A DNA stretch of 28,509 nt. Source: a virus. Numbering within the stretch: position 1 is the first letter of the stretch; each line of letters starts with the position of its first letter. The stretch lies in IMG/VR virus record IMGVR_UViG_3300030107_003973, positions 1-28,509 of that record; one strand, given 5' to 3'. The translations under genes were made by a program, and so were the position numbers. Below the pieces are notes generated by a model that was not told where the DNA came from, did no database searches, and saw nothing but the letters and a program-made list of their open reading frames with translations. This document shows, piece by piece, positions 1 through 28,509 of the stretch.

Positions 1-574
1 GTACAGACTCGTTAAACATTTTATCATAATATTGTATCATATCTGCTGGACCTTTCAAGTATCCAAGTGCTTGTAAAATACAACCATATAAAAGCACGTT
101 TGGGGCATTTTGACTTAACCAAGTAGACGTTTGTGTACTTGATAAACCATCAGGCTTGTACGTGTATGCGATCTCTACAGTTAATGCAGCGTTCGGGGTT
201 GGCGCTATATAGTGTGTATCCTGATCCCACATAGCGTAATATTTAGGGGTAGCATTAGCTGTCCTATCAGGCCAATATTCATTCATAAACGAAATATCTT
301 TTTGTAGCAAGTAAGTTCTCTCTGGTGCACTTGCACTAGCATCATATATTTGTAAATATCTCGTTGCTTGCCAATCACTAGGAAGAGGCATAAAAGGGTT
401 GCCGACGGTTAACGTGGCAGAATCATATTTTCTGTAATAATTTAAATCTACTGTTCTCATAATTTGATCTTCAATAGATTCTATAAAAGGTTTAATAATT
501 GCATCAGATAAAACATTAGTATCTGTTTCAGTGTAATTTCTTACATTATCATTTAAATCGGAATAATCGGTCAT
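1..574 (-). CDS. Head-tail adaptor-like protein, C-terminus cut by window edge
   Basis: Reading the minus strand from the ATG at 574 gives an uninterrupted frame of 191 codons that runs off the window edge, so the C-terminus is missing. The start overlaps the TGA of the upstream gene (ATGA). The protein starts MTDYSDLNDNVRNYTE. It later has an LLYGCILQALGYLKGPADM stretch, a helical segment I associate with the adaptor (neck ring) proteins of podovirus-like phages such as SU10, where the protein sits below the portal. Its position next to another neck-type protein fits. The family call is by recollection of pattern. The open frame itself is certain. Confidence 0.75.
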   Translation of the reverse strand, partial: MTDYSDLNDNVRNYTETDTNVLSDAIIKPFIESIEDQIMRTVDLNYYRKYDSATLTVGNPFMPLPSDWQATRYLQIYDASASAPERTYLLQKDISFMNEYWPDRTANATPKYYAMWDQDTHYIAPTPNAALTVEIAYTYKPDGLSSTQTSTWLSQNAPNVLLYGCILQALGYLKGPADMIQYYDKMFNESV

Positions 575-1041
575 GAGGTGCTCACTGTAACATTTCCAGG
601 ACGAGATAACAACCCTGTGCTTTTTTGAGGTTGTTGTACACTAAGAGGCATCATGCTTCTTTGAGTATCTGCGTAGGCTACGCCATTTGCGTAGTAATTT
701 GTAACTGGTTCTAAAAGAGTTTGAAAAGAATTAACTGCTGTTCCATCTCCCACTCCATCATAAACATCTCCACTAGGGGATAATACTACTTCTCCTGTTG
801 GAGTTCTTACAGTATTATTTCCTACATAAACTCTAGCATTAGCTATTTGAGGTTTAGCGTGTTGTAATGCTGTAAAATCTCTAGGATGGTTTCGTGGATC
901 TAATTGAGGTTGTTTTGGTTCAAATTCTGAAGTATGAACCCAAGAACCATTCCATTCTTGGACCATTTCATTATAAGGAAAAGCCATTCCTGATCTATCA
1001 GAAATTCTTAGAGCATATCTACCAGATGAGTATTTAGCCAT
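571..1041 (-). CDS. Conserved marine-phage structural protein of unknown function
   Basis: The protein has 156 residues. An AGGA Shine-Dalgarno lies 7 bases upstream of the ATG. The N-terminus (SSGRYALRISDRSGMAFPY) and the following EWNG motif match a protein I recall as common in marine myo- and podoviruses, usually lying among neck and tail genes. The second half is rich in Gly, Thr and Asn and ends in a low-complexity PGNVTVSTS tail. It lies between the adaptor at the left edge and the 245-aa neck protein, so a virion role is inferred. No enzyme motif is visible. Confidence 0.8.
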   Translation of the reverse strand: MAKYSSGRYALRISDRSGMAFPYNEMVQEWNGSWVHTSEFEPKQPQLDPRNHPRDFTALQHAKPQIANARVYVGNNTVRTPTGEVVLSPSGDVYDGVGDGTAVNSFQTLLEPVTNYYANGVAYADTQRSMMPLSVQQPQKSTGLLSRPGNVTVSTS

Positions 1042-1049
1042 TTTTTTTC

Positions 1050-1787
1050 CTATTCAAAATATAAAGTTTGTCGTGGCACCATACTATAACTAGCTTTTTC
1101 TACATCTGCCGCTGCAGCTCTACTAAATTCTTCATCATATACAGCTTTTAAAATTTGAATTCTGTCTGGTGCATATTTCATAGAAACATAATATGATAAT
1201 CCTGCTACTAAACATGGTAAAAATCTAAAAGGTATCATCGCATTTTTAGTATAAGCATTTATATCTGTCATACGTAAAGATGCATAATATTTAAAAGTAT
1301 AAGTAGCATCAGCTGCTGGAAAAAGATAAACTTTAGGAAGTATGGTTCTTTCAAAATAAAACTGAGCAGGTCTACCTTGAGTAGTTTTAACTGTATAATC
1401 CCAATAAGTAGACCTACCTATTTTAGTCATTGAATAATCCCCACTGCTATTTGACATAACAGCGCTATCAATATCTACAATTTGAGAACTATCATTATCA
1501 TCAGTAGTAGCATTTCCTGCAGAATCTACTGAATATAAAGCAGTGCCAGAAAGAACCTTTGTTCCTGATGTAACCGTTGCTTCTCTTTGTTGAATAGTCC
1601 ACAAATTTAATCCTCTGTTTGCCCATTCAGCAATCATTAAATTAATAGAACGACGAGCGGTTTTTAATTCGTAACCAGTACGATCTTGTAAACCGCAACG
1701 TTCAAATGCTTCTTCAATTAAAGAATCTAAATCTAATATAAATCCAGCTGTAGAAGAATAACTAGGTGTCCCTGTATTAATAGACAT
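1050..1787 (-). CDS. Probable neck/head-completion protein
   Basis: The protein has 245 residues. An N-terminal helical region of about residues 18-65 (ETS-free, ARRSINLMIAEWANRG) is followed by a beta-rich middle with many Thr, Ser and Asp. It ends in a helical C-terminus containing YAPDRIQILKAVYDEEFSRA. This helix-beta-helix plan with an M-x-EW-x-x-G motif resembles gp4-like head-completion and adaptor proteins that stabilise packaged DNA under the portal. Neighbouring genes on both sides are structural. The start has no strong ribosome site and lies 4 bases after the preceding stop, so coupled translation is likely. The exact family is uncertain. Confidence 0.72.
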   Translation of the reverse strand: MSINTGTPSYSSTAGFILDLDSLIEEAFERCGLQDRTGYELKTARRSINLMIAEWANRGLNLWTIQQREATVTSGTKVLSGTALYSVDSAGNATTDDNDSSQIVDIDSAVMSNSSGDYSMTKIGRSTYWDYTVKTTQGRPAQFYFERTILPKVYLFPAADATYTFKYYASLRMTDINAYTKNAMIPFRFLPCLVAGLSYYVSMKYAPDRIQILKAVYDEEFSRAAAADVEKASYSMVPRQTLYFE

Positions 1788-1791
1788 CTAA

Positions 1792-2079
1792 TTACTTCGC
1801 TATTCCCATACCTCTTTTTGCAATACCACCGCCACGTTTATTAATAACGCCTTTACCAGTGCCTTTACCAAACTTACCGTATGACTCATCTCTACTAGCT
1901 TTTAATTGAGCTGGTGTACGTTTTTTCTTAATTCTCATTGCGATAGATTCATCTTTTCTATCTGTGTAGCCTTGACCGCCTTTTTTTAACATTTTAACTT
2001 TTCCGCCACCACGCATTTTAGCAGTTTTTTTAACTTTTCCGCCACCACGCATTTTAGCAGTTTTCTTTTTACCCATCAT
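1792..2079 (-). CDS. Lys/Gly-rich basic protein with tandem repeat
   Basis: The protein has 95 residues and is strongly basic. The N-terminus carries two back-to-back copies of a 13-residue unit, KKTAKMRGGGKVK. The C-terminus ends in RGGGIAKRGMGIAK, identical to the end of the 128-aa protein at 12359-12745. A GGAGG ribosome site lies upstream, and the ATG overlaps the preceding TGA. Such tails are known to me from marine phage proteins of unknown role. Nucleic-acid binding or DNA condensation is plausible from charge but is only inference. Confidence 0.75.
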   Translation of the reverse strand: MMGKKKTAKMRGGGKVKKTAKMRGGGKVKMLKKGGQGYTDRKDESIAMRIKKKRTPAQLKASRDESYGKFGKGTGKGVINKRGGGIAKRGMGIAK

Positions 2080-2660
2080 GATAGACCTCCATTGATCTTT
2101 TTGTATTTATTAGCACGAGATACCACAACCTCTTGATAGTATTCGTCAGGCCACATTTCATAATAACCTTGTTTGTGCAATTTATCAGAAGCTTCCTGTA
2201 ATTGCGAGAACTTTTGTACCAGCATCATAGAATATTTATAATCGGGACCAGATAAATTAGTGTCATTATTTGGCGAAACAAGGAACTTTTGTTCTTCTTC
2301 GGTTGCAGGGTTAGAGGGGTGAAAACTCATAAAATAGAAGTCTTTTCTATTATACCACTCATTAAAATCTTCAGTAGCTAGATGAAGTTCATCAGGAGAA
2401 TAACTAAAATAAGGATCACAAAATATTAATATTTCTTTCTTAGTAAAATCTAAATTTTTAAGACAATCGTTTAATTCTTTTTTATAGGTGCTATTTTTGG
2501 TTTTAACAGCTACCCATACTTTTTTATCTAGCCATGCTTTTTTAGCAAAAGGACATGCAGGCACCCCACCTAAATGAAGATTAGGAACTTCTAAAAAATG
2601 TTTAGACCAAATCCTAACATCTTCTATTATCTGTTCCCTTGTCGGTTGTATTTTTTCCAT
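2076..2660 (-). CDS. Conserved marine-phage protein with ACPFAKK motif
   Basis: The protein has 194 residues and is soluble, without membrane segments. A motif GGVPACPFAKKAW lies near residues 32-44, followed by an alternating beta-alpha pattern (VWVAVKT, EILIFCDPYF) and a C-terminal half with many aromatic residues. The CPFA motif is reminiscent of the DUF1415-type signature, and I recall similar proteins in marine T4-like phages. No function is established. It overlaps the next gene by four bases (ATGA-type junction) and overlaps the C-terminus of the small basic gene upstream, so it belongs to the late operon. Confidence 0.75.
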   Translation of the reverse strand: MEKIQPTREQIIEDVRIWSKHFLEVPNLHLGGVPACPFAKKAWLDKKVWVAVKTKNSTYKKELNDCLKNLDFTKKEILIFCDPYFSYSPDELHLATEDFNEWYNRKDFYFMSFHPSNPATEEEQKFLVSPNNDTNLSGPDYKYSMMLVQKFSQLQEASDKLHKQGYYEMWPDEYYQEVVVSRANKYKKINGGLS

Positions 2661-2764
2661 GATTTTAACTTATGTTTATTTTTAGGTTTAGATTTACTAG
2701 AATTACCTATACTCGTTCTTTTTCTAACAGGAGTAAAATACTCATTTGTTATTTTTTTAGCCAT
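2627..2764 (-). CDS. Small basic protein (TSIGNS / KPKNKHK type)
   Basis: The protein has 45 residues, reading MAKKITNEYFTPVRKR and then TSIGNSSKSKPKNKHKLKSW. The TSIGxS...PKNKHK..WKKY..QG pattern matches a small basic protein I recall from many phages, which supports this frame although it is short. The ATG at 2764 lies 3 bases after the stop of the 23-aa reading frame upstream, and its 3' end overlaps the 194-aa gene by 34 bases. No clear Shine-Dalgarno is seen. The charge suggests nucleic-acid or ribosome contact; the function is unknown. Confidence 0.65.
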   Translation of the reverse strand: MAKKITNEYFTPVRKRTSIGNSSKSKPKNKHKLKSWKKYNRQGNR

Positions 2765-2767
2765 ATT

Positions 2768-2839
2768 TTATAAATACGTTATAGCTCCCATAACCCATAA
2801 AGTTCCAAAAATTATATATGCTATAGTTACTGGTTCCAT
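2768..2839 (-). CDS. Putative 23-aa single-pass membrane microprotein
   Basis: A short frame of 23 codons reads MEPVTIAYIIFGTLWVMGAI and ends TYL. It is one hydrophobic helix with an acidic N-terminal end. The ATG overlaps the end of the 102-aa gene and has AAAGGA just upstream, and its stop falls 3 bases before the next ATG. Spacing and hydrophobicity make it credible, but at this length chance cannot be excluded. It would sit in the inner membrane, near the other membrane-anchored products encoded at 2.8-4.1 kb. Confidence 0.45.
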   Translation of the reverse strand: MEPVTIAYIIFGTLWVMGAITYL

Positions 2840-3135
2840 TTTTCCTTTGCTCTTAATGTCCATCTTTCAAATGCTTTTGCATCTATATCTTTTTTTATCA
2901 TCGTAGCACCTTCTGGTACTTCATTGTAAAGAGCAATAACTTCGCCATCTTCTATATGTACAATACCAGGTCCACAAAAAGCATCTTTATCATATCCTGT
3001 ATTTTTCTTTTTAAGTAATCGTACTTCTTTCATACATTTAGATAATGACTCCATAGGAATATACTGTGTCATTTGATTTGATTGATCATTCATATTACCA
3101 AAAACAAACATAAGGATTACGCTAATGACTTCCAT
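2827..3135 (-). CDS. Small protein with hydrophobic N-terminus, conserved marine-phage cluster
   Basis: The protein has 102 residues. Residues 1-14 (MEVISVILMFVFGN) form a short hydrophobic stretch that could be a signal or anchor. The rest is soluble and contains two cysteines (SKCMKEVR and DAFCGPG) that could pair in the periplasm. The C-terminus is charged. It overlaps the gene upstream by 14 bases and lies in a run of membrane and secreted proteins from 6.2 to 2.8 kb. The function is unknown. It probably works with its neighbours at the cell envelope. Confidence 0.7.
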   Translation of the reverse strand: MEVISVILMFVFGNMNDQSNQMTQYIPMESLSKCMKEVRLLKKKNTGYDKDAFCGPGIVHIEDGEVIALYNEVPEGATMIKKDIDAKAFERWTLRAKEKWNQ

Positions 3136-3514
3136 TTGCCCTCACTTTATCCTCTAGCTTTTCTGTATCTGCAATTAATTTTTCAATATCTTGTTGTGCT
3201 CTTTTTATGTTTACGGTATTGCTCATCATTCCCTCCATTTCTTCTTGCATAGCTTCAATTTGAGTTGCCATAAATTCAATTAACATGTCCTGCTGACTAT
3301 CAGCTGGCAAATTGCCCATTTCACCTCTAGGCCATTTAATTCTAAACTCTGTATTTTTTTCGACGTCTGATAACATTAACTTACCTTGGGTCTCAATATT
3401 ATTTAGCCTTTCAATTACGCCAAAGTAGGCCCACACACCCAGAGCTGTAGCTCCAAGTATAGAGAGAAGATTTCTCATAGGCATACTCACACTTGTATTA
3501 TCTGATATTTTCAT
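3122..3514 (-). CDS. Membrane-anchored coiled-coil protein
   Basis: The protein has 130 residues. A transmembrane helix lies at about residues 14-34 (MRNLLSILGATALGVWAYFG). It is followed by a long charged helix with heptad-like spacing that ends in an EKLEDKVRANGSH tail. GGAGGG stands just before the ATG, and the previous gene's TAA falls between them, so translation is coupled. I recall the same two-gene pair (this gene and the 181-aa one) in marine myoviruses, with the same TM-plus-coiled-coil layout. A scaffold-like or envelope role is inferred; no catalytic motif is present. Confidence 0.72.
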   Translation of the reverse strand: MKISDNTSVSMPMRNLLSILGATALGVWAYFGVIERLNNIETQGKLMLSDVEKNTEFRIKWPRGEMGNLPADSQQDMLIEFMATQIEAMQEEMEGMMSNTVNIKRAQQDIEKLIADTEKLEDKVRANGSH

Positions 3515-3515
3515 A

Positions 3516-4061
3516 TTACCCTCCTAAAGGATTTTCTAATGCTCTTTTAATCCTTTTATCTATTTTTTCTTCTAACTCTTTTTGTGCTAGTTTTATTTTT
3601 TCTTCTAACTTTTTCATGTCATCTTCTAACGTATCAACTGTAACTTTTAAATCTTTTGCATTATCTCTAGAATCTTCTTTTACTTGTTGTTCTACATCAT
3701 TAACAATTTTTTCTACTCTTCTTACGTCTTGACGTAAATCATTTTTTAACTCATTAGCTACATCAGAAACAAGTCTAATTTCTGACATAATCATTTCCAT
3801 TTCTTGTATAATCATGTTTACTTCTGTCTGTATTAGGTCAGTCTTACTTTCCATTTCTTTTTTTGTAAGAGCAATTTCCTTGTCAAACCCTGATAAATCA
3901 GGTGCAACATATTCTTGTATTTGTTCTTTCATATTAAGATAATCTTTATAAAATTCAAAACCACCCCATAAAGCACCACCTGCTGTGGTTAGTGCAGTTA
4001 AGATAACAAATATCTTACCACCTCTAAATTTTATTCCACCTACTTCTACTTCTGTTGCCAT
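3516..4061 (-). CDS. Membrane-anchored coiled-coil protein, paired with downstream gene
   Basis: The protein has 181 residues. The segment KIFVILTALTTAGGALWGGF at about residues 16-35 is a transmembrane helix. Residues 40-175 are almost continuous coiled coil, rich in Glu, Lys and Asp, and the C-terminus is ENPLGG. It overlaps the 554-aa gene by 16 bases. The layout matches proteins I recall from pelagic and cyanophage T4-like genomes, where it lies beside the same secreted proteins as here. It probably oligomerises at the inner membrane. The function is unknown. Confidence 0.72.
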   Translation of the reverse strand: MATEVEVGGIKFRGGKIFVILTALTTAGGALWGGFEFYKDYLNMKEQIQEYVAPDLSGFDKEIALTKKEMESKTDLIQTEVNMIIQEMEMIMSEIRLVSDVANELKNDLRQDVRRVEKIVNDVEQQVKEDSRDNAKDLKVTVDTLEDDMKKLEEKIKLAQKELEEKIDKRIKRALENPLGG

Positions 4062-5710
4062 TGACTATCTATCATTTCATTTATTAACCCATCACTACCA
4101 GCAAATAAATAATATTGAGCTAAATTATTATTAGTTATTTGGGTGTCAGGTAGCATAAATTCTGTAAAAAATCCTTCTCTATCGTTTAATTCTTTTTGTG
4201 ATTCAAAAAAGGTTTTTGTATCTCCTAATACTTGCATCACTATTAACGTTTTTAACTGATTTGTTGAATCATATCTACCTTTATCCCCCATCTTTTTAAC
4301 TATCTTTTTAGCCGCTTTTTCTTTTTGTTCTTGTTTTTTTACAGGTTTTTCTTCGGCTTCACCCTTATCCTCTGTTTCTTCCATATCTTCTGGTTGATCT
4401 TCATCTGCTTCAGCCTCTGATACGCTTTCTTCGTTTTCTGCCTCTTCTGTAACATCTTCTTGAGGTTCTTCCATATCTTCTTCAATAGGTTCATCTTGTA
4501 CCTCCTCTGTTTCCATTTCCATTTCTGGTTCTGGTTCAGGTTCTGACTCCACTGTAGTCTCCATTTCTACTTCCTCCATTTCTGGTTCTGGTAATTCCAT
4601 TTCTGCCATTTCCATTTCTGGTTCTGGTAATTCCATTTCCATTTCCATTTCCATTTCTAAGTTAGTCATTTCCATTTCCATTTCTGGCATTTCTAAATCA
4701 GGCATTTCCATTTCAAATTCCATTTCAAAATCAAAATCCATTTCCATTTCTATCTCAACAGTTTCGTAAGACATATCCATGTCAGGCTCATCAAACTCAG
4801 GCTCAAAATACATATCATCTCCTGGTCCATCAACTATGACATCATTATGTTCAAATATATTTTCTACAATATCAATAACTTCTGTTTCTGTACTTCCTCC
4901 ATAAGCTACCCACATTTCAACACTAAGTATATGTTCTGTAACTATGGTAGAAACTACGTTGTATAATACATTTATTTGTACATCGTCAAAAAGCGGTCCA
5001 ATCGCCAAGTTAATATCACGTCCACCTACCTCAATAATTAATTTTGTAATTGTTCCTGCAAAATCGAAACCATTTTCATAAGTTTGATAGCCACTTGCCA
5101 CACCAGACTCTGATAATATATCTGTGCCACTAAATACTGATGTGTTTCCATTCTTACCTGTGATGTGCATATAGATTCTATCTTGAGAATCGCGTTTATC
5201 TACTTTTATTGAATAATTAGTTCTTCCACCATTTTCTATATCCAAATCCGATATATCAACTGTTTGTATAAATGTAGTCCCCATTCCTGATACACCCATT
5301 GTTGAAGTTGAGTTACCTGATCCAGTTATTTGAGCACATTTATCCGTGCCTAAATTATAACAAGAATTTCCAGACGGCATACTTGCAGGACCTTGGCCTC
5401 CCCAGTCCAAATCCATATCACCTTCATATTTTGATGATGAAACATAACCAGCATCTCCATCAAGAATATCTCCTGAATCTGGATTTGTTGTAGTTACTGT
5501 TGTCGTGGTAGTGGTAGTTTCAGTTGTGACTGTATATCCATCAGCTTCGTATTCAATGGTTTCTACTTCATCTATAACAATGGTTTCTTCAACTCCTGGC
5601 GTACATAATCCTGTTGACGTAACAGGACATTCCGCTCTAAGGGGCGAATGCCACGATACCAGAATGCATAGCCATACCCAATATAACAAATTTGAGAAGT
5701 TTTTGCCCAT
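4046..5710 (-). CDS. Secreted protein with Thr run and long Glu-Met repeat region
   Basis: The protein has 554 residues. Residues 1-27 form a signal peptide (basic MGKN, hydrophobic LLYWVWLCILVSW, cleavage near LRA-EC). A Thr-rich run lies near residue 65. A beta-rich globular part at about 105-275 contains GNSCYNLGTDKCAQITGSGN, with a likely disulphide pair. From about 305 to 400 the chain is built of Glu-Met and Glu-Pro units (EMEMEMELPEPEMEMAEME), then an acidic Glu/Asp region and a Lys-rich helix. The C-terminus is globular again. It overlaps the upstream secreted gene by 74 bases. I recall relatives in marine myoviruses with the same order. The function is unknown; an envelope or virion-surface role is inferred. 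Confidence 0.75.
   Translation of the reverse strand: MGKNFSNLLYWVWLCILVSWHSPLRAECPVTSTGLCTPGVEETIVIDEVETIEYEADGYTVTTETTTTTTTVTTTNPDSGDILDGDAGYVSSSKYEGDMDLDWGGQGPASMPSGNSCYNLGTDKCAQITGSGNSTSTMGVSGMGTTFIQTVDISDLDIENGGRTNYSIKVDKRDSQDRIYMHITGKNGNTSVFSGTDILSESGVASGYQTYENGFDFAGTITKLIIEVGGRDINLAIGPLFDDVQINVLYNVVSTIVTEHILSVEMWVAYGGSTETEVIDIVENIFEHNDVIVDGPGDDMYFEPEFDEPDMDMSYETVEIEMEMDFDFEMEFEMEMPDLEMPEMEMEMTNLEMEMEMEMELPEPEMEMAEMELPEPEMEEVEMETTVESEPEPEPEMEMETEEVQDEPIEEDMEEPQEDVTEEAENEESVSEAEADEDQPEDMEETEDKGEAEEKPVKKQEQKEKAAKKIVKKMGDKGRYDSTNQLKTLIVMQVLGDTKTFFESQKELNDREGFFTEFMLPDTQITNNNLAQYYLFAGSDGLINEMIDSQWQQK
4510..4770 (-). repeat. Degenerate hexanucleotide repeat coding for Glu-Met units
   Basis: On the minus strand the coding sequence repeats GAAATG and close variants, seen on the plus strand as runs of ccattt, interrupted by CCAGAACC-type units that encode PEP. 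At least two longer blocks recur (attccatttctgccattt and the related ggttctggtaattccattt). Such repeats can expand or contract by slippage without changing frame, because the unit is six bases. Confidence 0.75.
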
Positions 5711-6203
5711 CTGTTAATCCTTGTGATTTTGTAAGTTCTTTTTCTTCTTTATTCCATTTAGCAGCTATTACACTACCCTCGGGAATCATATCAGGGTTGT
5801 CTTTCCATCCTTGAGTAGCCTCATCACCAATAGCCCCCATGTAAGGACAACTGGTCCCTGCCATTTGCATACTATCCCACACCCGCGGATCAGCGCACAG
5901 TGTAGATACCGCAGCAACTTTCATGCCCATCGAGTAGAGTGAGCGTGATAATTTTATTCTTTCACAGTTTTCATCTGTTATCGTAATTCCGCTACTAATT
6001 CCCAGAATCTGGGTTTGCACCGCACCCGCCGCCGCTGTTTTACAAACGTCAGAATTGTTTACAACAACACTAGGTGAATTTGCGGTAGGTACACTTTTAT
6101 CCGTCACTACAGTTGAACTTACTGTATTTGTATCAGCTCCTTTAGCACTGGTAATTGCACCAAAAACTAAAATAAAGGTTAAGACAAAAAACAGTAATCT
6201 CAT
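5637..6203 (-). CDS. Secreted conserved marine-phage protein
   Basis: The protein has 188 residues. Its signal peptide is MRLLFFVLTFILVFGAITSA with cleavage near SAKGA. A Ser/Thr/Val-rich linker follows, then a conserved block with four cysteines (DVCKTAAAG, ENCERIKLSRSLYSMGMKV, TLCADPRVWD, TSCPYMG). The CERIKLSRxLYxMGMKVAA block is one I recall in pelagiphage and cyanophage proteins of unknown function. The tail (LLKFVILGMAMHSGIVAF) is hydrophobic and may be a second membrane anchor. It begins two bases after the preceding stop and overlaps the next gene by 74 bases. It is probably periplasmic. Confidence 0.78.
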   Translation of the reverse strand: MRLLFFVLTFILVFGAITSAKGADTNTVSSTVVTDKSVPTANSPSVVVNNSDVCKTAAAGAVQTQILGISSGITITDENCERIKLSRSLYSMGMKVAAVSTLCADPRVWDSMQMAGTSCPYMGAIGDEATQGWKDNPDMIPEGSVIAAKWNKEEKELTKSQGLTDGQKLLKFVILGMAMHSGIVAFAP

Positions 6204-6205
6204 TA

Positions 6206-6520
6206 TTAGCCATAAATTACATTAACTTTAGTAGCGTGATTGAAGAAAACATAAAGATCGGTATCAAATTTTAATCCCATTTCAGGAAAAGAAAATTGAA
6301 TTAGGTCCTCTGCTCCTGCTTTAATAGCAGGAGTAACTTGAGTAAATTTAACAGTGCCACTTGCACCATCATCTACCAAATCAACTCTGCCTTCAGTTGC
6401 ACCACATTGAACAGTTAATCCTACCACTCGAGCGGGTGCGCTAAGAGTATTACTTCCTGCCGATACTTTAGTTGTAACTTGACCACTTGCAGTTAATTGT
6501 TTTGTTTTAATATTAAACAT
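6206..6520 (-). CDS. Small beta-rich protein, probably virion-associated
   Basis: The protein has 104 residues. It has alternating short hydrophobic strands and Gly/Ser/Thr turns throughout, one cysteine and no membrane segment. AGGAGA lies 6 bases before the ATG. The gene comes directly after a hairpin that follows the 303-aa structural gene, and it lies before the secreted genes. Composition and place suggest a small capsid- or tail-surface protein. I do not recognise a family. Confidence 0.7.
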   Translation of the reverse strand: MFNIKTKQLTASGQVTTKVSAGSNTLSAPARVVGLTVQCGATEGRVDLVDDGASGTVKFTQVTPAIKAGAEDLIQFSFPEMGLKFDTDLYVFFNHATKVNVIYG

Positions 6521-6532
6521 ATTATCTCCTAT

Positions 6533-6558
6533 AAAAGGTAGGGCTTTTACACCCTACC
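6533..6558 (-). terminator. Intrinsic terminator-like hairpin after the 303-aa gene
   Basis: GGTAGGG (6537-6543) pairs perfectly with CCCTACC (6552-6558) around an 8-base loop. On the minus strand it is followed by TTTTAT. The U tract is short, so termination may be partial. The ribosome site of the next gene follows at once. Confidence 0.65.
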
Positions 6559-6572
6559 TCGGTTAATTGTGA

Positions 6573-7484
6573 TTACTTAGTAGTTGAACTACCAAAGCTT
6601 CTAGAACTAATCACTTTAACATAATCAACCCACATAATAGATGCGGTTGTTGTGTTGTTTTTAGTTCCAGCAATAATTCCCATTGCTAAATCATCAGGTA
6701 AATTAGTAGTTGCAATTGATGCAACAGGTTTAGGTTGTTTTCCAACAGGACCTAAATATGCTTGAATTACAGCAGTATTAACATTACCATTTGATCCTTG
6801 AGGAATAATATTAAATCCACAAATAAATGAATTACTTGGAGTTGCTAATTGAGTTGCACTCGCTGTTTGCAAAGCACCATCTTCAATAACAAAAGTAGAT
6901 CCAGTATAAGGATCAACTAATGCATCACTTGAAGTTACTGTTCCATTTTTTTCAGCGTGTAAATACCAACCAGTTCCAGCAGTAATTGAAGTAGGATCAG
7001 CAAAGTTAGAGAAATATACTCCATCAGTAATATTTACTACTTGAGAAGTTGTATCTGTATCAACTAGGCCAATAACCATTTCTGTTGTTGAAACATCTTC
7101 AACTGCTACTCTAGTTTCAAAACCACAATTCATTTTTGTGCTTAATTGATAAGCAGTAAAACTATTAATTTGGTTATAAGCATCATCAGTTGCATTCACT
7201 TCATCTAGTTGTAACCATCCACCATGAGCATCTCCTATTGGTGCACATGTTTGAGTACTAGCAGTTTGGCTTACAAACCATCCTGGTGAACCTCTTCCAT
7301 TATTACTTGTATTAGTTCTTGTAGTGAATGAGTAAAAATCATCCATGTACGACGTTTGACCTAAAAAATCATATCCTGCACCTTGCGTGTTGGTAACGGG
7401 AAATGGATCAGGCATCATTGCGTTCTTTAACGGGCTTTTATCTTTAACTACGTTAGTAACGCCATTATTAAAATGTGTTGTCAT
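6573..7484 (-). CDS. Structural protein, probable jelly-roll/decoration type
   Basis: The protein has 303 residues and is rich in Ser, Thr, Gly and Asn, with an overall beta composition. Segments such as DGVYFSNFADPTS and TGWYLHAEKNGTVTSSDA recall lectin-like domains in minor capsid or decoration proteins of marine phages. The end SSRSFGSSTTK is low complexity. AAGGAG lies before the ATG. It has its own terminator downstream and lies behind the major-capsid terminator, so it is expressed separately from, or at a lower level than, the capsid gene. The exact role is unknown. Confidence 0.72.
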   Translation of the reverse strand: MTTHFNNGVTNVVKDKSPLKNAMMPDPFPVTNTQGAGYDFLGQTSYMDDFYSFTTRTNTSNNGRGSPGWFVSQTASTQTCAPIGDAHGGWLQLDEVNATDDAYNQINSFTAYQLSTKMNCGFETRVAVEDVSTTEMVIGLVDTDTTSQVVNITDGVYFSNFADPTSITAGTGWYLHAEKNGTVTSSDALVDPYTGSTFVIEDGALQTASATQLATPSNSFICGFNIIPQGSNGNVNTAVIQAYLGPVGKQPKPVASIATTNLPDDLAMGIIAGTKNNTTTASIMWVDYVKVISSRSFGSSTTK

Positions 7485-7510
7485 GTCAGTCTCCTTTTAA
7501 AATATGACCA

Positions 7511-7535
7511 GTAAACAGTCCTTATGACTGTTTAC
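7511..7535. other. Perfect 9-bp hairpin in the leader of the 303-aa gene
   Basis: GTAAACAGT (7511-7519) pairs with ACTGTTTAC (7527-7535) around a 7-base loop. No U run follows on either strand, so this is not a standard intrinsic terminator. It lies in the RNA between the capsid terminator and the ribosome site of the 303-aa gene. Processing or mRNA stabilisation is possible. Confidence 0.6.
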
Positions 7536-7560
7536 CAACATTAACATTAAAATAATTTAT

Positions 7561-7590
7561 AAAACAAAAAAGGCGCTCTTACAAGCGCCT
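7561..7590 (-). terminator. Intrinsic terminator after the major capsid gene
   Basis: AGGCGCT (7571-7577) pairs with AGCGCCT (7584-7590) around a 6-base loop. On the minus strand it is followed by TTTTTGTTTT. It lies 30 bases beyond the major capsid stop codon, a usual place for a phage late terminator. Confidence 0.88.
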
Positions 7591-7619
7591 TCTTCTATCT
7601 GGGAGGATCCAGTAATTTT

Positions 7620-8522
7620 TTATGAACCTTGAGATGCGTAAACACAACGAGGATCAGAGTAACCAAAGCTATATCTCTCACGAGCTTTGTATCTCATATT
7701 TCCTGTATCAAAGTCACCTTCCATGCCTGTAGCAAGAGGTGCTCTAACAAAGTGTTTGAATCCATTAGGACAATCAGTTTTAATGAAATATGCATCAGTA
7801 TCAGTTAAGTAGTGATTTACTACATAACCTTCTGGTAACATACCCATATTTCTGAGAGCGTTAATGTCGTTGTCAGCAGTACCAACTCTTAGAGTAGAAT
7901 TTAAAATTCTATCAGCTACAAATTGAATGTTTACTGGAAGAATCATTTTTCTTCCGTTCATTGCAATTTTTAGTCCTCTTTCGTCGATAAAACCAGCAAT
8001 ATCAATCATCGCTTGTTCTAATGAGGTTTCGTTTAAATCTGCATCTGTTGCACTTCTGTTTGAGAAAGTGCCACCAAAAGTAGTTGGGTGTGCTGTGTTA
8101 GCTAATGTAACACCATCACCACCAGTAGTAGAGAATGCATTGTTTAACACATTCGCTCCTCTAACTTGTTTAGTGTAAGCCATAGATCTTGCTAAAGCTT
8201 TAGTGTAACGAGCAGATAAAGTGTCATAAAGGTTATCCTCTACTGCTTCTTCCGTTAACGCAAACGCTAATGCGATTGTATCGTGAACGTATCTTGCAGT
8301 GAAAGATTCTTTTGCAGTATCAAATGCTACTGCAGACCCTTCTGGTTTTACCGCTGCTTCACCAAAACCTACTAACATTACTTCTTCTTCAAAAGCTCTG
8401 TCAGAAGATTCTTGACTGAAAATTTCAGCAGACTCATTTTCGTATCTTTTGTACTCTAGTCCAAACAATGCGTTTAGTCCAGGTTCTAGCTCTTTGGCGA
8501 GCTGGGCTCTATTAATTGCCAT
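7620..8522 (-). CDS. Major capsid protein
   Basis: The protein has 300 residues. The sequence (NESAEIFSQESSDRAFEEEVM early, MNGRKMILPVNIQFVADRIL near residue 190 and MEGDFDTGNMRYKARERYSFGYSDPR near the end) has the pattern of Mu gpT-like major head proteins, which have the HK97 fold. It would form the capsid shell around the scaffold. TAGGAG lies before the ATG. It follows a probable decoration protein gene and is followed by a strong terminator, as expected for the most highly expressed gene. No N-terminal delta domain is evident, which agrees with a separate scaffold gene upstream. Confidence 0.9.
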   Translation of the reverse strand: MAINRAQLAKELEPGLNALFGLEYKRYENESAEIFSQESSDRAFEEEVMLVGFGEAAVKPEGSAVAFDTAKESFTARYVHDTIALAFALTEEAVEDNLYDTLSARYTKALARSMAYTKQVRGANVLNNAFSTTGGDGVTLANTAHPTTFGGTFSNRSATDADLNETSLEQAMIDIAGFIDERGLKIAMNGRKMILPVNIQFVADRILNSTLRVGTADNDINALRNMGMLPEGYVVNHYLTDTDAYFIKTDCPNGFKHFVRAPLATGMEGDFDTGNMRYKARERYSFGYSDPRCVYASQGS

Positions 8523-8539
8523 TTTCTATTCTCCTATTC

Positions 8540-9124
8540 CTATACGCCTTGAGTACCAGTACCACCCATAAGTTGGTGATTATTAATTTTAACTACGAAA
8601 ACACTGTTATTAGCAGTTTTATCGTTGCTTGGGACATCCCAAAAACTAATTAATCTCACTTGATGAGTAGCAGTAGTATTCTTGCTGCTTGAATCTATTT
8701 CAACACCAGAAACACCCGTAACGGTATTACCAGCTCCGAAAACCAGATTACAGTTTTCGTTTAAATTTGCTGCAACAAGATTAACTGAATCAGAGTCTTG
8801 TTGAGCTATAAATGATTGTTGTGGGTCATCTACTATGAATCCTACAGCATCACCAGGTGATGTGCTTGCAGGAAAGTAAGGTCTCCATGTTGGTTTACTT
8901 GTAGAGGGATCAGTATAAAAACATCCTCTAAACACGCCACAAAATGCAGTGCTAGCAGTGCCTACTTCAACAGTTCCATCGTTTTTGTATGTAACGGGGT
9001 CCCCTGTAAAAATAGCTGTGCTTTGATTATCACCGATTGAGTATTGAGTTAAACCACCATTATTTGGATTTTGACCAACTTTTGCAATTGGAATTAAACC
9101 AAATGCGCTATCAATATTTGCCAT
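8540..9124 (-). CDS. Probable capsid decoration/head protein
   Basis: The protein has 194 residues. The N-terminus (ANIDSAFGLIPIAKVG) and a following beta-rich sequence with TGDPVTYKNDGTVEV match proteins I recall as encoded directly before the major capsid gene in many marine phages and annotated as structural or capsid-stabilising. AAAGGA lies 7 bases before the ATG. The gap from the upstream gene is 43 bases and holds a short palindrome (ACTAATTAGT). It would coat or cement the capsid surface; the assignment rests on position and sequence pattern. Confidence 0.75.
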   Translation of the reverse strand: MANIDSAFGLIPIAKVGQNPNNGGLTQYSIGDNQSTAIFTGDPVTYKNDGTVEVGTASTAFCGVFRGCFYTDPSTSKPTWRPYFPASTSPGDAVGFIVDDPQQSFIAQQDSDSVNLVAANLNENCNLVFGAGNTVTGVSGVEIDSSSKNTTATHQVRLISFWDVPSNDKTANNSVFVVKINNHQLMGGTGTQGV

Positions 9125-9167
9125 ATTGTCATCCTTTAATAGTTTTGGAGGTCAAAAATCCTACTAA

Positions 9168-9647
9168 TTAGTCTTTTTTTCCACCAAAGGTTACTCTGCT
9201 TTGCCTCTCTTTTGAGATTGGCATGCTTGGATGCTCGTTTTTCATTAGATCATTATCTACTGAAGCCATCTGATCATCGGTTAAGCGCCTGAAGTAAGCG
9301 TCTCTATCTTCTTTGACCTCGATCGGACATCTCATTAATAATAACCCACCAACTCCTATAACACCTTTATATTTACCTTCAGCGATAGACGGTAAGTCTA
9401 ATCGATCAGGATACTCACTTAACATGACAAATTCGTAACCAGAACGAAGACGGCCCATGATGTTTTTTTCATCTTGTTCGCCTCTAAATTCTGCTCGAAC
9501 CCATCTGTGGTGAAATCCTTCAGGTGGTTCTGGTGCCTCTAAGTTTGATGGAGGAACCCATCCTCTTTTACGAGCAACCTTTTCACGGGTTTCAGCTTTG
9601 CGTGAGGTCTTTTTAAGTTTTTCAACTTTTTGTGTTTCAATATTCAT
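9168..9647 (-). CDS. Conserved head-region protein of unknown function
   Basis: The protein has 159 residues. The N-terminus is Lys/Arg rich and probably disordered. A conserved block follows at about residues 29-80: GWVPPSNLEAPEPPEGFHHR, then WVRAEFRG and MGRLRSGYEFV. I recall this block from proteins encoded between scaffold and capsid in marine phages. GGAGG lies upstream, and the gene starts one base after the scaffold's stop. A role in capsid assembly is inferred from position only. Confidence 0.75.
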   Translation of the reverse strand: MNIETQKVEKLKKTSRKAETREKVARKRGWVPPSNLEAPEPPEGFHHRWVRAEFRGEQDEKNIMGRLRSGYEFVMLSEYPDRLDLPSIAEGKYKGVIGVGGLLLMRCPIEVKEDRDAYFRRLTDDQMASVDNDLMKNEHPSMPISKERQSRVTFGGKKD

Positions 9648-10628
9648 TTACGCCTCCTTCACGTGTTTTGCGTATTCTTCCAAGGGCACACCAAGTTTTT
9701 TTGCGATAGCAACTTGTGAAGGTGTGAGTCTCACAGTGCGGCGTCCAGTGGACGATTTTCGTACAACCGATGCAACTTTTTGCTTCGGTCGACTTACCTC
9801 CCCTCCATCGTTAAATTTATGGGGAAACTCTTTTCGTATACGTTTATCTATCTCAGTATAATATTCATCGTCTCTTGCGTCAATACCCTCTTTCATTAAC
9901 TGAGTATGAATATCATAAGCTGTATAAGTCATAGCATTGTCATTGCCAAACCATTCATTTTTCTCGGCCCACGCAACAGCTTTTGGATCAGCTTGTTGTT
10001 TAGGCTGTTGAGTCTGAGGTTGTTTATCAATAGCTTGATTAATATCCTCTACAGGTGCTTTTTCAATTTCAGCTTTTCTTTGAAGAGCTTTAGCTTTTGA
10101 TACTTTTAACCTTTCATCTTCTATAGTTAAACGAGCAATTTCTTGTTGAGCAGCAACTTGTTTTTCAACGTCTTGAGCATGCACAGCAGCTTCCATTGCT
10201 CTTTTTGCAAATTCTTTTTGATTAGCAAGAGCTTTTTCTCTTTCCACTAACATTGAATCATTTTGTACAACGCTAGAAGATTTAATTTTATCGTTTTCGT
10301 CTTTTACTTGTTTTGCATAATCTACAGCAGCTTGTTCACGTCTTTCAGCTTCACGCATTTTACGTGTAAGTTTATCAATACGTTTTTTTACCCCTGCACT
10401 ATACTCTTCAAGTTCTTCTTCTTTTGTTTCAGTTACCTCAACCTGTGGTTTTTCTTCTACTACCTCAGTAACTGTTTTTTCTTCTTTAACTTCAACAACT
10501 GGAGCTTCTCCTTCTGTTGTTGCTACTACATCATCTTTTTTATCTTCTTTTAATGTTACATCTACAGCATTACCCGACGTATCAATAGGTACGAGTTTTT
10601 CTGAAGATGGTGTTATTGCTTCTGGCAT
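9648..10628 (-). CDS. Capsid scaffolding protein
   Basis: The protein has 326 residues. It has an acidic disordered N-terminus (many Glu, Val and Lys), then a long coiled coil at about residues 75-195 and a Gln-rich linker. A compact C-terminal region ends in GRRTVRLTPSQVAIAKKLGV. This order, with basic C-terminal helices that contact the coat protein, is typical of internal scaffolds, and the gene lies two genes upstream of the capsid. GGAGG precedes the ATG. No protease motif is present. Confidence 0.8.
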   Translation of the reverse strand: MPEAITPSSEKLVPIDTSGNAVDVTLKEDKKDDVVATTEGEAPVVEVKEEKTVTEVVEEKPQVEVTETKEEELEEYSAGVKKRIDKLTRKMREAERREQAAVDYAKQVKDENDKIKSSSVVQNDSMLVEREKALANQKEFAKRAMEAAVHAQDVEKQVAAQQEIARLTIEDERLKVSKAKALQRKAEIEKAPVEDINQAIDKQPQTQQPKQQADPKAVAWAEKNEWFGNDNAMTYTAYDIHTQLMKEGIDARDDEYYTEIDKRIRKEFPHKFNDGGEVSRPKQKVASVVRKSSTGRRTVRLTPSQVAIAKKLGVPLEEYAKHVKEA

Positions 10629-10640
10629 GGTACCTCCATG

Positions 10641-11054
10641 TTATAAAATGTTAGCTGGCAAAATATCTCTCGGGTCATCGATAACAGCCAGTATTTCGTC
10701 ATCGTTAACTATTCTAAGTTCACCACCGTCTATCTTAATACGAGATCCTGCATATCTAGTAATAAGAACCCAATTACCTTCTTTACACCAAGGTCCATCA
10801 GGAAATCTTTCTTTATCTTTATAACAACTCGGTCCCATTCTTAAAACTTTACAAACATTTGTAGCAATTTGAGATTGTTCTACTGTGTCGTCAGTAAGAT
10901 GTAATCCTCCTGAAGTTTTGCTTTCTAGTTTTAGAGGATATAATACCATTCTAAACCCAGTAGGTTGCGGTACTTTTTCTAATTCTTTTTTTGCTTTTTC
11001 AGGGGTTTTAGTATCCCATACGTGTTTTGGGACAATTAGTTTAGGTTTATTCAT
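10641..11054 (-). CDS. Phage GroES-like co-chaperonin
   Basis: The protein has 137 residues. After a 30-residue basic leader come the co-chaperonin features in order: PTGFRMVLYPLKLESKTSGG (the GroES first strand and start of the mobile loop), LHLTDDTVEQSQ, then VCKVLRMGPSCY and WVLITRYAGSRIKIDGGELR, and finally DDEILAVIDDP. The last two blocks align by eye with GroES GDWVLYxKYAGTEIKIDGxE and EDDILAVI. It would cap host GroEL during capsid folding, like T4 gp31. It overlaps the upstream gene by 8 bases and precedes the scaffold gene, which suits a capsid-folding role. Confidence 0.85.
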   Translation of the reverse strand: MNKPKLIVPKHVWDTKTPEKAKKELEKVPQPTGFRMVLYPLKLESKTSGGLHLTDDTVEQSQIATNVCKVLRMGPSCYKDKERFPDGPWCKEGNWVLITRYAGSRIKIDGGELRIVNDDEILAVIDDPRDILPANIL

Positions 11055-11241
11055 CTTCTAGCTCCGTTTTCTTTAGCAGGTCCGTGAGTTCCTGTACTTC
11101 TTGTTCTAAGGCATGTAACTTACCTGTTAAATACCTATACTCCTCCCAATCTTTTACACCTTGTAATATAGCTTGTTTTACTTGGTCTTGTCTAGAGATT
11201 AATTGTTTTTTGTAATATGTAAAAAAATTCTCTAAGCGCAT
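11047..11241 (-). CDS. Small coiled-coil protein downstream of lysozyme
   Basis: From the ATG at 11241 the protein has 64 residues, MRLENFFTYYKKQLISRQDQ at the start and an acidic TDLLKKTELEDE end. It is predicted helical throughout, with a heptad-like C-terminal half. The frame extends further up to a TTG at 11295, but that would overlap the lysozyme by 64 bases; the ATG overlaps it by only 10. I do not recognise a family. Its place between lysozyme and the co-chaperonin could mean either lysis or head assembly. Confidence 0.68.
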   Translation of the reverse strand: MRLENFFTYYKKQLISRQDQVKQAILQGVKDWEEYRYLTGKLHALEQEVQELTDLLKKTELEDE

Positions 11242-11663
11242 TGAGCCATAATTTTTGACAAACTTTCGCAACGATTGGTTGTCTGTGCATGCCAACGGGA
11301 ATCCAACATTTCCATACTCGCCCTTTGATAATTGCGTTCTTCAAGGGCAGCAATCATATTTTTAAAATTTCTAACCCCCTGTGTCCCAAGTTGAAAAACC
11401 ATTTCCGTTACTATATTTTTAGCTTCAATATGTAATTCTTGAATATGACCAACTAATTGATCAGCACCCATTTCTGCTTTTGCAAAATCTTTATCAAACA
11501 ATTTTAATAATTCATTTTTGCTATATTGTTTTCCATTTTCAAATTCATCTTCATCAGTGATGAGGTGGCCATAGCCTATCGTAGCCTTACCTAGCGAGTC
11601 AAGGTAGGGAGTATCACGAAAGCCTTCGTGGTCACGTATTCTTTTTTTTAAAACTTCAGACAT
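11232..11663 (-). CDS. T4-type lysozyme (endolysin, GH24)
   Basis: The protein has 143 residues. The catalytic triad of T4 lysozyme is present at the expected spacing: E13 (RDHEGF), D22 (PYLDSLG) and T28 (KATIGYGH), that is E-x8-D-x5-T. The C-terminal lobe includes TEMVFQLGTQGVRNFKNM and SRWHAQTTNR, the usual aromatic and Arg motif. It cleaves the NAM-NAG bond of peptidoglycan at lysis. No signal peptide is seen, so it needs the holin encoded 1.1 kb upstream in transcription order. AAGGAG lies upstream of the ATG. Confidence 0.93.
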   Translation of the reverse strand: MSEVLKKRIRDHEGFRDTPYLDSLGKATIGYGHLITDEDEFENGKQYSKNELLKLFDKDFAKAEMGADQLVGHIQELHIEAKNIVTEMVFQLGTQGVRNFKNMIAALEERNYQRASMEMLDSRWHAQTTNRCESLSKIMAQCA

Positions 11664-11672
11664 TCTTTCTCC

Positions 11673-11861
11673 TTATATAAATATTTTAGTTTTCTGTCTT
11701 TTACTCGGGAGCATTCTACTAAATCCTCTCGGGTAAACCTCTATATACCCTCCTGAATCCTTTTTTACAATCTTATTTCCGTGTTCTGAAGCCCATTTTT
11801 TTGCCATTTCTGGCTTATTAGCATAAAGATATGCTCGTTGTTTTTTAGATCTAAATGGCAC
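11673..11861 (-). CDS. Small conserved protein (MPFRSKKQRAYLYA type)
   Basis: The protein has 62 residues and starts with a GTG at 11861, chosen because the N-terminus MPFRSKKQRAYLYANKPEMA is a pattern I recall from small phage proteins. The second half is DSGGYIEVYPRGF plus a basic tail. It starts three bases after the stop of the 164-aa gene, with no visible ribosome site, so reinitiation is likely. The function is unknown. Confidence 0.65.
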   Translation of the reverse strand: MPFRSKKQRAYLYANKPEMAKKWASEHGNKIVKKDSGGYIEVYPRGFSRMLPSKRQKTKIFI

Positions 11862-11864
11862 TTA

Positions 11865-12359
11865 TTACTTAAAACCTTTAAGCGTTTTTGCTAATCTTGC
11901 TCTTTGTCCCAGTTTACCTTTTTTCTTCGCTGCGGTATTAAGTTTTTTTGCAGGAATATCTTTTCCTTTTTTTACACCTAAAGATTTACGAAGTGCACCT
12001 GGTTTCTTAATTGCTTTTTGAATCCATTTACCATCTTTAGCTTTAATAACAGACCCTTCTCTAGAACCTTTTGCTTTTGGTCCACCAATAGTAGATCCTT
12101 CTCTTGATCCTGGTGCTTGAGCTCCTTTAATAACAGAAGTTTGAGCAGAACTTTTTACCATTCCACCTTTTCTTCTTGTTTCAGGAACTTTAGTTCCAAC
12201 ATTTCTTTTTATTTGCATAGTACCACCTGTTAAAGTTTTACCTTTTAAGCCTTGACCAGTTGGATCACCAATAGGTTTTCGTGCAATATTTCTTCCCAAG
12301 TTTGCAGCATTAGCTATACGTTGTCTAACGCCCATTCCTGGTCCTTTAGGTATTGCCAT
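11865..12359 (-). CDS. Basic Lys/Gly-rich protein with conserved C-terminal module
   Basis: The protein has 164 residues and is very basic. The first 100 residues are low complexity with a repeated GSREGS unit. The C-terminal 55 residues (KWIQKAIKKPGALRKSLGVK followed by KGKDIPAKKLNTAAKKK and RARLAKTLKGF) form a module I recall at the ends of many phage proteins of unknown function, probably a small helical DNA-binding or virion-packaged domain. Its ATG overlaps the TAA of the 128-aa gene (TAATG), so translation is coupled. Confidence 0.75.
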   Translation of the reverse strand: MAIPKGPGMGVRQRIANAANLGRNIARKPIGDPTGQGLKGKTLTGGTMQIKRNVGTKVPETRRKGGMVKSSAQTSVIKGAQAPGSREGSTIGGPKAKGSREGSVIKAKDGKWIQKAIKKPGALRKSLGVKKGKDIPAKKLNTAAKKKGKLGQRARLAKTLKGFK

Positions 12360-12745
12360 TATTTCGCAATACCCATTCCGCGTTTAGCGATTCCGCCACC
12401 ACGTCTTTTAATTGCTCCACCTTTTTTCTTTTTAATAACACCTCTACCCATTAAAACATCTTTTTTTGTAACTTTTCCATCACCACTCATGTCAGGAAAG
12501 CCGCCTTTTTTCATTCTATTAGGTCTATTAGGATTATAACCAACGATGCTTTCAACAGTTGGATCTTTAGAACGACCCATTGGGTTCATTCCTCCGCCCA
12601 TGCTACCACCACGGTTTTTTTTCAATTCTCCTACAATTCTTTTTTTCTCTGCTTTTAAATTTTTCTTACCTTTTTTAGTGTAAGCTTTTTCTGAATCTAC
12701 TCGACCAAGCTCTTCAAGTCTATTCATTCTTTTAGTATTAGCCAT
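12359..12745 (-). CDS. Basic protein with EF-hand-like loop and GGGIAKRGMGIAK tail
   Basis: The protein has 128 residues. The N-terminal part is a Lys/Glu helix, followed by a Gly/Met-rich linker. Near residue 84 the loop D-M-S-G-D-G-K-V-T-K-K-D fits the 12-position calcium loop of EF-hand and dockerin motifs, with Asp at 1, 5 and 12, Ser at 3, Gly at 6 and Val at 8. The C-terminus is Lys/Gly-rich and ends in RGGGIAKRGMGIAK, as in the 95-aa protein at 1792-2079. AGGAGA lies before the ATG. The role is unknown; a virion-packaged DNA-binding protein is one option. Confidence 0.75.
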   Translation of the reverse strand: MANTKRMNRLEELGRVDSEKAYTKKGKKNLKAEKKRIVGELKKNRGGSMGGGMNPMGRSKDPTVESIVGYNPNRPNRMKKGGFPDMSGDGKVTKKDVLMGRGVIKKKKGGAIKRRGGGIAKRGMGIAK

Positions 12746-12754
12746 GGCTATCTC

Positions 12755-13165
12755 CTATTTAGTTAATCCCTTGGCTTTTTCGAAACTTCTCATGCCCGCG
12801 ACTCCGAGCATTGAAGTGACAATTGCTAGTAAGGGCCCAGTCTGAATTTCAGGAGCTGAAATAGCCATACCAGAAAATTTTGCGTACCATTCTATGCAAG
12901 GGGATAAAATGAACTCAAACATTAAGGCAAAGGCTCCGACCCATCCTATAGCAGGGCGCCAACCGCTCACGAATACGGAGCGGTGACCTGCCTCTTTTGC
13001 ATTGACATCCAACTGTTTCTCAGCGAGTTTTTGTTGAATGCGTTGCATTAAAATCTTTTTATCTAATTTCTCTTCTTCTGAGGTATGAAGTTCATCGATT
13101 ACATTAGTAATTTGTTTTAAGGCTCCGCCTTTACCTCCTAGTAATCCACCGATGAGATTTAACAT
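12755..13165 (-). CDS. Holin (3-TM gene-transfer-agent holin type)
   Basis: The protein has 136 residues. A soluble helical N-terminus is followed by EAGHRSVFVSGWRPAIGWVG and then hydrophobic helices at about 76-92, 102-112 and 113-128. It ends RSFEKAKGLTK. The R-S-x-F-x-x-G-W-R-P-x-x-G-W motif is the hallmark of the GTA-type three-TM holin family. It would permeabilise the inner membrane so that the lysozyme encoded downstream reaches the wall. Its ATG overlaps the TAA of a 44-aa membrane peptide gene (TAATG), suggesting a coupled pair. Confidence 0.86.
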   Translation of the reverse strand: MLNLIGGLLGGKGGALKQITNVIDELHTSEEEKLDKKILMQRIQQKLAEKQLDVNAKEAGHRSVFVSGWRPAIGWVGAFALMFEFILSPCIEWYAKFSGMAISAPEIQTGPLLAIVTSMLGVAGMRSFEKAKGLTK

Positions 13166-13299
13166 TATGCAGCTCCACCTGTCATGCTAGAAATAACGAT
13201 TACAACAACGACAGCTACAATACCCGCCTTGATCCAATCCTTCATTTTCCAATCCGACCACTCTTTAACGTGTGCCCATAAATCTTTTAATAGGTTCAT
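13165..13299 (-). CDS. 44-aa membrane peptide coupled to the holin
   Basis: The protein reads MNLLKDLWAHVKEWSDWKMK, then a transmembrane helix WIKAGIVAVVVVIVISSM and a TGGAA end. A near-perfect AAAGGAGG lies 5 bases upstream of the ATG, strong evidence that it is translated. The TAA shares a base with the holin's ATG. An amphipathic, Trp-rich N-terminus plus one TM helix suggests a holin regulator (antiholin), a second small holin or an envelope-disrupting peptide. No lipobox or periplasmic domain is seen, so it is not an obvious spanin. Confidence 0.82.
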   Translation of the reverse strand: MNLLKDLWAHVKEWSDWKMKDWIKAGIVAVVVVIVISSMTGGAA

Positions 13300-13320
13300 A
13301 TGACCTCCTTTTTAAAGCGA

Positions 13321-13419
13321 TTAACTTACATCATGTTCGCAGTTTTTGCAATCACATGATTGACAAGAACCACCATCGCTGCAATGACAGCCATGGTTAC
13401 AATTTTTACACTCTCCCAT
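13321..13419 (-). CDS. 32-aa Cys-rich metallothionein-like peptide
   Basis: From the ATG at 13419 the peptide has 32 residues with eight cysteines in the pattern C-x2-C-x3-C-x-C-x5-C-x2-C-x-C-x2-C and three histidines, interrupted only by Gly, Asn, Ser, Asp and Lys (MGECKNCNHGCHCSDGG at the start). This density is typical of metal-cluster peptides such as metallothioneins. A longer version from a GTG at 13491, which overlaps the previous TAG (TAGTG), would add 24 residues in the same frame. AGAAGAG before the ATG is a weak ribosome site. Zn or Cu binding is inferred; the role in phage growth is unknown. Confidence 0.7.
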   Translation of the reverse strand: MGECKNCNHGCHCSDGGSCQSCDCKNCEHDVS

Positions 13420-13490
13420 AATCTCTTCTTTTTTTAATGTCCATCCATACCTTTCGCTATAATAAGCGTTAAAAGTAAAGATGCTGTCCA

Positions 13491-13712
13491 CTAAAAAACG
13501 CCTTTAAAAGGAACCTTTTTAATTTGCATTTTACTGCGTTGACCTTTTGGTCCACTACCTAAATTATCTACTTTTGAAGGACCTTGAACTCTTAAAGCTG
13601 CTGTTGAAGGAGCATAAGCTTTATTTACAGTAGGACCTGCATAAGGATCTAAATCACTAGAGACAGTCATTTTTGCATTTGGATATAATTTCCCATTATA
13701 ATATTTTACCAT
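13491..13712 (-). CDS. Small protein of unknown function
   Basis: The protein has 73 residues: MVKYYNGKLYPNAKMTVSSD at the start, a Pro/Gly/Ala-rich middle and a basic end (KMQIKKVPFKGVF). It looks mostly disordered. TGAGG lies 6 bases before the ATG. It stops with TAG, after which the same frame stays open for 18 mostly hydrophobic residues to a TAA at 13434-13436. I do not recognise a family. It lies behind the portal gene in the head operon. Confidence 0.7.
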   Translation of the reverse strand: MVKYYNGKLYPNAKMTVSSDLDPYAGPTVNKAYAPSTAALRVQGPSKVDNLGSGPKGQRSKMQIKKVPFKGVF

Positions 13713-13720
13713 TTTTTACC

Positions 13721-13942
13721 TCAATGTATTGTTGGTTTTATTAACTCAATAAAATCAAACGTGTTTTGCTCCATGATATGCTTTGCATCATCAGGATTCA
13801 TATAATTAAAATATAAAACTCGAGCTGCACTCATGAAAGCACCTGCTAAGAGTATATTATCTTCATCACATTTGGAAGTTTTTTCTGCCATAACCATTAA
13901 TTCTTCAAACCATTTATGTAATTTTTCTTCAGCTTGACTCAT
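13721..13942 (-). CDS. Small helical conserved phage protein
   Basis: From the ATG at 13942 the protein has 73 residues, predicted all-helical, with the block LAGAFMSAARVLYFNYMNPD and the end FDFIELIKPTIH. I recall proteins with this block behind portal genes in marine phages. The frame is open further up to a TTG at 13996 inside the end of the portal gene, with a GTG at 13969 in between that has AGGG upstream. The start is therefore uncertain, while the frame is well supported. The function is unknown. Confidence 0.68.
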   Translation of the reverse strand: MSQAEEKLHKWFEELMVMAEKTSKCDEDNILLAGAFMSAARVLYFNYMNPDDAKHIMEQNTFDFIELIKPTIH

Positions 13943-13985
13943 AGTTTCTACATTAGACTTAGAAGACACTTTTACAAGCCCTAGA

Positions 13986-16409
13986 TTAGTTATCAAAACG
14001 AATATTTTTGTTTACATCCACAGTTCTTGGACGTTTTTTGCTTTTTTCTATTTCTTTTTGTTTTGTTAAATTAACATTAGCTCTTAATTGAGCAATATCT
14101 TCTTGAGAATCAATACGATCTTGAGCAATTTGTGCATCTTGACGTAATTTTTGTTCATCAATACCTATTTTAGCTTCATCTACCATTGATTTTCTTTGTA
14201 AATCTTGTGCTCTAAGGTTAATTTCTTGTTGTTTTAGTCCAACAAGAGGATCTTCACTCATTTGTTGTAGCATTTCTGCTTCTTCAGCTACCATTTCATC
14301 AGTCATTTCAGCAATTTTTTCTGAAACTTGACTTTCTATCTCTTCTTGCATCTGTAATTGTAATTCTTCTGGTACTTGACCACCAAATTGAGCTGCAACT
14401 TGTTCTATTTGTGCTTTTGACTCTTCTTCTACTTCTTCTCTTGCCTGAATGCTTACATGATCCATAATATGACCTTGTAATATTGCCATTACTTGAGGAT
14501 TATTTTTAACTAACATAGATGACATAAATGCTCGGTGTGCATCCACATGAGCCATTTGATTTTGTCCTCTAAAAGCCGTTAAACCTTGTCCTTTTAATGA
14601 AGCTGCGTTCTCTAATCCTGGATCTTGTGGTTGTGGTTCAGGAGGAACAGGTAAAATCATATCAATATCTTTAACACCAAGCGCTTGATACATTCTTCTG
14701 TAAGCTTCATACATATTATGAGACCCTGGATCAGCTTGTGCTAATTGTAATTGAGTCTGTGCCAACGTAACACGTTGAGACATAGAAAATATATTTGGAT
14801 CGGATATAGGAATAACATCTATATCATCACTAAAGTCTTCAACTTTTAAACTTGGAACAGCATCAGATCCTACTTCATAAGGATACCTAGAAGGTAATGC
14901 TTCAGCAAATATTTTTGCCAATAATTTAAATTCTATTTTTTGTGCGTAATGTAAACGTTTATGAATAGCAGACATGACTCTTGCACCACGTTCCATTAAT
15001 GCCATTGTTGTTCCAACAGGAGCTCCTGCTTGTGCAGCGTCTCCTATTTTTTGATCAGCAATAGCAGCAAATCTTGATCCTGCTTCAACACAAAAACCTA
15101 ATAATTGAAATAATGTTTGAGATGGTTCTTTATAAGGTAAAGGTAATAAGCCCTCTCTTAAACTACCACCAGGTGCATCTACATCTCTGAATTCTCCTGG
15201 TTGGAGTGGGTTGTCATCGTCTTTAACTCGCAACCCTCTAGCTTTAAAACCTGCAGGGAGATTGGACAACGTACCTGCATCGAGAAGTTGTCTAAGAGCT
15301 GATGTTGCTGTTCTTGAGAGACCCCCGAGCATGTGGATAAGACCAAAGCCGTAAAAACTAAACCCAGGTAAAAACTTATAGTGTACAAAATATTGTCTTT
15401 TCTTTTGTTTTGGATCATTCTCTGCATAGTTTCTATAAATTGATAAAATATTAGAAGAACCTTCGTCAATTGTAACAATATATGGAACTTTAATTCCGTC
15501 ATCACTATCTATACCTTCAAGGTTTAAATCAACATGCATCTCTAATAATTGATAATCTTCATCATGATAATTTTTTTTCACCCCAGCAATTTGATTTTCT
15601 TTTTCTTGTAATCCTGTTTCATCGTTATAGACAGATAAGTCTACATCACGATACATTCCTGCTACTTGAAGTTTTCTAATTTCATTTTTTGTTCTTTTAA
15701 TTACATGAGTAACTCTTTCACATGACGGAAAGTCTGTTGTTTGATAAGGAACATATAAATCATCACTAGGAACAAACTTAGAGACAGCTCTTCCTAACCC
15801 ATCATCAAAATAAACTTTTTTAAAAGCAGAACCTGAAAGAGGTAAATAAAATAATAAGGAATCCATATCAGGATCATATTCTTCCATCTCATAAGTAATC
15901 TGATAGTTCATGTAATCTTTTACACGTTGTGATTGCTCTTCTTTTTGTCGTGTTACATTACCTAAAATTTGTGTATTAACTGGTCCACCTGCTGGTAATA
16001 ATTCTTTATAAGCTTGTGCTTGAAATTGTGTAATAGCCTCGGATAACATTGGATGAGTCACGGAACTCGCACCAGCAAAAGGCATTGTTCTTTCTTGATA
16101 TTTAAATCCTAAAAGATCTAATCCTTTTTTATATGTATCTTCCCATTCTTTTCTTGAAGCTTTATCGTCTTCAAAAGCTTGTCTTAGTTCACTAGATATT
16201 TGTCCTAAAACATTATCATCAAGAACTTCAGCTAAGTTCATATCAAAGCTTGTTTGAATTTCGTCTACTTGCTCTCCAATAATTGCAGAGCCATCTTCCA
16301 TCATTTCTACGTTTCCTTGTTCTACAGATTCATCAATCTGCATGTCTGTCAGTTGCTCGATTGCTTCTTCTTGTTCAGGTATAAATCCTATTGGTTTATC
16401 TATTGCCAT
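13986..16409 (-). CDS. Portal protein (P22-like)
   Basis: The protein has 807 residues, the length range of P22-type portals. An acidic N-terminus is followed by the conserved segment GFKYQERTMPFAGASSVTHP and FQAQAYKELLPAGGPVNTQI, then the clip and stem regions. A long C-terminal coiled coil (about residues 660-790) is rich in Glu, Gln and Ala and could form a barrel inside the capsid. The dodecameric ring is the DNA entry point and binds the large terminase. Its ATG shares a base with the TAA of the 922-aa gene (TAATG), so the two are translated in a fixed ratio. Confidence 0.9.
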   Translation of the reverse strand: MAIDKPIGFIPEQEEAIEQLTDMQIDESVEQGNVEMMEDGSAIIGEQVDEIQTSFDMNLAEVLDDNVLGQISSELRQAFEDDKASRKEWEDTYKKGLDLLGFKYQERTMPFAGASSVTHPMLSEAITQFQAQAYKELLPAGGPVNTQILGNVTRQKEEQSQRVKDYMNYQITYEMEEYDPDMDSLLFYLPLSGSAFKKVYFDDGLGRAVSKFVPSDDLYVPYQTTDFPSCERVTHVIKRTKNEIRKLQVAGMYRDVDLSVYNDETGLQEKENQIAGVKKNYHDEDYQLLEMHVDLNLEGIDSDDGIKVPYIVTIDEGSSNILSIYRNYAENDPKQKKRQYFVHYKFLPGFSFYGFGLIHMLGGLSRTATSALRQLLDAGTLSNLPAGFKARGLRVKDDDNPLQPGEFRDVDAPGGSLREGLLPLPYKEPSQTLFQLLGFCVEAGSRFAAIADQKIGDAAQAGAPVGTTMALMERGARVMSAIHKRLHYAQKIEFKLLAKIFAEALPSRYPYEVGSDAVPSLKVEDFSDDIDVIPISDPNIFSMSQRVTLAQTQLQLAQADPGSHNMYEAYRRMYQALGVKDIDMILPVPPEPQPQDPGLENAASLKGQGLTAFRGQNQMAHVDAHRAFMSSMLVKNNPQVMAILQGHIMDHVSIQAREEVEEESKAQIEQVAAQFGGQVPEELQLQMQEEIESQVSEKIAEMTDEMVAEEAEMLQQMSEDPLVGLKQQEINLRAQDLQRKSMVDEAKIGIDEQKLRQDAQIAQDRIDSQEDIAQLRANVNLTKQKEIEKSKKRPRTVDVNKNIRFDN

Positions 16410-19177
16410 TATGCTGCCTCAAATATATCAATTATTTCGGGAGTATACACCATACCACCATCTTTTCTATGAGTTTTATGAGGTAATAGCATTTCTGGTG
16501 TAATCTTTATAGCAAAAGAATCTCCTATTCCATTTACATCTATAACTTTAATTTCTGAATTATTTTCTTTTGCTGCTTTTCTTAGAATTTTTTCTAACGT
16601 CGCAGTATAGTGTTTACCCTTTGGATCAACACTATCTGGGCCTCCATAAAATTCTTCGGTTCCAATTCCTTTCATACTGCTGGTTCTTTCTGTATAAGGC
16701 GTATTTGTTCCACCATAATTTGTTCCTTTCCAATATCTCTCATTAATAAATTTTGCAGGAGATATAGAATACCACTCTGCTGCTCCTTCAACTTTATCAG
16801 GTCCAAACAACCGATTTGCTGCTTTTGCCAAATCTCTTTTTACTAAAGCTGAGCCCCATTCCATTCTGTTTTTAAAGGGAACATTAGGAAATAACTTCTG
16901 CAAGGATTCTTGACTCATAGCGGTCTCTAAATCTTGTAACATCTTACTTTGTTTAGTACGCGCTTCTCTTGCTTTTATAACAAGTTGTTTATCTGGGCGA
17001 AGACCAGCTTTAGCTAAATCCTGTAAAACAAGTTGTGTTTTTGCATACTCATTCATAAATTGTTGCATTTCTGTTGCACTTTGAAAGATAGGTCTAAAGA
17101 CAGATTTATTTCTTATGAAGTATTCTGCAACTTCAGGATTCATATCCCTAAAGTCTCCTCTATATGAACGTTGTGCTACACGTATTTGTTCTTTAACAAA
17201 ATCAATATTTTTATCCATTAAATCGCCAAGCTGCTCTTTAAACTTTTCTTCCATACGTTTAGCTTGTTGTAAAACATCGGATTGTATTTCATCAGCAAAT
17301 GTTACGGTAACTTCTTGACCTTTCGTTGAGGCTTCCATTTTTTGTAACTTTGCGGCGTCACTATCTATTTTCATTCTAAACTGTAAAATCTGTTGCTCTA
17401 ACGGCTCATCAATACTTCGCAGTCTTGCCATAGTATCTGTATCTAAAACATTTCTTATTTCTGCCATTGTTAACTCATCTACATTATCAATATCAACTAA
17501 ACCTTCTCGCTCTAGTTTTCTCAAAGCAGATGTTTCTAAACCTTTTAATTGGGTATCTAATTTTTTTTGATTACGCTTGAGTGTTCTAATCATAGCAGGA
17601 TCTACCTGCTCTGCTATCCCTTGTGCTGTTTTTTCTACAGGTAATGTTGCTTTACGGTCCGTGAGCCGCGACCACCCGATCACGTACTTTTCTGTAAAGT
17701 CATGACCACTTACTGGTAATGAATCAGGATCAAGAGGAATTTTGTTTGACGGTACATATAATACATCTTCTCTGTAAGAACCTGGAATTTCTCCTGATTC
17801 GTAATGTCCTCCTCCATACTTAGCGGATTTAGTTCCGCCGTATGCTGCATCGCCATATGTTACATTATCGATATGACGCATTGGAGATTGGCGAATAATT
17901 TCCAACATGTCATTTGTTACTAATGGCGTTTTATTTTTACCTGCTATTTCTACATATCTATTTAAAATATTATCTTCGAGTTCAGGTTTAGAAATTTGTT
18001 TGTTTTGTAGAAAGGCATAAAAATCATCAGCACTCTTAAATGTTTTTGGTGTGTTAGGGTCCATGAGCCGTGCTTCAAGGCCTGAGTAAAATACTGACTC
18101 ATTCGCTTCTGGTGAATCAATAATTGTTTTCTTTGATTTAACAACACCTAGTTCTGTTCCTCCAGCAGGTGTATCAATAATGTCTATATCCTCTACGGCT
18201 TCTCCCATAACTTCGTCTTTAGTTCCTAGTTTCTTTTTTATAGCATCTAAAATTCCTTTTTCATTTTTTGTTAAGTCCTGTAAAAGCATTTTTGCTTTAG
18301 GCACGTTGCCAATGGCCCACATAGGAGCTTTACCAAATAGATTTGCCATTTGTACTTCTTCTGGTCCACCTGCTACTGTAGTGTCTTCTTCGAATATATT
18401 AGTCTCGAGCCCTGGCTCACCGCCCATGGCTAAACCTGGTGCACCTGCCTTACCAATTGCGTCTGCCATATCTTCTACCATAGCGGTTCCTACGTAATCA
18501 CGAGGATCTATTCTGATTGATTTATCCTCTACTTCATCAGAAAATAAAAAATCTTGAAATTTTTCTTTGCTTTCTTCTAATCCTGATAGTCCTCCCGCTG
18601 CAGTTGCTCCACCACCAGAAATAATAACAGCATTTATAAGCATATCTTTGGCTTTGTCTCCTTGTGGAATTAAATCTTTAATAAATCCCCCTACTCCTTT
18701 TTTTGGTCTTAAAATTGTATCGTGCATTTGACCAACGCTATAAGGGTAGGCTTTTCGTAAAGACTCGTATACTCGTGGTGCTTTAGTAGCTAATAAATTT
18801 AAACCTTTTAACCATCCCCCAGGAACAGCTATAATACTTGTTACATCGTTAACCGTATTCATTTCTTCGTTGGTATAATCTATTCGAGGAATAGTATCTA
18901 ATAAAGGAAGTTTATCTTGTTCTTCTTGAAAAACATTATAGACCTGAGCAGGTATTTGACCAAGAGTGATTAGAGAATTAACGAAATCAGTTCCTACATT
19001 AACAGGAAGTTTGGCTAAATCTAGTGCAGCGTCTTTATCTCGTTGTATTTGTTCAGGTGATGTTCTAGATGCTTTGTAGTCTTCTGACTGCTTTGTTAAA
19101 TAATCAAAATACTCTTGAGAGTTTGCAAAATCTTGTTCTTGAAAATCACTAAATATATCAAAATTTTCTTCAGCCAT
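16409..19177 (-). CDS. Large probable virion/ejected protein with EIQSD domain
   Basis: The protein has 922 residues. A Gly/Ala-rich hydrophobic stretch lies near 178-200 (LINAVIISGGGATAAGG), possibly membrane-active. From about 345 to the end it resembles a domain I know from large phage polyvalent and ejected proteins: a KYGGGHYESGEIPGSYREDV segment, VTFADEIQSD at 630-634, PFKNRMEWGSALVKRDLAKA and a final YTATLEKILRKAAKENNSEI block. The EIQSD...PF..W..L..K order is conserved in that domain. The biochemical activity is unknown. The C-terminus carries a KDGGMV tail like that of the 524-aa protein. Its place between that gene and the portal suggests ejection with the DNA. Confidence 0.7.
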   Translation of the reverse strand: MAEENFDIFSDFQEQDFANSQEYFDYLTKQSEDYKASRTSPEQIQRDKDAALDLAKLPVNVGTDFVNSLITLGQIPAQVYNVFQEEQDKLPLLDTIPRIDYTNEEMNTVNDVTSIIAVPGGWLKGLNLLATKAPRVYESLRKAYPYSVGQMHDTILRPKKGVGGFIKDLIPQGDKAKDMLINAVIISGGGATAAGGLSGLEESKEKFQDFLFSDEVEDKSIRIDPRDYVGTAMVEDMADAIGKAGAPGLAMGGEPGLETNIFEEDTTVAGGPEEVQMANLFGKAPMWAIGNVPKAKMLLQDLTKNEKGILDAIKKKLGTKDEVMGEAVEDIDIIDTPAGGTELGVVKSKKTIIDSPEANESVFYSGLEARLMDPNTPKTFKSADDFYAFLQNKQISKPELEDNILNRYVEIAGKNKTPLVTNDMLEIIRQSPMRHIDNVTYGDAAYGGTKSAKYGGGHYESGEIPGSYREDVLYVPSNKIPLDPDSLPVSGHDFTEKYVIGWSRLTDRKATLPVEKTAQGIAEQVDPAMIRTLKRNQKKLDTQLKGLETSALRKLEREGLVDIDNVDELTMAEIRNVLDTDTMARLRSIDEPLEQQILQFRMKIDSDAAKLQKMEASTKGQEVTVTFADEIQSDVLQQAKRMEEKFKEQLGDLMDKNIDFVKEQIRVAQRSYRGDFRDMNPEVAEYFIRNKSVFRPIFQSATEMQQFMNEYAKTQLVLQDLAKAGLRPDKQLVIKAREARTKQSKMLQDLETAMSQESLQKLFPNVPFKNRMEWGSALVKRDLAKAANRLFGPDKVEGAAEWYSISPAKFINERYWKGTNYGGTNTPYTERTSSMKGIGTEEFYGGPDSVDPKGKHYTATLEKILRKAAKENNSEIKVIDVNGIGDSFAIKITPEMLLPHKTHRKDGGMVYTPEIIDIFEAA

Positions 19178-19178
19178 A

Positions 19179-20753
19179 TTAGTATTCTAACACTTCTTCA
19201 ATCGAAGCGAAACCCCCATCTTTAAGTCCTTGAAATTTTCTAAGGTTCTTATCTACTGCTTCTTTTAACATATTTTCCCTTATAGTTTCATAAGGAGATT
19301 GATCTTGACTGATAAGAGGTAAATCCTTTTTTCTACCTATAAAGTTAAAACTTATAATATCTCCTTTTGTATTAAATTTAGGAGCAAGAGTAGTCACTCC
19401 TAGTTCTTCATAAAACTTGTCAAATTCGTCTAATTTTTTTCCTTTCATAATTTTTGGATCAAACATCATCTGTATTTGATTTAATTCTGAAGGAAGCATG
19501 TCTACATCTATTACTTTTTGATCAATTAAACTTTTTAAATCTTGCAATGCTTCATCAGTAACTTTTATACTACCTGTATATTTTCTTGTGTCACCTTCTC
19601 TTAAAGGAATTTCTCCATATTTAAAAATGTTTTTAACTGTTCTTGAAGGGTATGCATGTAATCCTTGTATAGAAGAAGGAGCATTAAATAAGTTAGGATA
19701 ACTATCCTTAACTCTTTTTTGAGCAAAATTAAAAAACTCACTTAGCATTTCAATATTTTCTTCGCTTTTACCTTCAATTAATTTTTTAAATTTAGGAGTC
19801 TTGGGTATAGACTGTAAAAAATTTAATCCTTTATTAGATTGTAAAAAACCAATTAATTCTCTTGGTGTATCTATATCAGGGTCAACTCTTATTTTAGAAG
19901 CTGCAGCAAAATTAGAAATACCAAAAGGACCTTTAGGAGTTCTTGTTAAACCAATAACTTCATCTTTTAATAATTTATCTTTATTAGATTTTGCAAAATC
20001 TGAAATTATTTGAGTAACATCTTGGTACTTTAATCTTTTATCTAACTTACCTTCAAACCTTTCTGATAACGCTTTTGCTGTTTGTAAATTAGTATCTACG
20101 GTAAGTCCTATAGGATTACCCGCTCTTTTTTGAGTTTGAAAAAAACTATTAATAGCTTTCGGGCTGTTTAAAATTGTATTTCCTATCTTATCACTTTTTT
20201 TTAATTCAAGATATATATTAGGATAAGAAACAGTTTTTCCTTCTTTTTTTAATTTATCAGCTGCTTCTTGTACTAAATTTCTCTGTAATAAAATTCTTTT
20301 TTCTGTCAACAGAGGCTGATCTATTTTCTTTAACTGTTCTCGTATTCTTTTATCTAATGCTTTATTTGATTTTACAGCGCCAACTAAATCAGATCTATAT
20401 GTTTTTTGAAATGAATCTATTATCTGTTCTTTATTTTTTCCTGCAATAATACCTTCTTGAATAAAACTATTAATAGTTTTATCATCAAAAACAACATCTA
20501 CATATCCTTCATTTTCTAAAGTTTCTTTAATAGCATCTCTATTTTTTTTCCGTAAAATTATTCCTCCTTTATTAACAGGAGTACTAAATATAGGAGCACT
20601 CATATTACCTTTTTGATTTACTACAAGTTCCTGTAACATATCTGCAGCTTTACTTATGCTTTCAGGATTAATCTTCTTAGAATTTTGTGGTGCAGTTTTA
20701 TATAAAAAACCTAAATACTTTAAAGCTAAATTTAAAAAAAAAGCTCCACTCAT
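19179..20753 (-). CDS. Large hypothetical protein with KDGG...EEVLEY tail
   Basis: The protein has 524 residues. It starts with a hydrophobic stretch (MSGAFFLNLALKYLGFLYK) and is otherwise soluble, Lys-rich and mostly helical, with low cysteine content. It ends KDGGFASIEEVLEY, a tail type I recall at the C-termini of several large marine phage proteins. The ATG shares a base with the TAA of the 54-aa gene, and its TAA lies one base before the next ATG. It is probably made with the 922-aa protein and the portal. A virion-internal role is inferred from place only. Confidence 0.65.
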   Translation of the reverse strand: MSGAFFLNLALKYLGFLYKTAPQNSKKINPESISKAADMLQELVVNQKGNMSAPIFSTPVNKGGIILRKKNRDAIKETLENEGYVDVVFDDKTINSFIQEGIIAGKNKEQIIDSFQKTYRSDLVGAVKSNKALDKRIREQLKKIDQPLLTEKRILLQRNLVQEAADKLKKEGKTVSYPNIYLELKKSDKIGNTILNSPKAINSFFQTQKRAGNPIGLTVDTNLQTAKALSERFEGKLDKRLKYQDVTQIISDFAKSNKDKLLKDEVIGLTRTPKGPFGISNFAAASKIRVDPDIDTPRELIGFLQSNKGLNFLQSIPKTPKFKKLIEGKSEENIEMLSEFFNFAQKRVKDSYPNLFNAPSSIQGLHAYPSRTVKNIFKYGEIPLREGDTRKYTGSIKVTDEALQDLKSLIDQKVIDVDMLPSELNQIQMMFDPKIMKGKKLDEFDKFYEELGVTTLAPKFNTKGDIISFNFIGRKKDLPLISQDQSPYETIRENMLKEAVDKNLRKFQGLKDGGFASIEEVLEY

Positions 20754-20917
20754 TATTCTTTAATTATTTTATAATTTTTTTTACGTCTGTCTTTAACTTC
20801 TAGTAATTGTATTTCTTTTACCATTTTTTGAGCTAATAAATCTAATTGTGATCTATTAAGTAAACTTGAACCTGGCTTTACATAAAGACCTAAATTTTTT
20901 TTAATTTTACTAACCAT
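20753..20917 (-). CDS. 54-aa basic protein linking terminase and 524-aa gene
   Basis: The frame reads MVSKIKKNLGLYVKPGSSLL, then NRSQLDLLAQKMVKEIQLLE and a basic DRRKKNYKIIKE end. Both ends are TAATG junctions: its ATG shares a base with the large-terminase TAA and its TAA with the next ATG. This double coupling, plus the helical amphipathic composition, supports a real gene despite the length. It may be a small terminase partner or packaging accessory, but no family is recognised. Confidence 0.75.
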   Translation of the reverse strand: MVSKIKKNLGLYVKPGSSLLNRSQLDLLAQKMVKEIQLLEVKDRRKKNYKIIKE

Positions 20918-22362
20918 TAATAATACTCCCTCATGCCTACAAGAAATTGTGGTTCATCCTTATAGTCTGAATCTAATTGTATAAAGTTTCCTTGACGGAA
21001 ACGCAACAACGCCTGTGTTGTTGAATCGACCAAATCGTCATGTTCACCATAAGGGAAAGCAGCGCATTCTTCAATAACTTCTTCAGCCCACCTATCATCA
21101 GTTGCCCATACTTGTCCTGCTTCAAAAAGTGGAGCTACGGAGTTGACACGTACATGCTTATCATTGCCCTTACTAGGCGTATAAGTTACTACAGGAATTC
21201 CTAATTGACGTAGCTCCTGAGTTAAGGGCATACCAGAAGCTTTGGCTTCAATCAAGATTGTTTCAGGTTCCCAGTATGTACATTGTTCTAACGCAATCTT
21301 TTTAAGCTCGGGAAAATCCCAACGTCCCTTACGCATAGCAAGAAGTATGATGTTCCATGGTCCGTGTTCCACGGGTTTAAATACACCCCACGTTGTTATA
21401 GCTGAATAGTCTGCTGTTTCTTTTTTACTGAACGCTGTGTCATAACTTTGTATAACATGCATTAAATCAGGTATTTCAGGTTTAGGCCAAACTTTCCACC
21501 ACTCGCGTTTAATAATTGAACCTTCCTCTGACGTTGGAGCTTGTTGCCATTGAGCTTGCCATTTTTGTTCTGACAGCGAAGCTTTAACACCTTTAAGTTC
21601 ATCTAGTTTCCAAAACTCAGGCCATAATGGTTTATCATTCAAGACAGCTGGAAACTCGACCACTTCCCACTGATCTGAGTTTTCATTAGTTTGAGCCGCC
21701 ATTAATTTTCCCGTTAGATCTTTTACCGACCAACGAGTCATAACTATAACAATAGCGCCACCAGGTTGTAAACGTTGTCTAGGTCCAGAGGTGTACCATT
21801 CGTAAGCATTGTCCATGGCTGTTTGTGAGAGAGCGTCTTGCTCGGAGTGAGGATCATCAATAATAAGCAAGTCAGCACCACGCCCAGTAATAGCACCACC
21901 CACACCAGCAGCAAAATACTCTCCACCAGAGTTAGTTGTAAAACGCCCCGCTGCCTTAGAGTCTTGTGATAAGCTGACAGTCGGGAATACATCTTTGAAA
22001 TCTTGTTGATCAAATAAGTTCCTCACTTTCCTACCAAAGTTATACGATAATTCTGCCGTGTGTGTCGTCTGAATTATTTTTAATTTTGGTTTTTGTCCCA
22101 TCATCCACGCAGGAAAAAGGTGAGATGCAAACTCAGACTTCGTATGTCTAGGTGGCATATTCACAATAAGTCGTTTTATTTTTCCACGTGAAATGTCTTC
22201 AAATTTTTTTGCAATAATTTTATGATGTTTACCTGCAACAAACTCAGGCCAAACTTTTCTTACAAAAGTTAGGAAGGAGGAACGAGACTCCTCTGCAACC
22301 TTTATCTGTAGCTTTCTTAATTCGTATTTTAATAAATCCGTTGGGATCTTAGAATTTTCCAT
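20917..22362 (-). CDS. terL: Terminase large subunit
   Basis: The protein has 481 residues. The ATPase domain has a Walker A-like VNMPPRHTKS at 68-76, Walker B LLIIDDPH at 165-172 and the coupling motif VMTRWSVKD near 208. The nuclease domain has its acidic residues at D308 (QSYDTAFSKKETADYSA), E372 (ILIEAKASG) and D442-D443 (HDDLVDSTTQ). It packages and cuts concatemeric DNA at the portal. The ATG at 22362 has no ribosome site; a sigma-70-like promoter just upstream would give a leader of only a few bases. The small subunit is about 4 kb away rather than adjacent. Confidence 0.95.
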   Translation of the reverse strand: MENSKIPTDLLKYELRKLQIKVAEESRSSFLTFVRKVWPEFVAGKHHKIIAKKFEDISRGKIKRLIVNMPPRHTKSEFASHLFPAWMMGQKPKLKIIQTTHTAELSYNFGRKVRNLFDQQDFKDVFPTVSLSQDSKAAGRFTTNSGGEYFAAGVGGAITGRGADLLIIDDPHSEQDALSQTAMDNAYEWYTSGPRQRLQPGGAIVIVMTRWSVKDLTGKLMAAQTNENSDQWEVVEFPAVLNDKPLWPEFWKLDELKGVKASLSEQKWQAQWQQAPTSEEGSIIKREWWKVWPKPEIPDLMHVIQSYDTAFSKKETADYSAITTWGVFKPVEHGPWNIILLAMRKGRWDFPELKKIALEQCTYWEPETILIEAKASGMPLTQELRQLGIPVVTYTPSKGNDKHVRVNSVAPLFEAGQVWATDDRWAEEVIEECAAFPYGEHDDLVDSTTQALLRFRQGNFIQLDSDYKDEPQFLVGMREYY

Positions 22363-22373
22363 AAAAAAGTTAT

Positions 22374-22402
22374 ATCATACTTTGTATTTGTGTAAAACTC
22401 AA
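22374..22402 (-). promoter_or_regulatory. Sigma-70-like promoter for the large terminase
   Basis: The -35 TTGAGT (22402-22397) and -10 TATGAT (22379-22374) are separated by exactly 17 bases on the minus strand. The predicted start near 22367 leaves about 5 bases before the terminase ATG, so the transcript may be leaderless. A GC-rich stretch with AGCCC...GGGCT pairing lies just upstream (about 22413-22440). Confidence 0.6.
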
Positions 22403-22472
22403 GCCACTAGGGAAAGCCCCAGAGCAACGGGCTGTTTCGGGGGGTGGGGGTGGTTTAAATTACCAAATCTAG

Positions 22473-22610
22473 TATGTTGAAGTTTGTAAGTACCTAGATG
22501 TTGTAGAAGACCAAATTAAAAATGAAGCATCACCTGGAGGATCAGTTAGATCATCTGAAGGATCAGCTGCCTGGGAAACCTTTTTGCTGCATAAAAAAAG
22601 GGCGGATTAA
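22473..22610 (+). pseudogene. Possible plus-strand coding remnant without start codon
   Basis: A 45-codon open frame on the plus strand reads YVEVCKYLDVVEDQIKNEAS and goes on in a protein-like way (SVRSSEGSAAWETFLLHKKR) to a TAA inside the terminator hairpin. It has no ATG, GTG or TTG and is preceded by an in-frame TAG. It would be the only plus-strand coding sequence here. It may be a decayed fragment or chance; confidence is low. The rest of 22363-22646 holds only the terminase promoter and a terminator. Confidence 0.25.
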
Positions 22611-22617
22611 CCGCCCT
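22593..22617 (-). terminator. Intrinsic terminator after the 89-aa gene
   Basis: AGGGCGG (22599-22605) pairs with CCGCCCT (22611-22617) around ATTAA. On the minus strand the hairpin is followed by TTTTTTT. It lies 30 bases past the 89-aa gene's stop and separates it from the terminase operon. Confidence 0.9.
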
Positions 22618-22646
22618 TCTACCAGCCCACATGGGTAAGACTGAAG

Positions 22647-22916
22647 TTATCTACGAGGTATGAACTGTGCTAATCTTTGCATAACTCTATTGCCCCAATC
22701 TTTTACATATTGAGGACAGTTAGGATCTAACACAACTGTTTCAACTTCGCTTTCTAAAACTTTGTACAAAGCTTTCCAATTAATGTTATCAGTATGAGTC
22801 GCTTGTATTGGCTCATTAGTCTGATTAACTACTTGGCTATTATTAACAGGTCTAAGACCAAAGGTCTGCTCAACTACTGCTAATCTTCTTGATAAGTCGT
22901 CATCATTATCTGGCAT
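22647..22916 (-). CDS. 89-aa protein of unknown function
   Basis: The protein has 89 residues. An acidic MPDNDDDLSRRL start is followed by a helical segment, a Gln/Asn-rich linker (VNNSQVVNQTNEPIQ) and a second helical part with one cysteine (DPNCPQYVKDWGNRVMQRLA) and a basic FIPRR end. AAGGAAAAA lies upstream of the ATG. It stands alone between a probable promoter at 22.95 kb and a strong terminator at 22.6 kb, so it is a one-gene transcription unit. I do not recognise it. Confidence 0.72.
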   Translation of the reverse strand: MPDNDDDLSRRLAVVEQTFGLRPVNNSQVVNQTNEPIQATHTDNINWKALYKVLESEVETVVLDPNCPQYVKDWGNRVMQRLAQFIPRR

Positions 22917-22940
22917 TTTGATTTTTCCTTTCTAATTAAC

Positions 22941-22969
22941 TTCTTACTCCCATTTCTTTTTATAGTCAA
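22941..22969 (-). promoter_or_regulatory. Promoter-like element upstream of the 89-aa gene
   Basis: TTGACT (22969-22964) is followed after 17 bases by TAAGAA (22946-22941), a weak -10. It shares TTGACTAT-N9-TGGGA-N-TA with sites at 24.42 and 26.13 kb. The same bases can be read as the end of a short peptide (FDYKKKWE), so a coding explanation is also possible. Confidence 0.4.
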
Positions 22970-23027
22970 ATTCTTTTTTACTTTTCTTTTTTACTTGACA
23001 ACCGACCAACTCCCACGCCCCCTGCAA
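22944..23027 (-). pseudogene. C-terminal gene remnant or 27-aa ORF
   Basis: From a TTG at 23027 the frame reads LQGAWELVGCQVKKKSKKEF and ends DYKKKWE. The composition is protein-like and unlike the GC-rich DNA beside it. Upstream in the same frame there is a stop inside the modular repeat at 23031-23080. It could be the 3' end of a gene whose 5' part was replaced by the repeat. No ribosome site is seen. Confidence 0.3.
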
Positions 23028-23030
23028 GTT

Positions 23031-23156
23031 CTTACTATACTAGGTAGGCGAAATCGCCTTAACTATAATGGAATGGAAGTAGGAACTCCGTCGCGGGGTA
23101 CATTCCTAATTATACTATACTAAGGGTACAGCCGTACCTGTAATGGAATGGAAATG
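23031..23156. repeat. Two copies of the TACTATA / AATGGAATGG modular repeat
   Basis: Copy 1 (23031-23080) has ttactatac, then the hairpin AGGCG-aaat-CGCCT, then aatggaatggaagt. Copy 2 (23110-23156) has atactatac, then the hairpin GGTAC-agcc-GTACC, then aatggaatggaaatg. Plus-strand spacing between the two motifs is 26 and 21 bases. Apart from the promoter and the remnant described separately, 22917-23209 has nothing else but the terminator. Confidence 0.8.
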
Positions 23157-23163
23157 CGGACGT

Positions 23164-23185
23164 AAAAAAAGGGGGCAAAGCCCCC
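23164..23185 (-). terminator. Intrinsic terminator after the 137-aa gene
   Basis: GGGGGC (23171-23176) pairs with GCCCCC (23180-23185) around a 3-base loop, followed on the minus strand by seven T. It lies 25 bases past the stop of the 137-aa gene and is the clearest terminator in the window. Confidence 0.93.
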
Positions 23186-23209
23186 TTGACTACTTAGGCA
23201 TTATTGGAA

Positions 23210-23623
23210 CTAAGCAGAAATTCTAAAGTCTGCTACCTCATCGATTGTCGATTTCTTATTTCTCGAAACCGTGCTTTCCGATAAAGGCATAGCTTGTATT
23301 TGTTTATATTCTGTTGGTACTTTGCATTGGTGGTACGCAATCTCGCCAAGTTTTTCTTTAACGAGTTTGTTGTCAATCTTAGCACCCAATTTTTGTGATA
23401 CATGAAGTGAGTAATCCCTCCCATGTAATAGGTTAGCATTTTCTCCAAACGCTAAGTCTATCATTAGTTGTCGGTTTACTTTAATAAAGTCTGCTAAAAC
23501 TTTTTGCATTGTTAACGCACGACCATAGGCATCTATGATAGCTTGTTTATTTCTTTTGCTAACACTAGCAGGACTTTGTTGTGCTTTCTCTAGCACTTCT
23601 AATATATTAACAGCTTTTGACAT
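23210..23623 (-). CDS. 137-aa protein of unknown function
   Basis: The protein has 137 residues, is soluble and mostly helical in the first half (RNKQAIIDAYGRALTMQKVL). It then has a compact block HGRDYSLHVSQKLGAKIDNK and a polar Ser/Thr-rich end. AAAGGAAAA lies upstream of the ATG at 23623. It has its own sigma-70-like promoter at 23.67 kb and its own terminator, so it is a single-gene unit inside the repeat-rich segment. Codon use is AT-rich like the rest of the phage, unlike the flanking DNA. The family is not recognised. Confidence 0.75.
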   Translation of the reverse strand: MSKAVNILEVLEKAQQSPASVSKRNKQAIIDAYGRALTMQKVLADFIKVNRQLMIDLAFGENANLLHGRDYSLHVSQKLGAKIDNKLVKEKLGEIAYHQCKVPTEYKQIQAMPLSESTVSRNKKSTIDEVADFRISA

Positions 23624-23658
23624 TTTATTTTCCTTTCGTCTTTCTAGTTAATATTATC

Positions 23659-23687
23659 TATATAACATGTCCCATTCTATTTGTCAA
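23659..23687 (-). promoter_or_regulatory. Sigma-70-like promoter for the 137-aa gene
   Basis: A consensus -35 TTGACA (23687-23682) and -10 TATATA (23664-23659) stand 17 bases apart on the minus strand, 36 bases before the ATG at 23623. The spacer contains ATGGGACATG. In 23624-23801 only this promoter and one modular repeat are seen. Confidence 0.72.
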
Positions 23688-23743
23688 TACTTATTATTAA
23701 TTATTTTTCCACGAAATCTTCCCGAAGCGTGTCCCGCGGATCA

Positions 23744-23797
23744 GCTACTACTACTATAGTACAACACGCCTGGTCGGAAATGCAATGGAGATGCAGT
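23744..23797. repeat. Modular repeat copy (TACTACTATAGTA ... AATGGAGATG)
   Basis: The plus strand reads gctactactactatagtac, then a 20-base GC-rich spacer and atgcaatggagatgcag. The distance from ctactatag to aatgg is 24 bases, the same as in the copy at 24491-24543. A CCGCGG palindrome lies just before it. Confidence 0.75.
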
Positions 23798-23801
23798 TGA
23801 G

Positions 23802-23939
23802 TTACCATGGCACGACCGTCCAATCTACGAGAGTCATGACGGATGAAATCAGCAGCAGTGTACCAGCAGCTACGTGTGCGGGGAACATGACTAGGAATAC
23901 AATGTACACGGCCAATGCAGCTATAATGTAATGCAGCAT
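23802..23939 (-). CDS. 45-aa two-helix membrane protein in GC-rich DNA
   Basis: From the ATG at 23939 the protein reads MLHYIIAALAVYIVFLVMF, then PAHVAAGTLLLISSVMTL and a DWTVVPW end, that is two short transmembrane helices. The ATG overlaps the TGA of an ORF upstream (TGATG), a coupling usual in this phage. Base composition is clearly more GC-rich than in most genes of the window, which suggests recent acquisition or a different origin. It is too small for family assignment. A holin-like or envelope peptide is possible. Confidence 0.5.
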   Translation of the reverse strand: MLHYIIAALAVYIVFLVMFPAHVAAGTLLLISSVMTLVDWTVVPW

Positions 23940-24061
23940 CAGGCGATCTGTCCTGGTGCAGTGCACATGATCATCTCCTGCATCTGGGCCCACGCTTCAG
24001 CATCCTGCTGCACGAGCACATGCGCGCGGATGGGCCTCCCCAGCTGAACTGCCAGCGCCAA
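23939..24061 (-). CDS. Putative 40-aa ORF overlapping the 75-aa gene
   Basis: A TTG at 24061 with AAGGAAGG just upstream opens a frame of 40 codons. It starts LALAVQLGRPIRAHVLVQQD, then AEAWAQMQEMIMCTAPGQIA, and its TGA overlaps the next ATG. It is in the -1 frame relative to the 75-aa gene. Either it is a separate overlapping gene or the two frames are one gene broken by a frameshift; the protein-like composition and the coupled stop favour this frame as translated at its 3' end. Confidence 0.42.
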   Translation of the reverse strand: MALAVQLGRPIRAHVLVQQDAEAWAQMQEMIMCTAPGQIA

Positions 24062-24198
24062 TATCCTTCCTTTTGATCGTTGAATGTATTCGGTTCTACG
24101 TAATCAAAGCTGAGTGCTTCGAAATCTGGATTCTTCAGATCCTCTGCTCTGTTGGTCCATTTGTCTTCTACTAAATCAATGCATGCCTGTTCTTTCAT
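23971..24198 (-). CDS. 75-aa protein with WRWQFSWGGPS motif, C-terminus replaced
   Basis: The protein has 75 residues. The first 57 are AT-rich and protein-like, ending with YWRWQFSWGGPS. I recall this motif from a conserved phage protein that normally continues for several dozen more residues. Here the next codons (ARMCSCSRMLKRGPRCRR) come from GC-rich DNA, look non-native and soon reach a stop. AAGGAAC lies before the ATG. It is best read as a gene truncated at its 3' end by a GC-rich insertion or rearrangement near 24030. Confidence 0.6.
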   Translation of the reverse strand: MKEQACIDLVEDKWTNRAEDLKNPDFEALSFDYVEPNTFNDQKEGYWRWQFSWGGPSARMCSCSRMLKRGPRCRR

Positions 24199-24216
24199 GT
24201 TGTTCCTTTCTAATGT

Positions 24217-24396
24217 GGTGGGGGTTGGACCCTAGGTTTATTACAGCAATAACCAACCCCCGTTGGTGAGTCAGGGCGTCTGGCAAATGTCTCGACTTAT
24301 CAACTAATTGATATTACAGCGGTCTCATTCCCATCGCCTCAGCTCCTGACTCGAACTGCATGCGCCTCTCGCCTATCGGGTCACTCGCTTCAGTTC
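24217..24396 (-). promoter_or_regulatory. Highly structured leader RNA before the 75-aa gene
   Basis: About 180 bases without a credible gene contain nested perfect stems: GAACTG/CAGTTC (24353-24358 with 24391-24396), GAGTCAGG/CCTGACTC (24268-24275 with 24345-24352) enclosing the hairpin ATCAA-ctaa-TTGAT (24299-24312), and GGGGGTTGG/CCAACCCCC (24220-24228 with 24253-24261). The last stem competes with a GGT-TATT/AATA-ACC pairing inside it. A promoter-like site lies directly upstream and the ribosome site of the 75-aa gene directly downstream. It does not match any riboswitch class I know. Confidence 0.55.
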
Positions 24397-24403
24397 AGGT
24401 ACT

Positions 24404-24432
24404 TATATAGTCCCACTTTATTAGATAGTCAA
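24404..24432 (-). promoter_or_regulatory. Sigma-70-like promoter upstream of the structured leader
   Basis: TTGACT (24432-24427) and TATATA (24409-24404) are 17 bases apart on the minus strand, giving a start near 24397, the first base of the structured RNA. It shares TCTTGACTAT-N9-TGGGA-N-TATA with the site at 26.13 kb. The same DNA also lies in a 21-codon frame from an ATG at 24460 (ending DYLIKWDYIST), so part of the similarity could be coding. Confidence 0.55.
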
Positions 24433-24490
24433 GATCTAATTCTATTTTATTTACAGACATGTGTGCCACGGCAGTAGCGCGCCAGCTGCG

Positions 24491-24910
24491 GTTTACTACT
24501 ATAGTACCGCGACCCGCGGGACATCGGCAATGGAATGGAGATCTACCATCTCAGCTTCCTGGCCTGAGCTGCAGCTGCAGGAACTACTATGCCTCGCAAC
24601 CCCTTGATTTCTGGTAATGGAAATGCAAACGATCATGCCGATCAGCAGACCCAGCTGCAGGGGACGCTGGTAGTTACTGGTACTACGCTTGGTTTCTGGT
24701 AATGGGTAATGGAAATGGAGAAGGGAATCCTTCGGTGAAGCTGCCTGGTACGCTGCCCCAGCTCCTGGTACTACTGTTGTGGGGCTTCGGGCTTCGGCAA
24801 TGGGCAATGGAGAAGGAGTTCCCGTACCTGGTCCCAGCTGGATGCGCCAGATCCCACTTCTATTACCCAATAGGGGCGAGGACAATGGGCAATGGAGGCA
24901 ATGGAGGGAG
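24491..24910. repeat. Five copies of the modular repeat in GC-rich palindromic DNA
   Basis: Copies lie at 24491-24543, 24581-24627, 24668-24723, 24765-24815 and 24857-24910. Each has an actac/actat box, a GC-rich spacer and one to three aatgg units such as ggtaatggaaatg or ggcaatgggcaatgg. Between them are many 6-base palindromes (CTGCAG, CAGCTG, CCGCGG, GCGCGC). Part of the run (24771-24910) lies in the frame of the nuclease gene. The 24434-24770 stretch holds no credible gene. Confidence 0.75.
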
Positions 24911-25196
24911 CCACTAATCCTGGAAAGATATACAGTAAGCTCTCTTCGAGGGTAGTGGCTATAATAAAGTTTCTTCCTCCTTGTAAACTATGGTTAAAAT
25001 TCCATGATTTTTGAAAGGGGGATAATTTAATCTTCTTACTGTGAATTACTTTTAGTTCAACCCAAATCGATATACCATCTTTGATTCCATAACAATCTGG
25101 TACGCCTGGCGACGCCCAGTTTTCAAACCTAGTCCAATGAATATCTGATAAATTTTCTTTAATTAATTTCCATAATTTAGTTTCTGGTTTTACCAT
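24771..25196 (-). CDS. VRR-NUC-like PD-(D/E)xK nuclease with altered C-terminus
   Basis: From the ATG at 25196, which overlaps the preceding TAA, the protein has 141 residues. Residues 1-93 have the VRR-NUC pattern: ETKLWKLIKENL, the active-site run SPGVPDCYGI (D34), WVELKV (E47 and K49) and SPFQKSW (Q62). Such nucleases act on branched DNA in phage replication or recombination. From residue 94 on (LVAPSIASIAHCPRPYW) the sequence is encoded by GC-rich modular repeat DNA. A QVREL motif, usual near the end of the family, appears 29 residues later than expected, as if a repeat were inserted in frame. Confidence 0.75.
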   Translation of the reverse strand: MVKPETKLWKLIKENLSDIHWTRFENWASPGVPDCYGIKDGISIWVELKVIHSKKIKLSPFQKSWNFNHSLQGGRNFIIATTLEESLLYIFPGLVAPSIASIAHCPRPYWVIEVGSGASSWDQVRELLLHCPLPKPEAPQQ

Positions 25197-25342
25197 TCTA
25201 AAAAATAAATAATTAAAAAAATTGAAAAAATAAGTATTTTCCAATTCATCCACATGCCTAAAGAAACCCAAAACAACCAGTGCTGACGTTTAACTTTAAA
25301 GTCTAAATTAACATCTTCTACATTTATTGTTTTATGTTTCAT
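25190..25342 (-). CDS. 50-aa membrane protein
   Basis: The frame reads MKHKTINVEDVNLDFKVKRQ, then HWLFWVSLGMWMNWKILIFS and IFLIIYFLEW, that is a charged N-terminus with a hydrophobic C-terminal half of one or two helices. Its ATG overlaps the TGA of the 58-aa gene (ATGA) and its TAA overlaps the nuclease ATG. The coupling on both sides supports a real gene. It is probably an inner-membrane peptide of unknown role. Confidence 0.65.
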   Translation of the reverse strand: MKHKTINVEDVNLDFKVKRQHWLFWVSLGMWMNWKILIFSIFLIIYFLEW

Positions 25343-25515
25343 GGTGCCTCTTTCATAAGTTCTATCATTTGATTATAATAGATTAATCTAAACTCAAAGT
25401 CCTGTGCTGTAAGCATTGCTCTTCGTAGGTTTTCTACCCTACGCCAAAACAATGAATCAGTCATAGGTAGCTTAACATAATTATAACGATCTGGTCTTAC
25501 TAATATCAATTGCAT
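25339..25515 (-). CDS. 58-aa protein of unknown function
   Basis: The frame reads MQLILVRPDRYNYVKLPMTD, then SLFWRRVENLRRAMLTAQDF and a helical EFRLIYYNQMIELMKEAP end. GGAGG stands 7 bases before the ATG, a strong ribosome site. It starts 11 bases after the Dam stop and is coupled by ATGA to the next gene. The protein is soluble and Arg/Leu-rich. No family is recognised. Confidence 0.75.
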   Translation of the reverse strand: MQLILVRPDRYNYVKLPMTDSLFWRRVENLRRAMLTAQDFEFRLIYYNQMIELMKEAP

Positions 25516-25526
25516 TGTTTTACCTC

Positions 25527-25943
25527 CTACTTTTTTCCAAAAATTACAACTGCAGAAGGAAATGGTGCGCTATTTTTAGAACCTCCAAACTTCAATCTGC
25601 CTCTTATAAATTCTACATTACCCTTGATGGCATACTCATGCCACCAGTTCGTATCAGTTCTTGCGGGAACTAAACAAACAACAACAGCCCCCTTCAAAGC
25701 ACTATCATATGCTTTTTTCATCCACTTACCAATCTCTCTACCATAAGGTGGATTCATCCAACATACACCAGTCCATGTCTTACTCAAGCCATCATCTTCC
25801 TTTGTATAAAACTTATCACACTTAGCATTTTCAATGTTAGCACATACATCTGTATCAAACCCATAGATTTTATTATATCTATCAAAAAAATCTTGTGGTG
25901 TTGACCATAAATCAGTAGCACTAGAAAAATGAACCTTGTTCAT
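25527..25943 (-). CDS. Phage DNA N-6-adenine methyltransferase (Dam)
   Basis: From the ATG at 25943 (AGGAAG just upstream) the protein has 138 residues, the usual length of the phage Dam family PF05869. LWSTPQDFFDRYNKIYGFD near residue 12, DVCANIENAKCDKFYT and the catalytic NPPY at 64-67 are all typical. So are PARTDTNWWHEYA and the RGRLKFGG end. It methylates adenine, probably for protection from host restriction or for packaging control. A longer GTG start at 25982 is possible but lacks a ribosome site. Confidence 0.9.
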   Translation of the reverse strand: MNKVHFSSATDLWSTPQDFFDRYNKIYGFDTDVCANIENAKCDKFYTKEDDGLSKTWTGVCWMNPPYGREIGKWMKKAYDSALKGAVVVCLVPARTDTNWWHEYAIKGNVEFIRGRLKFGGSKNSAPFPSAVVIFGKK

Positions 25944-26117
25944 ACTTCCTCTCTTTCTAAGACTGGCATATTTTATACTCACAATGATATACGCATTGAG
26001 ACAGGTATATTTTTACATCTGGTAGCCTGTAATGTCAAACCTCAACATAGTGGCAAGTATATCTATGCTTTTCGCCTGTTGGTTAACTTTTCATTATCAG
26101 AAACCAGTCTTATATAC

Positions 26118-26146
26118 CCTATAATCCCATCTAATCTTATAGTCAA
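26118..26146 (-). promoter_or_regulatory. Promoter-like element upstream of Dam
   Basis: TTGACT (26146-26141, overlapping the small-terminase stop) and TATAGG (26123-26118) are 17 bases apart. The spacer contains TGGGA at the same place as the 24.42 and 22.95 kb sites. A second -35-like TTGACA lies at 26038-26033 with a poor -10. No gene is seen in 25944-26142. Confidence 0.45.
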
Positions 26147-26676
26147 GACTTATTTTCTAATTCTTTTACTTCTTCAAACGTAGTTTCAATACTGTATTGT
26201 TCTTTGAGATCCTGTAACTTCTTCTCTACTTCATCTCTTGACATCGAATCTATCGTACCCGTAAGTATCTCTTTCTTATCGACATACAACCCAGCAATCT
26301 GTCCACGGCGAGTCTCTGCAGCTACGGCAGCGTTCCAATTTCCTGATTCAGATGCTTTATCCCTAATTCGCGCCAATGTAGATAAGGACCTTTCTTGCGT
26401 ACACTTGTACCTTTCAACAATAGCTCGTCTTTCTGATTCAATAGCTTTTGCAACCAAAGGATACTTCTCAGGGTTCTGGAGCTCTGATGCTCTTACAACT
26501 GCTGAGTCTTTTGCGTATCCTGCCTGTAATGCGCAATGCGTAGCAGTATGCAAACCTTCACTGTGAACTAATAACAAAATAAACTTTCTTTGTTTTCCTG
26601 TTATCTTGTGGTGAAAAAGTGCGTCTGACAACGCCTCTGGTATAATGACTTCTTGTTTTTCTTTGTTTTCTTCCAT
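26143..26676 (-). CDS. terS: Terminase small subunit
   Basis: From the ATG at 26676 the protein has 177 residues. It has the Terminase_2 pattern: TGKQRKFILLLVHSEGLHTA followed by ALQAGYAKDSAVVRASEL (the N-terminal helix-turn-helix that recognises viral DNA), then central helices for ring assembly and DSMSRDEVEKKLQDLKEQY at the C-terminus. A TTG at 26691 would add five residues. It selects the genome for packaging with the large subunit encoded 4 kb downstream. The short leader follows a promoter at 26.73 kb and a group of GGTTAC boxes. Confidence 0.87.
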   Translation of the reverse strand: MEENKEKQEVIIPEALSDALFHHKITGKQRKFILLLVHSEGLHTATHCALQAGYAKDSAVVRASELQNPEKYPLVAKAIESERRAIVERYKCTQERSLSTLARIRDKASESGNWNAAVAAETRRGQIAGLYVDKKEILTGTIDSMSRDEVEKKLQDLKEQYSIETTFEEVKELENKS

Positions 26677-26710
26677 AATGCACCCATTCAATAGATGTTT
26701 CTTCCCAGAA

Positions 26711-26739
26711 AATATACAATATTAAATGATTTAATGCAA
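26711..26739 (-). promoter_or_regulatory. Promoter for the small terminase
   Basis: TTGCAT (26739-26734) and TATATT (26716-26711) are 17 bases apart on the minus strand. The element begins TTGCATTAAATC, identical over 12 bases to the promoter at 27.91 kb. The predicted start near 26704 leaves a leader of under 30 bases. Confidence 0.62.
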
Positions 26740-26766
26740 TGCGAGTTATGTTTGTAAATATAAAAA

Positions 26767-26852
26767 GGTTACTTGTAAAAAGATAGATGTAACCTTGAAG
26801 TAACCTAAAAAGCTAGGAAATACAAAGGAAGTTCTATGGTTACATAGGTTAC
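26767..26852. repeat. Cluster of five GGTTAC / GTAACC boxes
   Basis: GGTTAC occurs on the plus strand at 26767-26772, 26838-26843 and 26847-26852, and as GTAACC at 26789-26794 and 26800-26805. Neighbouring direct copies are 11 and 9 bases apart, about one helical turn. The cluster lies in the 229-base gene-free stretch 26692-26920, upstream of the small-terminase promoter. Operator or terminase-binding site is likely. Confidence 0.7.
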
Positions 26853-26920
26853 ACGTAGTTTGAGAAATAAAAAATATTTTTATCTTGGAAAATACATCTA
26901 TAGGAGGGGCTATTTATAGA

Positions 26921-27460
26921 TTATCTAACCCAAGTAATAATGACGTGTCTGTCTCCGTTGGAAACTGGGGTAATGGCGTGTGGAAAACAAAAATTACTAG
27001 GGAATACAATGGCACTACAAGATTTCTTAGGGATTGTATATTCGCCCTCAAAAAAAGTAAAATCACCCCCATCATAATCATCATTAAGAATTAATGAACA
27101 GGTCAAGAGCCGTGGTTCGCGGTCAGTCGACATATCAACGTGTTCCTTGTACTCCTGAGCTTTATCTCCCATATACAAAACATGGTCCCACCCCGTTGTA
27201 TCTCCTTTAATGGAATTAAAAAAACTAAACTCTTTAATATAATTTTTAAAAGCTTTCATAAAAAGATTAGCAACCTCTTTATTAAATTTAGGATCAAGGG
27301 CCTTGATTAAACAATTCCGATGCGTACTTAATTGACCACCGCCCGTGGTAGCTGGATCAAAAGATAAATTTCGTTGATAAATAATATTAGTAGCAAGTTC
27401 TTTGGGAACAAAATCTTTATATTCTTTAATGTAGTTTCTCGTATGAGTGTATTTACTCAT
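26921..27460 (-). CDS. 2-oxoglutarate/Fe(II) dioxygenase
   Basis: The protein has 179 residues. The iron-binding facial triad is visible: H107-x-D109 (YKEHVDMS) and the distal H161 (CFPHAITPV), with R171 (NGDRHVIITW) for the 2-oxoglutarate carboxylate. The strand pattern LTCSLILNDDYDGGDFTFFE is that of prolyl-4-hydroxylase-like double-stranded beta helices. It oxidises an unknown protein, nucleobase or small-molecule substrate. The ATG overlaps the preceding TGA. Such genes are frequent in marine phages, but the substrate cannot be read from the sequence. Confidence 0.87.
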   Translation of the reverse strand: MSKYTHTRNYIKEYKDFVPKELATNIIYQRNLSFDPATTGGGQLSTHRNCLIKALDPKFNKEVANLFMKAFKNYIKEFSFFNSIKGDTTGWDHVLYMGDKAQEYKEHVDMSTDREPRLLTCSLILNDDYDGGDFTFFEGEYTIPKKSCSAIVFPSNFCFPHAITPVSNGDRHVIITWVR

Positions 27461-27657
27461 GGAAATAATTTAGGATCATCTCTAACTAAGGATAAGGCTT
27501 TTTCTAACGCTTGTTTTCCGTCGGTTATAATAACTTCCCATTCATCAGCCGTATAAGCTCTGTCATGTGTTGGATCGTAAAATCTAACAGTTACGTCTCC
27601 ACAATGGAAACATTTATAGATTTTTCTTACGGGGCTTTCTGGTAGTTGTGTGTACAT
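27457..27657 (-). CDS. 66-aa zinc-ribbon-like protein
   Basis: The protein has 66 residues. A single CFHC knuckle (IYKCFHCGDVTVRFYDPTHD) near residue 16 is followed by two histidine/aspartate-containing turns and a helical acidic C-terminus (DGKQALEKALSLVRDD). One Cys pair alone would need another ligand or a dimer to bind zinc. It overlaps the upstream gene by 44 bases, has AAAGAGG close to the ATG and joins the oxygenase by ATGA. The function is unknown. Confidence 0.65.
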   Translation of the reverse strand: MYTQLPESPVRKIYKCFHCGDVTVRFYDPTHDRAYTADEWEVIITDGKQALEKALSLVRDDPKLFP

Positions 27658-27826
27658 ACCTCTTTATCCTTTGTAACGGAAATAGAATCACATTTTCTGG
27701 TAAATTTTTTTTAAAATAAATAGAATCCATAACCTTCATGTTTTCAATTCTATCATACTGATTGTTTTTAGCTGCAAGTAGAGTATCAAGCAAATCACGT
27801 TGCCTTAAAATTTCTTGATCGCTCAT
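27614..27826 (-). CDS. 70-aa basic protein, first gene after the 27.9 kb promoter
   Basis: The protein has 70 residues: a helical MSDQEILRQRDLLDTLLAAK start and a very basic end (IKRYVHTTTRKPRKKN). GGAGG stands 5 bases before the ATG. It is the first gene downstream of the strongest -10 element in the window, separated from it by a stable hairpin. No family is recognised; DNA binding is possible from the charge of the C-terminus. Confidence 0.75.
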   Translation of the reverse strand: MSDQEILRQRDLLDTLLAAKNNQYDRIENMKVMDSIYFKKNLPENVILFPLQRIKRYVHTTTRKPRKKNL

Positions 27827-27843
27827 TCTACCTCCTATAGACG

Positions 27844-27873
27844 GCTCCCGCCTGGCGTAACCAGTGCAGGAGC
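27844..27873 (-). other. Stable hairpin in the leader of the 70-aa gene
   Basis: GCTCCCGC (27844-27851) pairs with GCAGGAGC (27866-27873, one mismatch on DNA that is G-U in minus-strand RNA). An inner CTGG/CCAG stem lies around CGTAA, with one bulged base. No U run follows. It lies between the promoter and the ribosome site. Confidence 0.65.
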
Positions 27874-27892
27874 TATCAAAGTGAACGACGCA

Positions 27893-27921
27893 ATTATAGT
27901 TGATTATGAGATTTAATGCAA
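27893..27921 (-). promoter_or_regulatory. Sigma-70-like promoter for the early gene group
   Basis: TTGCAT (27921-27916) and a perfect TATAAT (27898-27893) are 17 bases apart on the minus strand. It starts with the same 12 bases, TTGCATTAAATC, as the small-terminase promoter. The predicted start is near 27886, 60 bases before the 70-aa gene. Confidence 0.75.
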
Positions 27922-27958
27922 CTAAAAGGGAGGTTCTCCATCAAAAGTAACAATTGGC

Positions 27959-28186
27959 TTACTTTGGATAAATTTTGTAGTTTTTGAATGATTCGGGGTC
28001 CAAGGGCGGTCCCCAGTAAAAGTTGTCGAGTTTATCCGAAACCCCACCACTCCACGCTTGGTTGTAGTGCTTATTTTCATCGAGATGCCCTTGTGAGTCA
28101 CAAACCTTACACTGGTCAATGGCTTGTTCCGCCTCGAATCTAATTTTAACATACCCATTACCTTTACAATGATCGCATATAATCAT
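27959..28186 (-). CDS. DnaJ-like zinc-ribbon protein
   Basis: The protein has 75 residues. Two Cys pairs, CDHCKGNGYV at residue 4 and CKVCDSQGHL at residue 26, give the CxxCxGxG...CxxCxxxG pattern of the DnaJ central zinc domain. The rest is aromatic and Pro-rich. A strong ribosome site (ATGGAGGCGAT) precedes the ATG. Similar small zinc proteins are, to my recollection, common in marine phages. It may bind nucleic acid or protein; no activity is known. Confidence 0.8.
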   Translation of the reverse strand: MIICDHCKGNGYVKIRFEAEQAIDQCKVCDSQGHLDENKHYNQAWSGGVSDKLDNFYWGPPLDPESFKNYKIYPK

Positions 28187-28331
28187 ATCGCCTCCATAAT
28201 ATTTTTCTTAATCGCTCCCATCTTACACGAATTGCAATTTCTTTCCAGTTCCGTGGTTCGCGGAGCGCCTTCTTTGACACTCTCACAAACTCACGTAGTA
28301 ATCTTTCTTTCATTGAAGTCTTGCGGGGCAT
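28164..28331 (-). CDS. 55-aa very basic protein
   Basis: From the ATG at 28331 the frame reads MPRKTSMKERLLREFVRVSK, then KALREPRNWKEIAIRVRWER and LRKILWRRYDYMRSL. It is Arg/Lys-rich and helical. An alternative ATG at 28313 overlaps the previous TGA (ATGA) and removes six residues. Its 3' end overlaps the next gene by 23 bases. It could bind nucleic acid. No family is recognised, and the overlap on both sides lowers certainty. Confidence 0.58.
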   Translation of the reverse strand: MPRKTSMKERLLREFVRVSKKALREPRNWKEIAIRVRWERLRKILWRRYDYMRSL

Positions 28332-28477
28332 TCTCTATCTTTCTTTTTGTGTTGGTACATGTTGTGTAGTTCTTCAGTCTTAGTTAACCAATAGCGTCTA
28401 CTTCTTCGTAATCCAACGATATATCCTAAAGCAAAAACTAACACGATTGCCAGTATATGCCATACATTAAAAAACAT
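28310..28477 (-). CDS. 55-aa single-pass membrane protein
   Basis: The frame reads MFFNVWHILAIVLVFALGYI, then VGLRRSRRYWLTKTEELHNM and a basic end: one N-terminal transmembrane helix and a basic cytoplasmic tail. GAGGAG stands 5 bases before the ATG, near the right edge of the window. It would sit in the inner membrane with its tail inside. The function is unknown. Confidence 0.75.
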   Translation of the reverse strand: MFFNVWHILAIVLVFALGYIVGLRRSRRYWLTKTEELHNMYQHKKKDRECPARLQ

Positions 28478-28509
28478 ATTTACTCCTCTGTTTCTTGGTT
28501 ATTCCATTT

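Follow-up and report, generated by a model that had tools for sequence, protein, structure and literature searches.

The GC-rich island of short repeats located between the terminase genes of HTVC023P-type pelagiphages is best explained as a set of promoter-linked operator arrays, which are read on the gene strand and putatively bound by a ribbon-helix-helix (RHH) regulator of the phage itself; we give this reading a probability of about one half. It is based on the retention of a short word, the geometry of a -10-like box, the linkage of the arrays to promoters, the promoters of sister clades and the predicted RHH fold of a small phage protein. Binding of the word by a protein, the identity of this protein with the RHH protein, and the sign of the regulation are inferred.

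Record and gene neighborhood

The window, i.e., the whole stretch of 28,509 nucleotides analyzed here, corresponds to the initial 28.5 kb of an IMG/VR virus record of 63,981 bases. Its gene for the large terminase subunit (TerL) displays 64-67% DNA identity to those of HTVC023P, HTVC027P and 023Pt_psg01, and the record is assigned, as judged from sequence, to the HTVC023P-type pelagiphages, the group of these three phages (PMC9599517). Phage records are circularized or arbitrarily cut, so the record ends need not be physical DNA ends. The minimum of the cumulative GC skew is found near 46 kb, not 24 kb, which speaks against a replication origin at the island.

Every gene around the island is found on the minus strand, i.e., those of TerS, Dam, a VRR-NUC-like nuclease, o75, o137, o89 and TerL. 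The small terminase subunit, TerS, is encoded at 26143..26691 (Terminase_2 / phrog_51) and TerL at 20917..22362 (Terminase_6C / phrog_38). The gene at 24771..25196, which we name VRR-NUC, matches PHROG 2165, which is labeled DNA helicase, and has a weak Holliday-junction-resolvase match; its product has no Pfam match. Downstream of the array is o75 (23971..24198), which is coding as judged by its substitution periodicity and in the window seems shortened or frameshifted compared to L136. It is joined by two small conserved genes with putative products, the coding gene o137 (23210..23623), downstream of the repeat referred to below as element C, and o89 (22647..22916), downstream of elements A and B. 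An earlier note on this DNA had described the island as holding few credible genes; four small genes are in fact located in the interval, and the repeats assigned to 24765 and 24857 overlap the coding end of VRR-NUC.

The repeat island

The counts show that the GC-rich repeats are real, conserved and present in a single orientation. Between 23001 and 24950, the plus strand of the window harbors 16 copies of AATGG (2.5 expected from 2000 dinucleotide shuffles), eight AATGG-N0-4-AATGG pairs (0.02 in 2000 such shuffles) and 16 matches linking a TACTATA-type box to AATGG (0.03, likewise in 2000 shuffles); the same three counts on the minus strand are 2, 0 and 0. When the whole 64-kb record was scanned, plus-strand AATGG pairs were confined to the island. 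The repeat family proposed in the earlier note is thus real, with counts far above those of shuffles and an AATGG cluster at all eight of its places (23067/72, 23142/47, 23784, 24529/34, 24616, 24701/08/14, 24799/806 and 24884/91/900), and the island is also, as had been stated, rich in GC (0.42-0.52 vs 0.27-0.44 elsewhere) and in palindromes (10 vs 1.4 in shuffled sequence).

The pattern TACTATA-N10-30-AATGGAATGGA matched 100 IMG/VR contigs, which include ~60 true copies of the island; ~40% of the raw pattern matches were due to chance in unrelated coding DNA and were excluded. The comparison with related phage genomes showed that a GC bump and plus-biased AATGG recur in every TerL relative profiled, i.e., those with enough upstream DNA, and a unit profile search found units in 117 of 290 loci, with a single exception (a fragment of 721 bases) always in a terminase context. 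In all close relatives compared, the array is located between the genes of the large and small terminase subunits. The 42 non-redundant islands contain mostly 3-6 units with a median spacing of 88 (quartiles 83-94).

Because the array recurs in many independent contigs, it is not an assembly artefact. An origin from the host or from a mobile element is countered by the absence of any exact match to the pattern in 84,980 bacterial and archaeal genomes. The repeats occupy one locus, with all 447 of 447 units oriented opposite to the genes and no dispersal in both orientations as for mobile repeats of the REP/MITE type, so the suggestion of a mobile palindromic family was not upheld. Neither is the array protein-coding, except at the VRR-NUC end: its 3-periodicity of substitutions is 0.321, as compared to 0.395-0.457 in coding controls, and its gap lengths are, unlike in these controls, not multiples of three.

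A structured RNA or RNA sponge derived from the array, e.g., one with GGA-rich repeats that titrate an RNA-binding protein, would agree with the constancy of strand, and AUGGA repeats resemble RNA motifs of the ANGGA type. However, the whole array does not fold better than shuffled sequence on either strand (mean z of -0.15 on the plus and -0.36 on the minus strand over ~40 islands), nothing above threshold was found for it in Rfam, no plus-strand promoter for the array was recognized by eye, and the word used in the sister clade, GCTTG, has no ANGGA-type motif. A structured RNA, which had been one suggestion for this locus, is consequently hardly probable. The description of the repeats as hairpin-bearing fared no better, as the folding tendency of the spacers is weak (mean z -0.5) and, of the eight spacers in the window, only one is more stable than shuffled sequence at P<0.05.

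Words and -10 geometry on the gene strand

On the gene strand the TACTATA box reads as a -10-like TATAGTA and AATGG as an upstream direct repeat of CCATT, such that a unit is composed of CCATT-N(0-2)-CCATT, ~25 nt and a -10-like TATAGT, with 2-3 copies of CCATT. The window elements, all on the minus strand, begin with two units upstream of o89. Element A (23034..23076), upstream of the o89 promoter, contains CCATTCCATT at 23067-23076, a 27-nt gap and TATAGT at 23034-23039, while element B (23109..23151), the second unit, contains CCATTCCATT at 23142-23151, a gap of the same 27 nt and TATAAT (6/6) at 23109-23114. Upstream of the o137 promoter, element C (23753..23788) has a CCATT at 23784-23788, separated by 25 nt from TATAGT at 23753-23758. 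Element D (24498..24538) is the array unit nearest to the o75 promoter, with CCATTCCATT at 24529-24538, a 25-nt gap and TATAGT at 24498-24503. It is followed by element E (24586..24620), with CCATT at 24616-24620 and a degenerate -10 box, CATAGT, at 24586-24591, and by element F (24667..24718), with three CCATT (24701, 24708 and 24714) and a weak -10 box (3/6). Elements G (24768..24810; two CCATT) and H (24857..24904; three CCATT) reside within the coding sequence of VRR-NUC, G at its 3' end (LLHCPLPKPEAPQQ*) and H further inside (APSIASIAHCP). These last two units, which overlap the 3' end of the gene, encode the C-terminus of the protein, ...APSIASIAHCP..LLHCPLPKPEAPQQ. On both strands, the peptides translated from several units resemble one another.

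The four gene-proximal elements of the window have -10 boxes that match in five or six of six positions at 25-27 nt, compared to 3-4 of six for the distal elements. The same gradient is found across relatives, where a strong -10 box is seen in the gene-nearest unit in 57% (o75), 63% (o137) and 57% (o89) of cases, compared to at most 26% for distal units and 4% for the fifth unit. A match to TATAAT of at least 5/6 at a distance of 22-28 nt was found for 41% of 218 double CCATT sites; the corresponding value for shuffles is 2.4% (maximum 5.5%) and for other windows 0-10%. The words themselves are retained: between aligned islands, with the coding part of VRR-NUC removed, ATGGA is kept in 83%, AATGG in 81% and CTATA, i.e., the box (TATAG on the other strand), in 81% of cases, which places them at ranks 2-4 of 167 pentamers with a mean retention of 49% of island alignments. 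At the VRR-NUC end CCATT is retained among relatives while the frame and residues differ (SI-SI vs HSPL-SI), a pattern suggestive of selection at the DNA level.

These observations also bear on the idea that the repeats are selfish or neutral, i.e., functionless products of unequal recombination in an intergenic spacer. The variable number of units (mostly 3-6 with a period of 88), their shuffling (44% of matches are offset by >60 nt) and the replacement of the word between clades, described below, are what such repeats would display. However, the retention of two words far above other pentamers, their conserved position relative to the -10 boxes and core promoters and the orientation common to all units make this explanation very unlikely. 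The shuffling does not require a recombination site either, as had been proposed earlier, and nothing indicates a site-specific mechanism.

A feature that counts against an operator is the spacing of the word, which in the window clade is not strictly 7: this value is the commonest (165 cases), but 5 (79) and 6 (66) are also found, in runs of 2-3.

Core promoters

The genes o75, o137 and o89 are each preceded by a core promoter of the type TTGAC-N17-TATA-like on the minus strand. That of o75 (24404..24432), which is kept in relatives, is composed of TTGACT at 24427-24432, 17 nt and TATATA at 24404-24409, with GTGGGA in the spacer; that of o137 (23659..23687) has TTGACA at 23682-23687, 17 nt and TATATA at 23659-23664, and that of o89 (22941..22969) has TTGACT at 22964-22969, 17 nt and TAAGAA at 22941-22946, with ATGGGA in the spacer. 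The motif [AG]TGGGA is found within 28 nt after the -35 box, mostly about ten nt after it, in 201 of 201 distinct core promoters and in 1.3% of random 28-base windows. CCATT resides upstream of these promoters, with median distances from the last CCATT to the -35 box of 96 bp (o75), 95 bp (o137) and 103 bp (o89), and is nearly absent upstream of TerL, VRR and TerS (0.2 per 330 bases). The units of the window clade themselves have no -35 box, and the core promoter ~95 bp away from them already seems complete, which is a second point against the operator reading.

Sister clades and expression

In the HTVC027P/psg01 clade, CCATT is replaced by GCTTG in the VRR-TerL interval, where the latter occurs at 4.9 per kb as compared to 1.0 for its complement; the corresponding values for CCATT in the window clade are 5.4 and 1.5. 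The spacing of GCTTG peaks at 7, 14, 21 and 28, i.e., the words form contiguous direct 7-bp repeats (GCTTGNN heptads). Long runs are located at the 3' end of VRR-NUC. Among runs away from VRR, 18 of 26 have a TTGAC-like box within 40 nt (background 15%), where TTGAC-like denotes TTGAC, TTGTC or TTGCC, a definition that was loosened after a stricter promoter pattern had missed the sister-clade promoters. Many of these runs abut the box, with TATAGG at 22-25 nt and a start codon soon after. The repeats of psg01 are less regular, and the HTVC023P clade has a weak array, with a likewise weak enrichment of GCAGC-type words; both observations count against the operator reading. Taken together, this comparison shows an apparent swap of the putative operator word between lineages (CCATT, GCTTG, GCTCG and others) at a fixed locus.

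The genome of HTVC027P has three long arrays at VRR-NUC (16506-16631), while promoters carry a further two, which are shorter (17396 and 17719), and heptad-abutted promoters are found at gp33 and gp34 only (boxes TATAGGAT). In the infection transcriptome of this phage, gp33 and gp34 alone form "extra cluster 2", with high levels at 6-9 h (PMC12753301). The arrays were identified before this agreement came to light; the transcriptome is an independent data set, but the agreement concerns only two genes.

The longest arrays are located at the 3' end of VRR-NUC, a position at which the sister clade has no gene start, which again counts against an operator. In the main alternative, the array is a packaging region similar to pac/cos, with words bound by TerS and with the VRR-NUC nuclease involved in DNA maturation. 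In the clades examined, the array is found between TerS and TerL beside the nuclease gene, in a fixed orientation and always with its longest part at the VRR-NUC 3' end, and the word follows the TerS clade (CCATT with window-type TerS and GCTTG with the inverted TerS of 027/psg). We nevertheless consider packaging unlikely, because it leaves the units upstream of o137 and o89 and the heptads abutting -35 boxes unexplained, the geometry of the -10 box and its gradient toward the genes are typical of promoters, and the link between word and TerS is confounded with phylogeny.

A dual use is also conceivable, as for parS of pSM19035: the array at the VRR end would act at the DNA level (in packaging or segregation, or by titrating the regulator) and the promoter copies in regulation, with one RHH protein for both. 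The combination of three long and two shorter arrays in HTVC027P is consistent with such an arrangement, for which there is a precedent in RHH-ParB proteins that bind parS repeats overlapping promoters (PMC9499535). However, lytic phages are not known to require partition, and we regard dual use as rather unlikely.

A candidate RHH regulator

The candidate for binding the operator word is a 50-residue RHH-like protein encoded on the minus strand at 28827-28979 of the record, i.e., just outside the window, with relatives in all four clades. Some members of this family match RHH/Arc-like families, albeit weakly by sequence (best E-values 3e-4 in Pfam and 1.5e-4 in PHROG), and several match Arc-like or CopG models; the copy in the present record has no such match. 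An AlphaFold2 model of the protein has two helices at a mean pLDDT of 86, and the leading Foldseek matches in the PDB are Arc, FitA, CopG, PutA and AmrZ, with probabilities of at most 0.99 and E-values of at least 0.16. The protein is thus predicted to adopt the ribbon-helix-helix (Arc/CopG) fold. Its N-terminal strand reads KFKSVAV in 18 of 18 loci with CCATT and KYKSL[AS]V in nine of nine with GCTTG or GCTCG; the DNA-contact strand of RHH hence varies with the word, an association that is confounded with phylogeny.

Proposed mechanism and significance

Of the four explanations offered in the earlier note, a tandem regulatory array is the sole one that is supported by the evidence. In the mechanism that we propose, the tandem CCATT words would serve as a platform to which the RHH protein binds beside the promoters of the inter-terminase genes, and the protein would most likely bind the word as tandem direct repeats. 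It may thereby control when these small genes are expressed, perhaps by a repression that renders their expression transient. Through duplication of whole units with a period of ~88 bp, the o75 array would have grown backward until it reached the 3' end of the VRR-NUC gene and overlapped it, and in sister clades GCTTGNN heptads and a diverged RHH protein would serve at the same locus. More speculatively, each lineage may possess a word and an RHH reader of its own, as well as a long array copy in the nuclease 3' end, which together would constitute a switch for the inter-terminase genes plus a site acting at the DNA level (packaging, segregation or titration); the word would then mark lineage identity and limit cross-regulation upon co-infection. 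We put forward this extension only tentatively.

Pelagiphages are among the most abundant marine viruses. HTVC027P has no RNA polymerase of its own, which raises the question of what times its genes (PMC12753301). The specific operator-regulator pair proposed here as a candidate would account for the separate expression cluster of gp33 and gp34, and the word swaps at a fixed locus offer a natural series for the evolution of RHH-DNA specificity. The data suggest that some of the commonest marine viruses possess a rapidly evolving genetic switch.

Comparison with known systems

Classical Arc/CopG operators are short. The phage's 50-residue protein has the predicted fold of these repressors, but its putative operator differs in that it is composed of many tandem words that are replaced between lineages. 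Middle promoters of T4 that depend on MotA, as well as lambda PRE, have a -10 box without a -35 box and a short upstream word, and lambda CII reads direct repeats. The window unit, too, has a -10 box without a -35 box and a short upstream word, but the phage word is found ~25 nt before the -10 box and in tandem arrays; no MotA or CII homologue was seen among the proteins scanned. With pac/cos regions the array shares a site between terminase genes and repeated short words, but its words are also found at gene promoters. The GC-rich units and palindromic linkers are reminiscent of REP, BIME and MITE elements, from which the phage units differ in being found at one locus, in one orientation and without an excess of hairpins.

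The closest likeness is to omega (ParB), an RHH protein of plasmid pSM19035 whose binding sites are runs of the 7-bp repeat WATCACW that overlap promoters (PMC9499535). In both cases, short non-palindromic direct repeats at promoters are combined with a small RHH or RHH-like protein from the same replicon, and the GCTTGNN arrays of the sister clade share the 7-bp period and abut -35 boxes. The differences are the word, the spacing in the window of 7, 5 or 6 in short runs within an 88-bp unit, and the position of the window-clade unit ~95 bp upstream of the core promoter. By analogy, the array may be described as resembling the omega/parS system, which denotes a likeness rather than membership. 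The open-access papers searched (on pelagiphage repeats, promoters and RHH regulators) yielded no account of the array. From this comparison, the arrangement is of a known kind, i.e., tandem short operators for an RHH protein, and its new features are that the word turns over from lineage to lineage while its locus stays fixed, and that the array overlaps a coding end.

Core promoters and coding sequence of the small genes

The three small minus-strand genes found between the terminase genes, i.e., o75, o137 and o89, each have a TTGAC-N17-TATA-like core promoter (24404-24432, 23659-23687 and 22941-22969, respectively, minus strand). In all 201 distinct core promoters of these genes the motif [AG]TGGGA is found at most 28 nt past the -35 element, in most cases at about 10 nt. 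The inverted form, AATGG, of the candidate operator word (CCATT on the gene strand) is contained in this site in many of the promoters.

The o75 gene (23971-24198) is apparently shortened or frameshifted compared to a longer version at the related locus L136 (YWRWQFSWGGPSDEL...), relative to which it looks as if a segment after SWGGP were missing.

Other genes and the ends of the record

A Dam-type adenine methyltransferase gene (25527-25982), located between the VRR-NUC nuclease gene and TerS, is found only in the window among the relatives compared. This one phage also harbors several 2OG-Fe(II) oxygenase-like genes, at 26921-27460 (covered by a scan) and within record positions 50,209-57,105 (judged from sequence).

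The two ends of the 64-kb record share a tail-gene block (window 1-3045 and record ~60,960-63,980; 68-88% DNA identity), which suggests that they may originate from two strains joined in one record, in which case the true genome would be near 61 kb. The join is far from the GC-rich repeat island.

Repeats in sister phages

In HTVC027P (L208, record 16506-16631), GCTTGNN heptads encode the C-terminal tail of VRR-NUC, which is Leu/Cys-rich. In HTVC023P (L209, 1680-1771), five copies of CTAGGAAA are found immediately upstream of TerS, i.e., a further lineage-specific repeat close to the terminase.
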